Shown here: one piece after another, positions 1 through 64,000 of the stretch | Layout: each line of letters starts with the position of its first letter | Numbering within the stretch: position 1 is the stretch's first letter | DNA from: Pseudoxanthomonas sp. PXM03 | Lineage (GTDB): Bacteria; Pseudomonadota; Gammaproteobacteria; Xanthomonadales; Xanthomonadaceae | Length of the DNA: 64,000 bases | NCBI RefSeq assembly: GCF_014852005.1 | Contig: NZ_JACVAU010000001.1 | Span: forward strand, 952,001 to 1,016,000 | Direction of reading: 5' to 3' | Made by a program: the position numbers and the translations under genes | Notes under the pieces: model-generated | What the model saw: only the letters and a program-made list of their open reading frames with translations | Database searches by the model: none | What the model was told of the DNA's origin: nothing

Positions 1-295
1 GCAGGCCATCGATGGGCGTCGCCAGGCCGGCATCAAGCACGACATGCGCCGTGCCCACGCTCGGATGGCCGGCGAATGGCACCTCGCGGCGCGGGCTGAA
101 CATGCGTACGGCGTAGCTCGCACCCGGTTGCGTGGGCGCGAACACGAAGGTTGTTTCCGGCAAGCGTGTCCAGCGGGCAATGGCCTGCATGGCCGCATCG
201 TCCAGTCCGGCGGCATCGAGCACGACGGCCAGGGGATTGCCGGCGCCAGGGCGGTCGGCGAACACGTCCAGCTGGACGTAACGGCGAGAAGTCAT
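1..295 (-). CDS. PhzF-family isomerase, partial (3' end outside window)
   Basis: The N-terminal 98 residues of a PhenazineF/PhzF-fold protein; the rest lies beyond the left edge. It opens with YVQLDVFADRPGAGNPLAVV, has the Glu of LPETTF and the FAGHPSVG motif, which in this family lie at the active site between the two beta-barrel lobes. It is closely similar to the next gene (325-1200) and starts with ATG 29 bases after that gene's stop, so the two are tandem paralogs in one transcription unit. PhzF proteins are isomerases or epimerases of small acids; the substrate cannot be read from sequence. Confidence 0.9.
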   Translation of the reverse strand, partial: MTSRRYVQLDVFADRPGAGNPLAVVLDAAGLDDAAMQAIARWTRLPETTFVFAPTQPGASYAVRMFSPRREVPFAGHPSVGTAHVVLDAGLATPIDGL

Positions 296-324
296 GTCGG
301 GGTTTCGCGTGGGGGCCGCGCAGC

Positions 325-1200
325 TTACCAAGTCACCCGGCCATCGATGACCAACTGCACCTGACCGCCGATCCAGACCTGGCTCTCGTCATCCATTTGT
401 ACGTGGACGCGGCCGTCTCGCCCCAGTTCGCGGCCCTGGCTGGCCAGATAGCGCCCCGAGTCGCCGGGCAACGCGCCTGCGGCGTGCAGCGCGGCGGCGA
501 TGCAGGCGTTGACACTGCCGGTCACCGGGTCTTCCGGAATGTTGTCGGCAGGGCAGAAGGCGCGCACGGCGAGGTGGTGGTCGCTGCCGGGTGGCGTCCG
601 CCCGAACACGGACAGGCCCACCGCGCCCGTGGCCGTGGTCAATGCAGCGATGGCGGCGAGATCGGGCACCAGGTGTCGCACGGCTGCAGCGTCCTCCAGC
701 TCCACGAGCCACCAGGAAGGTCCGTTGTTCCACAGCCCGGGGCGGAGGCCCGCAATCGGGAGTGATGAAAGGACGGCATCCAGGGCAGGGAGCGGCGGCG
801 TCTCGACCAGATGCGCCTGCGGCGTCCTCAGTTGAATCGTGGGTTGAGGGCCGCTGTCGTCGATCCGGATGGGCAACAACCCCGCGGCGCATTCCTGCAC
901 CGGGCGGTCGGATGCGGTGACCAGGCCAGCCTGCAGCGCGACCCATGCCGCGCCCACACTGGGGTGACCAGCGAACGGGAGTTCCTGCCGGGGCGTGAAG
1001 ATGCGGATGCGGTAACTGGCGTCGGGTGTCGTCGGCGGCAGGAAGAAAATGGTCTCGGACAGGTTCGTCCAGGCCGCGAACGCCTGCATGCGGGAGGTAG
1101 CCCACTCGGCCGCATCCAGGACCACACCCAGCGGGTTGCCGCCACCAGGACGGTCGGCGAACACGTCGACCTGCAGGTAGCGGTGGGAGGTTTGTTGCAT
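325..1200 (-). CDS. PhzF-family phenazine biosynthesis-like isomerase
   Basis: A complete 291-residue PhzF-family protein, the usual length. The first motif QVDVFADRPGGGNP is at residues 10-23, the putative catalytic Glu is E49 (LSETIF), FAGHPSVG contains H79, and the second-lobe motif EDPVTGS is at 223-229. The family catalyses proton shifts in small carboxylic acids, but no phenazine genes are nearby, so the role is probably unrelated to phenazines. It is divergent from lysAC with 87 bases between the start codons, and it leads a tandem pair with the partial paralog at 1-295. The ATG start fits the family N-terminus. Confidence 0.92.
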   Translation of the reverse strand: MQQTSHRYLQVDVFADRPGGGNPLGVVLDAAEWATSRMQAFAAWTNLSETIFFLPPTTPDASYRIRIFTPRQELPFAGHPSVGAAWVALQAGLVTASDRPVQECAAGLLPIRIDDSGPQPTIQLRTPQAHLVETPPLPALDAVLSSLPIAGLRPGLWNNGPSWWLVELEDAAAVRHLVPDLAAIAALTTATGAVGLSVFGRTPPGSDHHLAVRAFCPADNIPEDPVTGSVNACIAAALHAAGALPGDSGRYLASQGRELGRDGRVHVQMDDESQVWIGGQVQLVIDGRVTW

Positions 1201-1234
1201 GCGGTACGGTCCGGTCCTGCGCGGGGGCTTCGGC

Positions 1235-1240
1235 TAGAAT
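1235..1240 (+). promoter_or_regulatory. possible -10 element of lysAC
   Basis: TAGAAT lies 47 bases upstream of the lysAC ATG in the divergent gap and resembles a -10 box; the same hexamer occurs upstream of purE. No convincing -35 box is seen at the right distance, so this is only a candidate. Confidence 0.3.
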
Positions 1241-1251
1241 CGACGGTTCAC

Positions 1252-1268
1252 GCCCGAAGGGTTCGGGC
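1252..1268 (+). promoter_or_regulatory. small hairpin in lysAC leader
   Basis: GCCCGAA and TTCGGGC form a perfect 7-bp stem with a GGG loop, ending 19 bases before the lysAC start. It would sit in the 5' UTR. It is too small to be a lysine riboswitch and has no U tract; it could affect translation initiation. Confidence 0.35.
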
Positions 1269-1287
1269 ATCCCTCGCCATTCTACCC

Positions 1288-3918
1288 ATGCCCTCTGCCT
1301 CCCCCGCGCCTGATCGTTGGATTGTTCTCAAGTTTGGCGGCACCTCGGTGTCGCGTCGCCACCGTTGGAACACGATTGGCGCGCTGGCGAAAAAACGCGC
1401 GGAAGAAGGTGATGCCCGCATCCTGGTGGTGGTGTCGGCCCTGTCCGGCGTCACCAACGAATTGACCGCGATTGCCGATGGTGCGACGGACAGCGCGGAG
1501 CGCGTGGCGAAGCTGGAACAGCGCCATCGCGAATTCGTCGCCGAACTGGAACTCGATGTGGACGCCGTGCTGGGCGAGCGCCTTGCGGCGTTGCGCAACC
1601 TGCTGACCGATCCGCGCGCGGCCAGTCGCACGCTGGACTGGCAAGCCGAGGTACTGGGCCAGGGTGAGCTGCTGTCCTCCACGCTGGGCGTGGCGTACCT
1701 GCGCGCGCAGGGGCTGGACTTCGGCTGGGTCGATGCGCGGCACTGGCTGCAGGCCAACTTCCTGCCCAACCAGAGCCCGTGGGCGCAGCGACTGTCGGTG
1801 TCGTGCAATACCGCGCCCGATCAGGACTGGCGTCGCGCGTTCGCGGGACAGTCCAGCCGCATGCTGCTGACGCAGGGCTTCATCTCGCGGCATGCCGATG
1901 GCGGCACCGCCATCCTCGGTCGCGGAGGCTCTGACACGTCGGCGGCGTACTTCGGTGCGCTGCTCGGCGCGCAGCGCGTGGAGATCTGGACCGACGTGCC
2001 CGGCATGTTCAGCGCCAATCCGCGCGAAGTACCCGATGCGCGCCTGCTGACGCGGCTGGACTATTACGAGGCCCAGGAAATCGCGACTACCGGTGCCAAG
2101 GTGCTGCATCCGCGCTCGATCAAGCCGTGCCGCGATGCTGGCGTGGCGATGGCGATCCTGGATACGGAGCGCCCCGATCTTCCCGGCACCACCATCGACG
2201 GCAGCGCCATCACAGTGCCCGGCGTGAAAGCCGTCAGTCGTCGCAACGGCATCGTGCTGGTGTCGATGGAAGGCATCGGCATGTGGCAGCAGGTGGGCTT
2301 CCTGGCCGACGTGTTCGCCCGCTTCAAGAAGCACGGCCTGTCGGTGGACCTGATCGGTTCGTCGGAGACCAACGTCACCGTGTCGCTGGACCCCAGCGAG
2401 AACCTGGTCAACACCGACGTGCTGGCCGCGCTTTCCGCCGACCTGGCCGAGATCTGCCGGGTGAAGGTGATCGCGCCGTGCACGGCGATCACCCTGGTCG
2501 GTCGTGGCATGCGCTCGCTGCTGCACAAACTGTCGGACGTGTGGGCAATGTTCGGCCGTGAACGCGTGCATCTGATCTCGCAGTCGTCGAACGATCTGAA
2601 CCTGACGTTCGTGATCGATGAAGCGGACGCGGAGGGCCTGTTGCCCGTGCTGCACGAGGCGCTGATCGACAGTGGCGCGATGCCGACCGACGAAGCCAGC
2701 GTGTTCGGCCCCAGCTGGCGCGAGATCAACGGCGCCGTGCGTCATCGTGGCGTGCGCTGGTGGAGCGCCGCCGCAGCGCGTGAACGACTGCTGTCGCTCG
2801 CGCAGGCGGGCACGCCGCGCTATGCGTACAACCTGGATGTCGTGCGTGCCCGTGCGCGCGCACTGGCCGGCATCGGTGCGGTGGATCGGCGATTCTTCGC
2901 GATCAAGGCCAACTCGCATCCGGCCATCCTGCGCGCGCTGGTGGAGGAAGGGTTCGGGCTGGAGTGCGTGTCGCGCGGCGAACTGGAGCATGTGTTCGAG
3001 GTGGCACCGACGCTCGCCATGCAGGATGTGCTGTTCACGCCGAGCTTCGCGCCACGCGAGGAGTACGCCTTTGCGCTCGACAAGGGCATCAACGTCACCC
3101 TCGACAATGTCGAGGCGCTGCAACAGTGGCCGGAGGTCTTCCGGGGGCGTCGCGTGTGGTTGCGCGTGGACCTGGGGCGTGGCGACGGCCATCACGACAA
3201 GGTGAAGACCGGCGGCAAGACATCGAAGTTCGGCCTGCCCCTGGTGAAGCTCGAGGAGTTCCTGGCCGCCGCCCGTGCGCTCGATGTGCGCGTGACTGGC
3301 CTGCACGCGCACCTGGGCAGTGGCGTGGAGAGCGCGCAGCACTGGAACCAGATCGCCGATGAGCTTGGCGGGCTGGCCGATCAGATCGGCACCATCGAGA
3401 CCATCGACATCGGTGGCGGACTGCCCATCCCGTACGCGGAGACGGACGAACCTTTCGATCTCGCCGCATGGGGTGAAGGTCTTGCCGCGATCAAGGCGGC
3501 GTACCCGGCATACCAGTTGGTGATCGAGCCGGGCCGCTACCTGGTGGCGGAATCCGGCGTGCTGCTGGCGCATGTGACGCAGGTGGTGGAGAAGCTGGGC
3601 ATCCGGCGCGTGGGCAGTGATGCCGGCATGCACACCCTGATCCGGCCGGCGCTGTACGACGCCTGGCACGATGTAGGCAACCTGTCGCGGCTGGACGACG
3701 AAGCGCAGGAACCCTTCGATGTGGTGGGCCCGATCTGCGAGTCGAGCGACGTGTTCGGCAAGCGTCGCCGGCTGCCCTCGGCGACGGCGGAAGGCGACGT
3801 ACTCCTGTTCTCGGACGCAGGTGCATACGGCTACGTGATGGCGAGCCATTACAACCTGCGTGGGTTGCCGGCTGAAGACGTGATCGAAGGAATGGCAGGC
3901 GATGACGCCGCGCACTGA
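1288..3918 (+). CDS. lysAC: bifunctional aspartate kinase / diaminopimelate decarboxylase
   Basis: An 876-residue fusion catalysing the first step (phosphorylation of aspartate) and last step (meso-DAP to L-lysine) of the lysine pathway. The aspartokinase half starts with KFGGTSV at 15-21 and has ACT-type regulatory sequence (SVDLIGSSETNVTVS) before about residue 470. The decarboxylase half has the PLP lysine K540 in FAIKAN, the DIGGGLPIPY phosphate loop, the EPGRYLV motif and the CESSDVF motif. This fusion is known from xanthomonads. The frame is open further upstream, but ATG 1288 is chosen because family homology begins just after it. Its 3' end overlaps the next gene by 17 bases. Joining the first and last enzymes in one chain could couple lysine feedback to DAP use. 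Confidence 0.97.
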   Translation: MPSASPAPDRWIVLKFGGTSVSRRHRWNTIGALAKKRAEEGDARILVVVSALSGVTNELTAIADGATDSAERVAKLEQRHREFVAELELDVDAVLGERLAALRNLLTDPRAASRTLDWQAEVLGQGELLSSTLGVAYLRAQGLDFGWVDARHWLQANFLPNQSPWAQRLSVSCNTAPDQDWRRAFAGQSSRMLLTQGFISRHADGGTAILGRGGSDTSAAYFGALLGAQRVEIWTDVPGMFSANPREVPDARLLTRLDYYEAQEIATTGAKVLHPRSIKPCRDAGVAMAILDTERPDLPGTTIDGSAITVPGVKAVSRRNGIVLVSMEGIGMWQQVGFLADVFARFKKHGLSVDLIGSSETNVTVSLDPSENLVNTDVLAALSADLAEICRVKVIAPCTAITLVGRGMRSLLHKLSDVWAMFGRERVHLISQSSNDLNLTFVIDEADAEGLLPVLHEALIDSGAMPTDEASVFGPSWREINGAVRHRGVRWWSAAAARERLLSLAQAGTPRYAYNLDVVRARARALAGIGAVDRRFFAIKANSHPAILRALVEEGFGLECVSRGELEHVFEVAPTLAMQDVLFTPSFAPREEYAFALDKGINVTLDNVEALQQWPEVFRGRRVWLRVDLGRGDGHHDKVKTGGKTSKFGLPLVKLEEFLAAARALDVRVTGLHAHLGSGVESAQHWNQIADELGGLADQIGTIETIDIGGGLPIPYAETDEPFDLAAWGEGLAAIKAAYPAYQLVIEPGRYLVAESGVLLAHVTQVVEKLGIRRVGSDAGMHTLIRPALYDAWHDVGNLSRLDDEAQEPFDVVGPICESSDVFGKRRRLPSATAEGDVLLFSDAGAYGYVMASHYNLRGLPAEDVIEGMAGDDAAH

Positions 3919-4396
3919 GTTCACCCTGCTCAGCATGCTGATGGCGGCGGCGGTGCTGGTCGGCGTGCTGCTGCTCATGAACGCTGATCGTCGCGCCCCC
4001 GGCGTGCGCGACGTGCTGTCCGCGCTGCGGTTCGCGCCCGCCGCTTTGCTGGCGACGGGTGCGGGGACATGGTTCGTCACCCGCTGGCACGCGCGCGCCA
4101 GGTCGGTGGGACGCGACTGGAAGCCCGGTGGCATGACGCTGCGCACGTTGCTGGTGGTGTTCCTGCTGTTCCCGGTCTCGCTGGCGGCCTGGGCCATGGT
4201 CGCCCTGGGCGTCGACCAGATCATGGCCGATGCGCCTGGCGCCATGGGCGATGCCATGGGCTGGTTGCCGGTCATCGTGTTTTACGGTTCGCTGGCCGCG
4301 CTGCTGTTCGGTGCCGTGCCCGCTTTCATCCTTGAATATTTTGCCTGTCGCCGCTTCCTGCGCCGGCAGGCGGTGCTTTCCACGGGTCACGCATGA
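3902..4396 (+). CDS. unknown four-helix integral membrane protein
   Basis: A 164-residue protein with four predicted membrane segments, near residues 8-27, 44-60, 82-103 and 117-143, joined by a basic loop (WHARARSVGRDWKPGG) and ending in a basic tail (CRRFLRRQ). I recognise no characterised family. It overlaps the lysAC end by 17 bases and the murL start by 4 (ATGA), so it is translationally coupled within a peptidoglycan/lysine operon. A GAAGGA sequence about 10 bases upstream may be its ribosome site. A role in envelope biogenesis is inferred only from context. Confidence 0.85.
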   Translation: MTPRTEFTLLSMLMAAAVLVGVLLLMNADRRAPGVRDVLSALRFAPAALLATGAGTWFVTRWHARARSVGRDWKPGGMTLRTLLVVFLLFPVSLAAWAMVALGVDQIMADAPGAMGDAMGWLPVIVFYGSLAALLFGAVPAFILEYFACRRFLRRQAVLSTGHA

Positions 4397-5748
4397 CGAC
4401 TTTCGACAAATCCAGCATCCGCGTCTTCCGCTTTGTCCGCTGTTCCTTCGATGCGGAGACGGGCGTCGCGCGCCTGGTCTATGCCTTCGACGAAGGTCCT
4501 GAGCTGACCGAGACCGTTACCGTTCCCGGCGCACCCTTCACCCTGGACGCGACCCGCTCGCGCGCCGTCGAGCAGGCTGTCCGCCTGCTGCACCTGATCA
4601 CCGGCGTCAGCTACTACAAGGCAGCGGTGCCCAATGAAATCCGGATCGACGGCTATGCCATCGACGCAGCCACGGCGGTGCTGCTGGAGCAGGTGTACGT
4701 ACACGGGCTGGGCGAATTCGCGTACCGCAACGGGCTGAGCCTGCACGGCCGCGTGCGCTTCCCCGTCGGCGCACAGACGCCGGCTCCCGCTGCCGCCACG
4801 GGCCTGCGCGAGCATGCGCTGGTCGCCATCGGCGGCGGCAAGGATTCGCTGGTCAGCATCGAGGCGCTGCGGGGTGCCGGCATCGATCAGACGGTGACCT
4901 GGATCGGTGGCTCGCAGCTGATCGCAGCCTGCGCGTCGCGTACCGGCCTGCCGACGCTCAACATCGGCCGTGCGCTGGCGCCGGAGTTGTTCGATTACAA
5001 CCGCCAAGGGGCGTGGAACGGGCATATCCCGGTCACGGCGATCAACTCGGCCATCATGGTGCTGGCCGCGCTGCTGCAGGGCGTGGACCAGGTGGTGTTC
5101 TCCAACGAGCGCTCGGCCAGCTACGGCAGCATGATCCCCGGCACGGGCGAAGTGAACCACCAATGGTCGAAGGGGTGGGCGTTCGAGCAGGCGTTCGGCG
5201 ATTTCTTGCAATCGCATGTCGCCGCCGACCTGCATTACTACTCGTTGTTGCGCCCGCTGTCGGAGCTGGCTGTGGCGCGGCAGTTCGCGCGTACCGATCA
5301 CTATGACGCCCATTTTTCCAGCTGCAACCGCAACTTCCACCTGCTGGGCGAGCGCCCGACCAATCGCTGGTGCGGTGTCTGCCCGAAATGCCATTTCGTG
5401 TTCCTCGCGCTGGCGCCCTTCATGCCCAAGCCGCGGCTTGTCGGCATCTTCGGACGCAACCTGCTCGATGACGCGAACCAGACGGGTGGCTTCGATGCCT
5501 TGCTGGAGTACCAGGACCACAAGCCGTTCGAATGTGTCGGCGAAGGCCAGGAATCGCGCGCGGCGATGGCCGTGCTGGGCGATCGGCCGGAGTGGCGCGA
5601 GGACGTGATCGTGGCGCGCTTCAATCATGAGATCCGTCCGCAGCTGGATGTCGCAGCGCTGGCGGTGGCCCCGTTGCTGGAGATCGGCGGCGAGCACCGC
5701 ATTCCGGCCGCGCTGTGGGAGTGCCTGCGTGCGAATTTCGCAGTTTGA
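4393..5748 (+). CDS. murL: UDP-MurNAc-L-alanyl-L-glutamate epimerase MurL
   Basis: A 451-residue protein matching MurL of Xanthomonas, which epimerises the terminal L-Glu of UDP-MurNAc-L-Ala-L-Glu to D-Glu in an ATP-dependent reaction. A PP-loop-like ATP motif GGGKDS is at residues 147-152, consistent with adenylation of the glutamate carboxylate. A cysteine cluster C327-x2-C330-x2-C333 lies in the C-terminal half, preceded by SSCNRNFH, and could bind a metal. The gene overlaps its upstream neighbour by 4 bases and murD2 by 20. Together with murD2 it replaces the usual MurI-MurD order, in which glutamate racemisation comes first. Confidence 0.93.
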
Positions 5749-7132
5749 GGGTCGACGTGTCGCTCTGTGGGGATGGGGGCGCGAGGGTCGCGCTGCCCAT
5801 CATGCCGTGCGATCGCGGTTGCCGTCGCTGCCGTTGACGCTGTTCTGCAGCGACGCGGAAGCGGCCGAAGCGGCCGCGCTGGGCGATCACCAGTTATCCG
5901 TGGAAACGCACGCGACGGGCGAGCGGCTTTCGACGTTCGACATCGTCATCAAGTCGCCGGGCATCAGCCCGTATACACCCGTCGCGTGTTCGGCGATGGA
6001 AGCGGGAACGCGCTTCGTGGGCGGCACCAGCCTCTGGTTCGCCGAGCATGCGCAAGCCGACGGCATCGTCACGCACTCGATGTGCGTCACCGGCACCAAG
6101 GGCAAGAGCACCACGACGTCGCTGCTCGCGCACCTGCTGCGTGCAGCCGGGCATCGGACCGCGCTCGCGGGCAATATCGGCCTGCCGTTGCTGGAAGTCC
6201 TGGAACCACAGCCCGCGCCGGACTACTGGGCGATCGAGTTGTCCAGTTACCAGACAGGTGATGTCCTCGCCAGCGATGCCCGCCCCGACATCGCCATCGT
6301 GCTGAACCTGTTCCCTGAGCACTTGGATTGGCATGGCAGCGAGGCGCGCTACATCGAGGACAAGCTGAAGCTCGTCACCGACGCGCATCCCCGCGTCGCA
6401 GTGCTGAACGCCGCCGATCCCCGCCTGGCGGCCCTGTCGCTGCCGCGAAGCGACGTGCGCTGGTTCAACCATGCCGACGGCTGGCACCTGCGCGAAGATG
6501 CGCTGTACCGGGGCGACGCATTCGTGATGGACACCCGGCCGCTGCCGTTGCCCGGGCGCCACAACCGCAGCAACCTCTGCGCTGTGCTGACAGCGCTTGA
6601 GGCGGCGGGTATCGAGGCGCTGCCGCTGGCGGCGCATGCAAGTTCATTCCGCCCTCTACCCAATCGCCTCCAGACGATGGGCACCCGCGCAGGCGTCACC
6701 TGGGTCAACGATTCCATCAGCACCACGCCGCATGCCACGCTGGCGGCGCTGGAGTGCTTTGCCGGCCGGCGCATCGCGTTGCTGGTCGGTGGTCACGACC
6801 GTGGCGTGGACTGGTCGGATTTCGCAGCGCACATGCGTGTGCAGGCGCCGCACGCGATCATCACGATGGGCGCGAATGGCCCGCGTATCCATGCGCTGCT
6901 GGCGGCGGTCGCGGCTGAGGGTGGTTTCAGCCTGGCAGGTGTGGAGACCTTGCCGGAGGCCGTCGCCGCCGCACGCGCGGCGCTGGACGGCGACGGCGTC
7001 GTCCTGCTGTCGCCCGGCGCGCCGAGCTTCGGCCAGTATCGGGATTACGTGGCACGCGGACGCCATTTCGCGGAACTGGCGGGCTTCGATCCCGACGACA
7101 TCACGGCCATTCCCGGTCTCGGCATTGCCTGA
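5729..7132 (+). CDS. murD2: UDP-MurNAc-L-alanine--L-glutamate ligase MurD2
   Basis: A 467-residue Mur ligase that adds L-Glu, rather than D-Glu, to UDP-MurNAc-L-Ala and so makes the MurL substrate. The ATP loop GTKGKSTTT starts at about residue 122; [12 protein letters not shown] and [11 protein letters not shown] are typical Mur ligase motifs, and the N-terminal domain begins with a Rossmann-like [14 protein letters not shown] start at 5729 is chosen because the VALWGWG strand begins eight residues later; it lies inside murL with a 20-base overlap. The assignment to MurD2 rather than MurD rests on the adjacent murL. The 79 bases after it hold no gene. Confidence 0.92.
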
Positions 7133-7211
7133 GCGCCACCGCGCACGCGCCGTCAAGCCCGGTGCGCAGCGGCGGCGTACACTGCGTCTGAACCCCGACG
7201 AGGAGTCGACG

Positions 7212-7994
7212 ATGCGCCGCATCCCGCTGTTGCCGTGCCTGCTGTTCCTCCTGTGGTCGCCCTCACTGCTGGCTGCCCCTGTCGCCACGCCGGTCGACTG
7301 GACCCTCGGTGGCGATACTTTTTCGGGCTACCTCGTCTACGACGACAGCGTGAAGCAGCCACGCCCGGGCCTGGTGATGGTGCCGAACTGGAAGGGCGTC
7401 AACGCGTCCGCGATCGAGAAGGCACACGTGGTCGCCGGCGATGACTATGTGGTGCTGGTTGCCGATGTCTACGGCAAGGGCATCCGCCCGGATACGGATG
7501 CCGAGGCTGGTCCCGTCGCCAACGCGATGCGCGCCGATCGTCCGAAACTTCGCGCCCGCATACAGGAGGCGGTCGAGGTGCTGCGGCAGCAGCCGGCCAC
7601 GCTGGTGGACCGCGCACGCATCGGTGCGTTCGGCTACTGCTTCGGTGGCAGCACGGTGCTGGAGCTGGTACGTGCCGGCGATGCACTGGCAGGTGTCGTC
7701 AGCTTGCATGGTGGGCTGGCGACCGACCTGCCGGCGGCCGGGCCGGTGAAGTCGCCGGTGCTGGTGCTCAACGGCGGCGACGATACCTACGTGTCGGCCG
7801 CGGAGATCACCGCGTTCCAGGACGAGATGCGCAAGGCCGGCGCCGATTGGCAGTTCGTGAACTTCAGCGGCGCGGTGCACTGCTTCGCCGAAGCCGATGC
7901 CCGGAATCCGCCGGGCTGTGTCTACCATGAGCGCTCGGCCAGGCGGGCCTACCGGATGATGGCGGACTTCTTCGCCGAGGTATTCGCGAAGTGA
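7212..7994 (+). CDS. secreted dienelactone hydrolase-family protein
   Basis: A 260-residue alpha/beta hydrolase with an N-terminal signal peptide (cleavage near 21-22, after LLAA). The catalytic triad is visible: nucleophile C143 in GYCFGG, acid D190 or D191 in NGGDDTYV, and H223 in GAVHCF. Cysteine as nucleophile is typical of dienelactone hydrolases. A GAGGAG ribosome site precedes ATG 7212. It converges with ispB, leaving only 13 bases between stops. The substrate is unknown; this secreted group is generally annotated as DLH-family without a known role. Confidence 0.9.
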   Translation: MRRIPLLPCLLFLLWSPSLLAAPVATPVDWTLGGDTFSGYLVYDDSVKQPRPGLVMVPNWKGVNASAIEKAHVVAGDDYVVLVADVYGKGIRPDTDAEAGPVANAMRADRPKLRARIQEAVEVLRQQPATLVDRARIGAFGYCFGGSTVLELVRAGDALAGVVSLHGGLATDLPAAGPVKSPVLVLNGGDDTYVSAAEITAFQDEMRKAGADWQFVNFSGAVHCFAEADARNPPGCVYHERSARRAYRMMADFFAEVFAK

Positions 7995-8007
7995 CGCGCC
8001 GCGCGGG

Positions 8008-9006
8008 TCAGTGTCCGCGCTCCACGGCGTAACGCGCCAGGCCGCGCAGGGCCGCCAGCGCATCGGATTCGGGCAGGTCATCGAGCGCCTGTTCGGCCGC
8101 TGCCGCATACTGGTTCGCCCGCTCGCGGCTGTATTCCAGTCCGCCCGTGGCGCCGATGGCGGCCAAGACGTCGGGCATCGCATCGGCATCACCGGACTGC
8201 ACGACGGCGCGCAGGCGTTCCGAGGTCGCGGGGTCGGAGTGGCGTATCGCATGGATCAACGGCAGCGTCGCCTTGCCTTCCGCCAAGTCGTCGCCGAGAT
8301 TCTTGCCGAGGGCTTCGGCATCGGCGGTGTAATCCAGTACGTCGTCGGCGATCTGGAAGGCGTAGCCCAGCGCCATGCCGTAGTCGTACAGGCGGCGTTG
8401 CGTGGCTGCATCCGCGCCCGATGCCATCGCGCCCAGTTGCGTGCCCGCCGCGAACAGCACGGCGGTCTTGCGCTCGATCACGCGCAGGTAGGCCGCTTCG
8501 TCCGTATCCGGGTTGTGGACGTGCAGCAGTTGCAGTACTTCGCCCTCGGCGATCCGGTTGGTGGTGTCGGCCAGCAGGCGCATCACGTCCATGCGGTCCA
8601 GTTCCACCATCAACTGGAAGCTGCGCGAGTACAGGAAATCGCCCACCAGCACGCTGGGCGCATTGCCCCACAGGGCATTGGCCGTGCTGCGGCCACGGCG
8701 CAGGTCGGACTCGTCCACCACATCGTCGTGCAGCAGGGTGGAGGTGTGGATGAACTCGATGATCGCCGCCAGCTGGTGGTGGTTCGGCGTGGTCGGGCCG
8801 CAGGCCTGGCCGGCCAGGACCACCAGCATGGGGCGCAGGCGCTTGCCACCGGCGGAAATGATGTGGTCGGCGATCTGGTTGATCAGCGCTACGTCCGAGG
8901 CCAGGCGCGCCCGGATCAGGGCGTCCACGGACGCCATGTCGGCGTGGGCGAGCGACTGGATGCCGGGCAGGGCCAGCGCGATGCGGGGGGATTCGACGAC
9001 GGACAT
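8008..9006 (-). CDS. ispB: octaprenyl diphosphate synthase (polyprenyl synthetase)
   Basis: A 332-residue trans-prenyltransferase that extends FPP with isopentenyl diphosphate to make the ubiquinone side chain. The first aspartate-rich motif is D94-D-V-V-D98 followed by SDLRRG; the second is D221-D-V-L-D225. GGKRLRP at 53-59 binds diphosphate. Length and motifs match IspB. It is transcribed divergently from ssb with a 153-base gap. Chain length (C40) is inferred from its relatives. Confidence 0.93.
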   Translation of the reverse strand: MSVVESPRIALALPGIQSLAHADMASVDALIRARLASDVALINQIADHIISAGGKRLRPMLVVLAGQACGPTTPNHHQLAAIIEFIHTSTLLHDDVVDESDLRRGRSTANALWGNAPSVLVGDFLYSRSFQLMVELDRMDVMRLLADTTNRIAEGEVLQLLHVHNPDTDEAAYLRVIERKTAVLFAAGTQLGAMASGADAATQRRLYDYGMALGYAFQIADDVLDYTADAEALGKNLGDDLAEGKATLPLIHAIRHSDPATSERLRAVVQSGDADAMPDVLAAIGATGGLEYSRERANQYAAAAEQALDDLPESDALAALRGLARYAVERGH

Positions 9007-9104
9007 GGGACGAGGGGCCGGGAAGTCACTGAATTATAGGGGCTTGGCTGCGGCAATGCCCTACATGTGAGCTGGCGGAAAGCCGATGGCCGGGGTCCGG
9101 CAGG

Positions 9105-9110
9105 TATACT
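9105..9110 (+). promoter_or_regulatory. possible -10 element of ssb
   Basis: TATACT lies 50 bases before the ssb ATG, a near-consensus -10 box; no clear -35 is seen. Between it and the gene, GCCCGC and GCGGGC (9123-9139) can form a 6-bp stem with a 5-base loop. Confidence 0.35.
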
Positions 9111-9159
9111 CCACTGGTCTTTGCCCGCGCTTGGCGGGCATCCCTGAACGGATATCGAT

Positions 9160-9648
9160 ATGGCCCGCGGCATCAACAAAGTCATCCTGGTCGGCAACCT
9201 CGGCAACGACCCCGAAACCCGATACACGCAGGGCGGCATGGCGATCACACGGATCAGCCTCGCCACGACCAGCGTGCGCAAGGACAAGGACGGCAACCAG
9301 CAGGAGCGCACCGAATGGCACCGCGTGGTGTTCTTCGGCAAGCTCGGCGAGATCGCCGGCGAATACCTGCGCAAGGGCAGCTCGGTGTACGTCGAAGGCT
9401 CGCTGCGTTACGACAAGTACACCGGCCAGGATGGCCAGGAGAAATATTCGACCGACATCATCGCCGACGAGATGCAGATGCTCGGTGGTCGCGAAGGTGG
9501 CGGTGGAGCGGGCGGCGGGGACCGTCCGGCCCGCGCACCGCGGCAGGACTACGGCAACCAGGGCGGCGGACAGCGTCGTCCCGCGCCGGCCCCGGCATCC
9601 CAGCCGGCGCCGATGGACGACTTTGCGGATGATGATATTCCGTTCTGA
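9160..9648 (+). CDS. ssb: single-stranded DNA-binding protein
   Basis: A 162-residue SSB with the N-terminal OB fold ([19 protein letters not shown]; later [20 protein letters not shown]), a flexible Gly/Arg/Pro/Ala-rich linker from about residue 112, and the conserved acidic tip DDDIPF that docks RecQ, RecO, PriA and other partners. It binds and protects single-stranded DNA in replication, repair and recombination. Divergent from ispB; the rml operon follows 59 bases later. Confidence 0.97.
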
Positions 9649-9707
9649 GGCATGGTGATTCTCGAACGGTAGTGACGTAAACAGTACTGGATATATAGGA
9701 GCAACAC

Positions 9708-10763
9708 GTGCCCACATGGCTTGTCACCGGCGGCGCCGGTTTCATTGGGGGAAATTTCGTCCTGCGAGCGGTCGCACAGGGAGTGAAGGTAGTCAATCTG
9801 GACGCGCTGACGTACGCGGGCAACCTCGATACGCTGGCGTCGATCAAGGACAGTCCCCTGCATGTGTTTGCGCACGGCGATATCGGTGATCGTTCGCTGG
9901 TGGCGCGATTGCTTGCCGAGCACACGCCGGATGCGGTGGTGAACTTCGCAGCTGAAAGCCATGTGGATCGTTCCATCGACGGCCCCGGAGCATTCATCCA
10001 GACCAACGTGGTGGGCGCGCTGGGTCTGCTCGAGTCCGTCAGGGATTACTGGAAGTCGCTTGACGTCGAGCGTCGCGAGTCCTTTCGGTTCCTCCACGTC
10101 TCCACCGACGAGGTGTATGGATCGCTGGGGGATACCGGCAAGTTCACGGAGACGACGCCCTACGCGCCGAACTCGCCTTACTCGGCATCGAAGGCCGCAT
10201 CCGACCATCTCGTGCGTGCGTTCCACCATACATACGGACTGCCGGTACTGACCACCAATTGTTCGAACAACTATGGCCCGTACCATTTTCCCGAGAAACT
10301 GATTCCCTTGATCATCGCTCGCGCCCTCGCTGGCGAGCCGCTGCCGGTGTACGGGGATGGCAAGAACGTCCGCGACTGGCTGTTCGTGGGCGACCACTGC
10401 AATGCCATTCGCACGGTGCTCCAGAAGGGGCGGGTAGGCGAGACCTACAACGTCGGCGGCAATGCAGAGAAGCAGAACATCGACGTCGTGCACACGATCT
10501 GCGCATTGCTGGATGCCCGCGTGCCCCGGGACGACGGTCAGCCACGCAGCAGCCAGATCACCTTCGTCACCGACCGGCCAGGCCACGATCGACGCTATGC
10601 GATCGACGCGTCCAAGCTGCGCGACGAGTTGGGATGGGAGCCGGAATACACCTTCGAGCAGGGCATAGGCGAAACCGTCGACTGGTACCTGTCCAACCAG
10701 GATTGGGTGCGGCGCGTGCTGGATGGCAGCTACCGCCTCGAGCGCATCGGCGCCGCCGCCTGA
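9708..10763 (+). CDS. rmlB: dTDP-glucose 4,6-dehydratase
   Basis: A 351-residue extended SDR enzyme converting dTDP-glucose to dTDP-4-keto-6-deoxyglucose, second step of dTDP-L-rhamnose synthesis. The NAD motif TGGAGFIGG is at 7-15, STDEVYG follows, and YSASK holds the catalytic Tyr and Lys. It begins with GTG at 9708, preceded at a good distance by AGGAG (9697-9701). First gene of rmlBACD, all four tightly spaced and most of them overlapping. Rhamnose is probably for lipopolysaccharide or exopolysaccharide. Confidence 0.97.
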
Positions 10764-10779
10764 ACCGGGAGTGCTGAAC

Positions 10780-11667
10780 ATGACGACGCGCAAAGGCATC
10801 ATCCTGGCGGGGGGCTCCGGCACCCGCCTTTATCCTCTGACCCAGGCCATCAGCAAGCAGTTGCTCCCGGTCTACGACAAGCCCATGATCTATTACCCGC
10901 TCAGCGTGCTGATGCTGGCGGGCATCCGCGATGTTCTGGTGATCAACACGCCGCACGAACAGGCACTGTTCAAGGCGCTGCTCGGCAATGGATCCCAGTG
11001 GGGCATGAACATCGAATACGCGGTCCAGCCAAGCCCGGATGGCCTGGCACAGGCTTACCTCATCGGCCGCGATTTCGTCGACGGAAAGCCGAGCTGTCTG
11101 GTTCTGGGCGACAACATTTTCTACGGGCACGGGTTTACTGAACAACTTCGTCGTGCGGATACCCGCGAAAGTGGCGCTACCGTGTTCGGGTACTGGGTCA
11201 ACGACCCCGAACGCTACGGTGTCGCGGAGTTCGACAAGGACGGACGCGTGATCGGTATCGAAGAAAAACCATCTGCGCCTCGATCCAACTATGCCGTCAC
11301 CGGTCTCTACTTCTACGATGGGCAGGCGAGCGACTACGCAGCATCGCTTAAACCATCACCCCGTGGTGAGCTGGAGATCACGGACCTCAATCGCTGTTAT
11401 CTCGATGCCGGCAACCTGCACCTGGAGCAGCTTGGCCGCGGACACGCCTGGCTCGATACCGGCACGCACCAGTCGCTTCTCGAAGCGTCGACTTTCATCG
11501 AAACCATCGAGGCGCGCCAGGGGTTGCGCGTGTGCTGCCCTGAAGAGATTGCCTATGGCAATGGCTGGATAGATGCGGCTCAGCTGGAGAAGTTGGCGGC
11601 GCCACTGGCCAAGAATGGATACGGGCAATACCTGCTCTCGCTTGCAGCACGTGGAGTGGTCAGGTGA
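10780..11667 (+). CDS. rmlA: glucose-1-phosphate thymidylyltransferase
   Basis: A 295-residue nucleotidyltransferase making dTDP-glucose from glucose-1-phosphate and dTTP, the first and feedback-controlled step of the dTDP-L-rhamnose pathway. The signature [16 protein letters not shown] lies at residues 6-21, followed by [17 protein letters not shown]. Length is exactly typical. ATG 10780 is 16 bases after the rmlB stop and its stop codon overlaps the rmlC GTG start by 4 bases. Confidence 0.97.
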
Positions 11668-12221
11668 AGGTCGTTGAAACCAGCCTTCCCGGTTGCGTCG
11701 TGGTCGAGCCAGCGGTGTTTGGCGACGACCGCGGCTTCTTCTTCGAGACGTGGAACGCGGATCGTTACGGCCAGCAGGGGCTGCCGACGAAGTTCGTGCA
11801 GAGCAATGTGTCCTCCTCCTCGCGTGGAGTGCTGCGTGGACTGCACTACCAATGGCCAAATCCCCAAGGGAAACTGGTCAGTGTGCTGGAGGGCGAAGTC
11901 TACGATGTCGCTGTCGACATTCGTCACGGGTCGCCCACTTTCGGCCAATGGGCTGCGGTGGTCCTGAGCGCTGAGAACAAGCGCCAGTTCTGGATCCCGG
12001 AGGGCTTCGCGCACGGCTTCGCGGTGCTATCCGAACGGGCGATCTTCAGTTATCTGTGCACGGCCCAGTACGACAAGGCGGCAGATGCTGGCGTGCGGTG
12101 GAACGACCCTGCCATTGGCATCGACTGGCCCGTGTCCGCGCCGTTGCTGTCCGCCAAGGATGAGGCCGCGCCCTTGCTGGCGGACATTGCGCCGGAGCGG
12201 CTGCCGGTATACGTGCCGTGA
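11664..12221 (+). CDS. rmlC: dTDP-4-dehydrorhamnose 3,5-epimerase
   Basis: A 185-residue cupin-fold epimerase for dTDP-4-keto-6-deoxyglucose (third step). It has [16 protein letters not shown] with the catalytic His, [18 protein letters not shown] and [13 protein letters not shown], all family hallmarks. Start is GTG in a GTGA overlap with the rmlA stop, and its own stop overlaps the rmlD GTG in the same way, so translation is coupled. Confidence 0.97.
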
Positions 12222-13105
12222 CGTTCCTGTTGCTGGGCGCCAATGGGCAGGTTGGCAATGAGTTGAGGCGCAGCCTGGCGGCGATGGGCGAGGTCGTGCC
12301 TACGACGCGGTCCGGTCAGCTGCCCGATGGTCGCCGCTGTGAGATTGCCGACTTCGACCGGCCGGACACCCTGGTTGAGCTGGTCGAGCGCATCCAGCCC
12401 ACGGTTGTCATCAATGCAGCCGCCTACACGGCGGTGGACAAGGCGGAAGACGACATCGAAGCCGCGTTTCGCGCCAACGCGGAGGCACCGGGGGTGCTGG
12501 CACGGGCATGTGCGGACCGCGGCATTCCTTTCGTGCACTATTCGACGGACTATGTCTTCGACGGGCAGGGCACACGTCCCTACCGCGAAGATGATGCGAT
12601 CTCGCCGCTCGGCGTGTACGGCGCCAGCAAACTGGCCGGAGAAGAGGCGGTACGCGAGGCTGGTGGCCGGCACGTGATCCTGCGAACCGCGTGGGTCTAT
12701 GGCCAGTACGGCCACAATTTCCTGAGAACCATGCTGAGAGTGGGTGCCGAGCGGGACGAACTGCGCGTGGTGGCCGACCAGAACGGCACGCCAACCCCCG
12801 CGAGTCTGATCGCGGACGTGACGGTCGAATTGTTGCGCAAGCAGACCGATGTTTCCGGCACCTTCCATCTGACGCCACGAGGCGAGACGAGTTGGCATGG
12901 TTTCGCGGAAGCCATCTTCAATGAAGCGGTCGCGCGGGGTTTGCTGGCACGCGCCCCCCGCGTCCTGGCCATCACGACGGCGGATTACCCCACGCGGGCA
13001 AAGCGCCCCTCCTATTCGCGGCTTGACGTGGGAAAGCTCGAGCAGCAACTGGGGCGTCCGCTGCCGGACTGGCGGACTGGCTTGCAACAGGTGCTCGGCG
13101 GCTGA
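12218..13105 (+). CDS. rmlD: dTDP-4-dehydrorhamnose reductase
   Basis: A 295-residue SDR reductase giving dTDP-L-rhamnose, the last step. LLLGANGQVG is the dinucleotide motif; STDYVFDG and YGASK contain the catalytic residues. It starts with GTG in a 4-base overlap with rmlC. It is the last gene of the rml operon; 101 bases separate it from the next gene, with no clear terminator. Confidence 0.97.
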   Translation: MTFLLLGANGQVGNELRRSLAAMGEVVPTTRSGQLPDGRRCEIADFDRPDTLVELVERIQPTVVINAAAYTAVDKAEDDIEAAFRANAEAPGVLARACADRGIPFVHYSTDYVFDGQGTRPYREDDAISPLGVYGASKLAGEEAVREAGGRHVILRTAWVYGQYGHNFLRTMLRVGAERDELRVVADQNGTPTPASLIADVTVELLRKQTDVSGTFHLTPRGETSWHGFAEAIFNEAVARGLLARAPRVLAITTADYPTRAKRPSYSRLDVGKLEQQLGRPLPDWRTGLQQVLGG

Positions 13106-13206
13106 CGGCCGGCACACGGCCACGCTCCGCCACCCGTGTTCCGCGACCGTTGAACCCGACTCGTGGGTGTGGAACGATGGCCTCCTGCATCGCCTGGGGA
13201 GGCAGT

Positions 13207-15210
13207 ATGACGAAGTGGATCCATCTGGCCGTCAAGGCCATCGTGTTGTGCGCGTGCTTTGCCGCTGTGTCTGCGGAGGCGGCGAACGACGTAGACGTGG
13301 GCGCGTTCGGCCGCAAGGACAAGTTCGACGACATCAAGCTCTCGCCGGGCGGTGAGTACTATGCCGCCACCGTCAGGCTCGAGGACAGGACCGCACTCGC
13401 GATCATGTTGAGGAGCGGCAACAAGCTGACCGCGCACTTCGTGCTGGGGAAGAACACGCACGTGTCCGGCTTCTGGTGGGTAAACCCGGAGCGCGTACTG
13501 ATTTCCATCTCCGAGAAGTACGGCGCGCTGGACGAGCCTCAGCCGACCGGTGAGCTGTACGGGATCAATGCCGACGGCACCAAGCTGGAGATGCTCGTCG
13601 GCTACCGGGTGCAAAGTCGTGGCGCAGGGACCCGCATCCAGCCGAAGAAGGTGGAGGATGTCGCGGCGTTTCTGGTCGATACCCTTCCGGGTGACGACAA
13701 GAACGTCGTGATTTCCGTGTGGCCCTTCAGCGAAGATCCTTACACACGTGCGGAGCGCATGGACGTGTACTCCGGTCGACGGACACAGGTGGCGCGTGCG
13801 CCGATCCGGCGAGCCAGCTTCGTGACCGACAACGCCGGTATCGTGCGGTTCGCCAGTGGCGCCGGTTCCGACAATATCCGAAAGCTCTACTACCGGTCGG
13901 GTGAAGGGGCCGAATGGTCGCTGATCAACGACGAGTCCGCGACTGGCGTCGGCGAGTATGCGATTGGATTTTCCGCAGATGACCGAATCGCCTATCTGCT
14001 GAGCGAGCAGCGCAAGGGTCCCGACATCATCGTTGCCTACGATGTTGATTCGGGTCAGCGCAAGACCGTGCTGCAGGATGCCACGGTCGATCCGTATGCC
14101 ATCCTCTACAGCGACGGTGTCGTGGGTCTGGACGCCGACGCAACCGGTGGCCGCGTACCGGTGGGCGCGCTCTACATGGATGGGCGTCCCCGCACGGCTT
14201 TCTTCGACAAGGCAGCCAAGGAGGCGATCCTGCAGCGGGAACTCGAGCAGGCCTTCGCCGGACACACCGTCGGCATCACCTCCATCACGGCCGATGGCCG
14301 CACTGCGCTGGTCGAGATGTCCAGTGACCGCAACCCGGGCGATTTCTACCTCTTCCGCATCAACGAAAGGAAGGCGGATTATCTGCTCAGCCGTCGGGAC
14401 TGGTTCGATCCCGAGGCGATGGCCGAGTCCAAGCCGGTGCAGTTGGTCGCGCGTGATGGCTCGCCACTGCATGGCTACCTGACCTTGCCCAGGGGCGTGG
14501 AGCCACGCAACCTCCCCTTGGTCGTGCTTCCGCACGGCGGACCTTTCGGCGTGCGCGATATGTGGCACTTCGATGACGAAGCACAGATGCTTGCCGGTGC
14601 TGGGTATGCCGTCCTCCAGCCGAACTTCCGGGGATCCGGTGGCTACGGCCGCACGTTCCGGGAAGCGGGTGCCCGTCAGTGGGGCCTGGCCATGCAGGAC
14701 GATGTCACCGATGCAACCAAGTGGGCCATCCAGCAGGGCATCGCCGATCCTCGCCGCATCTGCATTTATGGTGCGAGCTATGGCGCATATGCGGCTATCA
14801 CGGGGGCTGCCAAGGAACCCGGCCTCTATCGCTGTGCCGCCGGATACGTGGGTGTCTACGACCTTCCGATGATGCATACGCGTGGCGACGTGCAGCGACG
14901 GGGCTCGGGTGATACCTATCTGAATCAGTGGATCGGGCCGCGCAATGAACTGGCTGCGGTTTCGCCGGTCAACATGGCCGACAGGATCAAGGTGCCGGTG
15001 TTCCTTGCCGCCGGTGGCGAGGACGAACGCGCCCCGGTTCAGCACACTGAAATCATGGAGCGTCGCCTGAAGGCTGCAGGCGTGCCGGTCGAGTCGCTGT
15101 ACTACAAGACGGAAGGGCATGGCTTTTACATGGAAGCCAACCAACGCGAGTACTACACGAAGCTGCTGGACTTCTTCCACCGCCACCTCGGTGGTGCGAA
15201 GGCCAAGTAG
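13207..15210 (+). CDS. secreted S9-family prolyl oligopeptidase-like peptidase
   Basis: A 667-residue serine peptidase with a signal peptide (hydrophobic core AVKAIVLCACFAAV, cleavage near AEA-AN). An N-terminal beta-propeller-like region is followed by the alpha/beta hydrolase domain with S524 (GASYGAY), D606 (GGEDERA) and H638 (TEGHGFY). The family cleaves short peptides, often dipeptides from the N-terminus. ATG 13207 has GGGGAGG six bases before it and gives a clean signal peptide; an upstream in-frame ATG does not. Ends at a bidirectional terminator shared with the POT transporter gene. Confidence 0.92.
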   Translation: MTKWIHLAVKAIVLCACFAAVSAEAANDVDVGAFGRKDKFDDIKLSPGGEYYAATVRLEDRTALAIMLRSGNKLTAHFVLGKNTHVSGFWWVNPERVLISISEKYGALDEPQPTGELYGINADGTKLEMLVGYRVQSRGAGTRIQPKKVEDVAAFLVDTLPGDDKNVVISVWPFSEDPYTRAERMDVYSGRRTQVARAPIRRASFVTDNAGIVRFASGAGSDNIRKLYYRSGEGAEWSLINDESATGVGEYAIGFSADDRIAYLLSEQRKGPDIIVAYDVDSGQRKTVLQDATVDPYAILYSDGVVGLDADATGGRVPVGALYMDGRPRTAFFDKAAKEAILQRELEQAFAGHTVGITSITADGRTALVEMSSDRNPGDFYLFRINERKADYLLSRRDWFDPEAMAESKPVQLVARDGSPLHGYLTLPRGVEPRNLPLVVLPHGGPFGVRDMWHFDDEAQMLAGAGYAVLQPNFRGSGGYGRTFREAGARQWGLAMQDDVTDATKWAIQQGIADPRRICIYGASYGAYAAITGAAKEPGLYRCAAGYVGVYDLPMMHTRGDVQRRGSGDTYLNQWIGPRNELAAVSPVNMADRIKVPVFLAAGGEDERAPVQHTEIMERRLKAAGVPVESLYYKTEGHGFYMEANQREYYTKLLDFFHRHLGGAKAK

Positions 15211-15230
15211 GCAGTCTGTTCGATCCAGCC

Positions 15231-15256
15231 ACAACGGCGCCTGCGGGCGCCGTTGT
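15231..15256. terminator. bidirectional hairpin terminator
   Basis: A perfect 11-bp stem (ACAACGGCGCC / GGCGCCGTTGT) with a TGCG loop lies between the convergent S9 peptidase and POT transporter genes. The U tract is poor, but the placement supports a terminator for both. Confidence 0.7.
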
Positions 15257-15259
15257 CGT

Positions 15260-17083
15260 TCATGCCTTGCGCATCATCCGTTTCAATGCGGGTGCCGCCA
15301 CCAGTGCCAGGGCCGCGCACCCCAGGCCGAGCCACATCATCAGCCAGAACAGGTCCGCGTACCCTGCGGCTGCCTGCGCGATGTCCCATGTCTGGCCTTC
15401 CGGGAGATCCACGGCCGCCAGCTTGCCGAACTGCGCCGCCAGGGTTTCGGAGAAGGCGGTGGCGAGCAGCCACATGCCCATCATCAGCCCCACCACGCGC
15501 GGCACGGACAACTCGGTGACGGCCGCGAGGCTGACGGGTGCCAGGCACATCTCGCCGATTTCCAGCAGCAGGTAGGCGAGCACCAGCCACCACACGCTGG
15601 CCATCACGCCGGTGTCGCCCACCTGCTGCGCTGCGAGCGCGAGCGGTACGAATGAAAGCCCGCCGAACAGCAGGCCCAGCGCACCCTTCAGCGGCTTGGA
15701 CGGATCGCGGCCGCGCCGCCCCAACGCCGCCCACAGCCACGCGAAGATCGGCGCCAGCACCACCAGGAACAGCGCGCCGAGATAGGTCAGCGATCCCGCG
15801 GTCTGCGGCAACACGACGGAATCGCGAAGTACCAGCAGCACCATCACGCCGGCAGTTCCCAGGAAAACGGTGCGCGGAAATCCCGTCATCGCGTTGCGCT
15901 CGGAGGTGCGAACGGCGACGACGAAGGCAAGCGGCATCGCCAGCAGCCCCCACGTGGACCAGGGTGCGGTGGAAAGGAACATGCGGGTGTTCGCCGCCAG
16001 GCTGTCCGACCACACCACCACGCCTTGGGGCTGCACCAGTGACGGGAACAGGTCCTTGGTCAGCAGGCGGTCGGTGAACATCACCCACGAGCCGTAGGTC
16101 TGCTCGTAGAGCGTGAAGAACACCAGGCACATGAAGATCATCGCCATCAGCGCGATCATCTGCCGTCGCTGCGGCGGCGTGCATTGCGTGGTGACGAACC
16201 AGGTGAACCAGGCGAGCACCAGCATCAGCACCACGAGCATCAACACCAGCGCCAGCGAGAGTTCGCCACCCAGCGCGAAAGCGCCGTTCGCCGCCGCCCA
16301 CATCAGCCAGGCCAACGGCAATACACCGAGCGACGCGGCCAGGTAGATCGCCCACTCGCGCCTCAGGCCCAGCACCGATGTGCGCAATGCCGGCGGCGAC
16401 GGCGGCTCCGCATGGCCTTGCAGATAGCGCTGGCCCCACAGGAACATCGCCAGGCCCAGCAGCATGCCGATGCCGGCGGCGCCGAAGCCGTACTTCCATC
16501 CCAGCGTCTCGCCCAGATAACCGCAGACCAGCGAGGCCAGCAGCGCGCCCAGGTTGATGCCGGCGTAGAAGAGGCTGAAGCCTCCATCGCGGCGCGGATC
16601 GCCCACCGGATAAAGGCGGCCGACGATGCCGGTGATGTTCGGCTTGAGGAAGCCCACGCCCATCACGATCAACGCCAGCGACAGATACATCGTGCGCAGT
16701 GCGCCTTCGTCGCGCGTCACCACGCCGCCATCCGAGACCGCCGCCGCGCCCTCCAATGCCATGCCGGCGTGGCCGGCGACCAGCAGCAGTCCGCCAAACA
16801 CCACGGCCTTGCGCATGCCCAGCCAGCGGTCCGCCAGCAGTCCGCCGATAACGGGGATGCAGTAGACCAGGCCGCCATACGCACCGATCAGGTCATAGCC
16901 GGCGCCGTCGGCGAACAGGTGGTACTTGGTCAGGTAGAGCAGCAGCAACGCCTTCATACCGTAGAAGGAGAAGCGCTCCCACATTTCGGTGAAGAAGCAG
17001 ACGTAGACGCCCTTGGGATGGCCGAGGAAGTCGTCGCGGCCGGCAATCGCGGGGGCAGGGTGGCTCAAGGACCGCTCCAGCAT
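15260..17083 (-). CDS. POT-family proton-dependent oligopeptide transporter
   Basis: A 607-residue MFS transporter of the POT/PTR family that imports di- and tripeptides with protons. The N-terminal ETMW-like motif FFTEMWERFSFYGMKALLLLYL (split here: FFTEMWERF, then SFYGMKALLLLYL) is diagnostic, and about 14 hydrophobic segments follow. Start at ATG 17083 (MLERSLSHPAPA) is preferred; an in-frame ATG at 17122 adds 13 residues. Neither has a strong ribosome site. Divergent from the OPT transporter and convergent with an S9 peptidase, which suggests joint peptide use. Confidence 0.93.
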   Translation of the reverse strand: MLERSLSHPAPAIAGRDDFLGHPKGVYVCFFTEMWERFSFYGMKALLLLYLTKYHLFADGAGYDLIGAYGGLVYCIPVIGGLLADRWLGMRKAVVFGGLLLVAGHAGMALEGAAAVSDGGVVTRDEGALRTMYLSLALIVMGVGFLKPNITGIVGRLYPVGDPRRDGGFSLFYAGINLGALLASLVCGYLGETLGWKYGFGAAGIGMLLGLAMFLWGQRYLQGHAEPPSPPALRTSVLGLRREWAIYLAASLGVLPLAWLMWAAANGAFALGGELSLALVLMLVVLMLVLAWFTWFVTTQCTPPQRRQMIALMAMIFMCLVFFTLYEQTYGSWVMFTDRLLTKDLFPSLVQPQGVVVWSDSLAANTRMFLSTAPWSTWGLLAMPLAFVVAVRTSERNAMTGFPRTVFLGTAGVMVLLVLRDSVVLPQTAGSLTYLGALFLVVLAPIFAWLWAALGRRGRDPSKPLKGALGLLFGGLSFVPLALAAQQVGDTGVMASVWWLVLAYLLLEIGEMCLAPVSLAAVTELSVPRVVGLMMGMWLLATAFSETLAAQFGKLAAVDLPEGQTWDIAQAAAGYADLFWLMMWLGLGCAALALVAAPALKRMMRKA

Positions 17084-17185
17084 CGGGGAAACCGGCCGAG
17101 TATAGGCGGCACGCCGGAGCATGCAGCTGGACTTGCCGGGCAGCGGACGCTAGCGTGTCCGCTTTCCGCCATTCGGGAACGCATC

Positions 17186-19174
17186 ATGAGCTCGCCGGGG
17201 ACCCCGCAACTTACTTTCCGCGCCGTCGTGTTGGCCATCGTGCTGGCCGTCGTGCTGTCGGCCGCCAATGCCTACCTGGGCCTGTTCGCCGGCCTGACCG
17301 TGGCCACCGCCATCCCGGCGGCCGTCGTCTCGATGGGCGTGCTGCGCCTGCTGGGCGGCGGCACGATCCTGGAGAACAACATCGTGCAGACCGGTGCTTC
17401 CGCCGGCTCATCGATCGCGGCGGGCGTGATCTTCACCATCCCGGCGTTGATCATCCTGGGCTACTGGCAGGACTTCCAGTATTCCTGGGTGCTGGCCATC
17501 GCCGGCCTCGGCGGCCTGCTGGGCGTGTTGTTCTCGGTGCCGCTGCGCCGTTCGATGATCGTCGAGGAACCGCTGCCGTTCCCCGAAGGCAAGGCCGCGG
17601 CCGAAGTGCTGAAGGCCGGCGAGAACCCGGGCCCGGGCCTGAAGATCCTGGCGTTCTCCGCCGCCATCGGCGCCGTACTCAAGGTGGCCGCGCACAGCGG
17701 CATGCGCCTGATCCCGGACACCGCCGCGGGCGCGGGCTTCTTCGGCAAGTACCTCGGCTACCTGGGCACCAACCTGTCGCCGGCATTGCTGGGCGTGGGC
17801 TACATCGTGGGCCTGAACATCGGCATCGTGGTGCTGTCGGGCAGTATCCTGTCCTGGCATATCGCCATTCCGCTGTACCACATGTTCTTCATGGGCACCG
17901 ATCCGGCGCTGGCGCAGAGCATCGCGGGAGCGGGGCCTGAGGACATCGCGGGCGCGATCTGGTCCGCCAAGATCCGTTACCTCGGCGTCGGCGCGATGCT
18001 GATCGGCGGCGTGTGGACGCTGTTCTCCCTGCGCAAGTCGCTGCTGTCGGGCGTGAAGAGCGGCATCGCCGCCGCGCGCGCCGGATCGGGCGGTGCGGAA
18101 GTCGCGGAGACCGAGCGCGACCTGCCGATGAAGTGGATGCTGGTGGCGCTGGTGGTGTTCGTGCTGCCGCTGCTGCTGCTGTACCAGGCCATCGTGGGCA
18201 TGTGGCACGTCAGCATCCCGATGGCGATCATCATGATCGTGGCGGGCTTCCTGTTCGTGTCGGTCTCGGCCTACCTGGCCGGCTTGGTGGGTTCGTCGAA
18301 CAACCCGGTGTCGGGCATCACCATCGCGACGATTCTCTTCGCCTCGGTCGTGCTGCTGCTGTTGCTGGGCGAGAGCGGACGCATGGCGGTTGGTGTGGGT
18401 GGCGCGCCGCTGGGCGCGGTGGCCGCGATCATGATCGGCGCGGTGGTGTGCTGCGCCGCGGCCGTGGGCGGCGACAACCTGCAGGACCTGAAGGCGGGTT
18501 ACATCGTGGGCGCCACGCCGTGGAAACAGCAGCTGATGCTGGGTATCGGTGCGTTCTCCTGCGCGCTGATCATGGCGCCGGTGCTGAACATCCTGTCCGA
18601 GGCCTATGGCATCGGCGCGCCGACGGCCGAACATCCGAACCCGCTGTCCGCACCGCAGGCCACGCTGATGGCGTCGGTCGCCAAGGGCCTGTTCGGCGGC
18701 GAACTGCCGTGGGGCATCATCGCCATCGGCGCCGTCATCGGTGCGGTCATCATCGCCATCGACGAGATGCTGAAGGCCCGGAAAAGCAGCTTCCGCGTGC
18801 CGGTGCTGGCCGCCGCCATCGGTATCTACCTGCCGTTGGAGCTGATGGTGCCGATCTTCCTCGGTGGCCTGTTGGCGTACCTCGTCGAGAAGCGCCACGG
18901 CATGGTCGGCACGAAGGACGAGGAGGCGCGCGATCGCCTGCATCGTCCCGGTACCCTGTTCGCGGCGGGCCTGATTACCGGTGAGGCGCTGATGGGCATC
19001 GCTGTCGGCGTGGCCATCTACGCCACCAAGGACCGCGACGTGCTGGTGCTGCCCGAGGCGTTCCAGCAGGGCGAGATCGTCGGCCTGGTGATCCTGGCCA
19101 TCGTCGGCTGGCTGCTCTATCGCACCGGCGCCAAGTCGAAAGCAATGGGCGACGTGGAGCCCGGTCCCCGCTGA
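17186..19174 (+). CDS. OPT-family oligopeptide transporter
   Basis: A 662-residue polytopic membrane protein of the oligopeptide transporter superfamily. It begins with a TM (VVLAIVLAVVLSAANAYLGL) and carries the AGLTVATAIPAAVVSM and ENNIVQTGASAGSS motifs characteristic of bacterial OPT proteins. About 15 hydrophobic segments are visible. Substrates in this family are oligopeptides or metal chelates; which one is not readable here. ATG 17186 is chosen because the first membrane segment follows directly. It lies between POT and S9 peptidase genes. Confidence 0.92.
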   Translation: MSSPGTPQLTFRAVVLAIVLAVVLSAANAYLGLFAGLTVATAIPAAVVSMGVLRLLGGGTILENNIVQTGASAGSSIAAGVIFTIPALIILGYWQDFQYSWVLAIAGLGGLLGVLFSVPLRRSMIVEEPLPFPEGKAAAEVLKAGENPGPGLKILAFSAAIGAVLKVAAHSGMRLIPDTAAGAGFFGKYLGYLGTNLSPALLGVGYIVGLNIGIVVLSGSILSWHIAIPLYHMFFMGTDPALAQSIAGAGPEDIAGAIWSAKIRYLGVGAMLIGGVWTLFSLRKSLLSGVKSGIAAARAGSGGAEVAETERDLPMKWMLVALVVFVLPLLLLYQAIVGMWHVSIPMAIIMIVAGFLFVSVSAYLAGLVGSSNNPVSGITIATILFASVVLLLLLGESGRMAVGVGGAPLGAVAAIMIGAVVCCAAAVGGDNLQDLKAGYIVGATPWKQQLMLGIGAFSCALIMAPVLNILSEAYGIGAPTAEHPNPLSAPQATLMASVAKGLFGGELPWGIIAIGAVIGAVIIAIDEMLKARKSSFRVPVLAAAIGIYLPLELMVPIFLGGLLAYLVEKRHGMVGTKDEEARDRLHRPGTLFAAGLITGEALMGIAVGVAIYATKDRDVLVLPEAFQQGEIVGLVILAIVGWLLYRTGAKSKAMGDVEPGPR

Positions 19175-19185
19175 CCGGAGACACA

Positions 19186-19215
19186 GCGCAAAGGCGTGAC
19201 CTCACGCCTTTGCGC
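19186..19215. terminator. 14-bp inverted repeat, probable terminator
   Basis: GCGCAAAGGCGTGA and its exact complement face each other across two bases, 12 bases after the OPT transporter stop. There is no U tract, so intrinsic termination is uncertain; it could also be a processing or regulatory stem for the downstream S9 peptidase. Confidence 0.5.
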
Positions 19216-19267
19216 CGCGGCGCGCTTAGCGCCTACCATCGGGGTTTCCCTGTTGCCGGAGCCCCGG

Positions 19268-21334
19268 ATGAAGCTGAAATCCGCCCTGTTGCCCCTCTGC
19301 CTGCTGGCCGCGCTGCCGTCGCTGGCCGCCGCCCGTGGCCTGGACGTGCGCGACCTGCAGAAGCTGGACCGCGTGTCCTCGCCGGTGCTGTCTCCGGACG
19401 GCGGCACCGTCGTGTTTGCCAAGCGCATCGTCGATGCCGAGGTGGTCAAGGCCAGCAGCAGCCTGTGGGTCCGCAACCTGCTGACCCGCGACATGGCGCC
19501 GCCCAAGCGGTTGACACCGGAAGGCTGGAGCGTCAACTCGCCGTCGTTCTCCCCGGATGGGAAGACTGTCTACTTCCTGAGCGCGAAGTCCGGCACACAG
19601 CAGTTGTACGCGGTGCCGGCCGGCGGCGGCACGCCAAAGCAGCTGACGGCCTTCGCTCTCGACGTAGCCGGTTACAAACTCTCGCCGGATGGGACGCGCG
19701 TGCTCTTCAGCACCGATACCTTCGCCGAGTGCAGGGCCGATTTCGCCTGCACGAAGAAGAAGCTCGACGACACCGCCGCGAAAAAGAGCTCCGGCGTGGT
19801 CTACGACGGCCTGTTCGTGCGCCACTGGGACACCTGGGCGGACGGCCGTCGCAGCCGCCTGTTCGTGGCCGCATTGCCGGAAGGCAAGGCCAAGCCGGTC
19901 GCCACCGCCACCTCGCTCACGGACACGATCGATGGCGATGCGCCGTCCAAGCCATTCGGTGGCGCCGATGAATACACCTGGTCGCCGGACGGCAACGCCG
20001 TCGTCGCCGCGATCCGCGTCGCAGGCAAGGGCGAAGCCTGGTCCACCAACTTCGACCTGTATCAGTTCGCCGCTGATGGCGGCACGGCGCCCGTCAACCT
20101 TACCGTCGCGAATCCCGCGTGGGACACCGGCCCGGTCTTCAGTGCCGACGGCAAGACGCTGTATTACCGCGCGATGAAGCGCCCGGGGTTCGAAGCCGAC
20201 CGCTTCGGGCTGATGGCGATGGACCTCGCCACGAAGCAGGTACGCGAGATCGCGCCGACGTGGGATCGTTCCGCCGATGGCATCGTGCTGTCGAAGGATG
20301 GCGCGACGATCTACACCACCGCGCAGGACGTGGGCCAGCATCCGTTGTTTTCCGTCGATGTGGCGAGCGGTTCGGTGAAGTCGGTCGTCGGCGAAGGCAG
20401 CATCTCCGCTTTCGACATCGCCGGCGCCACCCTGGCGCTCACCCGCAACACGCTGAAGAGCGGCGACCAGCTGTTCACCACGACGCTCTCGGGCGCACCG
20501 TTGCGCGCGATCACGCCGAGCGCGCAGGAAGCCTTGGGCGACGTCAGCTTCGGCGACTTCGAACAGTTCACCTTCAAGGGCTGGAACAACGAGACCGTGC
20601 ACGGCTACGTGGTCAAGCCGCACGATTACGTCGAAGGGAAGAAGTACCCGGTGGCGTTCCTGATCCACGGTGGACCGCAGGGCAGCTTCGGCAACGGCTG
20701 GAGCTACCGCTGGAATCCGCAGACCTACGCCGGCCAGGGCTACGCGGTGGTGATGATCGACTTCCACGGTTCGACCGGCTACGGCCAGGCCTTCACGGAC
20801 GCGATCAGCCAGCACTGGGGCGATCGCCCGCTGGAAGACCTGCAGAAGGGCTGGGCGGCCGCGCAGCAGAAGTACACGTTCCTCGATGGCAAGAACGCCT
20901 GCGCGCTCGGCGCCAGCTACGGCGGCTACATGATCAATTGGATCGCCGGCAACTGGAACGAGCCATGGAAGTGCTTGGTCAACCACGACGGTGTGTTCGA
21001 CATCCGTTCGATGGGCTACGTGACTGAAGAACTGTGGTTCACCGAGTGGGAGAACGGCGGCACCCCATACGACGTGCCGAAGAACATCGAGAAGTTCAAC
21101 CCGGTCAACCACATCGCCAAGTGGCGCGTGCCGATGCTGGTGGTGCAGGGCGAGAAGGACTACCGCGTGCCGGTGGACCAGGGCCTGTCCACGTTCACCG
21201 CGCTGCAGCGCAAGGGTATCGATTCCAAGCTGCTGTACTTCCCCGACGAGAACCATTGGGTGCTGAAGCCGCAGAACAGCATCCTGTGGCACGACACCGT
21301 CAATGCGTGGTTGAAGCAGCATATCGGCCGCTGA
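19268..21334 (+). CDS. secreted S9-family dipeptidyl peptidase-like protein
   Basis: A 688-residue secreted serine peptidase. The signal peptide is SALLPLCLLAALPSLAAA (residues 5-22). The N-terminal two thirds contain WD40/TolB-like beta-propeller repeats, recognisable by LSPDG, FSPDG and FSADG. The catalytic domain has S550 (GASYGGY), D631 (GEKDYRVP) and H663 (DENHWVL). It is not closely similar to the S9 gene at 13207. ATG 19268 gives the signal peptide directly. Followed by a strong terminator. Acylaminoacyl- or dipeptidyl-peptidase activity is likely but not proven. Confidence 0.93.
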   Translation: MKLKSALLPLCLLAALPSLAAARGLDVRDLQKLDRVSSPVLSPDGGTVVFAKRIVDAEVVKASSSLWVRNLLTRDMAPPKRLTPEGWSVNSPSFSPDGKTVYFLSAKSGTQQLYAVPAGGGTPKQLTAFALDVAGYKLSPDGTRVLFSTDTFAECRADFACTKKKLDDTAAKKSSGVVYDGLFVRHWDTWADGRRSRLFVAALPEGKAKPVATATSLTDTIDGDAPSKPFGGADEYTWSPDGNAVVAAIRVAGKGEAWSTNFDLYQFAADGGTAPVNLTVANPAWDTGPVFSADGKTLYYRAMKRPGFEADRFGLMAMDLATKQVREIAPTWDRSADGIVLSKDGATIYTTAQDVGQHPLFSVDVASGSVKSVVGEGSISAFDIAGATLALTRNTLKSGDQLFTTTLSGAPLRAITPSAQEALGDVSFGDFEQFTFKGWNNETVHGYVVKPHDYVEGKKYPVAFLIHGGPQGSFGNGWSYRWNPQTYAGQGYAVVMIDFHGSTGYGQAFTDAISQHWGDRPLEDLQKGWAAAQQKYTFLDGKNACALGASYGGYMINWIAGNWNEPWKCLVNHDGVFDIRSMGYVTEELWFTEWENGGTPYDVPKNIEKFNPVNHIAKWRVPMLVVQGEKDYRVPVDQGLSTFTALQRKGIDSKLLYFPDENHWVLKPQNSILWHDTVNAWLKQHIGR

Positions 21335-21344
21335 GTGCCTTGCG

Positions 21345-21375
21345 AAAGGGCCGGTCACGCCGGCCCTTTTTCTTT
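21345..21375 (+). terminator. intrinsic terminator after S9 peptidase
   Basis: AAAGGGCCGG, loop TCACG, CCGGCCCTTT, then TTCTTT: a 10-bp stem with a U-rich tail, 10 bases after the S9 stop. Confidence 0.85.
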
Positions 21376-21396
21376 ACCTGAAGGAGAACCACGCCG

Positions 21397-22656
21397 ATGG
21401 CGATCGCAGCCACCGAACCCTCCACCGCGCTGATCCAGAACGACATTGTCCTGTTCGGCCTGATCGCCGCCACGCTGGGTGTGGTCTTCTGGACCTCCTC
21501 CCGCGAAACGGGCTTCTTCAAGAAGTTCTACACCTACGTGCCGGCCTTGCTGCTGTGCTACTTCATCCCCGGCATCTACAACAGCGTCGATCTGATCGAC
21601 GGCGCCGCCAGCAAGCTCTACAACCCGGTCGCCAGCCGTGTGCTGCTGCCCGCCGCGCTGGTGCTGCTGACGCTGACCATCGACTTGAAGGGCGTGCTGA
21701 AGTTGGGACCGAAGCTGCTGGCGATGTATATCGGCGCCTCGCTCACGGTGATGCTGGGCGCCTTCGTTGCATTCTGGGTGATGAACGTCATCCATCCCGA
21801 AACCGTTGCGGGCGATGTCTGGGGCGGCATGGCCACGCTTGCCGGCAGCTGGATCGGCGGTGGCGCGAACATGCTGGCGATGAAGGAGATCTTCGCCGTC
21901 GACGAGACGACGTTCGCGCAGTTCGTCGTGGTCGACGTCAGCGTGGGCTACGTCTGGATGGCGGTGCTGATCTTCCTGGCCAACCGCGCGCAGGCGATCG
22001 ACGCACGCACCGGTGCCGACACGCGGGCCATCGAGGAACTCAAGGAGCGCCTGGCCAACTACCAGAAGGAGCACGAGCGGGTGACCACGCTCACCGACCT
22101 GATGGTGATTCTGGGTATCGCCTTCGGTACCGTCGGCCTTGCACATGCCATCGCCGGACCGGCATCGGCCTGGTTCTCCGACGTCGCGTGGGCGCGGCAG
22201 GTCAGCCTGCACGAGCCTTTCGTGTGGGTGGTGGTGCTGTCGACGGTCATCGGCCTCGGCCTGAGCCTGACGCGTGCGCGCACGCTGGACGGCGCGGGCG
22301 CGTCGAAGATCGGTGCACTGTTCCTATACATCCTGATCGCCTGCATCGGCATGCAGATGGAGATCGGAAAGCTGGCTGAACGCCCCTGGCTGCTGGCGTT
22401 GGGCCTGATCTGGATCCTCGTCCACATCGTGCTGTTGCTGCTGCTGGCCAAGCTGCTGCGCGTGCCGTTCTTCTATTTCGCGATGGGGTCGCAGAGCAAC
22501 ATCGGTGGACCAGCCTCGGCGCCCGTGGTGGCCACGGTGTTCCATCCGTCGCTGGCACCCGTCGGTGCGCTGCTTGGCGCGCTGGGCTATGCAACGGGTA
22601 CCGTCGCGGCCTACGTGGTCGGCGTGGTGCTGCGCGGGATGGCGGGGCAGGGTTAA
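21397..22656 (+). CDS. DUF819 family membrane protein (YjcL-like)
   Basis: A 419-residue integral membrane protein of the DUF819 family, with about ten hydrophobic segments and the conserved GSWIGGGANMLAMKEIF and QSNIGGPASAPVVA motifs. The family resembles sodium-dependent carboxylate or amino acid carriers with repeated halves, but no substrate is established. An AAGGAGAA ribosome site precedes ATG 21397. It lies after the S9 terminator, so it probably has its own promoter or partial read-through; a REP doublet follows. Confidence 0.9.
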   Translation: MAIAATEPSTALIQNDIVLFGLIAATLGVVFWTSSRETGFFKKFYTYVPALLLCYFIPGIYNSVDLIDGAASKLYNPVASRVLLPAALVLLTLTIDLKGVLKLGPKLLAMYIGASLTVMLGAFVAFWVMNVIHPETVAGDVWGGMATLAGSWIGGGANMLAMKEIFAVDETTFAQFVVVDVSVGYVWMAVLIFLANRAQAIDARTGADTRAIEELKERLANYQKEHERVTTLTDLMVILGIAFGTVGLAHAIAGPASAWFSDVAWARQVSLHEPFVWVVVLSTVIGLGLSLTRARTLDGAGASKIGALFLYILIACIGMQMEIGKLAERPWLLALGLIWILVHIVLLLLLAKLLRVPFFYFAMGSQSNIGGPASAPVVATVFHPSLAPVGALLGALGYATGTVAAYVVGVVLRGMAGQG

Positions 22657-22667
22657 TGCAAGATCTT

Positions 22668-22730
22668 CTGTAGGAGCGACGTAAGTCGCGACGTTGATGT
22701 TTCCGGTCGCGACTTACGTCGCTCCTACAG
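22668..22730. repeat. GTAG-footed REP doublet (REPIN-like palindrome)
   Basis: Two exact 25-base arms starting CTGTAGGAGCGACGTAAG, inverted around a 13-base loop. The same arm occurs in the element at 26283-26445. A GTAG foot and a head-to-head arrangement match REP doublets mobilised by RAYT (REP-associated tyrosine) transposases in Stenotrophomonas and relatives. No RAYT gene is in the window. Confidence 0.85.
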
Positions 22731-22740
22731 CAAGGCAAGA

Positions 22741-22776
22741 AAAAGGGCGAAGCCGATGGCTTCGCCCTTTTCTTTT
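22741..22776. terminator. bidirectional intrinsic terminator
   Basis: A perfect 14-bp stem (AAAAGGGCGAAGCC / GGCTTCGCCCTTTT) with a GAT loop and a T-rich flank on the plus side and A-rich flank on the other. It separates the convergent DUF819 and ybdD-cstA transcripts. Confidence 0.88.
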
Positions 22777-22792
22777 CTGCATATCTATCCGG

Positions 22793-23017
22793 TCAACAGC
22801 AGCGGAACCCGCTCCGACCGCCGAACCGCGCCTCCTGCCGTTCGCGGAAGAAGGTCTTGTAATCCATCGGCTCGCGGTCGGGATGCTTCTCCAGGATGTG
22901 CCGGACATAGTTGTCGTAGTCGGGCACGCCGCAGCACAGCCGTGCCGTCTGCACCAGCCTCCGCCACACACGCTTGTGCGTGGCGAAGTGCGAGAGTGGG
23001 ACGAGTTCCGTGCCCAT
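22793..23017 (-). CDS. ybdD: YbdD/YjiX family small protein, CstA partner
   Basis: A 74-residue protein of the YbdD/YjiX (DUF466) family, usually encoded right after cstA-type genes. It has the typical GVPDYDNYVRHILEKHPD core and the C-terminal SGFRCC. It lies 3 bases after the cstA stop, so the two are one operon. Members are needed for uptake by CstA/BtsT-type pyruvate carriers, though the mechanism is unclear. Confidence 0.9.
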   Translation of the reverse strand: MGTELVPLSHFATHKRVWRRLVQTARLCCGVPDYDNYVRHILEKHPDREPMDYKTFFRERQEARFGGRSGFRCC

Positions 23018-23020
23018 GGC

Positions 23021-25108
23021 CTACAGCCAGGCCTTCTGCTGCTCTTCGCTCAGCGCGACGAACGGCGTCTCGCGATCGCTTCGCTCGCTGCTCGCGCGCG
23101 CCTTCAGGATGCCCTTGATCGCATAGACCAGCACGCTGAACACCACGAACAGGAACAGGATGGTCAGGCCGGTGTTGACGTAGCTGTTCACCACCACTTG
23201 GTGCATCTGGCTCATGCTCTTCGCCGCGCCGAGCAACTGGCCGTCGGCGATGGCGGCCTGGTACTTCTTCGCCTGCGCCACGAAGCCGACCGCCGGATTG
23301 CTGTCGAAGATCTTGATCAGACCCGCATAGGTCGTGCAGATCAGCAGCCAGATCGCCGGAACGACGGTGACCCAGGCGTAGCGGTCGCGCTTCATCTTGA
23401 ACACCACCACCGTGCACAGCATCAGCGCGATGCCGGCGAGCATCTGGTTGGCGATGCCGAACAGCGGCCACAGCGTGTTGATGCCGCCCAGCGGATCGAC
23501 CACGCCCTGGTACAGGAAGTAGCCCCACAATGCGACGCAGCCTGCCGTGCCGATGACGTTCGCCCCCCAGGAATCCGTCCTGCGCAGCGGCGGGATGAAG
23601 TTGCCCAGCAGGTCCTGCAGCATGAAGCGGCCCGCGCGGGTGCCGGCATCCACCGCCGTCAGGATGAACAAGGCTTCGAACAGGATGGCGAAGTGGTACC
23701 AGAACGCCATCATCGCGTCGCCGCCGGGCAGCGCGTCGTGCAGGATCACCGCGATGCCGACCGCCAGCGTCGGCGCGCCGCCGGCACGCGAAATGATGGT
23801 GCCTTCGCCGATGTTGTGTGCCGTCTGTTCCAGCATTTCGGGCGTCACCAGGAAGCCCCAGCTGCTGACCTTCGCGGCCACGTCCACCGCCGTGGTGCCG
23901 ATGGCGGCGGCCGGACTGTTCATCGCGAAGTACACGCCGGGCTCGATGATGGAGGCCGCGACCAGCGCCATGATGGCGACGAACGATTCCATCAGCATGC
24001 CGCCGTAGCCGATGTAGCGCGCATGCATTTCATTGGCGAGCAGCTTGGGCGTGGTGCCCGAGGAGATCAGCGCATGGAAGCCCGACACCGCGCCGCAGGC
24101 GATGGTGATGAACAGGAACGGGAACAGGCCGCCCTTCCACACCGGTCCGTCGCCGGTGCTGGCGAACTGCGTCAGCGCCGGCATCTTCAGCGAGGTCACT
24201 TCCGGGCTGGCGATGACGATGCCGATCGCCAGCGCCACGATCACGCCGATCTTGAGGAAGGTCGACAGGTAATCGCGCGGTGCCAGCAGCAGCCACACGG
24301 GCAGCACGGCGGCGACGAAGCCATAACCGATCAGCATCCAGGTGATCTGGGTGCCAGTGAAGGTGAAGGCGGGACCCCAGGTGGGATGCGCGCCGACCTT
24401 GCCGCCGAACCAGATGGCCAGCAGCAGCAGGATGATGCCCACCACCGAGATCTCGCCGATCTTGCCGGGACGGATGTAGCGCATGTAGATGCCCATGAGG
24501 ATCGCGATGGGCATCGTCGCGATCACCGTGAACATGCCCCATGGGCTTTCGGCCAGCGCCTTCACCACGATCATCGCCAGCACCGCAAGGATGATGATCA
24601 TGATCAGGAACGCGCCGAACAGCGCGATCGTGCCGGCCACCTGGCCCATTTCCTCACGGACCAGGTCACCGAGCGAGCGGCCGTTGCGGCGGCTGGAGAT
24701 GAACAGGACCATGAAGTCCTGTACCGCGCCCGCCAGTACCACACCGGCGATCAGCCAGAGCATGCCGGGCAGGTAGCCCATCTGCGCGGCGAGCACGGGG
24801 CCCACCAGCGGACCAGCGCCCGCGATGGCGGCGAAGTGGTGGCCGAACAACACGTGCTTGTTGGTGGGCACGTAGTCCAGGCCGTCATTGTTCAAGTGCG
24901 CGGGGGTTGCCCGGCGCGGATCCAGCCCCATCACGTTCTTGGCGATGTACAGGCTGTAGTAGCGATAGGCGACCAGGTAGATGGACACCGCCGCCACGAC
25001 GATCCACAGCGCGCTTATCTGCTCGCCCTGGCGCAACGCCACCACACCCAGACACCCCGCGCCAAGCAGCGCGAGCGCCGCCCAGCCGATCTTGGAAAAA
25101 CCGTTCAT
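23021..25108 (-). CDS. cstA: carbon starvation protein CstA, pyruvate/peptide carrier family
   Basis: A 695-residue membrane protein of the CstA/BtsT family, with about 16-18 hydrophobic segments. Motifs include NDGLDYVPTNKHVLFGHHFAAIAGAGP (residues about 65-91) and GFHALISSGTTPKL. In E. coli the two paralogs import pyruvate and are induced on starvation or pyruvate sensing. ATG 25108 is preferred to an upstream TTG because GGAGGG lies 7-12 bases before it. No LytS-type regulator is beside it. Confidence 0.92.
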   Translation of the reverse strand: MNGFSKIGWAALALLGAGCLGVVALRQGEQISALWIVVAAVSIYLVAYRYYSLYIAKNVMGLDPRRATPAHLNNDGLDYVPTNKHVLFGHHFAAIAGAGPLVGPVLAAQMGYLPGMLWLIAGVVLAGAVQDFMVLFISSRRNGRSLGDLVREEMGQVAGTIALFGAFLIMIIILAVLAMIVVKALAESPWGMFTVIATMPIAILMGIYMRYIRPGKIGEISVVGIILLLLAIWFGGKVGAHPTWGPAFTFTGTQITWMLIGYGFVAAVLPVWLLLAPRDYLSTFLKIGVIVALAIGIVIASPEVTSLKMPALTQFASTGDGPVWKGGLFPFLFITIACGAVSGFHALISSGTTPKLLANEMHARYIGYGGMLMESFVAIMALVAASIIEPGVYFAMNSPAAAIGTTAVDVAAKVSSWGFLVTPEMLEQTAHNIGEGTIISRAGGAPTLAVGIAVILHDALPGGDAMMAFWYHFAILFEALFILTAVDAGTRAGRFMLQDLLGNFIPPLRRTDSWGANVIGTAGCVALWGYFLYQGVVDPLGGINTLWPLFGIANQMLAGIALMLCTVVVFKMKRDRYAWVTVVPAIWLLICTTYAGLIKIFDSNPAVGFVAQAKKYQAAIADGQLLGAAKSMSQMHQVVVNSYVNTGLTILFLFVVFSVLVYAIKGILKARASSERSDRETPFVALSEEQQKAWL

Positions 25109-25152
25109 TCGGCAACCCTCCGACAAGTCCCGCCAAGGGTCCCCCCATGCGG

Positions 25153-25188
25153 GAAGCCGGTCAATCCGTAATCCCGGATTCAGGCTTC
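25153..25188. promoter_or_regulatory. two-part hairpin between corA and cstA
   Basis: GAAGCC and AATCCG pair with CGGATT and GGCTTC around a 6-base loop, with a small bulge between the two stems. It lies after the corA stop and 45 bases before the cstA start on the same strand, so it may terminate corA or sit in the cstA leader. No U tract is visible. Confidence 0.45.
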
Positions 25189-25220
25189 GACTTTGGTCGC
25201 AGTGCGACGGCGTACTGCGG

Positions 25221-26234
25221 TCAGAGCCAGCGCGAGCGCTTGAACAGGCGGTACAGGCCGAAGCAGGCCAGCGCGACTCCCGCGATCAGGATCGGATAGG
25301 CGAAGCGTCCGCCCAGTTCGGGCATGTGCTCGAAGTTCATGCCGTACCAGCTGGTGATCAGCGTAGGGGCCGCGAGCAGGGCCGCCCACGCACCGAGGCG
25401 CTTGACCGTCTCGCCCTGCGCCAGCGTCACCAGCGACAGGTTGACGCTCAGCGCGGTGGTCAGCATCTCGCGCAGCGTGTCGGTGTACTCGTTCACGCGC
25501 AGCACGTGGTCCTGCACGTCGCGGAAGTACAGACGGACTTCTTCAGGGATCAGCGGACTCTGCGAGCGTGTCAGCTGCGCCAGCACATCCTGCAGCGGCG
25601 CCACCGCCAGCCGCATCTGGGTCAGTTCGCGCTTCAGGTCGTACAGCTTCACCACCGTGCCGCGCCGGTAGGTGTCGGCGAAGATGTCCTTCTCCAGCGT
25701 GTCCAGGGTCTGCTTGAACTGATCGATGATGGGGCGGTAGTTGTCGACGATGTAGTCCAGCACCGCATACAGGCCATACGACGGACCCAGCGCCAGCAGG
25801 TCGGCTTCGCGCTGCACGCGCTCGCGCACCGGTGCGTACGACAGCGAGGCGCCATGGCGCACGGTCACCAGGTAGCGGGGGCCGAGGAAGGCATGCGTCT
25901 CGCCGAAGCGGATGCGGTCGTCGACGACCTGCGCGGTATGCACGGCCACGAACAGCGAGTTTCCGTAGGCTTCCAGCTTCGGGCGCTGGTGCGCGTTCTG
26001 CGCATCCTCGACGGCCAGGTCGTGCAGGCAGAATTCCTCCTGGAGTTTCTCCAGGATCGTATCGGCGGGCTCGTACAGGCCCACCCAGATGAAGCTGCCA
26101 TCATCGATCGCGAGTACATCGCTGATCTCGTCCAGGCCGATGTCGCGCCGCTTGCCGCCCTGGTCGTAGACCACGCAGTTGATGACGCACTGGGGCAGGG
26201 CGGGTTTCGTGTCGATGGCGGCGAGGTCGTTCAT
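25221..26234 (-). CDS. corA: CorA-family magnesium/cobalt transporter
   Basis: A 337-residue CorA-type channel. A soluble alpha/beta N-terminal domain and long helices (residues about 140-270) precede two C-terminal membrane helices, with the selectivity signature YGMNF followed by MPEL in the loop between them. It mediates Mg2+ (also Co2+, Ni2+) influx as a pentamer. Start at ATG 26234 (MNDLAAIDTKPAL) fits the family; the frame is open upstream into the repeat element. Positive tail KRSRWL is typical of the cytoplasmic C-terminus. Confidence 0.93.
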   Translation of the reverse strand: MNDLAAIDTKPALPQCVINCVVYDQGGKRRDIGLDEISDVLAIDDGSFIWVGLYEPADTILEKLQEEFCLHDLAVEDAQNAHQRPKLEAYGNSLFVAVHTAQVVDDRIRFGETHAFLGPRYLVTVRHGASLSYAPVRERVQREADLLALGPSYGLYAVLDYIVDNYRPIIDQFKQTLDTLEKDIFADTYRRGTVVKLYDLKRELTQMRLAVAPLQDVLAQLTRSQSPLIPEEVRLYFRDVQDHVLRVNEYTDTLREMLTTALSVNLSLVTLAQGETVKRLGAWAALLAAPTLITSWYGMNFEHMPELGGRFAYPILIAGVALACFGLYRLFKRSRWL

Positions 26235-26282
26235 GGTGGGAATCGTGCGCCACGCCGCCGCATCCGACAAGCCCGCGCCTTC

Positions 26283-26445
26283 CTGTAGGAGCGACGTGAG
26301 TCGCGACCGCGACAATGACACACCGTGGGGCTTCTCACGCACGGATCCTGTGAAAGGCACGTCTGCGCTCTCCTCAGGATCCGTGCTGCGGTCGCCTCTC
26401 CGGGTTGTTCCGATTCTGCGGTCGCGACTTACGTCGCTCCTACAG
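26283..26445. repeat. 163-bp composite palindrome built on a REP pair
   Basis: Outer arms of 28 bases (26283-26310 and 26418-26445) are inverted copies with one mismatch and share the GTAGGAGCGACGTRAGTCGCGAC core of the REP doublet at 22668. Inside lies a second perfect 12-bp inverted repeat, GCACGGATCCTG (26339-26350) and CAGGATCCGTGC (26375-26386). It fills most of the 222-base gap between the GH97 and corA genes. It looks like a REP-based miniature element carrying a nested palindrome. Confidence 0.8.
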
Positions 26446-26456
26446 GGACGCATGCA

Positions 26457-28484
26457 TTACTGCGCGACGAACCGGATCGCCTGCCCGCCGCCCGGTGCCA
26501 GCTTCAAGGTCAGCGTGTCGCCACGCGTCACGCTGCGCTCCTCGATCACGATGTCCTGGGGGGCGGTCTTCCAGTTCGCCTTGTCGCCATCGCGGTAGAT
26601 CTGCGCCGTGTAGCGGCGGCCTTCGTCGAGGAACGACAGGGGCACGTCCAGCGTGCGGCCGTCTTCGTCAGTGAGCGCACCCAGGTACCAGTTGTCGCCG
26701 CCGCGTTCCTTGCGCGCGATGGTCACGTAGTCGCCGACTTCGCCGTTCAGCACGCGCGTATCCTCCCAGTCCACCGGCACGTCCTTGATGAACTGGAACG
26801 GTGCCGGGTTCTTCTCGTAGTTCTCCAGCAGATCGGCCGCCATCTGCAGCGGGCTGTAGATCACCACGTACAGCGACAGCTGCTTGGCCCAGGTGGTGGC
26901 GATGCCGTCGGTGGAGCGCGTCTTCATGCCGAAGATGCCGGGCGTGTAATCCATCGGTCCGGCCAGCAGGCGGGTGAACACCAGGTTGGCCTCGTGCTCC
27001 GGCGGATTGCCGGGCTGGCCCCACGCGCTGAATTCCATGCCGCGCGCACCCTCGCGGGTGATCCAGTTGGGATACGTGCGGCGCAGGCCGCTGTCCTTGA
27101 TCGGCTCGTGCGGATTGACAGAGATATGACGCTTGGCGGCTTCCGTCACCACCTTCAGGTGATGGCGCGCCATGTCCTGGCCCTCGTGCCACGCGTAGTG
27201 GCGCTTGCCATCGGCGCCGGTGACCTTGGCCTGGCTGGCATCGGCCACGTAACCGGTCTTCACCGCCGGTACGCCCACGCGCTCGTACAGATCGAACGCA
27301 TCAGCCAGCTGCGTTTCGTAGTGCGCGGCGTTGCCCGACGTCTCATGGTGGCCGATCAGCACCACGCCCTTCGATTTCGCGTACGCCGACAGCGCGGGCA
27401 GATCGAAATCCGGATACGACCTGGTGAAGCTGAAGTCCTCGCCGTTGCCGAACCAGTCCCCGTCCCAGCCCACGTTCCAGCCTTCCACCAGCACGCCGCC
27501 TAGGCCGTGCTTCGCGGCGAAGTCGATGTGCTTGCGGACGTTCTCGTTGGTGGCACCGTGCTTCGGCCCGGAAGCCCAGCTCTTCAGCTCCAGGTGCATC
27601 TCCCACCACACGCCGACGTACTTCATCGGTTTGACCCACGACACATCGCCCAGCGCGTTCGGCTCGTTGAGGTTGAGGGTGAGGCTGGACATGGCCAGGC
27701 CGGCGGCATCATCGCTCAGCAGCAGGGTGCGCCATGGGGTATCGAACGGTGCCGCACGCACCACCTTGCCTTCGCCGATGCCCGGAGTCAGGTCCGCCTT
27801 GAGTTTGCGGTCTTCCACCCGCGTCAGGTTCATGCCGCTGTAGTCGACCAGCGCCGCCTCGTGGATGGACAGGTGGCTGCCGTCATCGAACTTGAAGGTG
27901 ATCGGTGTCTGCGCATCGCCGACCTGCTGCAGGGGCGTGCGGTGGTACAGATACTCTTCGCGGTTCCATTCACCGGCGGGAATCCACCACGCCGTCGCAT
28001 CGCGTGCGAGGGCGAACTCGGTCAGCTCCTCGCTGATCTTCACCTGCTCAAGCCCCGCCTGCTTCGGGAAGCGGTAGCGGAAGCCGACGCCGTCGTTGAA
28101 CACGCGGAACACCACGTCGAAGCTGCGGAAGGGCTTGGCCTTCTCCTTCAGCGTGACCGTCAGTTCGTTGTAGTGGTTGCGGATGAAGCGGCGTTCGCCC
28201 CACGGTTGTTCCCAGGTCTCGTCGAACGTGCGCGTGCGCGGCTGCACGATCTCGATGTTGCGCTCGAACTTCGGCGCGTCCAGCAGCAGGAAGCCGAGTC
28301 GCGACGACGAGATGACCGGCTGTCCCTTGCGCGACACGGCGTAGGCGGGGCGGCCGTCGTTGTCGGTGGACAGTTCCACCACGATGGAGCCGTCAGGCGA
28401 TGCGACGCGCGGTCCTGGGGCTGCATGCGCGATGTCCGCGCCGACGGTGAGCAGGACGACGAGCGGAAAGAGATAACGGAGCAT
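26457..28484 (-). CDS. glycoside hydrolase family 97 protein (alpha-glucosidase-like)
   Basis: A 675-residue secreted GH97 enzyme with a signal peptide (LFPLVVLLTVGADIAHA). An N-terminal beta-sandwich precedes the catalytic barrel; motifs include GHHET (E381), NPHEPIKDSGLRRTYPNW (E460) and GARGMEF (E484). The 24-residue spacing E460-E484 equals, as I recall it, that of the catalytic Glu508/Glu532 of SusB, and KTGYV has Gly where retaining members carry the Asp nucleophile; both favour an inverting alpha-glucosidase. A GAGGG site precedes ATG 28484. It probably acts on maltooligosaccharides in the periplasm. Confidence 0.9.
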   Translation of the reverse strand: MLRYLFPLVVLLTVGADIAHAAPGPRVASPDGSIVVELSTDNDGRPAYAVSRKGQPVISSSRLGFLLLDAPKFERNIEIVQPRTRTFDETWEQPWGERRFIRNHYNELTVTLKEKAKPFRSFDVVFRVFNDGVGFRYRFPKQAGLEQVKISEELTEFALARDATAWWIPAGEWNREEYLYHRTPLQQVGDAQTPITFKFDDGSHLSIHEAALVDYSGMNLTRVEDRKLKADLTPGIGEGKVVRAAPFDTPWRTLLLSDDAAGLAMSSLTLNLNEPNALGDVSWVKPMKYVGVWWEMHLELKSWASGPKHGATNENVRKHIDFAAKHGLGGVLVEGWNVGWDGDWFGNGEDFSFTRSYPDFDLPALSAYAKSKGVVLIGHHETSGNAAHYETQLADAFDLYERVGVPAVKTGYVADASQAKVTGADGKRHYAWHEGQDMARHHLKVVTEAAKRHISVNPHEPIKDSGLRRTYPNWITREGARGMEFSAWGQPGNPPEHEANLVFTRLLAGPMDYTPGIFGMKTRSTDGIATTWAKQLSLYVVIYSPLQMAADLLENYEKNPAPFQFIKDVPVDWEDTRVLNGEVGDYVTIARKERGGDNWYLGALTDEDGRTLDVPLSFLDEGRRYTAQIYRDGDKANWKTAPQDIVIEERSVTRGDTLTLKLAPGGGQAIRFVAQ

Positions 28485-28529
28485 GCGACCCTCGCGATGT
28501 GCAGAGGGCCGCATCGTGCGTGGCGGGGC

Positions 28530-29708
28530 TCAGCGCGACAAGCGTCGCGGCATGAATACGTATGCAAGCGCGAGGTGGACCGGCAGCAGCAGCGCGATCC
28601 ATGGCTGGTTGTACTGCAGGCGCAACGGCAGCCAGTGCAGGAACCAGGCGACCAGCGCACCGCCCGCGATGGCGCAGATCAGCCAGCCGAACCAGGCAGG
28701 TGGCGTGCGGCGGCGCAGCACGGAAACTGCGCCGGGAATCAGCAGCACGCAGAGGGGGTTCAACAGCAACAGGTTGCGGTTAGCCCATGCGGCCCAGTGG
28801 TCGGTGAAGCCCCACAGGTAGACCAGAACACCGCCGGCCATGAAACACAGCAGCCAGAACGGCAAGGCAGCGGCGGCGATGGCACGCGGCCAGCGGCGGC
28901 CGGCGAAGCCGATCAGCAACGCCGCCACGACACCCGCGCCGAGCCAGGGCAGCCATCGCCGTGGCGTTTCCGCCGGCTCCGGGGCGATACGGTGCGGCAG
29001 CAATTGCATCTCCGACTGCACCAGGGGTCGGCCTGCACTGTTCTTCGCTTCGCGCAGGCTGTCGGCCAGCCGCATGGGGACATAGGCCTCTTCCCAGCGC
29101 GACATCGGTTTGTCGGCCGAGGGTCCCAGGCCCACGTCGAAGCCCAGCCACATCCATGTTGCCGGCGACGCCAGCCGCACCGCTTCACTGCGAAGCGTAT
29201 TGCCGCGCGAACGGCCGGCGAGCTGCGACTTCAGCGTGCCGCCGAGCGCAGCATCGAGGGCGTCCCGCACCTGCGTGGAGCAGTTGGAGGTGAAGTAGTC
29301 GTAGCGGTAGCGCGCATTCTCCGGCCTGGCCCGTTCGACCAGCGCGTCGGCCAGTGCCTGCGCCTGCGCCGGCGCCAGGTCCAGCCATTGCAGCGAGACG
29401 CCGCGGCCGCTGTCGCGGTACTGCAGGAGATCCTGCTCGAACGGCAGCGCCATGAGGTAGTACATCATGTGGCCGCGGGCGAAATTGCCGACGAAGTCTG
29501 ACTCGCCCGGATCGAAGAAGCCGAAGTTGTACGAGATCGCGTCGCCGCTGGCGGGATCGACCACCACGATGGCGTTGTGACCGAAGCGCTCGAAGAACAC
29601 CTCGCCCGGCTGCATCGTCGCCACGCCGATCCGTGGGGCGGCCCACGCCGTCACGGCCAGCAGCCACAGCACGCCCAGCAGCGCCAGGCGTGCAGCCACG
29701 CTACGCAT
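28530..29708 (-). CDS. DUF4105 / Lnb-type periplasmic-membrane protein
   Basis: A 392-residue protein: signal or anchor helix (residues 5-24), a periplasmic domain to about 255, then five membrane helices. The N-terminal domain has the DUF4105 hallmarks RFGHNAIVVVD (H44), SYNFGFFDPGE, and YDYFTSNCSTQVRDAL (C143), suggesting a Cys-His active site. DHWAAWANRNLLLLNPL in the membrane part is also conserved in the family. This Pfam domain is now linked to Lnb, the lipoprotein N-acyltransferase of Bacteroides. The gene overlaps the corC end by 8 bases, the place where lnt sits in E. coli. Function as an acyltransferase is inference. Confidence 0.85.
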   Translation of the reverse strand: MRSVAARLALLGVLWLLAVTAWAAPRIGVATMQPGEVFFERFGHNAIVVVDPASGDAISYNFGFFDPGESDFVGNFARGHMMYYLMALPFEQDLLQYRDSGRGVSLQWLDLAPAQAQALADALVERARPENARYRYDYFTSNCSTQVRDALDAALGGTLKSQLAGRSRGNTLRSEAVRLASPATWMWLGFDVGLGPSADKPMSRWEEAYVPMRLADSLREAKNSAGRPLVQSEMQLLPHRIAPEPAETPRRWLPWLGAGVVAALLIGFAGRRWPRAIAAAALPFWLLCFMAGGVLVYLWGFTDHWAAWANRNLLLLNPLCVLLIPGAVSVLRRRTPPAWFGWLICAIAGGALVAWFLHWLPLRLQYNQPWIALLLPVHLALAYVFMPRRLSR

Positions 29709-30576
29709 CGGCGAGCACCCCGACATGGAAGGCGTGTACGCGGCGCGCATCGGCCCGGGCGACACGGAACATGAAGCGCCCGAGCGTGAGCTCCTCGCCG
29801 GTCTCCGGCAGGTGGCCTATCGCGGCGGTGATGAGGCCGCCGACGGTGTCGTATTCGTCGTCGGGGAAATCCGCGCCGAAACGCTCGTTGAAGTCGGCGA
29901 TGGGCGTGAGCGCATCCACCACGAACTGGCCATCGGCCTGCGCGGCGATCAGCGCGGCGCCATCCTCGGCTTCATCGTGTTCGTCGTCGATCTCGCCGAC
30001 GATCTGTTCCAGCACGTCCTCGATGGTGACCAGGCCGGCCACGCCGCCATACTCGTCGACGACGATCGCCATGTGGTTGCGCGACAGGCGGAATTCCTTC
30101 AGCAGCAGGTTGAGCTTCTTCGACTCGGGGATCAGCACGGCGGGGCGCAGCAGTTCGCGCACGCTGCCGGGCCCGTTGTCGGCCACCACGCCGCGCAGCA
30201 GGTCCTTGGCCAGCAGGATGCCGAGGATCTCGTCCTTGTCGTCGCCGTGCACCGGGAAGCGCGAGTGGCCGGATTCGACCACGTCTTTCATCAGGTCGAG
30301 GAAGCGCGCCTCGACGGGCAACGAAACCATCTGCGCGCGCGGCACCATGACATCGCCCACGGTGAGGTCGGCGACGGCGATGGCGCCTTCCATCATCTTC
30401 AGGGTATCGCCGCCGATCAGGCCGTCGGACTGCGCATCGCGCAGGATGGCCACCAGGTCGTCGCGTGTGCTGGGTTCGCCGGAGAACGCCGAACTGAGGC
30501 GGTCCAGCCAGGAGCGCCGTTTCTCCGACGGTTTGTCGGAGCCATCCGGCGCGAAGGTACTGTCGTCTTCTGACAT
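29701..30576 (-). CDS. corC: CorC/HlyC-family CBS-domain protein
   Basis: A 291-residue soluble protein (YbeX type) with tandem CBS domains (VGDVMVPRAQMVSLP to about residue 195; GLVTIEDVLEQIVGEIDDEHD) and a C-terminal CorC/HlyC transporter-associated domain. Such proteins are linked to Mg2+/Co2+ homeostasis and, in YbeX, to ribosome function. Start ATG 30576 fits a 291-aa YbeX; its end overlaps the DUF4105 gene. It belongs to the miaB-ybeZ-ybeY-corC group. Confidence 0.93.
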   Translation of the reverse strand: MSEDDSTFAPDGSDKPSEKRRSWLDRLSSAFSGEPSTRDDLVAILRDAQSDGLIGGDTLKMMEGAIAVADLTVGDVMVPRAQMVSLPVEARFLDLMKDVVESGHSRFPVHGDDKDEILGILLAKDLLRGVVADNGPGSVRELLRPAVLIPESKKLNLLLKEFRLSRNHMAIVVDEYGGVAGLVTIEDVLEQIVGEIDDEHDEAEDGAALIAAQADGQFVVDALTPIADFNERFGADFPDDEYDTVGGLITAAIGHLPETGEELTLGRFMFRVARADARRVHAFHVGVLADA

Positions 30577-30614
30577 CTCGGGGGAGTGGTCGCCCACGGG
30601 GCGTTGAGGCCAGT

Positions 30615-31205
30615 CTAACCCGGTTGGGCGCCGGACGCAGGCGGCGCGGCCTCGGCGGGCGGTGCTGCTTCGTCCGCGGGCGCTTCCTCCGGAAGGTCCA
30701 GGCTGTAACTGCAGCCCACCAGTGTCTTGCCGGGGTGCGAGGCGACGTTGCTGACGTTCAATACGGCCGATTCGATCAGCAGCTCGCCGGTCGCGACGTC
30801 GCGGGTTTCCTCGCTGCGCAGCTCCTTGCCGAACATCGCCTTGGCCGGCGTGTCGATCGCGGTTTCGAGCGCCAGTTGCTTCGCCAGCGGCCGGGGATCG
30901 GGCAGGTCGAGCAGTGCGATCACGCCGCCGCCGGAGAACGCGATGTGGTCTGTGTCGTGCCCGAAGACGCGGATCGGCTTGGCCAACCGGTATTCGGTCA
31001 TGAACATGTTCGCCTGCGGCAGCGGCTGCCATCCCAGCGCGACCGCCTTCAGCGGGTCCTCCAGGGCGGGTGCAAGCGCGGTCAAGCGGGTGATGTCGCT
31101 TCGGCACTCGATCAGTGCGGGCAGGTCTGGCGGGGCGTCCTGCGCGGCGGCAGGCGAGGAGAGGACCAGTGCCAACGTCGGCACGAACAGCAGGGTGCGC
31201 AGCAT
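30615..31205 (-). CDS. secreted protein of unknown function
   Basis: A 196-residue protein with a clear signal peptide (LLFVPTLALVLSSPAAA, cleavage near residue 21). The mature part has two cysteines (C34 and one near 166, in LVGCSYSL) that could form a disulfide, and the tail from about residue 172 is low-complexity Glu/Ala/Pro. I recognise no family. It is placed between ybeY (4-base gap) and corC (38-base gap), where E. coli has no gene. Role unknown; periplasmic location is a prediction. Confidence 0.82.
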   Translation of the reverse strand: MLRTLLFVPTLALVLSSPAAAQDAPPDLPALIECRSDITRLTALAPALEDPLKAVALGWQPLPQANMFMTEYRLAKPIRVFGHDTDHIAFSGGGVIALLDLPDPRPLAKQLALETAIDTPAKAMFGKELRSEETRDVATGELLIESAVLNVSNVASHPGKTLVGCSYSLDLPEEAPADEAAPPAEAAPPASGAQPG

Positions 31206-31209
31206 GCGG

Positions 31210-31698
31210 TCAGTCTTCCGCGTAAGGATCGGCGATGCCGAGTTCGGCGAGGATCTCGCGCTCCAGCTGCTCCATGCACTCGGCTTCCTTGTCGTCCTCG
31301 TGGTCCCAGCCCAGCAGGTGCAATGCACCGTGCACGGTCATGTGCGCGTAGTGCGCTGCCAGCGGCTTCTTCTGCTCCTTCGCTTCGCGCGCCACGACCG
31401 GTGCGCAGATCACCAGGTCGCCGAGCAGGGGCATCTTGACGCCCTTGGGCAACTTGACGCCTTCGGCCATCTCGGCCGGGAAGCTCAGCACGTTGGTCGC
31501 GTAGTCGCGACCGCGATAGTGCCGGTTCAGTGCGCGGCCTTCCTTGCTGTCGACGATGCGGATGGCCAGATCCGCTTCGCGGATGCGGCCTTTCAACGCC
31601 GCTGCCACCCATTTGCGGAAACTGACCGCCGAAGGGATGCCGGTGCGCGGCAGGGCGTAGTTCACTGAGACTTCGAGGCGGACGGGGCCTTGGGTCAT
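31210..31698 (-). CDS. ybeY: endoribonuclease YbeY
   Basis: A 162-residue metal-dependent RNase involved in 16S rRNA 3'-end maturation and ribosome quality control. The zinc motif [11 protein letters not shown] provides H123, H127 and H133, and the central NVLSFP motif is present. Length matches the family. It follows ybeZ with 24 bases between them and is followed by an unknown secreted protein. Confidence 0.96.
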
Positions 31699-31722
31699 GG
31701 CGATCGCGGTCGACGGAGGGGA

Positions 31723-32706
31723 TCAGGCAGGGCCGGTCTCGGCATCCTTGCCATCGCGTGCATCGTAAGCCCGCACGATCTTCGCCACCAGCGGATGACG
31801 CACCACGTCGCGGCTGGTGAAGAAGTTGAACGAGATGCCGTCCACGCCGCGCAGGACGTCCAGCGCATCCTTCAGGCCGGACTTCTGGTGCTTGGGCAGG
31901 TCGATCTGGGTCAGGTCGCCGGTGACGACGGCGGTGCTGCCGTACCCGATGCGGGTCAGGAACATCTTCATCTGTTCGATGGTGGTGTTCTGCGCTTCGT
32001 CGAGGATGACGAAGGCATCGTTGAGCGTGCGGCCGCGCATGTAGGCCAGCGGCGCGATCTCGATGACGTTCTTTTCCAGCAGCTTGACCACCTTCTCCAC
32101 GCCCAGCATCTCGTACAGCGCGTCGTACAGCGGGCGCAGGTAGGGGTCGACCTTCTGGGTCAGGTCGCCGGGCAGGAAGCCGAGCTTCTCGCCGGCCTCC
32201 ACTGCCGGGCGCACCAGGATCAGGCGTTGCACGCGCGATTCGTTGAGCGCTTCCACCGCGCTGGCGACGGCCAAGAACGTCTTGCCGGTACCGGCCGGGC
32301 CGATGCCGAAATTGATGTCGTGGGTGGCGATGGCGTGCAGGTACTTCGCCTGGTTGGCGCCACGGCCACGCACGGTGCCGCGCTTGACCTTGATGGCCAC
32401 GTCCTGGGGCAGGTAGTCCTCTTCCGCCACGCGGTCCACGTTGGCGGCGTTGAGCCGCAGGTGGATGGCCTCGCTGTCGAACGTTTCGCTGGCCGCTTCC
32501 TCATACAGCGCATGCAGCAGTTTTTCCGTGGCGGCGACGGATTTCTCCGGCCCGGTGACACGGAAGATGGCGCCGCGGTTGGCGATCTCCACGCCCAGGC
32601 GCAGTTCGATTTGGCGCAGGTTCGCGTCGAACGGGCCCGCCAGGTTTGCGAGGCGCTCGACGTTCTCGGGTTGCAGGGTGAATTCGTGCTTGCTGGGGGC
32701 AGTCAT
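31723..32706 (-). CDS. ybeZ: PhoH-family ATPase YbeZ
   Basis: A 327-residue PhoH-like P-loop ATPase, partner of YbeY in rRNA metabolism. A KH-like N-terminal region precedes Walker A GPAGTGKT at 136-143, and Walker B is [10 protein letters not shown]. Start at ATG 32706 (MTAPSKHEF) is preferred to an upstream TTG at 32730. First gene of the ybeZ-ybeY-X-corC-DUF4105 run after a 30-base gap from a small unknown gene. Confidence 0.95.
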
Positions 32707-32736
32707 GGGGCGGGGGAATACTCGTGGCAATAGCGG

Positions 32737-33081
32737 TTAGTGGCGCGTCTGGTCGCTTGCGTCGTCCACCGGCCATTGGTGGAAGACGTAGACCTCGTCA
32801 TCGACGAGTGCCTGGTCGAAGTGTTCGGCTTCCGGAGCGTCGTGGCGTTCGATCTGCAGGGGCTCGTCTTCCACCGCGATGACCTCCCAGCCCTGCTCGC
32901 GGACGAACTCGACGGCGCGGCGCATGGGGTCTGGCGTAAATGCCGGGCGCAGGTAGCAGGTCACGAACGCCCCGCCGGCCTCGACGAAATCGGGACTGTC
33001 GGGCAGCGGGCGGGCTTCCAGGGTGAACACCCACAGGCGCGGGCTGTCAGGGGAAATGGCGGCGATTCCTGGCGGACTCAA
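32737..33081 (-). CDS. small protein of unknown function
   Basis: A protein of up to 114 residues, acidic, without signal peptide or membrane segment. It reads like a compact alpha/beta domain (RLWVFTLEARPLP; RRAVEFVREQGWEVIAVEDEP). I do not recognise it. No ATG is available near its N-terminus: TTG at 33081 gives 114 residues, and GTG at codon 18 would give 97, so the start is uncertain. It is 30 bases upstream of ybeZ on the same strand and could be part of that operon. Confidence 0.65.
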   Translation of the reverse strand: MSPPGIAAISPDSPRLWVFTLEARPLPDSPDFVEAGGAFVTCYLRPAFTPDPMRRAVEFVREQGWEVIAVEDEPLQIERHDAPEAEHFDQALVDDEVYVFHQWPVDDASDQTRH

Positions 33082-33151
33082 GGTGGGCAGGCAGGGTAAC
33101 CCGGCATCAGGGCAGCGGCCACCGCATGCCGCTCGTCGGAGGGGACTTGAA

Positions 33152-33175
33152 ATTTAATTAATTTGAAAATTAAAT
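33152..33175. promoter_or_regulatory. AT-rich palindrome, probable TetR operator/promoter
   Basis: ATTTAATT and AATTAAAT form a perfect 8-bp inverted repeat across 8 bases, ending six bases before the tetR ATG. Its near-absence of G/C stands out in this GC-rich genome. Position and symmetry fit autoregulation by the TetR protein and may overlap the promoter. Confidence 0.6.
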
Positions 33176-33181
33176 AAGCCA

Positions 33182-33901
33182 ATGACATCTCCCAAGCACC
33201 CCGAACAGAACGCCGACGGCAAGGCTAAGGCGTCATCGAAGAAGGCCGCGTCGCCCCGCAAGCGCAGCCCTGGCCGCCGTCCCACGGCCGAGGTGGCCGA
33301 TCTGCGCGCCACGCTGCTCGACGCCGCATTGACGTGCTTCGTCAGGAAGGGCATCGCCGCGAGTTCGCTGCGCGACATTGCGACGGAAGCCAGCGTCACC
33401 CCCGCGCTGGTGCACTACTACTTCGGCGACAAGGCGCAGCTGCAGCAGGCCGTGGTGGCGGAACGGCTGCTGCCGGTCGTGGCGCAGATGCGCGCGCCCG
33501 TCGTGGAAGCGGGCGAGGGTGACGTGGCCGGACTGGTCGCCGGCTTCGTGCACGGCATCGGCGGCGTGGTCGCACAGCACCCCTGGCTGCCGACGTTGTG
33601 GGTGCGCGAGATCCTCTGCGAGGGCGGCGCTCTGCGCGACATGATGATCAGCCAGGTCGGTCCGATGCTGCCGAAGATGATGGCCGGCCGCTTCGCCGCC
33701 GCGCAGCAGGCCGGACAGCTCAACCCTGACCTGGATCCGCGCCTGCTGATGGTGTCGCTGATCGGGTTGACCATGTTTCCGATGGCCAGCGCACCCATCT
33801 GGCGCCAGTTGTTCGGCGCCGATGACATCGACTTCAACGACCTGCGCCGGCACACGCTGGTGCTGCTGGGCCGTGGACTGGAGCTGGACCATGCGAAGTG
33901 A
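33182..33901 (+). CDS. TetR-family transcriptional regulator (CecR-like)
   Basis: A 239-residue regulator. After a basic low-complexity N-terminus (Lys/Arg/Ser rich, to residue 35) comes the helix-turn-helix SLRDIATEASVTPALVHYYF, then an alpha-helical ligand-binding domain. It is the first gene of an operon with a HlyD-like lipoprotein, an ABC ATPase and a permease, the same gene set as E. coli cecR-ybhGFSR, which responds to antibiotics. An AT-rich palindrome lies directly upstream. The ligand is unknown. Confidence 0.9.
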   Translation: MTSPKHPEQNADGKAKASSKKAASPRKRSPGRRPTAEVADLRATLLDAALTCFVRKGIAASSLRDIATEASVTPALVHYYFGDKAQLQQAVVAERLLPVVAQMRAPVVEAGEGDVAGLVAGFVHGIGGVVAQHPWLPTLWVREILCEGGALRDMMISQVGPMLPKMMAGRFAAAQQAGQLNPDLDPRLLMVSLIGLTMFPMASAPIWRQLFGADDIDFNDLRRHTLVLLGRGLELDHAK

Positions 33902-34850
33902 CCTGCAACGCGCCGCACTGGCGGCCGCGATCCTGATGCTGGCGGCATGCGCCGCCGACACGCCCGAGGCCCTGGGCACCCTGGAATGGGACCGGGTGAC
34001 GCTGCCGTCGCCGGTGGCGGAAAAGATCGTGCGCATCGACGTGCGCGAAGGACAGCAGGTGGCCGCCGGTGCGCCCCTGCTGCAACTGGAATTGACCCGC
34101 ACCCAGTCGCAGTTGGTGGCCGCACAGGCGCAGGCCGCGCAGAGCCGCGAGGCGCTGGCGGAACTGCGCGCCGGTCCGCGCAGCGAAGCCATTGCACAGG
34201 CGCGCGCCAGCCTGGCCGCTGCGCAGGCGCAGGCCCGCGATGCGGATGCCTACTACGCACGCTTGCAACCGTTGGGTCGCCAGCGTCTGGTCGCCGCCTC
34301 CGAGGTGGACCGTGCACGCGCCGCGTCGCAGAGTGCGCAGGCCCAGGTCCGGCTGGGACAGGCCGCGTTGCTGGAGCTGGAGCGCGGCACGCGCACCGAA
34401 CAGGTGGCGCAGGGCGAGGCCGCCGTCGCGTCGGCCGAAGCGCAGGCCAGTGTGCAGGCGGTGACGCTGGAGAAGCTCAACATCGTGGCGCCGCGCGAGG
34501 GCCGCATCGACAGCCTGCCGTACAAGCTTGGCGACCAGGCGCCGGTCGGCGCACCGCTGGCGGTGATGCTGGTGGGCGAGGCGCCCTATGCGCGCGTCTA
34601 CCTGCCGCAGGCGCTGCGCAACCGGTTGAAGGTTGGCGATACCGTGCAGGTGCGGCTGGACGGCCAGGAGAAGACGTATGCCGGCCGCATGCGCATGATC
34701 CGCAGCGAACCGAGCTTCACCCCGTACTTCGCGCTGACTGGCCAGGACGCGGAGCGGTTGAGTTACCTGGCGGAAATCAGCCTGGGCACGGATGCCGCCG
34801 GTCTGCCAGTGGGTGCGCCGCTGCAGGTGGTGTCCGATGGCGACCAATGA
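33891..34850 (+). CDS. HlyD-family membrane fusion lipoprotein (YbhG-like)
   Basis: A 319-residue periplasmic adaptor. The signal sequence ends in a lipobox, LMLAAC, with the acylated Cys at residue 19. The biotinyl-lipoyl-like half motifs (IVRIDVREGQQVAAGAPLLQLE; later NIVAPREGRIDSLPYKLGDQ) flank an alpha-helical coiled coil rich in Ala, Gln and Glu (about 65-190). It links an inner-membrane ABC exporter to an outer membrane channel. It overlaps tetR by 11 bases and the ATPase by 14. Confidence 0.92.
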   Translation: MRSDLQRAALAAAILMLAACAADTPEALGTLEWDRVTLPSPVAEKIVRIDVREGQQVAAGAPLLQLELTRTQSQLVAAQAQAAQSREALAELRAGPRSEAIAQARASLAAAQAQARDADAYYARLQPLGRQRLVAASEVDRARAASQSAQAQVRLGQAALLELERGTRTEQVAQGEAAVASAEAQASVQAVTLEKLNIVAPREGRIDSLPYKLGDQAPVGAPLAVMLVGEAPYARVYLPQALRNRLKVGDTVQVRLDGQEKTYAGRMRMIRSEPSFTPYFALTGQDAERLSYLAEISLGTDAAGLPVGAPLQVVSDGDQ

Positions 34851-35790
34851 TGCCGGTCTGGCCATCCGCGTCCGCGGACTGACCAAGCGCTTCGGTGCGC
34901 TGGTGGCGGTGAACGCCGTCGACCTCGATGTGCCGCGGCGCAATGTCTACGGCTTCCTTGGCCCGAACGGTTCCGGCAAGTCCACCACCATCCGCATGTT
35001 GTGCGGCCTGCTGACGCCCAGTGCAGGCGAGATCGACGTGCTGGGCCTGCGCATCCCGGAGCAGGCCGAGCAACTGCGCACGCGCATCGGCTACATGACC
35101 CAGAAGTTCTCGCTGTTCGAGGACCTGACAGTGCGCGAGAACCTGGAATTCCTGGCTGCCGTGCAGGACATCCCGCGAGCACGGGCGCGGAAGCGGATCG
35201 ACGAGCTGGTCGAGCAGTACCACTTCCATGACCGGCAGAAACAACTTGCGGGCACGATGAGCGGGGGGCAGAAGCAGCGTCTTGCATTGGCGGGAGCGGT
35301 GATCCACGAGCCGGAACTGCTGTTCCTCGACGAACCGACCAGCGCGGTGGATCCGGAATCGCGCCGCGATTTCTGGGAGAAGCTGTTCGAGCTCGCCGAT
35401 GCAGGCACTACGCTACTGGTGTCCACGCACTACATGGACGAAGCCGAACGCTGCCATCGAATCGCCATCCTCGACCGGGGCGTGCTGGTCGCCGATGGCA
35501 CGCCCGATTCGCTGACGGGCGAACTCGCGGGCCGTACCCTGGTGGTGGATGCTGCGCAGCCGCGGAAGGCGAAGGCGGTGCTGCTGGGGATTGCGGGCGT
35601 GGTCAGCGTGGCGCAGATCGGCAACGTGCTGCGTGTGTTGCTGGCGGACAACGGCGACGCCGCCGCGCGCGTCGATGCCGCGTTGCGTGCGGCGGGCATC
35701 GAAGCGGGCGTGTCTGCATCGCAGGCCAACCTGGAGGACGTCTTCGTCTCCGCCACGCGCGCGCAGCCGGCTCGCGAGGAGGCCGCATGA
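34837..35790 (+). CDS. ABC transporter ATP-binding protein (YbhF/drug-export type)
   Basis: A 317-residue ATPase with one nucleotide-binding domain: Walker A GPNGSGKST (42-50), Q-loop near YMTQKFSLFEDLT, signature MSGGQKQR, Walker B LLFLDEP, and H-loop STHYMDE. E. coli YbhF has two such domains, so this version may act as a homodimer. The C-terminal part from about 225 resembles the DrrA-type tail. It overlaps its neighbours on both sides (14 and 4 bases). Confidence 0.93.
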   Translation: MATNDAGLAIRVRGLTKRFGALVAVNAVDLDVPRRNVYGFLGPNGSGKSTTIRMLCGLLTPSAGEIDVLGLRIPEQAEQLRTRIGYMTQKFSLFEDLTVRENLEFLAAVQDIPRARARKRIDELVEQYHFHDRQKQLAGTMSGGQKQRLALAGAVIHEPELLFLDEPTSAVDPESRRDFWEKLFELADAGTTLLVSTHYMDEAERCHRIAILDRGVLVADGTPDSLTGELAGRTLVVDAAQPRKAKAVLLGIAGVVSVAQIGNVLRVLLADNGDAAARVDAALRAAGIEAGVSASQANLEDVFVSATRAQPAREEAA

Positions 35791-36875
35791 AACTCCGTCG
35801 CCTGATGGCGGTGATGGTCAAGGAACTGCGGCAGATGCGCCGCGACCGCATCACGCTGGCGATGATCGTCGGTATCCCGGTCATGCAGTTGCTGCTGTTC
35901 GGCTACGCCATCAATACCAACCTGCGCGACCTGTCCGCCGGCTTTGCCGACCAGGCGCGGACGTCCGCCTCGCGTGCGCTGGTGATGGACATCGTCGCCA
36001 CCGGCGTGGTCAGCCCGGCCCTGGAAGTCGCCACGCCGCAGGAACTGGTCGATGCCATGCGCCGGGGCGAGATCAGCATCGGCGTGGTCATCCCGCCCGA
36101 CTACGAGCGCCGCCGCGCCGAGGGGCGTGAGGCGGTGCAGATCCTCGTCGATGGCAGCGACAACGCAGTGCAGAGCGCGGCCGCGCAGCTGGCGCAGATG
36201 CCTCTCGATGGCGTCAGCAGCGGGTCGCTCGCGACGCGGGCGATCAGCGTGACGGGCTTCTACAACCCGCAGCGTCGATCGGCGGTGAACATCGTGCCCG
36301 GCCTGATCGGGGTGATCCTGACCATGACCATGGTGCTGTTCACGGCCGTGGCCATCGTGCGCGAACGCGAGCGCGGCAACATGGAGCTGCTGATCGCCAC
36401 GCCGGTCAGCAGCGCCGAGCTGATGATCGGCAAGGTGCTGCCGTACGTGGCCATCGGCCTGGTGCAGACCACGGTGGTGCTGGCGCTGGGCATGTGGCTG
36501 TTCGACGTGCCGTTGGGTGGAAGCCTGCTGCATGCGTACCTTGCGGCGTGCCTGTTGATCGTGGCGAACCTGGCGCTGGGCCTGCTGATCTCCACGGGCG
36601 CGCAGTCGCAGTTCCAGGCCATGCAGATGACGTTCTTCATCTTCCTGCCGTCGATTCTGCTGTCCGGCTTCATGTTCCCCTTTGCCGGCATGCCGAAGGT
36701 CGTGCAGTGGATCGCCGAAGCCTTGCCGCTGACGCACTTCCTGCGCCTGATCCGCGGCGTGATGCTGCGCGGCGCGGGGCTGTCCGAACTGTGGCCCGAC
36801 GTGCTGGCGCTGCTGGGGTTCACCTTGGTGATGATGACGGCGGCGATCCTGCGGTTCCGCAAGCGGCTGGACTGA
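35787..36875 (+). CDS. ABC-2 type transporter permease (YbhS/R-like)
   Basis: A 362-residue permease with an N-terminal helix (residues about 22-42), a large periplasmic domain, and five further helices after residue 165 (GLIGVILTMTMVLFTAVAIV onward), ending in a cytoplasmic basic tail. The IVRERERGNMELLIATPVS motif is typical of ABC-2 permeases. Only one permease gene is present, against ybhS plus ybhR in E. coli. It begins in an ATGA overlap with the ATPase. Confidence 0.92.
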   Translation: MKLRRLMAVMVKELRQMRRDRITLAMIVGIPVMQLLLFGYAINTNLRDLSAGFADQARTSASRALVMDIVATGVVSPALEVATPQELVDAMRRGEISIGVVIPPDYERRRAEGREAVQILVDGSDNAVQSAAAQLAQMPLDGVSSGSLATRAISVTGFYNPQRRSAVNIVPGLIGVILTMTMVLFTAVAIVRERERGNMELLIATPVSSAELMIGKVLPYVAIGLVQTTVVLALGMWLFDVPLGGSLLHAYLAACLLIVANLALGLLISTGAQSQFQAMQMTFFIFLPSILLSGFMFPFAGMPKVVQWIAEALPLTHFLRLIRGVMLRGAGLSELWPDVLALLGFTLVMMTAAILRFRKRLD

Positions 36876-36896
36876 TAGGCTGGCGCTTCTTCCGGG

Positions 36897-37343
36897 ATGG
36901 CGGGGCAGAAGATGGACGAAGCAGCGATCGGCGCGGCGGTGGACGCCATGTACGCGATGATCTCGGGCCCGGCGGGTCCGCGCGACTGGTCGACACAGGA
37001 TGCGGTCTTCCATCCCGACTGCCGGCAGATCCGTACCGGCGTGGATGCGCAGGGAAAGCCCTGGCGCCTGTCGTTCTCGCTGGCGGAGTACCGGGCCAAC
37101 GCCGATGAGCTGCTGGCGAAGGTGGATTTCTTCGAGGTCGAGACCGCGCGGGAAATCCGCGTGTTCGGCAACATCGCCCATGTCTGGAGCGCCTACGAGG
37201 CACGCCACGCCCCGGGCGACGCCGTGCCCGAGCGACGCGGGATCAACAGCATCCAGCTCTACAAGGGCGAGCAGGGCTGGAAGATCATCCACATGATCTG
37301 GGACAACGAGCGCGAAGGCGTGCCGTTGCCCGCTGTCGGCTGA
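36897..37343 (+). CDS. SnoaL/NTF2-like domain protein
   Basis: A 148-residue protein with the cone-shaped NTF2-like fold pattern: an N-terminal helix, YAMISGPAGPRDW, then strands ending in HVWSAYEARH and GWKIIHMIWDNE. Such proteins can be small-molecule isomerases or binding domains; no function can be assigned. ATG 36897 or ATG 36912 could be the start, and neither has a strong ribosome site. It is 21 bases after the ABC permease and converges with miaB, so it may be the last gene of the efflux operon. Confidence 0.8.
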   Translation: MAGQKMDEAAIGAAVDAMYAMISGPAGPRDWSTQDAVFHPDCRQIRTGVDAQGKPWRLSFSLAEYRANADELLAKVDFFEVETAREIRVFGNIAHVWSAYEARHAPGDAVPERRGINSIQLYKGEQGWKIIHMIWDNEREGVPLPAVG

Positions 37344-37352
37344 GGTGCGACG

Positions 37353-38789
37353 TCAGTCGGTGCCCGTGACGCGTCCGCGCAGCGAGTTGGCCAGCGCCTC
37401 GGTGATCGTTACATCGACGAACTGCCCGATCAGGCGCGGATGGCCGGGGAAGTTCACCGAGCGCATGTTCTCGGTCTTGCCGGTCAGCTCGTTCGGATTC
37501 TTCTTCGACGGGCCCTCCACCAGCACCGGTTGCACCGTGCCCACCATGCGCTGCGAGATCCCCGCGGCGTAGGCGTTGATCTGCTGCTGCAGGCGGTCCA
37601 GGCGCGCGTGCTTCACGGCGTCGGGCGTGTCGTCTTCCAAGTCCGCGGCCGGCGTGCCCGGGCGGCGCGAGTAGATGAAGGAGAAGCTTTGGTCGAAGCC
37701 CACGTCCTCGATCAGCTTCATCGTCTTCTCGAAATCCGCATCGGTCTCGCCGGGGAAGCCGACGATGAAGTCCGAGCTGATCGAGATGTCCGGCCGCACC
37801 GCGCGCAGCTTGCGGATCTTCTGCTTGAACTCGAGCGCGGTGTAGCCGCGCTTCATCGCCGAGAGGATGCGGTCGCTGCCCGCCTGCACCGGCAGGTGCA
37901 GGAAGTTGGCCAGCTGCGGCACGTCGCGATAGGCGTCCACCAGCGAGTCGCTGAATTCCAGCGGGTGCGAGGTGGTGAAGCGGATGCGGCCGATGCCGTC
38001 GATCTCGGCGATCGTGCGGATCAACAAGCCGAGGTCGGCGACCTCGCCATCGCCATAAGGACCACGATACGCGTTGACGTTCTGGCCGAGCAGATTGATC
38101 TCGCGCACGCCCTGCGCGGCCAGCTGGGCCACTTCCACCAGTACATCCTCGAACGGCCGGCTGACCTCGGTGCCGCGGGTGTAGGGCACCACGCAGAACG
38201 AGCAGTACTTCGAGCAGCCTTCCATGATCGACACGAACGCCGAGGGGCCCTCGGCGCGCGGCTCGGGCAGGCGGTCGAACTTCTCGATCTCGGGGAAGCT
38301 GATGTCGACCTGCGGCCTGTTCTGCTCGCGGCGGGCGCGGATCAGTTCCGGCAGACGGTGCAGGGTCTGCGGCCCGAAGACCAGGTCCACGTACGGTGCG
38401 CGCTTGACGATGGCTTCGCCTTCCTGCGAGGCCACGCACCCGCCCACGCCGATGATGACGTCACGGCCACCGGCCTTGAGTGCCTTCCACCGGCCGAGCT
38501 GGCTGAAGACCTTCTCCTGCGCTTTCTCGCGAATGGAGCAGGTGTTGACCAGCACCACGTCGGCTTCTTCGGGGTTGTCGGTCAGCTCCAGGCCGTCGGA
38601 CGCGGCGAGCACGTCGGCCATCTTGGCCGAGTCGTACTCGTTCATCTGGCACCCGTGGGTCTTGATGAAGAGTTTTCCGCGCACGACGTCCGGGCTGCGG
38701 GGCTTCGCCAGCGGCAACGGAACGAGGGCGGGGTCGGTCACGGCAGGGGCGGCCGTGGTCGGCAGTGCGGGGGCTTGCGTCCCGGTCAT
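37353..38789 (-). CDS. miaB: tRNA-2-methylthio-N6-dimethylallyladenosine synthase MiaB
   Basis: A 478-residue radical-SAM methylthiotransferase that adds the methylthio group at A37 of tRNAs. The N-terminal UPF0004 domain ([11 protein letters not shown]47) binds one Fe-S cluster, the radical-SAM motif CSKYCSFC another, and a TRAM domain closes the protein. An N-terminal extension of about 35 residues, rich in Ala and Pro, precedes the core. In many relatives miaB is next to ybeZ; here a 4.6-kb block separates them. Confidence 0.96.
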
Positions 38790-39006
38790 GGCGCTTAATC
38801 CAGTCGGGTGGGCGGGCAGGGGGCGCGTAGTTTACGCGCTGCGCGACGGCCGGTCCCCGTCCCCGCTGGCGTTGATAGCGGGTAACAGCCCGGCATGAAG
38901 GGGCCGGCGTCCGGCAGTCGGAACTCCGACCGGCCGCACAGATTGGAGGAAACCTTTGTTGGACAAGGACTTGGCAATCACCCGGGAATTCGGGACACTG
39001 CGCGGC

Positions 39007-39909
39007 ATGAGGGGGACTCTGACGCTTCTGGCCGCACTGGCCGCGTTGACCGCACTGCCGGCCAGCGCGGGCACGCTGTACAAGTGCACCGGCAATGACG
39101 GTGTGCCGAACTACGTCAGCAAGCGCGTCAGTGGCGCAAGCTGCGAAGTGGTCAGCCGCTACACGCCCGACCGCAACCGGCCGACGCAGGTCTCCGCCGT
39201 GTCACGGCCCGCAGCCGCCACACCGGCGGTGGGAGCGGCCAGCTCGCCCGCCCTGTCCGATTCGGCCAGCGCCATCGTCCCGGCAGTTGTGCCAGCCGCG
39301 TCCGTCCCCGCGCCGGCCACCGGTCCGCGCCGCGTGGTCAGCGGGCAGGTCTACTCCTACATCAAGGACGGCGTGCGTCACTACACGAGTACGCGCCCGC
39401 GCGGCGGCACCCAGGTCGCCAGCCTGCGCACCATCAAGTACAGCTACATCGAGACCTGCTTCGCCTGCGGGAATCCGAGCGTCGACTTCGGACGGCTGCG
39501 ACTGAACACGTCCGCCTACCAGGCCGAGATCGCCGCCGCGTCGCGCGAATTCGGCGTGGAGGAATCCATCCTGCGCGCGATCATGCACGCGGAATCGTCC
39601 TACAACCCGATGGCGCTGTCGCATGCCGGCGCGCAGGGCCTGATGCAGCTGATGCCGGCCACGGCGCGCCGGTTCGGCGTCACCGATTCCTACAACGCCG
39701 CGCAGAACATCCGCGGTGGCGCGCAGTACCTGTCCTGGTTGCTGAAGCGCTTCAACGGCAACCTGACCCTGGCCGCCGCAGGCTACAACGCCGGCGAAGG
39801 TGCAGTGGACCGCCACGGGGGCGTTCCGCCGTACAAGGAAACCCAGCGCTACGTGCAGCGCGTGGCCGTCTTGGCCGACCGCTACCGGCAGGCGGTTGCC
39901 GCGCGCTGA
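39007..39909 (+). CDS. secreted lytic transglycosylase (SLT domain)
   Basis: A 300-residue periplasmic peptidoglycan lyase. The signal peptide (LTLLAALAALTALPASA) is followed by a DUF4124-like segment (LYKCTGNDGVPNYVSKR), a Pro/Ala/Ser linker, and the C-terminal SLT domain with catalytic E196 in HAESSYNP, then GLMQLMPATARRFGV and AAGYNAGEGAV. Start is uncertain: a strong GGAGGA at 38945-38950 lies just before in-frame TTG codons at 38956 and 38959, which would add 16-17 residues before this ATG. ATG 39007 gives the normal signal peptide. Confidence 0.9.
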   Translation: MRGTLTLLAALAALTALPASAGTLYKCTGNDGVPNYVSKRVSGASCEVVSRYTPDRNRPTQVSAVSRPAAATPAVGAASSPALSDSASAIVPAVVPAASVPAPATGPRRVVSGQVYSYIKDGVRHYTSTRPRGGTQVASLRTIKYSYIETCFACGNPSVDFGRLRLNTSAYQAEIAAASREFGVEESILRAIMHAESSYNPMALSHAGAQGLMQLMPATARRFGVTDSYNAAQNIRGGAQYLSWLLKRFNGNLTLAAAGYNAGEGAVDRHGGVPPYKETQRYVQRVAVLADRYRQAVAAR

Positions 39910-40011
39910 AACAGCTCGCGGCGACGCCGGACGTGCCGCAAGGCCTTGATTTCACGGCGCCCGTTGTCGGCCCATTAAGCCATCCGTTACACTTCGCCGT
40001 CTTTATGCGGC

Positions 40012-40034
40012 CCGCACCGGCGTTTCGGGTGCGG
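40012..40034 (+). promoter_or_regulatory. hairpin in petA leader region
   Basis: CCGCACC and GGTGCGG form a 7-bp stem with a 9-base loop, 46 bases before the petA ATG, followed by GCCTTTTTAGC. It could be a weak terminator or attenuator, or mark the end of the upstream region. Confidence 0.35.
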
Positions 40035-40079
40035 CCTTGGCAGCCTTTTTAGCTACCTGATTGTTTTGCGGAGTGCCGG

Positions 40080-40691
40080 ATGGCCATCGATGGGGTCAAT
40101 GGGCCTGTGAATACGGGCCGACGCCGGTTCCTGACTGCGACCACCGCTGTGGTGGGTGCAGTGGGTGCCGGTATTGCAGCTGTACCTTTTATCAAGTCGT
40201 GGAATCCGAGCGCCCGGGCCAAGCTGGCCGGTGCCCCGGTGACCGCCGACCTGACCGGTCTGCAGGAAGGCCAGCGCCTGATCCTGGAATGGCGCGGCCA
40301 GCCGATCTGGATCGTCAAGCGCTCGAAGGCGATCCTGGATGCGCTGCCGACCCTGGACGCGAACCTGCGCGACCCGCAGTCGCAGAACCTCGATCAGCAG
40401 CCGTCGTACATCAAGGGCGAGACGCGTTCGCTGAAGCCGGAGATCTCCGTGCTGGTCGGCCTGTGCACGCACTTGGGCTGCTCGCCGGAAATGGCGGCCG
40501 AGATCAAGCCCGAGCCGTACGATCCGGACTGGAAGGGCGGCTACTTCTGCCCTTGCCACAAGTCGCGCTTTGACATGGCCGGCCGGGTGTTCCAGGGCGT
40601 GCCGGCCCCCACCAACCTGGTGGTGCCGCCGCATTACTACGAGAACGACACGACCATCGTCGTCGGCCTCGACCCGCAGGGGGGCGCATAA
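40080..40691 (+). CDS. petA: ubiquinol-cytochrome c reductase iron-sulfur subunit (Rieske)
   Basis: A 203-residue Rieske protein of the cytochrome bc1 complex. A twin-arginine-like NTGRRRFLTATT precedes the single N-terminal membrane anchor (22-40). The 2Fe-2S ligands are C129 and H131 in CTHLGC and C157... H160 in CPCHKS. It passes electrons from ubiquinol to cytochrome c1. First gene of petABC, 3 bases before petB. Confidence 0.97.
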   Translation: MAIDGVNGPVNTGRRRFLTATTAVVGAVGAGIAAVPFIKSWNPSARAKLAGAPVTADLTGLQEGQRLILEWRGQPIWIVKRSKAILDALPTLDANLRDPQSQNLDQQPSYIKGETRSLKPEISVLVGLCTHLGCSPEMAAEIKPEPYDPDWKGGYFCPCHKSRFDMAGRVFQGVPAPTNLVVPPHYYENDTTIVVGLDPQGGA

Positions 40692-40694
40692 GCC

Positions 40695-41954
40695 ATGGCG
40701 AACATCATTACCCGTACCGCTGATGGCGTGATGGACTGGTTCAACGCGCGCGCCCCGGGCTTCATGCCCGTGTACCGCAAGCACATGAGCGAGTACTACG
40801 CGCCCAAGAACTTCAACATCTGGTACATCTTCGGCGTGCTGTCGATCGTGGTGCTGGTCAACCAGATCCTGACCGGCATCTTCCTGACGATGCACTTCAA
40901 GCCGAGCGCGGCGGAAGCCTTCGCCTCGGTCGAATACATCATGCGCGACGTGGAGTGGGGCTGGCTGATCCGCTACATGCACAGCACCGGCGCCTCGCTG
41001 TTCTTCATCGTCGTCTACATCCACATGTTCCGCGGCCTGATGTACGGCTCGTACCAGAAGCCGCGCGAGCTGGTGTGGATCCTCGGCATGCTGATCTACT
41101 TGGTGCTGATGGCCGAAGCCTTCCTCGGCTACGTGCTGCCGTGGGGCCAGATGTCGTTCTGGGGTGCGAAGGTCATCATCTCGCTGTTCGGCGCCATCCC
41201 GGTGATCGGCAATGGCCTGACCGAGTGGATCATGGGCGACTACCTGCCCAGCGACGCCACGCTGAACCGCTTCTTCGCGCTGCACGTCATCGCGCTGCCG
41301 CTGGTGCTGCTGCTGCTGGTGGTGCTGCACATCTTCGCGCTGCATGAAGTCGGCTCGAACAACCCGGATGGCGTGGAGATCAAGAAGGGCCCGAAGGGCA
41401 ACCGCTGGTCGCCGACCGCCCCGGCCGACGGCGTGCCGTTCCACCCGTACTACACGGTGAAGGACGGTTTCTATGTCGGTGGCTTCCTGATCCTTGCGGC
41501 GTTCATCGTGTTCTTCGCCCCCGCCATGGGCGGCTGGTTCCTCGAACACGACAACTTCTCCGAAGCCAACAGGCTGGTGACGCCGGAGCACATCAAGCCG
41601 GTGTGGTACTACACGCCGTACTACGCCATGTTGCGCGTGGTGCCGCACAAGCTCAGCGGCGTGCTGGTGATGTTCGGCGCCATCGCGATCCTGTTCCTGG
41701 TGCCGTGGCTGGACCGCGCCAAGGTCAAGTCCTATCGCTACCGCGGCCTGCTGTCCAAGGTGCTGCTGGGCGTGTTCGCCATCTGCTTCGTCTGGCTGGG
41801 CAAGATCGGTGCCGGCCCGGGTACGGATCCGGTGGAAACCATCATCGGCCGTTTCCTGACCGCCTTCTACTTCCTGTTCTTCCTGACCATGCCGATCTGG
41901 ACCAAGATCGACAAGACCAAGCCAGTGCCCGAGCGGGTGACGACGCATGACTAA
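40695..41954 (+). CDS. petB: cytochrome b subunit of bc1 complex
   Basis: A 419-residue cytochrome b with eight membrane helices, the quinol-oxidising and proton-translocating core of bc1. The Qo-site PEWY-like motif, conserved heme histidines in the second and fourth helices (RYMHSTGASLFF; RFFALHVIALPLVLL), and the GYVLPWGQMSFWGA signature are visible. It overlaps petC by 8 bases. Confidence 0.97.
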   Translation: MANIITRTADGVMDWFNARAPGFMPVYRKHMSEYYAPKNFNIWYIFGVLSIVVLVNQILTGIFLTMHFKPSAAEAFASVEYIMRDVEWGWLIRYMHSTGASLFFIVVYIHMFRGLMYGSYQKPRELVWILGMLIYLVLMAEAFLGYVLPWGQMSFWGAKVIISLFGAIPVIGNGLTEWIMGDYLPSDATLNRFFALHVIALPLVLLLLVVLHIFALHEVGSNNPDGVEIKKGPKGNRWSPTAPADGVPFHPYYTVKDGFYVGGFLILAAFIVFFAPAMGGWFLEHDNFSEANRLVTPEHIKPVWYYTPYYAMLRVVPHKLSGVLVMFGAIAILFLVPWLDRAKVKSYRYRGLLSKVLLGVFAICFVWLGKIGAGPGTDPVETIIGRFLTAFYFLFFLTMPIWTKIDKTKPVPERVTTHD

Positions 41955-42693
41955 GACTTTCGCCTCTCGCCTAGCTGTCTTCGCCAGCGGGTTGCTGATT
42001 TCGTTCTCCGTGTTCGCCGCAGGCGGCGGCGACAAGCTGCAGGCCGGCAACGACCTGAGCGATCGCGCCTCCCTGCAGCGCGGTGCGCAGCTGTACATGA
42101 ACTACTGCGCGGGCTGCCACTCGCTGAAGTACATGCGCTATTCGCGCATGGCCGAGGATCTCGGGCTGACCGAAGACGAGGTGATGAAGAACCTCAACTT
42201 CACCGGCGCGAAGTTCGGCGAGCAGATCCAGGTGTCGATGCCGCATGACCCGGCCACGAAATGGTTCGGCAAGATGCCGCCGGACCTGAGCGTGATCTCG
42301 CGCGTGCGTGGCAGCGACTGGATCTACACGTACCTCAAGTCGTTCTACCTCGACGAGTCGCGTCCGCTGGGCTGGAACAACAAGCTGTTCCCGAACGCGT
42401 CCATGCCCAATCCGCTGTGGGAGCTGCAGGGCCTGCAGCATGCGGAGTTCGGCCAGCCCGACGCGGCCACCGGCGAACGCCATGTGGAAAGCCTCAAGGT
42501 GACGCAGGCCGGTCGCCAGAACGCGCAGCAGTTCGACCAGACCGCGCGCGACATCACCAACTTCCTGGAGTATGTCGGCGAGCCGGCAGCCCTCAAGCGC
42601 CAGAGCATCGGTGTGTGGGTGATCCTGTTCCTGGCGGCGCTGACGTTCCTGGCCTACCTGCTGAAGCAGGAGTACTGGAAGGACGTCCACTAA
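41947..42693 (+). CDS. petC: cytochrome c1
   Basis: A 248-residue cytochrome c1 with a signal peptide (residues 1-24), the heme-binding motif C54-A-G-C57-H58, the sixth ligand M153 in NASMPNP, and a C-terminal membrane anchor (SIGVWVILFLAALTFLAYLL). It delivers electrons to soluble cytochrome c or oxidases. Last gene of petABC. Confidence 0.97.
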   Translation: MTKTFASRLAVFASGLLISFSVFAAGGGDKLQAGNDLSDRASLQRGAQLYMNYCAGCHSLKYMRYSRMAEDLGLTEDEVMKNLNFTGAKFGEQIQVSMPHDPATKWFGKMPPDLSVISRVRGSDWIYTYLKSFYLDESRPLGWNNKLFPNASMPNPLWELQGLQHAEFGQPDAATGERHVESLKVTQAGRQNAQQFDQTARDITNFLEYVGEPAALKRQSIGVWVILFLAALTFLAYLLKQEYWKDVH

Positions 42694-42715
42694 GGACCGT
42701 CGCGCATCCACTGCA

Positions 42716-42744
42716 GCGGTGCAGGGCTTCCGTGCCCGCACCGC
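42716..42744 (+). terminator. GC-rich hairpin after petC
   Basis: GCGGTGC, a bulged A, GGGC, a 6-base loop, GCCC and GCACCGC form an 11-bp stem 23 bases after the petC stop. There is no immediate U tract, although a run of six Ts occurs about 33 bases later. Confidence 0.45.
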
Positions 42745-42879
42745 AGGCGAAATCGGCCGGGCCTGGGGTTGCTTGGCTTTTTTCGGCAGGGATTGCACAC
42801 TCAGGGACCGTGGCGACCGTCAGCAAGGGGCTGGCGGCGTCGGTGCGATCGGCGGATTCCGATCGTCGGAGAGCCGTGA

Positions 42880-43515
42880 ATGGCTGCGAGTCCACGTATG
42901 CGCAATACACTGACGCTGTTTTCTTCCACCGATGACGTGCTCTGCCACCGCGTGCGGCTGGTACTCGCCGCCAAGGGCGTCAGTTACGACCTCGTGCCGG
43001 TGGATCCGCAGAATCCGCCCGAAGACCTCATCGACCTGAATCCCTACCATTCCGTGCCCACCCTGGTGGAGCGCGACCTGGTGTTGTACGCCGCGTCCGT
43101 GGTCAGCGAGTACCTCGACGAACGTTATCCCCATCCGCCGCTGATGCCGGTGGATCCGCTGTCGCGCGCACGCCTGCGGCTGGCCATGCTGCGCATCGAG
43201 CACGACTGGGTGCCCCAGGTCCAGGCCATCCAGCTGGGCAACAAGCAGCAGGTCGAAGCGGGCCGCAAGCGCCTGAAGGAATTGCTGACCGCCTCGGTAC
43301 CGCTGTTCAAGGCGAGCAAGTTCTTCCTCAACCCCGAAATGAGCCTGGCCGACTGTGCGATGGCCCCGATCATCTGGCGCCTGCCTTCGCTCGATGTGCC
43401 GCTGCCGAAGGACGGCAAGGCCATTGAGGACTATGGCAACCGCATCTTCCGCCACCCCGGTTTCCTGCGCAGCCTGACGGATGCGGAGAGGAAGCTGCGC
43501 GAGATCCCGGCTTAG
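42880..43515 (+). CDS. sspA: stringent starvation protein A
   Basis: A 211-residue glutathione-S-transferase-fold protein that binds RNA polymerase in stationary phase. LTLFSSTDDVLCHRVRLVLAAKG and NPYHSVPTLVERDLVLYAASVVSEYLDERYP are typical. ATG 42880 gives family length; ATG 42898 is an alternative. It is followed 70 bases later by sspB, the usual pair. Confidence 0.95.
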   Translation: MAASPRMRNTLTLFSSTDDVLCHRVRLVLAAKGVSYDLVPVDPQNPPEDLIDLNPYHSVPTLVERDLVLYAASVVSEYLDERYPHPPLMPVDPLSRARLRLAMLRIEHDWVPQVQAIQLGNKQQVEAGRKRLKELLTASVPLFKASKFFLNPEMSLADCAMAPIIWRLPSLDVPLPKDGKAIEDYGNRIFRHPGFLRSLTDAERKLREIPA

Positions 43516-43585
43516 CCGGCATCCGAGCAAGGCTTGGTTTGCAGGCATTGCAGGACAGCCCAGCGACCGGCAGCCGAGACGCGAA

Positions 43586-44038
43586 ATGACTGATGCCACG
43601 CCCCGCATGACCAGCCATCGCCCGTACCTGTTGCGGGCGCTGAACGAATGGATCGCCGACAACGGCATGACGCCGCATCTGCTGGTGGACGCCACGCAGG
43701 CGGGCGTCCAGGTGCCCGTCAGCGCGGTGAAGGAAGGCAAGGTGGTGTTGAACATCGCCGAGCGTGCGGTGGTGCGGCTGTTGATCGACAACGAGGCGGT
43801 CAGCTTCACTGCGCGGTTCGGCGGAGTCAGCCAGGCCGTGTACGTGCCGGTCAGTGCCGTGCTGGCGATCTACTCACGCGAAACCGGGCAGGGCATGGCG
43901 TTGCCGGACGACGTGGCACACGATCCCGATGCGGGTGGTGGTGACGATGACCAGCCACCCTCTCCGGACACACCACCCGATGACGATGCACCGCCGCCTG
44001 CGGGCAAGCGCCCGCCGTTCCTGCGCGTGGTGAAATAG
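43586..44038 (+). CDS. sspB: ClpXP adaptor SspB
   Basis: A 150-residue adaptor that delivers ssrA-tagged proteins to ClpXP. The folded N-terminal domain (RPYLLRALNEWIADNGMTPHLLVDA) is followed by an acidic, proline-rich linker from about residue 108 and the C-terminal ClpX-binding tip ending in PPFLRVVK. ATG 43586 is chosen; ATG 43607 is a second candidate. Ends at a hairpin shared with the convergent DUF3301 gene. Confidence 0.94.
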   Translation: MTDATPRMTSHRPYLLRALNEWIADNGMTPHLLVDATQAGVQVPVSAVKEGKVVLNIAERAVVRLLIDNEAVSFTARFGGVSQAVYVPVSAVLAIYSRETGQGMALPDDVAHDPDAGGGDDDQPPSPDTPPDDDAPPPAGKRPPFLRVVK

Positions 44039-44044
44039 GTCTGT

Positions 44045-44064
44045 GTCCGCGCTTCCGCGCGGAC
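44045..44064. terminator. hairpin between sspB and DUF3301 gene
   Basis: GTCCGCGC and GCGCGGAC make an 8-bp stem with a TTCC loop; GGTCTG (44039-44044) and CAGACC (44072-44077) can extend it. Convergent genes lie on both sides. Confidence 0.55.
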
Positions 44065-44089
44065 CTGTCGACAGACCCGGGTAGCGGAC

Positions 44090-44425
44090 TCAGTGCAGAT
44101 CGAGCGGCGTGACGGCGCGCGCGACCGGCCCGACGAACGAGACCAGTTGGCCCTTGCGCAGCACCAGCCGCCCCACGTGGCGATCGATGCCGTCGTGGGA
44201 ATACTCGAAGCGGAAGCTGCGCTCGAAGCCCAGCCAGCCATCTTCGCCGCGCCGCAGGCGTAGTCCGCTCGCATGCACGCTCTGGTCAAGCCAGATGACC
44301 CCGGCTGCCAGGCAGGCATTCCGGCCAAGCGCGCCAGCACGCTCCGCCGCCGCGCGCGCCGCATTCCAGTAGGCGAACGCAGCCGCCGCAGCGATCAGCC
44401 ATAACAGGGCGCTCAGCGGCGACAT
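44090..44425 (-). CDS. DUF3301 domain protein
   Basis: A 111-residue protein with one N-terminal membrane helix (ALLWLIAAAAAFAYWNA) and a cytoplasmic or periplasmic domain with the family pattern LDQSVHASGLRLRRGEDG, then SFRFEYSHDGIDRHVGRLVL. DUF3301 proteins are conserved in gammaproteobacteria but uncharacterised. It is 7 bases after nadC and appears to be the last gene of a Trm112-nadC-DUF3301 operon. Confidence 0.85.
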   Translation of the reverse strand: MSPLSALLWLIAAAAAFAYWNAARAAAERAGALGRNACLAAGVIWLDQSVHASGLRLRRGEDGWLGFERSFRFEYSHDGIDRHVGRLVLRKGQLVSFVGPVARAVTPLDLH

Positions 44426-44432
44426 GCGCTGC

Positions 44433-45299
44433 TCATGGCGCCGGACCGAGTTTCATCGACAGGTCGATGGCGCGGACATGCTTGGTCAGTCCGCCGATCG
44501 AAACGAAATCCATACCATCTTCCGCAATGGCGCGTAGCGTGCCCAGATCGACCCCGCCGGAGACCTCGAGAGGAATGCGGCCGGAATACGGTGCGGACTT
44601 CGCGCGACGGACCGCTTCGCGTCGCGTCTCCGCATCGAAGTCGTCGATGAGGATTCGCTCACAGCCTTCAGCCAGCGCTTCATCGAGCTGGGCCAATGTC
44701 TCCACCTCGACGATGAGCGGCAGCGACGGCTGCAGATGGCGCGCTGCGCGGATCGCCGCAGTGAGCGATCCCGCCGCGCGGACATGGTTCTCCTTCAGCA
44801 TCACGGCGTCGTACAGGCCCATGCGATGGTTCCGGCCGCCACCACAGCGGACCGCATATTTCTGCGCCAGCCGCAGGCCGGGCAAGGTCTTGCGCGTATC
44901 CAGGATCGTGCAGCCGGTGCCACGCACGACATCGACGTACGCGGCCGTCACCGTGGCCGTTCCCGTCAGCGTCTGCAGGAAATTGAGCGCGGAACGCTCC
45001 GCCGTCACGAGCGCGCGCGCGCGCCCCTCCAGCGTGGCCAACACGGTGCCGGCCGGGACCCGGTCACCGTCCTGGAAACGCCAGTCGATCCGTACGTCCG
45101 GATCGAGCGCACGGTGGCAGGCATCGAACCACGGCTGTCCGGCGATGACGGCCTCCTCCTTGCAGAGCAGGTAGGCGATGTCGGCCACGTCCGGCAGCAA
45201 TGACGCCGTGGCGTCGCCGCTGCCCACGTCTTCGGCCAGCGCGCGCGCCACGTCCTCGGCGATCGCGTCGGTGGAGGGGGGCACAGGGCGCATGCTCAT
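44433..45299 (-). CDS. nadC: nicotinate-nucleotide pyrophosphorylase
   Basis: A 288-residue quinolinate phosphoribosyltransferase of de novo NAD synthesis. The family motifs ALNFLQTLTGTAT, DTRKTLPGLR and KYAVRCGGGRNHR are clear, with substrate-binding KENH following. Start at ATG 45299 overlaps the stop of the Trm112 gene by 4 bases; a second ATG at 45293 is possible. Confidence 0.96.
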   Translation of the reverse strand: MSMRPVPPSTDAIAEDVARALAEDVGSGDATASLLPDVADIAYLLCKEEAVIAGQPWFDACHRALDPDVRIDWRFQDGDRVPAGTVLATLEGRARALVTAERSALNFLQTLTGTATVTAAYVDVVRGTGCTILDTRKTLPGLRLAQKYAVRCGGGRNHRMGLYDAVMLKENHVRAAGSLTAAIRAARHLQPSLPLIVEVETLAQLDEALAEGCERILIDDFDAETRREAVRRAKSAPYSGRIPLEVSGGVDLGTLRAIAEDGMDFVSIGGLTKHVRAIDLSMKLGPAP

Positions 45300-45565
45300 C
45301 GGCCGGCGAATTCGCCCACCTGCGCCGTGGCGATCGCTTCTTCTGCGAGCAGCACGGGTATGCCGTCCTCCACGCGGTAGACGGTCTTGCGGTCATGCGT
45401 GACCAGCGCCTCGCGCAGGGGTTCGGCCTGCACGGTATCGTCGGCGCGCTTGACCTGGCCCGCACTGATCGCGCGGTTGAGCGCCTCCAGGCCGCGGGCA
45501 TCAAGCACGGCCAGTGGCTGGCGGGTGGTGGGGCAGCAGAGGAGGTCGAGCAGTTTGCGATCCAT
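45296..45565 (-). CDS. Trm112/YcaR family protein
   Basis: An 89-residue protein of the Trm112 family, longer than the usual 60 residues. It starts MDRKLLDLLCCPTTRQPL, a degenerate zinc-ribbon-like start, and ends with YRVEDGIPVLLAEEA, the family's second block. Such proteins may activate methyltransferases, but the bacterial role is unclear. Divergent from purE (67-base gap); it overlaps nadC by ATGA. Confidence 0.88.
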   Translation of the reverse strand: MDRKLLDLLCCPTTRQPLAVLDARGLEALNRAISAGQVKRADDTVQAEPLREALVTHDRKTVYRVEDGIPVLLAEEAIATAQVGEFAGR

Positions 45566-45602
45566 CGGGATGGGGACTCGATCAGCGGTTCGGTCAGAAG
45601 GG

Positions 45603-45608
45603 TAGAAT
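45603..45608 (+). promoter_or_regulatory. possible -10 element of purE
   Basis: TAGAAT ends 24 bases before the purE ATG in the gap with the divergent Trm112 gene, matching the hexamer seen upstream of lysAC. No clear -35. Confidence 0.35.
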
Positions 45609-45632
45609 ACGTCTTTGCGACCGAGGACGGCC

Positions 45633-46142
45633 ATGACCGCCAGCGTTTCCAGCCCCGTGGTGGGCATCGTGATGGGTTCCCGCTCCGACTGGGACACCAT
45701 GCAGCATGCCGCGCAGAAGCTGGATGCGTTGGGCGTTCCCTACGAGGTGAAAGTGGTGTCGGCGCACCGCACGCCGGACGTGCTCTTCTCGTACGCGGAC
45801 GCTGCCGCGTCACGCGGGCTGCGCGCGATCATCGCGGGCGCGGGGGGCGCCGCGCACCTGCCCGGCATGTTGGCGGCGAAGACGGCGGTGCCGGTGCTCG
45901 GCGTGCCAGTGCAGTCGAAGGCGCTCAACGGCATGGATTCGCTTCTGTCCATCGTGCAGATGCCGGCGGGTATTCCGGTGGCGACGTTCGCGATCGGCAA
46001 TGCAGGTGCCGCCAATGCGGGCCTCTTCGCTGCCGCCCTGCTGGCTTCCGACTATCCGGCCATCGGTGCCGCGCTCGCCGCCTTCCGTGCACGCCAGACC
46101 GAGGATGTGATGGCGCACGACGATCCCCGCCAGCCGCTATGA
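45633..46142 (+). CDS. purE: N5-carboxyaminoimidazole ribonucleotide mutase
   Basis: A 169-residue class I PurE that moves the carboxylate of N5-CAIR to give CAIR in purine synthesis. [17 protein letters not shown] and [12 protein letters not shown] are the substrate-binding motifs. ATG 45633 follows GAGGA by a good distance. Its stop overlaps the purK start by 4 bases. Confidence 0.96.
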
Positions 46143-47281
46143 CCACGGTCGGCATCCTGGGCGGCGGGCAACTCGCGCGCATGCTCGCACTGTCCGGCGC
46201 GCCGCTGGGCCTGCGCTTCCTGGTAATGGATACGGCGGCCGATGCGTGCGCCGGCCAGTTCGCTCCGCTGCTCGTCGGCGACTACCGCGACGAAGCCGCG
46301 CTGGCCGAGTTCGCGTCGAAAGTCGACGTGGCCACCTTCGATTTCGAGAATGTGCCGGCGGAAAGCGCCGAGTGGCTCGCGCATCGCGTCCCGGTGTTCC
46401 CGAATCCGCGCGCGCTCGCTGTCGCGCAGGATCGCCTGGTCGAGAAGACGCTGTTCCGCGAACTCGGCATTCCGGTCGGTGCCTTCGCGAACATCGAAAC
46501 GCGCGCGCAGTTGCAGGCCGGGGTCGAGCAACTGGGCGGTGCCTGCATCCTCAAGACGCGTCGCCTGGGCTACGACGGCAAGGGCCAGTTCCGCATCAGG
46601 TCGGTGGCGGACGTCGACGCGGCCTGGCAGGCGCTCGGTGCGCAGGCTGCGACCGTCGGCCTGATCGTGGAGGCGTTCATCCCGTTCGAGAGGGAGCTGT
46701 CGGTGATCGCCGTACGCAGCCGTGACGGTGAGTTCCGTACGTGGCCGATGACCGAGAACTGGCATGTCGATGGCGTGCTGTCGGCCAGTCTGGCGCCTGC
46801 GAGCGTCGACGCAGCGCTGGCAGGCGCCGCGTGCGCCCATGCGCGGCACCTGGCCGAGTCGCTCGACTACGTCGGCGTGTTCGCGCTCGAGCTGTTCTAT
46901 CGCGACGGAGAACTGTTGGCCAACGAAATGGCGCCGCGCGTACACAACTCGGGGCACTGGACGATCGAAGGCGCTGAAACCTCGCAGTTCCAGAATCACC
47001 TGCGTGCGGTACTCGGCTTGCCGCTTGGCGACACGCGGGCGCTCGGCCATGCCTGCATGCTCAACTGGATCGGTGAAATGCCGGCGTCGGGCGCGGTCCT
47101 GCAGGAGGCAGGCGGGCATTGGCACGATTACGGCAAGGAGCCGCGGGCCGGGCGCAAGGTCGGCCATGCCACGTTGCGTGCCGACGATGCCGCCCTCCTG
47201 GCCGAAGCGTTGCGTCGCGTGGGTTCGGCGCTGGGGCGCGAAGCGCAGGTGGCGCCTGTGGTGGGGCGCCTGTCCGCCTGA
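46139..47281 (+). CDS. purK: N5-carboxyaminoimidazole ribonucleotide synthase
   Basis: A 380-residue ATP-grasp enzyme making N5-CAIR from AIR, bicarbonate and ATP. It begins with [12 protein letters not shown], and [14 protein letters not shown] and [13 protein letters not shown] are typical. ATG 46139 overlaps purE (ATGA), so the purEK pair is coupled. A terminator follows 29 bases after the stop. Confidence 0.96.
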
Positions 47282-47310
47282 CCTTGCGGTTCCTGCAGGG
47301 ATGGAAACGA

Positions 47311-47336
47311 AAACGGCCGGGTCTCCCCGGCCGTTT
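47311..47336. terminator. bidirectional terminator between purK and sodB
   Basis: AAACGGCCGGG, loop TCTC, CCCGGCCGTTT: a perfect 11-bp stem with A and T runs at its base, between convergent genes. Confidence 0.8.
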
Positions 47337-47360
47337 CTGCTTTGAAGCGGAGCCTGTGGA

Positions 47361-47939
47361 TCAGCGCAGGTTGCCGGCCACGAAGTCCCAGTTCACCAGC
47401 GCCCAGAACGACTCGACGTACTTCGGGCGCGCGTTGCGGTAGTCGATGTAATAGGCGTGCTCCCACACGTCGATGGTCAGCAGCGGCTTGTCTTCACCGG
47501 TCAGCGGGGTGGCGGCGTTGGACGTGCTGGCCAAGGCCAGTGAACCGTCCGGACGCTGCACCAGCCAGCCCCAACCGGAACCGAAGGTGCCGATGGCGGT
47601 CTTGGTGAACTCTTCCTTGAACTTGGCGAAGTCGCCGAAGGTCTTGTTGATCAGCTCGGCCAGCTTGCCGGTCGGCTCGCCGCCACCGTTGGGCTTCAGG
47701 CAGTTCCAGTAGAACGTGTGGTTCCACACCTGCGCGGCGTTGTTGAACATGCCGCCCTGCGACTTGCGCACGATCTCTTCCAGCGATGCGTCGGCGAACT
47801 CGGTGCCTTCGATCAGCTTGTTGAGGTTGTCCACATAGGTCTTGTGGTGCTTGCCGTAGTGGAAGTCGATCGTCTCGCCGGAGATGTGCGGTTCCAGCGC
47901 GGTGCGGTCGTAGGGCAGGGGGGGAAGTTCGATGGCCAT
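47361..47939 (-). CDS. sodB: superoxide dismutase, Fe type
   Basis: A 192-residue cytoplasmic superoxide dismutase. Metal ligands lie in [18 protein letters not shown] and [25 protein letters not shown] and GSGWGW favour iron over manganese. ATG 47939 begins [11 protein letters not shown], typical of SodB. Divergent from grxD over a 157-base gap that holds both promoters. Confidence 0.95.
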
Positions 47940-48096
47940 GGCTCGGTTCCTTACGCTAGGCGGGTAAAAAGGGTGTGCGGGCACCGTCGGGGCGATGCGA
48001 GGGCTTACACTATGCAATCCGCGGGCGAAGCCGGCGGAACGGACCGAAAGTGTACCCGACGGTGGTTGCCAAGCCGTCAAGGAAGGAGAAATCAGC

Positions 48097-48417
48097 ATGC
48101 CGGTGATGGAACGCATCCAGGCCGAAGTGGATGGCCACCCGATCGTCCTTTTCATGAAGGGCACGCCGCAGTTCCCGATGTGCGGCTTCTCCAGCCGTGC
48201 GGTACACGCGTTGCGCGAAGCGGGCGCGGAGCATGTCTACACCATCAACGTGCTGGAAGAGCCCGAGATCCGCGCCAACCTGCCGCGCTTCTCCAACTGG
48301 CCGACGTTTCCCCAGCTTTTCATCAATGGCGAACTGATCGGCGGTTGCGACATCACGCTGGAACTGCACGAATCCGGCGAACTGCAGCGGATCGTGGCCG
48401 AGGCGCTGTCGCAGTGA
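48097..48417 (+). CDS. grxD: monothiol glutaredoxin, Grx4 type
   Basis: A 106-residue monothiol glutaredoxin with the CGFS active site (C29) and the GSH-binding [19 protein letters not shown]. It binds and transfers 2Fe-2S clusters. GGAAGGAG lies a proper distance upstream. Its stop overlaps the GTG start of the following SDR gene. Confidence 0.96.
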
Positions 48418-49160
48418 GCCTGGTCGGGTTGCCCAAGCGTGCACCGCGCGCCCTGGACCAGCGTGTGGTGCTGGTCAGTGGCGCGCATGGCGGGCTGGGC
48501 AGTGCGGCGGCGGTCGCCTGTGCCGAAGCGGGCGCCACGGTGGTGTTGCTGGGCCGCAAGGTTCCGAAGTTGAACCGGATCTACGACGCCGTGTCGCAGG
48601 TGGGCGCGGAACCCCTGTTGTATCCGCTCGACCTGGAAGGCGCGACGCCCGACGATTACGCCGAACTCGCCGACCGCCTGCACGCCGAGCTGGGTCGTCT
48701 GGACGGCGTGCTGCATTGCGCCGCCGAGTTCAAGGGGCTGACGCCGCTGGAACATACCGACCCCGCCGCGTTCGCGCGCGTCGTACACGTCAACCTGACC
48801 GCGCCCTGGTGGCTGTCGCAGGCCTGCCTGCCCCTGCTGAAGCAGTCGGACGACGCGGCGCTGGTTTTCAGCGTCGACGATCTCGCACGGGTGGGCCAGG
48901 CGTACTGGGGCGCGTATGGCGTGGCCCAGCATGGGCTGACATCGCTCGTCGGCATGCTGCACGCCGAACTCGCCAGCAGCAGCGTGCGTGTCGCCGCACT
49001 GCAGCCGGGGCCGATGCGGACCGCATTGCGCTCTCGCGCCTATGCCGACGACAACGACGCACAAGCCCGGGACGCCGCCGATTACGCGGCGGCCTGTGTC
49101 ACCCTGCTGTCATCTGCGGGCGCGACGCACAGGGGGCAGATATGGAAGGTGCGGGCATGA
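48414..49160 (+). CDS. SDR-family oxidoreductase, YciK-like, catalytic Lys replaced
   Basis: A 248-residue short-chain dehydrogenase. The cofactor motif is S22-G23-A-H-G-G27-L-G29. WGAYGVAQHG corresponds to the E. coli YciK active-site segment, but the Lys of YxxxK is Gln (Y168, Q172). It starts with GTG in a GTGA overlap with grxD and ends in ATGA with marC, so the three are co-translated. The change suggests altered or lost dehydrogenase activity, or binding function only. Confidence 0.85.
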   Translation: MSLVGLPKRAPRALDQRVVLVSGAHGGLGSAAAVACAEAGATVVLLGRKVPKLNRIYDAVSQVGAEPLLYPLDLEGATPDDYAELADRLHAELGRLDGVLHCAAEFKGLTPLEHTDPAAFARVVHVNLTAPWWLSQACLPLLKQSDDAALVFSVDDLARVGQAYWGAYGVAQHGLTSLVGMLHAELASSSVRVAALQPGPMRTALRSRAYADDNDAQARDAADYAAACVTLLSSAGATHRGQIWKVRA

Positions 49161-49759
49161 CCGTCCTGTCGGCGGCCCTGCTGCTGTTCCTGATCCTGGA
49201 TCCGCTGGGCAACATTCCGGTGTTCCTCAGTGTGCTCAAGCCGTTGCCGCCGCGTCGCCAGCGCATCGTGGTGGTGCGCGAGTTGCTGATCGCGTTGGTC
49301 GTGCTGATGCTGTTCCTGTGGGGCGGCAAGTACGCGCTGGAAATGATGCACCTGCGCCAGGAATCGGTCGCCATCGCCGGCGGTATCGTCCTGTTCCTGA
49401 TCGGCGTACGGATGATCTTCCCCCGGCCCGAGGGCCTGATGGGCGAACTGCCAGGGGGCGAACCCTTCATCGTCCCGCTGGCGATCCCGCTGGTCGCCGG
49501 CCCCTCCGGCATGGCCGCCGTCATGCTGATGGGCAGCAACGACCCGTCGCGGCTCGGCGACTGGAGCCTGGCGCTCCTGCTGGCCTGGGGCGCCACCGCC
49601 GCGATCCTGTTCTCGGCGACGGTACTCTACAAGTGGCTGGGAAGAAGCGTCTTGACCGCGATCGAGCGGCTAATGGGCATGCTTCTGGTCGCCATTTCCG
49701 TGCAAATGGTCCTGGATGGCATCGGCACCTACCTGAAGCTGACCCCGCCCAACATCTGA
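49157..49759 (+). CDS. MarC/YhgN-family membrane protein
   Basis: A 200-residue protein with six membrane helices and the family motifs LILDPLGNIPVFLSVL and PLAIPLVAGPSGMAAVMLM. MarC proteins were once linked to multiple antibiotic resistance, now disputed; the transported substrate is unknown. Starts in a 4-base overlap with the SDR gene and is last in the grxD operon. The 260 bases after it hold only the leader of the TonB receptor. Confidence 0.92.
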   Translation: MTVLSAALLLFLILDPLGNIPVFLSVLKPLPPRRQRIVVVRELLIALVVLMLFLWGGKYALEMMHLRQESVAIAGGIVLFLIGVRMIFPRPEGLMGELPGGEPFIVPLAIPLVAGPSGMAAVMLMGSNDPSRLGDWSLALLLAWGATAAILFSATVLYKWLGRSVLTAIERLMGMLLVAISVQMVLDGIGTYLKLTPPNI

Positions 49760-50019
49760 CATTTCCGGCGCTCCGGCCCACCCAGGGAAGGGCCCGGCGG
49801 CGACCGTCCGCCCCTGGCTGCATGCTCGTGCTGCAGCGCGGAACATTGTCATGCCGCGGTCACAAAATGGTCCTATCGTGTTAACCTGTTATTAACCTCC
49901 GCGAACGCCGCGTGGGCCATGGGAACCCCTAGCACGCCCTTCAGAACCGACCCACCGGGTGGTTCCGCACGTCTCGTCAGCCAGCTTCGCCACATCACTC
50001 CCGTACCGAGGTTTATCCG

Positions 50020-53000
50020 ATGAACCAATCCCGTCGTCTTCGCCTGTCCAAGCTCAGCCTTGGCCTCGTCGTCGCACTCGCCGCCGCGCCTGCCTTCGCG
50101 CAGAGCACCTCGGCTGGCGTGGGCGGCCTGGTCACCGACAATGGCGGCCAGCCCGTCGTCGGCGCCGAGGTGACCATCACCCACGTCGAATCCGGCACGG
50201 TCAGCCGCGCCACCACCGATGCCAGCGGTCGCTACAACGCGCGCGGCCTGCGCGTGGGCGGTCCTTACCAGGTGACGATCACCAAGTCGGGCTCGGGTAC
50301 CAAGACCGAGGACAACGTCTTCCTCACGCTGAACCAGGTGAACACCGTCAACGCGGCGCTGACCGGCGACCTGACGACCCTGGAGACCGTAACGGCCGTG
50401 GGCTTCACCGGCGGCTCGGAAGTGTTCAGCGCCACCAAGATGGGTTCGGGCACCAGCGTTGACCGCGTCACCATCGAGAACCTGCCGTCGGTCAATGGCA
50501 ACATCCAGGACTACATGCGCCTCGACCCGCGCGTGACCTTCAGCGACCGCGCTTCCGGCAGCATCACCGCCGGTGGCATGAACCCGCGTTTCAACAAGAT
50601 CACCATCGACGGCGTGTCGGCCAGCGACACCTTCGGCTTGGAAGGCAACAACATGCCGACCCAGCGCCAGCCGGTCTCGATGGAAGCCATCGAAGCCATC
50701 GACATCAATCTGTCGAACTACGACGTGACGATGTCCGGCGCTGCCGGTGCCAACGTCAACGCGGTGACCAAGTCGGGTACCAACGAATTCCATGGTTCGG
50801 TGTATGGCACGTACCGTGACGGCGACTGGTTCGGCGACTATCCGGGGCGCGTCGCCGGCAGCACGGCAGTCAATGTCACTGGCATGCCGTTCGACGAATA
50901 CGACGACGAGTCGACCTGGGGTGTGACCCTTGGCGGCCCGATCATCAAGGACAAGCTGTTCTTCTTCGCCAATTATGAGAAGTTCAAGCAGACCAACATC
51001 GGCCCGGCCGGCAAGAGCCAGGGCACCAACCCGCTGGCCACCGGCAATGCCGACTTCACTGCCGCAGACTTGGCCGAAGTGCAGCGCATCGCACTCGACG
51101 AGTGGGGTTTCGACGCCGGTGGCCTTACCGGCGGCGGCGACACCGAGTTGGAAGAGTATGCGCTGAAGCTGGACTGGAACATCAGCGACGCCCATCGCGC
51201 CAGCCTCCGTTACAGCAAGCTTGAGCAGAATCGCGTGCGACCGGAAGCCTCGACGGCCAGCGTTCTGGCGCTGAGCTCGAACTGGTTCAACCATGCCAAG
51301 ACCGTGGAGAGTTACGTCGGCCAGCTGTTCAGCGACTGGTCCGACACATTCTCGACCGAACTCAAGGTGTCATATCGCGACTACTCGGCGATCCGCATCA
51401 GTCCGACGAACGCACCGACCATCCAGGTCTACTTCGACGACGGCGTTGCCCAGAATGGAAACGACAGCCCGATCGGCAGCAACAGCAATAGCTTCGCTGG
51501 CCTGGACGCCATCCGCTTGGGCACCGAGCGCAGCTCGCCCGGCAATGCCTTGATGACCGAGACGTGGAACTACTTCGGTTCGGGTACCTGGACTGTCGGC
51601 GACCACGACATCAAGTTCGGCGCCGAGTACAGCGAGAGTGAAATCTACAACTTCTTCCTGCAGGATTCGTGGGGCAATTACAGCTTCTATGTCCCACGGC
51701 CTCTCGTTAACGGCGTGCGGGTGTCCGATTTCAGCAACCTGCTGCGCGGCCAGTACTTCGACTACGACCTGCAGACGAATCCGGCCAATCCGGACGCCAT
51801 CGCCGCGCGCTACAAGAACAAGAGCCTCGGTTTCTTCGTCCAGGATACGTGGTACGTCACGCCGAACCTGACGCTGACCCTCGGCCTGCGTGCAGACAAG
51901 CCCAGTGCCAGCCCCAACCCGCCGTTCAACGAGTGCTTCGCCGCCGCCCCGGGCACGGCGAACGCTGCCTGCGGCACTGGCTACACCGGCGGCTTCGGCA
52001 TTGCCAACAACAACACCTACAACGGCGACTACATCATCCAGCCGCGCTTCGGCTTCAACTACACCTTCGACAGCGAGCGCTCCATGCAGCTGCGTGGTGG
52101 CGTGGGTCTGTTCCAGGGTGACGCGCCGAATGTGTGGGTGGGCAACGCCTACAGCAGCACGGGCATGAACTACGTCTCGTACCAGAACCTCAGCGCTTGG
52201 CAGACCGTGCCCTTCAGTGCCGATGGCCTGAACCAGAACGTGCCGACCACGCCCGGTGCGGGCGTGCGTAACGTCAACGCCATCAGCGATGACTTTGAAC
52301 TTCCGTCGGTATGGAAGGCCAATCTGGCGATCGACGTCGAGACGCCGTGGAATGGCATCGTCGCATCGGCCGAACTGTTGTTGACCGACGTTAAAAATGG
52401 CCTGTTCTACCGCAGCCTCAACGTCGGTCCCGGCTACCTCGGTCCGGACGGTCGCGTGCTGTACTGGAACCCGAACAGCCCGCGTCCGTTCGGTAACACC
52501 AGCTCGTGCCAGAACAATAGCAACCCCTGCAACGCGCCCAACACGACCATCACCAATGGTGCACGCTACAACCGCAACGCCTACTTCGGTGATGTCTTCC
52601 TGCTGGAGAACACCAACAAGGGCAAGGGTCAGCAGCTGACCGTCTCGTTGACCAAGCCGTTCTCGACCGAAAGCGACTGGTCCTGGAGCTTGGGTTACAC
52701 CCGCACCAACGCCGAGGAAGTGTCGGCGCTGACCAGCTCCACCGCAGGTTCGGGCTACGGCTCGCAGCTGGGCGTCAACATCAACGAGCCGACCAGCTCG
52801 ACCGCGCGTTACGAGATCAAGGATCGTTTCAGCGGCTCGTTGAACTGGACACACAAGTTCTTCGGCGACTACGCCACCCAGGTGGGCTTGGTCTACGAAG
52901 GCCGCAGCGGCCGTCCGTTCAGCTACATCTTCTCGGGCGACGCGAACGGCGACAACCGCACGTTCAACGACCTGTTCTACGTGCCGAACGGCACGGGCAA

Positions 53001-53469
53001 CGACGTCAAGTTCGGTACGCTTACCCCGACCGGCGGGTTTGTTGCCAACGCTGCGATGGAGCAGGCCTTCTGGACGTGGCTGGAACAGCAGGACGGCCTG
53101 AGCCGCTACAAGGGCACCTACGCGCCCGAGAACGGCTTCACCTCCGGCTGGGTCAACACGTTCGACATCCGCATCAGCCAGGAACTGCCTGGCTTCATGA
53201 AAGGCCACAAGTCCAAGATCTGGCTGGACATCCAGAATGTCGGCAACCTGATCAACAAGGACTGGGGCCATGTCCTCGACTACGGCTTCAATGCCAACAA
53301 CGCCGTGGCGACGCTGCAGGGCATCCACAACGGCCAGTACGTGTACGGCTACCGCTCGGGCACGGAGTTCGGCCAGGCGACTGCGTACGGCATGCCGACC
53401 AACGCCGACGGCCAGACCAACGGCATCTCGCAGTGGTCGCTGCAGGTGGGTCTGAAGTACGAGTTCTGA
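50020..53469 (+). CDS. Oar-like TonB-dependent outer membrane receptor
   Basis: A 1149-residue receptor. A signal peptide (about 1-27) is followed by a carboxypeptidase regulatory-like domain (GGLVTDNGGQPVVGAEVTI), a TonB-box-like LETVTAVGF near residue 122-130, a plug (DGVSASDTFGLEGNNMPTQ; NAVTKSGTNEFHG) and a 22-strand barrel ending in WSLQVGLKYEF with the terminal Phe. It resembles Oar of Myxococcus and the carbohydrate or peptide receptors frequent in xanthomonads. Substrate unknown. No other transport gene adjoins; a terminator follows. Confidence 0.93.
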   Translation: MNQSRRLRLSKLSLGLVVALAAAPAFAQSTSAGVGGLVTDNGGQPVVGAEVTITHVESGTVSRATTDASGRYNARGLRVGGPYQVTITKSGSGTKTEDNVFLTLNQVNTVNAALTGDLTTLETVTAVGFTGGSEVFSATKMGSGTSVDRVTIENLPSVNGNIQDYMRLDPRVTFSDRASGSITAGGMNPRFNKITIDGVSASDTFGLEGNNMPTQRQPVSMEAIEAIDINLSNYDVTMSGAAGANVNAVTKSGTNEFHGSVYGTYRDGDWFGDYPGRVAGSTAVNVTGMPFDEYDDESTWGVTLGGPIIKDKLFFFANYEKFKQTNIGPAGKSQGTNPLATGNADFTAADLAEVQRIALDEWGFDAGGLTGGGDTELEEYALKLDWNISDAHRASLRYSKLEQNRVRPEASTASVLALSSNWFNHAKTVESYVGQLFSDWSDTFSTELKVSYRDYSAIRISPTNAPTIQVYFDDGVAQNGNDSPIGSNSNSFAGLDAIRLGTERSSPGNALMTETWNYFGSGTWTVGDHDIKFGAEYSESEIYNFFLQDSWGNYSFYVPRPLVNGVRVSDFSNLLRGQYFDYDLQTNPANPDAIAARYKNKSLGFFVQDTWYVTPNLTLTLGLRADKPSASPNPPFNECFAAAPGTANAACGTGYTGGFGIANNNTYNGDYIIQPRFGFNYTFDSERSMQLRGGVGLFQGDAPNVWVGNAYSSTGMNYVSYQNLSAWQTVPFSADGLNQNVPTTPGAGVRNVNAISDDFELPSVWKANLAIDVETPWNGIVASAELLLTDVKNGLFYRSLNVGPGYLGPDGRVLYWNPNSPRPFGNTSSCQNNSNPCNAPNTTITNGARYNRNAYFGDVFLLENTNKGKGQQLTVSLTKPFSTESDWSWSLGYTRTNAEEVSALTSSTAGSGYGSQLGVNINEPTSSTARYEIKDRFSGSLNWTHKFFGDYATQVGLVYEGRSGRPFSYIFSGDANGDNRTFNDLFYVPNGTGNDVKFGTLTPTGGFVANAAMEQAFWTWLEQQDGLSRYKGTYAPENGFTSGWVNTFDIRISQELPGFMKGHKSKIWLDIQNVGNLINKDWGHVLDYGFNANNAVATLQGIHNGQYVYGYRSGTEFGQATAYGMPTNADGQTNGISQWSLQVGLKYEF

Positions 53470-53498
53470 TCCGCAGCGACATTGCGGAACGCAACACG

Positions 53499-53527
53499 AA
53501 CGGCCGGGGCAACCCGGCCGTTTTCTT
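53499..53527 (+). terminator. intrinsic terminator after TonB receptor
   Basis: AACGGCCGGG, loop GCAA, CCCGGCCGTT followed by TTCTTTT: a 10-bp stem with U-rich tail. Confidence 0.88.
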
Positions 53528-53599
53528 TTGGGCGGGCTCCTCAGGCCCCGGGGACTGCGCTAAAGTCCCGCCTCTGACGAACGAAGACAGGAACAACCC

Positions 53600-54982
53600 A
53601 TGAGTGAAACGGCATCGAGGGCGTTGCCGGTGCAGGACGCGCGGATCTACCCGCGCGGTGGCCTGGACGTGCTTTCCCGCGCCGAAGTGGCGCGCCTGCG
53701 TGACGCCTCGTCCGGCGGCATGCATGAACTGCTGCGCCGCTGCGCGCTGGCCGTGCTGACCAGTGGCAGCGCGTCAGACGATCCGCGCGCCGCGCGCGAT
53801 CTGTATCCGGACTTCGATATCCAGGTACTGCAGCAGGACCGCGGCGTCCGCATCGATCTGATCAACGCGCCTTCGATGGCCTTCGTTGACGGCGAAATCA
53901 TCCGTGGCGTGGCCGAGCTGCTGTTCGCGGTCGTGCGCGACCTGGCGTATACCGCGATCGAACTGGGCCCGGAGTATGCGGCCGATCTGGAATCTTCCGC
54001 CGGCATCACCAACGCGGTGTTCGGCCTGCTGCGCAACGCGCGGATCCTGAAGCCGAGCGATCCCAACCTGGTGGTCTGCTGGGGTGGCCATTCGATCTCG
54101 CGCGACGAGTACCTCTACACCAAGCAGGTCGGCTACGAGCTGGGCCTGCGCGGGCTGGATATCTGCACGGGCTGCGGTCCCGGTGCGATGAAGGGGCCGA
54201 TGAAGGGCGCGACCATCGCGCATGCGAAGCAGCGTCGCGCCAAGACGCGCTACATCGGTGTGACCGAGCCGGGCATCATCGCCGCCGAGTCGCCCAACCC
54301 GATCGTCAACCATCTGGTCATCATGCCGGACATCGAGAAGCGCCTGGAGGCCTTCGTTCGCATCGGCCACGGCATCATCGTGTTCCCCGGCGGCGTCGGT
54401 ACGGCCGAAGAGATCCTGTACCTGCTCGGCATCCTGCTGCACCCGGATAACGCGCACCTGCCGTTCCCGCTGATCCTGACCGGCCCGACCATCGCCGCAC
54501 CGTACTTCGAGCAGATCGACCGCTTCATCCGTCTGACGTTGGGCGATGAGGCCGCCGAGCGCTACGAGATCATCATCGGCGACCCCGTGGCCGTCGCGAA
54601 GAAGATGATCGCGGGCGTCCGACGCGTGCGCGAGTACCGGATCGAGCACAAGGATTCGTTCTTCTTCAACTGGGCCATCCAGATCCCCGAGGACTACCAG
54701 CAGCCCTTCGTCCCGTCGCATGAAGCGATGGCAGCGCTGCAACTGCGGCCGGGACGCGCCGTGCACGACCTGGCCGCCGACCTCCGCCGCGCCTTCTCCG
54801 GCATCGTGGCCGGCAACGTGAAGGAAGATGGCATGCGCCGGATCGAAGAATTCGGCCCGTTCGAGATCCACGGCGATGCCGCGATGATGCAGGCGCTGGA
54901 TGCCCTGCTGCGCGCTTTCGTGGAGCAACGGCGCATGAAGATCGCGGGCGAGTACAAGCCCTGCTATCGCGTGGTGACCTGA
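53600..54982 (+). CDS. ppnN: pyrimidine/purine-nucleotide 5'-monophosphate nucleosidase
   Basis: A 460-residue LOG-family enzyme (YgdH/PpnN) that splits nucleoside monophosphates into base and ribose-5-phosphate and is known to respond to (p)ppGpp. The LOG motif PGGVGTAEE starts at residue 263; GGHSISRDEYLYTKQVG and GCGPGAMKGPMKGA are conserved. Domain order and length match E. coli PpnN. Its 3' end overlaps the convergent kinase gene by 19 bases. Confidence 0.95.
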   Translation: MSETASRALPVQDARIYPRGGLDVLSRAEVARLRDASSGGMHELLRRCALAVLTSGSASDDPRAARDLYPDFDIQVLQQDRGVRIDLINAPSMAFVDGEIIRGVAELLFAVVRDLAYTAIELGPEYAADLESSAGITNAVFGLLRNARILKPSDPNLVVCWGGHSISRDEYLYTKQVGYELGLRGLDICTGCGPGAMKGPMKGATIAHAKQRRAKTRYIGVTEPGIIAAESPNPIVNHLVIMPDIEKRLEAFVRIGHGIIVFPGGVGTAEEILYLLGILLHPDNAHLPFPLILTGPTIAAPYFEQIDRFIRLTLGDEAAERYEIIIGDPVAVAKKMIAGVRRVREYRIEHKDSFFFNWAIQIPEDYQQPFVPSHEAMAALQLRPGRAVHDLAADLRRAFSGIVAGNVKEDGMRRIEEFGPFEIHGDAAMMQALDALLRAFVEQRRMKIAGEYKPCYRVVT

Positions 54983-56064
54983 GGTCCGGGACTGCTAGTG
55001 GCTGATGCGTCGTACGGCATGCGGATGGTCGCCAGGTAGCGGCCATCCGTTGTCTTGATGCTGACGCCGCCCAGGCCCTGGGTCAGGGCGTGGATGCGGG
55101 CACGCACCGAACTGAGTCCTACCTGGTGGCCCGTCGCGACCCGCACGGAATCGGAAGGCAGGGTGTTGGCCACCGATACCAGAAGCTCCGTTGGCCCCAC
55201 TTCAACCCGGATGCTCACTTCTCCGCCGCCCGTGGAGGGCTCGATGCCGTGCCGGATGGCGTTCTCCGCGAGGGGCTGGACCGACAGGGTCGGAACCCTG
55301 ACGTCGGGCAGGGTGTCGGGAAGTTCCCACGTCAGGCGCAGTCGATCACCCAGCCGTAGCTGCTCGATCTCCAGATAGCGACGCGCGAGCGACAGTTCCT
55401 CGGCAAGGGGAATCGTGTCCCGCGTCGAGAGCGCGGCCCGGAACAGGTCCGAAAGATCCAGCAGCAACCGTTCGGCGGTGTCGGGCTTTGCGTGCAGCAG
55501 CGAGATGCCGGTGTTGAGGGTATTGAACAGGAAATGCGGCCGGATGCGGGCTTGCAGGGCCTGGAGCTTGGAGTGTTCGGCATTGACGGCGAGTTGCTTG
55601 GCCCGCCACTGGGCCTGGAAGGCTCCCAGGCCAAGCAGACCCACGATCAGGGAAATAGCAGTGACCTGAAGTGAGAAGCGCATCCAGCCCTCATCGGGAA
55701 CCAGCGCGAGTCCTCGCAGCGCCAGCCAGCCAGCCCCCAACACGATCCACGTACTCAGCAGCAGCGCGCCGAGTCCGATCTGTGCCACGACGGGTGGTCG
55801 CATCCCGGCCAGCCTGGCACGGAGCATGTACAGGAGCCCCAACGATGCAAGCGCGATCCACTGGATGACAAGCGACGCCACGCCGAAATAGGTCAGGCGA
55901 TCTGCCTCCAAGCCCGGGGCCGCAGTCAGCACCGCAGCCAGTGCTTCGCCCGTCAGCAGAATCCAGATCAGGGTCCTGGCCTGCCACAGGGTGTCGAGGG
56001 GGCTGAGGAGGGCGGGGGAACGGGGCGGCATTGGCGCGCTCGGTCGGCGGTATGTCCGTACCAT
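54964..56064 (-). CDS. LytS/AlgZ(FimS)-type sensor histidine kinase
   Basis: A 366-residue kinase. Four membrane helices (about 34-50, 60-82, 95-120, 130-150) are followed by a short helix and the unorthodox His motif RPHFLFN with H177, then the ATPase N box AENAIRHG (N268) and VGLSSVRARI. This architecture matches FimS/AlgZ. No response regulator is in the window. It is divergent from the minor pilin operon that FimS/AlgR controls in Pseudomonas. ATG 56064 is chosen; ATG 56130 and 56031 are alternatives. Confidence 0.88.
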   Translation of the reverse strand: MVRTYRRPSAPMPPRSPALLSPLDTLWQARTLIWILLTGEALAAVLTAAPGLEADRLTYFGVASLVIQWIALASLGLLYMLRARLAGMRPPVVAQIGLGALLLSTWIVLGAGWLALRGLALVPDEGWMRFSLQVTAISLIVGLLGLGAFQAQWRAKQLAVNAEHSKLQALQARIRPHFLFNTLNTGISLLHAKPDTAERLLLDLSDLFRAALSTRDTIPLAEELSLARRYLEIEQLRLGDRLRLTWELPDTLPDVRVPTLSVQPLAENAIRHGIEPSTGGGEVSIRVEVGPTELLVSVANTLPSDSVRVATGHQVGLSSVRARIHALTQGLGGVSIKTTDGRYLATIRMPYDASATSSPGPQVTTR

Positions 56065-56121
56065 GATGCCGCAAGGTGCTGGATGGTTCGCGCATGCCCT
56101 GCCTTTCGGGGCCCGAATTCC

Positions 56122-56131
56122 ACCGTTCATT
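56122..56131 (+). promoter_or_regulatory. AlgR-box-like sequence upstream of fimU
   Basis: ACCGTTCATT matches the AlgR consensus ACCGTTCGTC at 8 of 10 positions. It lies in the 130-base gap between the divergent sensor kinase and fimU, about 64 bases before the fimU ATG. A match this good is expected by chance in roughly one such gap in ten, so it is only suggestive. Confidence 0.4.
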
Positions 56132-56194
56132 CTGGAAACGCTGGTGCGGGTGGGGGCACGCGGGCTAGCTTGGCGCGACTACAAGGGGAGTGAT

Positions 56195-56746
56195 ATGCCT
56201 GTCCCGTGTCCATCCGACCGCAACTGGCGGAGGCCCAGCGCGCTCCGGCGCATGCAGGGCTTCACCCTGATCGAGCTCATGGTCACCATCGCGGTGGTGG
56301 CGCTGCTCGCGGCTGTGGCAGCCCCGTCCATGGTGACGCTGATGAACTCCAACCGATTGAGCAGCACAGCCGGCGAGCTGGCGGCTGCGCTGCAACTGGC
56401 GCGTGCCGAGGCTGTCCGGCGCAGCGCGCCGGTGACCGTGTGTGGCAGCGCCGACGGCCTCACTTGCGCCAACGGTGCCGGCTGGGCCAGCTGGATCATA
56501 GCGGGGCAAAACAACCTGGACGCGACCATTGAAGTCGTACGTAGCGGGGAGTTGCCCGACGCATTGCAGGTCAGCGGGCCTGCTGCTGGGATCCGCTTCA
56601 GTTCCGCTGGCCTCATCGCCGCGCAGCAGAACCTGACGGTGTGCATTCCCACCGACGAGCCCGCAGACAATCAACGTGTCATCACGGTGCTCGTCAGCGG
56701 TGCGGTGCTGACGGCACGGAACAATGGCGGAGGTGCGTGTCCATGA
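56195..56746 (+). CDS. fimU: minor type IV pilin FimU (GspH/FimT family)
   Basis: A 183-residue pseudopilin. Prepilin peptidase would cut at G22-F23 (RMQG-FTLIELMV), with E27 as the conserved +5 Glu. The C-terminal domain has paired cysteines (VCGSADGLTC, TVCIP, GGGACP). Its tail lacks the GRxR motif, so it is called FimU rather than FimT. AAGGGGAG precedes ATG 56195. First gene of the minor pilin operon; its stop overlaps pilV by 4 bases. Confidence 0.88.
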   Translation: MPVPCPSDRNWRRPSALRRMQGFTLIELMVTIAVVALLAAVAAPSMVTLMNSNRLSSTAGELAAALQLARAEAVRRSAPVTVCGSADGLTCANGAGWASWIIAGQNNLDATIEVVRSGELPDALQVSGPAAGIRFSSAGLIAAQQNLTVCIPTDEPADNQRVITVLVSGAVLTARNNGGGACP

Positions 56747-57231
56747 ATGCTGGTGATTCTTGCGGGGCTTCCCCACGCTTGCGCGTACCGCGCGGCACGC
56801 TGCGGGGTGCGCGTGGCGTTAGCCTGATCGAGGTGTTGGTGTCCGTGGTGGTCCTCAGCATCGGGCTGCTGGGCGTTGCGGCCATGCAATCCATCGCATT
56901 GCGTGGCGGGCAGAGTTCGTTTGAAAGCAGCCAAGCCGTGATCCAGACCTCGGCAATCATGGAGGCCATGCGGGCGAACAGGCTCAACGCCAATGCCTAC
57001 AACACCGCCGGCGTCGTCTGCGCCATCCCCGGAGGCGGCGCTCTGGCGCAGAACGATGTCAGAAGCTGGATCACCTCGCTTAAGAACACCATCGGTTCGG
57101 GCTTGGCAGATGCAACGACCTGTGGATCCATCACTGGTTGTCCGGCCGCCTGCGTGATCACGGTCCAGTGGGATGACACGCGCGCTGGGGGCGGTGCCAC
57201 CCGCACGGTGGTGACGAGGACCACGATATGA
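56743..57231 (+). CDS. pilV: type IV pilus minor pilin PilV
   Basis: A 162-residue minor pilin. The leader ends at G25 before VSLIEVLVSVVVLSIGLLG (E30 at +5), and the PilV-like MQSIALRGGQSS segment follows. It takes part in the priming tip complex with FimU, PilW, PilX and PilE. Overlaps neighbours on both sides by 4 bases. Cysteines near the C-terminus (TTCGSITGCPAAC) may form disulfides. Confidence 0.92.
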   Translation: MNAGDSCGASPRLRVPRGTLRGARGVSLIEVLVSVVVLSIGLLGVAAMQSIALRGGQSSFESSQAVIQTSAIMEAMRANRLNANAYNTAGVVCAIPGGGALAQNDVRSWITSLKNTIGSGLADATTCGSITGCPAACVITVQWDDTRAGGGATRTVVTRTTI

Positions 57232-58097
57232 CGGCTCCCGGCAACGATTCCAGGGTGATGGGTGTCGCGCGTGCGGCGGGCTTCAGTCTGATCGAACTGA
57301 TGGTGGCCATGGTGCTGGGCTTGCTGGTCGCAGGCGCCGCGCTTGCGATCCTGCAGTCCAACCAGGCGACGTACCGCTCCAACGAAGGTCTGAATCGCAT
57401 TCAGGAGAATGCGCGCATCGCGTTCGAGCTGATGTCGCGCGACATCAGGGCGGCCGGTGGCACTGCGTGCTCCAACTTCTCGGTGGTGGAAGGGGGCAGC
57501 GCGGCGGCGAATAGCTTCCGTACTGCGCCTGTGACCGGCAGCGCCACGACACTGCAAGTCATCTCCGGTGACGACACGGCTTATCGCGTGGTTGCGTCCA
57601 CCAGCAGTTCGGTCGAGCTGGATCCGGAAGAGCTCGATGCGGCAGCCGATGCTTTCGATGTGGGCGACGTCCTGCTCCTCTGCAACGCGCGCAAGACGCA
57701 CTTGGTGCAGACTAGCAGCGTGGGCGGCATGACGGTCGGCTTTGCGGCCCTGCCGGATGGCTACAACCCGAGTGCGGACGAATTCGCGCCGCCGGCAGCA
57801 GTCGTACTGTCCCGCTTGCGTGACGTGAACTGGTTCGTAGCGGCGAATGGCCGCGGCGGCAGCTCCCTGTTCGTGAGTCGTTCGGGTGGCGCAGCGGAAG
57901 AGGTTGCAGAGGGGATCACTGGCATTGCTTTCCAGTATCTCGAATCCGGCGCGAACGACTATACCGCCACTCCGGGCGATTGGCTCAACGTGATCGCCGT
58001 GCGCGTCACCATGACGTTGACTGGGCAGGATGTGGACGGCAGAGCACTGACCCGGCAATCCTCCAATGTCGTCAGTCTGAGGGGACGCACCCTATGA
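57228..58097 (+). CDS. pilW: type IV pilus minor pilin PilW
   Basis: A 289-residue minor pilin, the largest of the set. Cleavage is at G18-F19 (FSLIELMV; E23). RIQENARIAFELMSRDIRAAG is the PilW signature after the hydrophobic helix. It begins in an ATGA overlap with pilV and ends in one with pilX. Confidence 0.93.
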   Translation: MTAPGNDSRVMGVARAAGFSLIELMVAMVLGLLVAGAALAILQSNQATYRSNEGLNRIQENARIAFELMSRDIRAAGGTACSNFSVVEGGSAAANSFRTAPVTGSATTLQVISGDDTAYRVVASTSSSVELDPEELDAAADAFDVGDVLLLCNARKTHLVQTSSVGGMTVGFAALPDGYNPSADEFAPPAAVVLSRLRDVNWFVAANGRGGSSLFVSRSGGAAEEVAEGITGIAFQYLESGANDYTATPGDWLNVIAVRVTMTLTGQDVDGRALTRQSSNVVSLRGRTL

Positions 58098-58624
58098 AAT
58101 CCGTGATGCGAGCGTCGGCAAGAGCGCAGCAGGGCGTCGCCCTGATCGTCGTGCTGATCCTGCTGATCGTGATGTCGATCCTGGGCATCGTGATCATGCG
58201 CAGTTCGGCCATGCAGGAACGGATGAGCGCCAATCTGCGCGACCGCAGCCTAGGTTTCCAGGCAGCCGAAGGGGCGCTCCGCTATGCGCAGGACCAAGTG
58301 CTGGGCGCAGGCAATTGGCATACGCAAATCCCCACCGCCGCCAACTGCGCTACGGGAATCTGCCCCACCGGTTCGGATCCGGTATGGGTGCAGGTACCCG
58401 CAGGCACATATGACGAGGCGCGATTGGCCGGTGCGGTCCCTGAGTATTGGATCGAATATCTCGGTGTGGGCCCGGGCTACAAGGGCGCCTGCGACACCCT
58501 TCCGCCGTCGGTCGATTGTCAAAGCCCGATGTATCGCGTCACTGCCCGCAGCCGAGGTGTTGGTCGTGCGGATGTGGTGGTCCAAGCCAATATCGTAAGC
58601 CGCATCCCGGAACCGGGGACCTGA
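58094..58624 (+). CDS. pilX: type IV pilus minor pilin PilX
   Basis: A 176-residue PilX. The predicted cleavage is at G14-V15 (QQG-VALIVVLILLIVM); +5 is Val rather than Glu, as in other PilX proteins. The SLGFQAAEGALRYAQ stretch is typical. It starts in a 4-base overlap with pilW, and three bases separate it from pilY1. Confidence 0.92.
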   Translation: MKSVMRASARAQQGVALIVVLILLIVMSILGIVIMRSSAMQERMSANLRDRSLGFQAAEGALRYAQDQVLGAGNWHTQIPTAANCATGICPTGSDPVWVQVPAGTYDEARLAGAVPEYWIEYLGVGPGYKGACDTLPPSVDCQSPMYRVTARSRGVGRADVVVQANIVSRIPEPGT

Positions 58625-58627
58625 GCC

Positions 58628-61600
58628 ATGAAGAAGATTCGAATCAAGAAGTCGTCTGTCGCCACGCGCCAATGGTGGGCGGCCCCGGCGGCTTTCATCG
58701 CTACCCTGCTGGCGCTGCCGGTCAATGCGGGTATTGCGATCCCGGAGGATCCGCTGACCACGGCCAGCCGCGTGGCGCCGAACATCCTCTTCATCCTCGA
58801 CGATTCGGGGTCGATGGCGTTCAACTACATGCCGGACAGCGTGCCCGCCACCAGCGCACCAGACGTGGCCATGAATGCGTACACGCGCAACACGCTGTCT
58901 TACAACCCGAATGTCGCCTATCTGCCCTGGATGAGGGCAGATGGCACACGTATGACGGGAGGCATTGCATATACCGCAGCCTACGGCAGTTTCAATCGGG
59001 CCGCGAGCGGGACGATCAATCTGGGTGATACATCCAGTTGCCGCTGGTACAACTACAACAGGGACTACACGACGGATGAGTATGGAGCGGGCACCGGCAC
59101 GCAGGTTTGCGGCGGCGTGCAGACGTTCTACGTGCCCAAAGATACGACTCAGACGGCAGAAAGCTATCTCGGTAACGGGACCAACTACTACCGCTATCAA
59201 ATTATGCCGGGTGGTTCGAGCATCCAGCGTGGCGTCTATGGGACGGTCACGCGATCCAACAATCAGGCGGTAGCGGTTGCAGGGGCGTCCCCATTCAATG
59301 GATCGCTGGGCGACAATAATGTCGTTTCGCGCCTGACCGCCAATGTGACTGCTGGCGGAGGAATGGATATCGTCATCAACAATACGGAAACCGGCAACGG
59401 CACGCGCAGGTTCAATTATTGGGTCTATTCACCGGCGGGAGCCCAGATTTGCATCGGCTCGCTCGGTAAAGGGGCGAGCACAACCTGCGAAACTGGCAAC
59501 GTTGTTGCTGGCCAGTATCGCGTTGATCTTCAGCGACGTGACGGAGTGAACACCGCCTATCGTCTGGCAGCTACCCGTTACACCACCACGAGCTGTGATG
59601 GTTCTGGCGGCGGTTCCGGCTGGATTGGCTGTGTGTCGGCACTGCCGAATACTTCGAGGACACTTGCCCAGGAGTTGAGTAACTACGCGACATGGTTCTC
59701 CTACCATCGCACTCGAATGAAGGCAGCGAAGGCGGGAGCGAGCGAGGCGTTCTCGACGCTTGATAGCAAGGTGCGCGTCGGCTTTAGCTCGATTTGGGAC
59801 TCGGACCGGGCGGGGATCCGTTTCGATATTCCCGTCAATGATGGGAACGATGGTCGCTTTGTCGACAGTACCGGTGATGTCACCACGACATCCAGAACCA
59901 CGTGGTATAGCCGTCTTCATAACGTTATCGGCTTTAATGGCACGCCCCTGTTGTCGGCGCTCGATAATGCAGGCCGCTACTTTAGTAACAATGCGCAATC
60001 TGGTCCCTATGGGCCGCAAGCCGGCGTCAACCAGTATTCCTGCCGACAAAACTTCTCAATTCTGACGACGGACGGTTACTGGAATGGCGCAACCACAGCC
60101 GCCGTCGGAAATGCTGATGGTACGGGGGGCACCGCCATTACCGGCCCCAACAATCAGAACTTCACCTACGCGCCGGCCGCCCCTTACACCGACTCGTACT
60201 CCAATACGCTGGCTGACGTGGCCATGCACTATTGGAAGACCGATCTGCGCACCGAATCGCACATGACCAATAATGTGCCGCCCACGGCCGCGAATCCCGC
60301 GTTCTGGCAGCACATGGTGACTTTTGGCATCTCCATCGGCCTTAGTGGCAACAAGGGATGGTCGAGCGTCGCCTCCGTACCGGCAAACGCGACCTGGAAC
60401 GATCCGACGGATGGTCCTTCGGGTGGTGACGCCGACCGCATTGACGACTTGCTGCATGCAGCAGTAAATGGGCGAGGCACGTTTGTTTCCGCGTCGAATC
60501 CTTCCGAATTCACCACCGGCCTTGGCGAGGCGCTGGCCGCGATCGCCCAGCGCACGAGTTCCTTCTCCAACGTTGCGTCCAACTCCGTATCGCTGGATAC
60601 CGGATCGCAAGTTTTCAATGCGAGTTATGTCTCCGGCGTATGGACCGGCCAGTTGACGGCGCGCCCTGTGACCAGCAGTGGCGTATCCAGCACGATCAGC
60701 TGGACGTCTTCGATACCTGCCTGGGCCACGCGCAAAGTCTTCACGAGTACCGGCACGGCCGGCACAACGTTCCCCAGCGGTACCCAGTCTGCTGCGCTCG
60801 CCCGCACGGGTGGACCCGTCAACTACCCGGTGACCGGTGCGGACAACGCCAACTACATCAAGGGCGACGCGACGCGGGAGGAACGCAATGGCGGGTTGTT
60901 ACGCAACCGCACGTCCATCCTTGGCGACATCGTCGGCTCGTCGCCGGCCTACGTGAAGGACACCAATACATTGTACGTGGGCGCCAACGACGGCATGCTG
61001 CATGCCTTCGACGCGCGCACGGGCGTGGAGCAGTTCGCCTACGTGCCGCGCATCGTGAACATGGGCAACCTATCGACCCTCAGTCGCGGGGACTACACCC
61101 ACAAGTTCTTCGTGGACGGCCCCATCAGCGTCAGCAGCCGGTCATTGACGCCAGGCAGGAATATCCTGGTAGGTACGCTTGGCAAGGGTGGCAAGGGCGT
61201 CTACGCACTCGACGTATCGGCGCCTGCGGCGGCGACGGCTGACAGCATCCACAAGTGGGAACTCGCGGAGACGCCCGGGTCCAACATGGGGCTCGTGCTG
61301 GGCAAGCCGATCCTTGCAAGGGTACAGGGCGGCAGCACTGCGGCCATCATCGGTAATGGCGTCAACAGCACCAATGAGCGCGCGGTACTAGTGGTGTTGG
61401 ATGCCGACACGGGCGCCGTGATTCGGGAAATCGATACAGGAGAAGGCTCGGCGCTGGCACCGAATGGACTTTTCGCGCCCACCGGTGTCTACGGTGCCGA
61501 TGGCAGGACCCTGGCCTATGTCTACGCGGGCGACATGCTCGGTAACGTATGGAAGTTCGATCTGAGCGGCAGTACGCCTGGCGCATGGAGCGTGGCTCGC

Positions 61601-62296
61601 CTGTTCAGCGCCCAAGATGCCGATGGTAACCCGCAGCCGATCACGGCCGGCGTTGCCGTTGCCACCAACCCCAGGACCAACAAGCGCTGGGTGTTCTTCG
61701 GGACGGGCCGTTATCTCACGGCGAGCGACGCGGACTCGACCAACACCGATGTGCAGAGCATGTACGGCGTGATCGATGAAGACACTGGGTATAACCGCTC
61801 CAACCTGACCCAGCGCACCATCGCCGTAACGGGCGAGACAGTCAACGGCTATCCCGTACGCGCGTTCGAAGAGAGGACGAGCCTGCCTGCGACGTCCAAG
61901 GGCTGGTACATCGATCTGCCGGTGGCAGGCGAGCGCATCGTGCAGGACGCCCAAGTGGTCTCGACGTTCTTGGTCACCGCCAGCATGGTGCCGACAGGCA
62001 ATGCGTGCGACGCGGACGGCACCGGCTTCATCAACGCACTGGACGCCTTCACTGGCACCAGTGCGGGTGGGTCCTACTTCGACCTGGACGGAGACGGCCA
62101 TACGGACGATGCCGCCGTGGGTGGAGACAATCTGCCCGTGGGTTCTGTGAACGTGGGCATCGGCATGCCGACATTGCCCAACCTGCTGCGTGGACTGATT
62201 GTGGTGGGCGGCACGGGTGGTGGTGATCTGCGATCTCCGCGGACCAGCACTCCGCGCTGGGACCGTGCATCTTGGCGAGAGATCAGGAGAGACTGA
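58628..62296 (+). CDS. pilY1: type IV pilus tip adhesin PilY1
   Basis: A 1222-residue secreted adhesin and pilus-assembly factor. A signal peptide precedes a vWA-like domain with MIDAS D58-D-S60-G-S62 (LDDSGSM). The C-terminal part, from about residue 760, is a beta-propeller (GANDGMLHAFDARTG; VYALDVSAPA) with an EF-hand-like calcium loop D1152-L-D1154-G-D1156-G-H-T-D1160. The first half, roughly 58960-60400, is visibly less GC-rich than its surroundings. It is near the operon end; pilE starts 4 bases after its stop. Confidence 0.95.
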   Translation: MKKIRIKKSSVATRQWWAAPAAFIATLLALPVNAGIAIPEDPLTTASRVAPNILFILDDSGSMAFNYMPDSVPATSAPDVAMNAYTRNTLSYNPNVAYLPWMRADGTRMTGGIAYTAAYGSFNRAASGTINLGDTSSCRWYNYNRDYTTDEYGAGTGTQVCGGVQTFYVPKDTTQTAESYLGNGTNYYRYQIMPGGSSIQRGVYGTVTRSNNQAVAVAGASPFNGSLGDNNVVSRLTANVTAGGGMDIVINNTETGNGTRRFNYWVYSPAGAQICIGSLGKGASTTCETGNVVAGQYRVDLQRRDGVNTAYRLAATRYTTTSCDGSGGGSGWIGCVSALPNTSRTLAQELSNYATWFSYHRTRMKAAKAGASEAFSTLDSKVRVGFSSIWDSDRAGIRFDIPVNDGNDGRFVDSTGDVTTTSRTTWYSRLHNVIGFNGTPLLSALDNAGRYFSNNAQSGPYGPQAGVNQYSCRQNFSILTTDGYWNGATTAAVGNADGTGGTAITGPNNQNFTYAPAAPYTDSYSNTLADVAMHYWKTDLRTESHMTNNVPPTAANPAFWQHMVTFGISIGLSGNKGWSSVASVPANATWNDPTDGPSGGDADRIDDLLHAAVNGRGTFVSASNPSEFTTGLGEALAAIAQRTSSFSNVASNSVSLDTGSQVFNASYVSGVWTGQLTARPVTSSGVSSTISWTSSIPAWATRKVFTSTGTAGTTFPSGTQSAALARTGGPVNYPVTGADNANYIKGDATREERNGGLLRNRTSILGDIVGSSPAYVKDTNTLYVGANDGMLHAFDARTGVEQFAYVPRIVNMGNLSTLSRGDYTHKFFVDGPISVSSRSLTPGRNILVGTLGKGGKGVYALDVSAPAAATADSIHKWELAETPGSNMGLVLGKPILARVQGGSTAAIIGNGVNSTNERAVLVVLDADTGAVIREIDTGEGSALAPNGLFAPTGVYGADGRTLAYVYAGDMLGNVWKFDLSGSTPGAWSVARLFSAQDADGNPQPITAGVAVATNPRTNKRWVFFGTGRYLTASDADSTNTDVQSMYGVIDEDTGYNRSNLTQRTIAVTGETVNGYPVRAFEERTSLPATSKGWYIDLPVAGERIVQDAQVVSTFLVTASMVPTGNACDADGTGFINALDAFTGTSAGGSYFDLDGDGHTDDAAVGGDNLPVGSVNVGIGMPTLPNLLRGLIVVGGTGGGDLRSPRTSTPRWDRASWREIRRD

Positions 62297-62300
62297 CGTA

Positions 62301-62708
62301 ATGATTACTTTCAAGAGCGGCGCGTCGCGTGGCGGCGCCCAGGGCTTCTCCCTGATCGAGTTGATGATTGTGGTCGCGATCATGGCGATCATCGCCTCGA
62401 TCGCGTTGCCAAGCTACAACGAACATCTTCGCAAGAGCCGGCGTGCGGCAGGTACGGCTTGCCTGCTTCAGGCTGCGCAGCAGATGGAGCGTCTTTACAC
62501 CACAGAGCTGTCCTATGAGGATGCGCCCGCTGCATTCGCATGCGATGGCGATACTGCGGATTTCTACACTGTCGTTCCTGCAGCCGCCGCAGCAAGGACC
62601 TACACATTGAGTGCCACGCCCATTGGCAGACAGTCGGGTGACAGCTGCGGCACGCTGACGCTTACTCAAGCTGGCGTCAGGACGCCCGACACGGCGGGTT
62701 GCTGGTAG
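62301..62708 (+). CDS. pilE: type IV pilus minor pilin PilE
   Basis: A 135-residue pilin-like protein. Cleavage at G15-F16 (FSLIELMIVVAIMAI; E20), then a short alpha/beta domain with cysteines (ACLLQ, FACDGD, DSCG, AGCW). It is the last gene of the minor pilin operon. CAGGAGAG precedes ATG 62301. Its size suits PilE rather than the major pilin PilA. Confidence 0.9.
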   Translation: MITFKSGASRGGAQGFSLIELMIVVAIMAIIASIALPSYNEHLRKSRRAAGTACLLQAAQQMERLYTTELSYEDAPAAFACDGDTADFYTVVPAAAAARTYTLSATPIGRQSGDSCGTLTLTQAGVRTPDTAGCW

Positions 62709-62790
62709 AGCGACCGCGCGACGGGTAGCGCTTCACTGCCGCAGATGCGCGATCTCGCCTGATGATTGCGGTTGCGTAGCCCGCGAATGA

Positions 62791-62824
62791 AAAAAGCCGC
62801 ATCCATGATGCGGCTTTTTTTTGA
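62791..62824. terminator. bidirectional intrinsic terminator (pilE / tRNA-Asn)
   Basis: AAAAAAGCCGCATC, loop CAT, GATGCGGCTTTTTT: a perfect 14-bp stem with runs of A and T. It ends both the plus-strand pilus operon and the minus-strand tRNA. Confidence 0.9.
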
Positions 62825-62827
62825 ATC

Positions 62828-62904
62828 TGGCGCCCGAAGTTGGACTCGAACCAACGACCCCCTGATTAACAGTCAAGTGCTCTAACCGGCTGAGCTATTC
62901 GGGC
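62828..62904 (-). tRNA. tRNA-Asn (anticodon GTT)
   Basis: A complete 77-base cloverleaf on the minus strand including encoded CCA. The acceptor stem pairs GCCCGAA with TTCGGGC; the anticodon loop CTGTTAA gives GTT (Asn); GGTTCGAGTCC is the T arm. It lies between pilE and fimT and is ended by the shared hairpin. Confidence 0.97.
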
Positions 62905-62985
62905 GGGGCGCGTATTGTAGCCAGCCGCCGGGGCGGGAACAAGCCTCCCGCGGGTCGCGTGGTCGCGCCAGCCAGTATCGGGGCT

Positions 62986-63552
62986 TCAGCACGGCGTGTT
63001 CATGTCCCCGCGGACAGTGCGGGCTCGGCCGGTGCTGTTCACGACCACGCTCCCGGCCACCACGCCGTCATGGCAGATGCGGACGGTGAGATTGGTGCCG
63101 TAGCTCAGCCCCGAGGACTGGTAGCGCAGGAATCGGCGGCCGTTGCTGGACACGATCCGTATTCTCGGGTCCGAAGGCGCGGCGTCGTTCCGGTAGATGT
63201 CGATTTCTTCGTCGGGTTGGCGATTGCCGTCCGGATCTCGGAAGGCCAACCAGTGATCGCTCCAGTCGCTGTCCTGGCGGCATCGACCATTGCCGGCACT
63301 GGGGCAGACCACGACCGGCACGTCCTGGACGATCGCGGCCATCCGCGCTGAAGCGAAATGCGAAGTCAGCAGGTGCATGGTCGCGGTCGCCTGCTGGCGC
63401 ACCCGGAATCGCTGGAACGATGGCAAACCGATGGCGACCAGCATCGTGAGAACTGCGAGACAGACCGACAGCTCGACCAGGGTGAATCCTGTCCTGCCGG
63501 TTCTCTTGCCCGTGCGGGCCCCGTTTCCGGGAGATGAGGGCATCCATGCCAT
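62986..63552 (-). CDS. fimT: pseudopilin FimT (GspH family) with GRxR tail
   Basis: A 188-residue pseudopilin. The long leader ends at G22-F23 ([13 protein letters not shown]27). The tail carries G175-R-A-R178, then R181. This GRxR motif is the DNA-binding signature described for FimT proteins in natural transformation, as I recall. AAGGAG precedes ATG 63552; an upstream in-frame start adds 13 residues. It stands apart from the minor pilin operon, between tRNA-Asn and uvrB. Confidence 0.87.
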
Positions 63553-63672
63553 CAGAGACTCCTTGTCCGAATTGACGGCTACCACAGTCATCCGCCGGGC
63601 GGAGACGCGCCATCAGGGCAGTCCCTGTCCGCGTGTAGGAAATGGCTGCAGGGGCTGTCACGCCTGCGCGGC

Positions 63673-63678
63673 TATACT
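63673..63678 (+). promoter_or_regulatory. possible -10 element of uvrB
   Basis: TATACT lies 28 bases before the uvrB start. No clear -35 and no LexA-box-like palindrome is visible in this gap. Confidence 0.35.
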
Positions 63679-63705
63679 CAATGGTTGGCTCCCGGGCGGC
63701 GTGCG

Positions 63706-64000
63706 ATGACTGATCGTTTCCAGCTTGTTTCCCCGTATTCCCCTGCCGGCGACCAGCCACAGGCTATCGAGAGGCTCGTGCAGAATTTCGAGGCGGGATT
63801 GGCGAAGCAGACCCTGCTGGGCGTCACGGGTTCAGGCAAGACGTACACCATCGCCAACGTGGTCCAGCAGGTGCAGAAGCCGACACTGGTGATGGCGCCC
63901 AACAAGACCTTGGCCGCGCAGCTGTATGGCGAGTTCAAGGCGTTTTTCCCGCACAACGCGGTGGAGTACTTCGTCAGCTATTACGACTACTACCAGCCGG
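63706..64000 (+). CDS. uvrB: excinuclease ABC subunit B, partial (5' part)
   Basis: The first 98 residues of UvrB, cut by the window end. It starts with [17 protein letters not shown], has the Walker A GVTGSGKT near residues 39-46 and the beta-hairpin region [13 protein letters not shown] used to insert between DNA strands. UvrB is the damage-verifying helicase of nucleotide excision repair. Divergent from fimT over 153 bases. Confidence 0.97.

Follow-up and report, generated by a model that had tools for sequence, protein, structure and literature searches.

A new Lnb family member, by its domains and residues, most likely does the job of Lnt in the xanthomonad order

The lipoprotein N-acyltransferase gene lnt is essential in E. 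coli. It is near-universal in the Gammaproteobacteria, with a match over the cut-off in 255 of the 272 class genomes sampled outside the order considered here, and yet xanthomonads have been reported to be without it. The available part of a structural study describes X. campestris B100 as having no lnt and models diacyl lipoprotein anchors for that reason (PMC10368991), and a BUSCO table, in the part of its source at hand, counts apolipoprotein N-acyltransferase among the BUSCO genes not found in Xylella fastidiosa, X. vasicola and X. albilineans (PMC7828034). Which enzyme, if any, does the job of Lnt in these bacteria is the question raised by an lnb-like gene behind corC in the window, a stretch of 64,000 nucleotides of contig NZ_JACVAU010000001.1 from Pseudoxanthomonas sp. 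PXM03. The features of this locus are as follows:

28530..29708, minus strand: the lnb-like gene, 392 amino acids, with its ATG at 29708 and its stop ending at 28530 (ORF list)
29238..29618, minus strand: Lnb_N (PF13387, DUF4105) domain, residues 31-157 (Pfam)
28554..28895, minus strand: 5TMH_Lnb (PF25221) domain, residues 272-385 (Pfam)
29577..29579, minus strand: codon of H44, the proposed catalytic histidine, invariant in 71 of 71, 81 of 81 and 13 of 13 alignment rows
29280..29282, minus strand: codon of C143, the cysteine proposed to accept the acyl group, where helix 143-154 begins (alignments; AlphaFold2 helix)
29701..29708, minus strand: 8-base overlap of the corC end and the lnb-like start (ORF coordinates)
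29701..30576, minus strand: corC/ybeX, 291 amino acids, directly upstream of the lnb-like gene, a conserved neighbour with CBS and CorC_HlyC domains
31210..31698, minus strand: ybeY (YbeY domain, 118 bits)
31723..32730, minus strand: ybeZ, a PhoH-like ATPase (PhoH domain, 319 bits)

The encoded protein consists of an N-terminal signal or anchor helix, a predicted periplasmic domain and five C-terminal helices. An earlier, sequence-only reading of this locus had described an 8-base overlap with corC, and the coordinates bear it out, with the corC ORF ending at 29701 and the lnb-like gene starting at 29708. Two more genes on the minus strand complete the neighbourhood: an ORF between ybeY and corC (30615-31328) has a signal-peptide-like stretch and is without a Pfam match, while a gene for a GH97 family glycoside hydrolase (26457-28514) begins 15 bases past the lnb-like stop and may be co-transcribed with the lnb-like gene.

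Judged by its domains, the 392-residue protein is a member of the wider Lnb family that lies outside NCBI's equivalog. Lnb, the subject of a 2024 PNAS paper by Armbruster, was reportedly discovered in Bacteroides. The Lnb_N domain, which is the current Pfam name for DUF4105, scores 57.9 bits against a cut-off of 22.2, confirming the DUF4105-type domain that the sequence-only reading had recognized, and 5TMH_Lnb narrowly exceeds its cut-off (26.3 against 25.2 bits), with the five order relatives scanned scoring 25.6 to 40.8 bits. The NCBIfam equivalog for Lnb, NF051878, matches residues 26-335 with E 3.8e-43 and 147.8 bits, below its cut-off of 550 bits. Missing this cut-off is not decisive, because the proteins of Parabacteroides distasonis (398 bits) and Hymenobacter (220 bits) miss it too, and B. 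finegoldii (667 bits) is the only one of the three Bacteroidota proteins scanned to pass. The comparison with Bacteroides Lnb that had been suggested as a test was run by BLASTP against the B. finegoldii protein, and gave 27% identity over 320 residues (E 2e-35, 8 gap positions), reaching into the membrane part. With the Bacteroidota alignment and the Pfam matches, this upholds the proposed link to Lnb over both domains. The 392-residue protein has no match to the Lnt model in NCBIfam at E values up to 1. Bacteroides Lnb (NF051878; PF13387 and PF25221) thus shares both domains, their order, the His and Cys residues and nearly the length (390 residues) of the xanthomonad protein, but differs from it at the level of sequence identity and equivalog score, while the host here is a gammaproteobacterium. 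The loci also differ, as lnb adjoins an alkaline-phosphatase-family gene in those loci of Bacteroides and Parabacteroides that were seen, whereas the xanthomonad gene lies in the corC slot.

Translation of the ORF places H44 and C143 where they had first been read, and both residues are invariant in three alignments. This holds for 71 of 71 order rows (the 392-residue protein and 70 of 74 matched loci, the own-genome locus and incomplete ones having been dropped; some rows are one gene repeated, from overlapping loci), for 81 of 81 rows comprising the 392-residue protein and the best 80 of 506 named relatives, and for 13 of 13 rows of which five are from Bacteroidota. The Bacteroidota Lnb-like genes in question come from five plasmid records, found by a protein search with an order relative (L002) as query. 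Invariant columns number 22 in the 13-row alignment and include G43, H44, N142, C143, G292, H304, N310 and P318; the proposed check of the two residues against Bacteroidota Lnb was thereby run, and both align with residues invariant there. An AlphaFold2 model built from a 46-row alignment (mean pLDDT 89.6, pTM 0.85) begins a strand at H44 and a helix at C143. Its main C-terminal helices span residues 252-272, 274-301, 318-331, 338-359 and 368-384, the third being short, so that the five helices counted from the sequence are recovered.

Searching the PDB with this model returned nothing at E 0.001 or better, and the sequence search of the PDB nothing related (nine matches up to E 1, the best at 0.42). 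The top structural match was the effector TseH (6v98), with a probability of 1.00, E 9.2e-3, an rmsd of 6.3 and TM-scores of 0.22 (query) and 0.42 (target); the predicted fold may resemble that of TseH. To our knowledge, neither TseH nor the related Tox-Act1 carries an Lnb membrane domain. The accessible part of PMC12994826 assigns TseH and Tox-Act1, together with DUF4105, to the permuted NlpC/P60 group with its conserved His and Cys, and describes the two proteins, unlike the protein discussed here, as antibacterial effectors. The same source also counts phospholipases and other acyltransferases in this group (PMC12994826, in part), which leads to a different account of the gene, namely that it encodes an Lnb-family cysteine acyltransferase or phospholipase acting on some other substrate, with xanthomonad lipoproteins diacylated as deduced in PMC10368991. 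The modest Lnb family score would suit such an enzyme, as would the failure of the X. campestris authors to find Lnt (PMC10368991, in part), but the protein has kept the Lnb membrane domain, the gene occupies the lnt slot, and its genome has no lnt and no second Lnb match; we therefore regard another substrate as improbable.

The genome is informative on this last point. Its assembly (4.03 Mb, rated 100% complete) contains one Lnb match and an Lgt over its cut-off, while the genome-wide search with the Lnt model TIGR00546 gave a single match, of 31.3 bits over positions 299-387, where the cut-off stands at 132.9. That match is a 296-residue ORF at another locus, which has a CN_hydrolase domain and is without LNT_N. 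The whole-genome search for lnt, proposed in the sequence-only reading as the way to probe its own claim, thus found no normal lnt elsewhere in the genome, and of the two roles which that reading had offered, replacing or backing up Lnt, the absence of lnt makes replacement the better fit to this genome. Lnt and the lnb-like product would share the reaction they are presumed to carry out, and they share the corC-linked slot, which Lnt holds both elsewhere in the Gammaproteobacteria and in the order's family f6, but Lnt is built from unrelated domains (LNT_N and CN_hydrolase).

How far the slot is conserved was followed in a non-random sample of 80 entries (79 genomes and one second copy) that combined the highest scorers with family representatives and weak cases. 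Three of the 79 genomes have Lnt and no Lnb, and among the 76 Lnb-bearing ones, corC lies directly upstream on the same strand in 74, spread over 11 of the order's 12 families. The exceptions are G052, whose locus ends at a contig end, and G179 (locus L024). For the best 80 of 506 named relatives, corC was present in 80 of 80 stretches, its position ranging from an overlap estimated at 10 bases to a distance of 666 bases upstream; none of the 80 stretches holds a match to Lnt. The genera among these include Pseudoxanthomonas, Xanthomonas, Stenotrophomonas, Lysobacter and Luteimonas, among others, and the closest named relatives among the matches listed are Pseudoxanthomonas, Xanthomonas and Stenotrophomonas, in keeping with the xanthomonad host that had been assumed. 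Among the 15 best-scoring Lnt loci of the class, 14 likewise have corC directly upstream. Gene order by itself is weak evidence, and the slot could be a coincidence of operon structure in which the gene is unconnected to lipoproteins; we give this account hardly any credence, since the homology to Lnb is independent of position and the slot is kept across the families and in every one of the 80 named loci. Two loci stand apart from this pattern: the stretch fetched for G179, the sole uncut exception among the genomes examined, holds no corC, and G038 has a second, divergent Lnb copy (L125) that is without an adjoining corC.

Taken with the family membership, these results make it very probable that the gene encodes an Lnb-type lipoprotein N-acyltransferase that stands in for the absent Lnt in the corC-linked slot. 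Analogy with Lnb and with the permuted NlpC/P60 acyltransferases suggests that the acyl group would reside on C143, that H44 would serve as the base, and that the C-terminal helices would anchor the enzyme at the inner membrane. For the same gene we infer catalysis, the acyl donor, the thioester step, lipoprotein triacylation and essentiality.

Across the order, the Lnb model was matched at E 0.001 in 210 of 220 sampled genomes and in 166 of the 169 of good quality, none of the 220 having a match over 550 bits, and Lnt was over its cut-off in 26 of the 220. Lnb is missing from three genomes of good quality, G006, G017 and G019, which have the three best Lnt scores (304.5, 298.5 and 304.6 bits, respectively). 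Lnt directly follows corC in G006 and G017, both of family f6. Another seven genomes, of lower quality, have no Lnb and no Lnt over its cut-off; these may be incomplete. G019 was rejected as an Lnt-bearing member of the order, although retained within the 169: its rpoB is broken into two frames, the second part being 57-68% identical to the rpoB of all 26 other genomes, its CorC is 29% identical and its YbeZ is divergent. It is likely a misplaced or noisy assembly, and no evidence for a swap is drawn from it.

In the other 23 of the 26 Lnt-bearing genomes (23 of all 220), the Lnt-family protein over the cut-off occurs alongside an Lnb match, which in one of them, G052, is weak and fragmentary, at the end of a contig. 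The exclusion between Lnb and Lnt is therefore true of the slot and not of the genome. A manual count found a further 17 order genomes with an Lnt-like match of 70-106 bits, under the cut-off. The 23 proteins over the cut-off speak for a third account, in which another N-acyltransferase, such as a distant Lnt paralog, does the acylation and the lnb-like gene is accessory; the two of the 23 that were scanned have both LNT_N and CN_hydrolase. Among 30 named genomes taken from the best 80 of 506, Lnt was over the cut-off in two, both Lysobacter, and three more had Lnt-like matches under it, at 74-98 bits (X. pisi, X. codiaei and Luteimonas kalidii). However, 28 of the 30 have no Lnt over the cut-off, and the one Lnt match of the Pseudoxanthomonas genome is the CN_hydrolase protein without LNT_N, so that we consider an accessory role very unlikely. 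The number of LolC/E proteins was tried as an indicator of the acylation state and dropped, because each of the 15 genomes tested has one over the cut-off, Lnt-bearing ones included.

To look beyond the order, we examined a class sample of 276 genomes with a completeness of 90% or more; four belong to the window's family and 272 lie outside the order. Full-length Lnb was present solely in the four and in none (0) of the 272, while 17 of the 272 lack both full-length Lnb and an Lnt above the cut-off. Partial matches to the Lnb model (18-31 bits) occur in 23 of these other class genomes, at least 21 of which also have a strong Lnt match. The frames concerned, of 612-845 residues, have Lnb_N only and weakly match the first part of the model; they differ from xanthomonad Lnb in these low scores and in lying mostly in genomes with a strong Lnt. 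The frames of about 610-850 residues at L044-L067 and L146-L154 are probably a different DUF4105 protein. A survey of 398 genomes of the phylum found strong Lnb in 10, all of this order, and 16 others scoring under 29 bits.

In a tree of 27 Lnb rows, the 22 from the order and the five from Bacteroidota fall on opposite sides of a split with support of 99/96, which would be compatible with a single exchange in either direction. In the rpoB tree (27 rows, G019 included; a single gene with four outgroups), the Lnt label must change twice or more, and the lineages bearing Lnb do not group as a single clade. Given these label changes, family f6 may have either kept or regained Lnt, and Lnb may have entered once or more often. 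A 16S comparison was set aside, with 16S obtained from only 6 of 19 genomes. On the whole, we think it likely that nearly the entire order, including Xanthomonas, Stenotrophomonas, Lysobacter, Pseudoxanthomonas, Luteimonas and their kin, makes triacylated lipoproteins by means of an Lnb-type cysteine acyltransferase in the slot of Lnt, that a single exchange with a Bacteroidota-like lineage brought in Lnb, which became indispensable, and that the supposed diacyl lipoproteins do not exist. Xanthomonas and its relatives appear to have lost Lnt, their lipoproteins would probably be three-chained and not two-chained, and the lnb-like gene is likely to be the missing acyltransferase gene in the case of X. 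campestris.

The idea of an exchange between DUF4105 proteins and Lnt is already known, because the accessible part of PMC12994826 describes three genomic contexts in which Lnt displaces DUF4105 proteins. No word beginning with "Xanthomon" occurs in the main text of that paper, while its figure and supplement might include the corC slot. Among the papers listed in one open-licence library, we saw none linking Lnb or DUF4105 to xanthomonads, nor one applying the exchange to the xanthomonad order with this candidate enzyme. On the strength of domains and residues, the candidate is a new Lnb family member that most likely does the job of Lnt. Almost order-wide, in an order that includes important plant-associated bacteria, one enzyme occupies the operon slot of an unrelated one, and with two mutable residues it is a specific and directly testable candidate for the missing N-acylation in xanthomonads.

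The Lnt-family proteins that coexist with Lnb are of more than one kind. Their frames exceed 800 residues in 16 of the 23 genomes and measure 434-563 residues in the other 7, the longer kind having a long C-terminal extension. Five of the 23 loci (L035-L039) have no corC within them. At L036, L037 and L038 (G136, G003 and G011, respectively), where corC is absent, a small protein with one hydrophobic stretch was seen by eye upstream, and the Lnt-family protein of L036 has LNT_N and CN_hydrolase domains.
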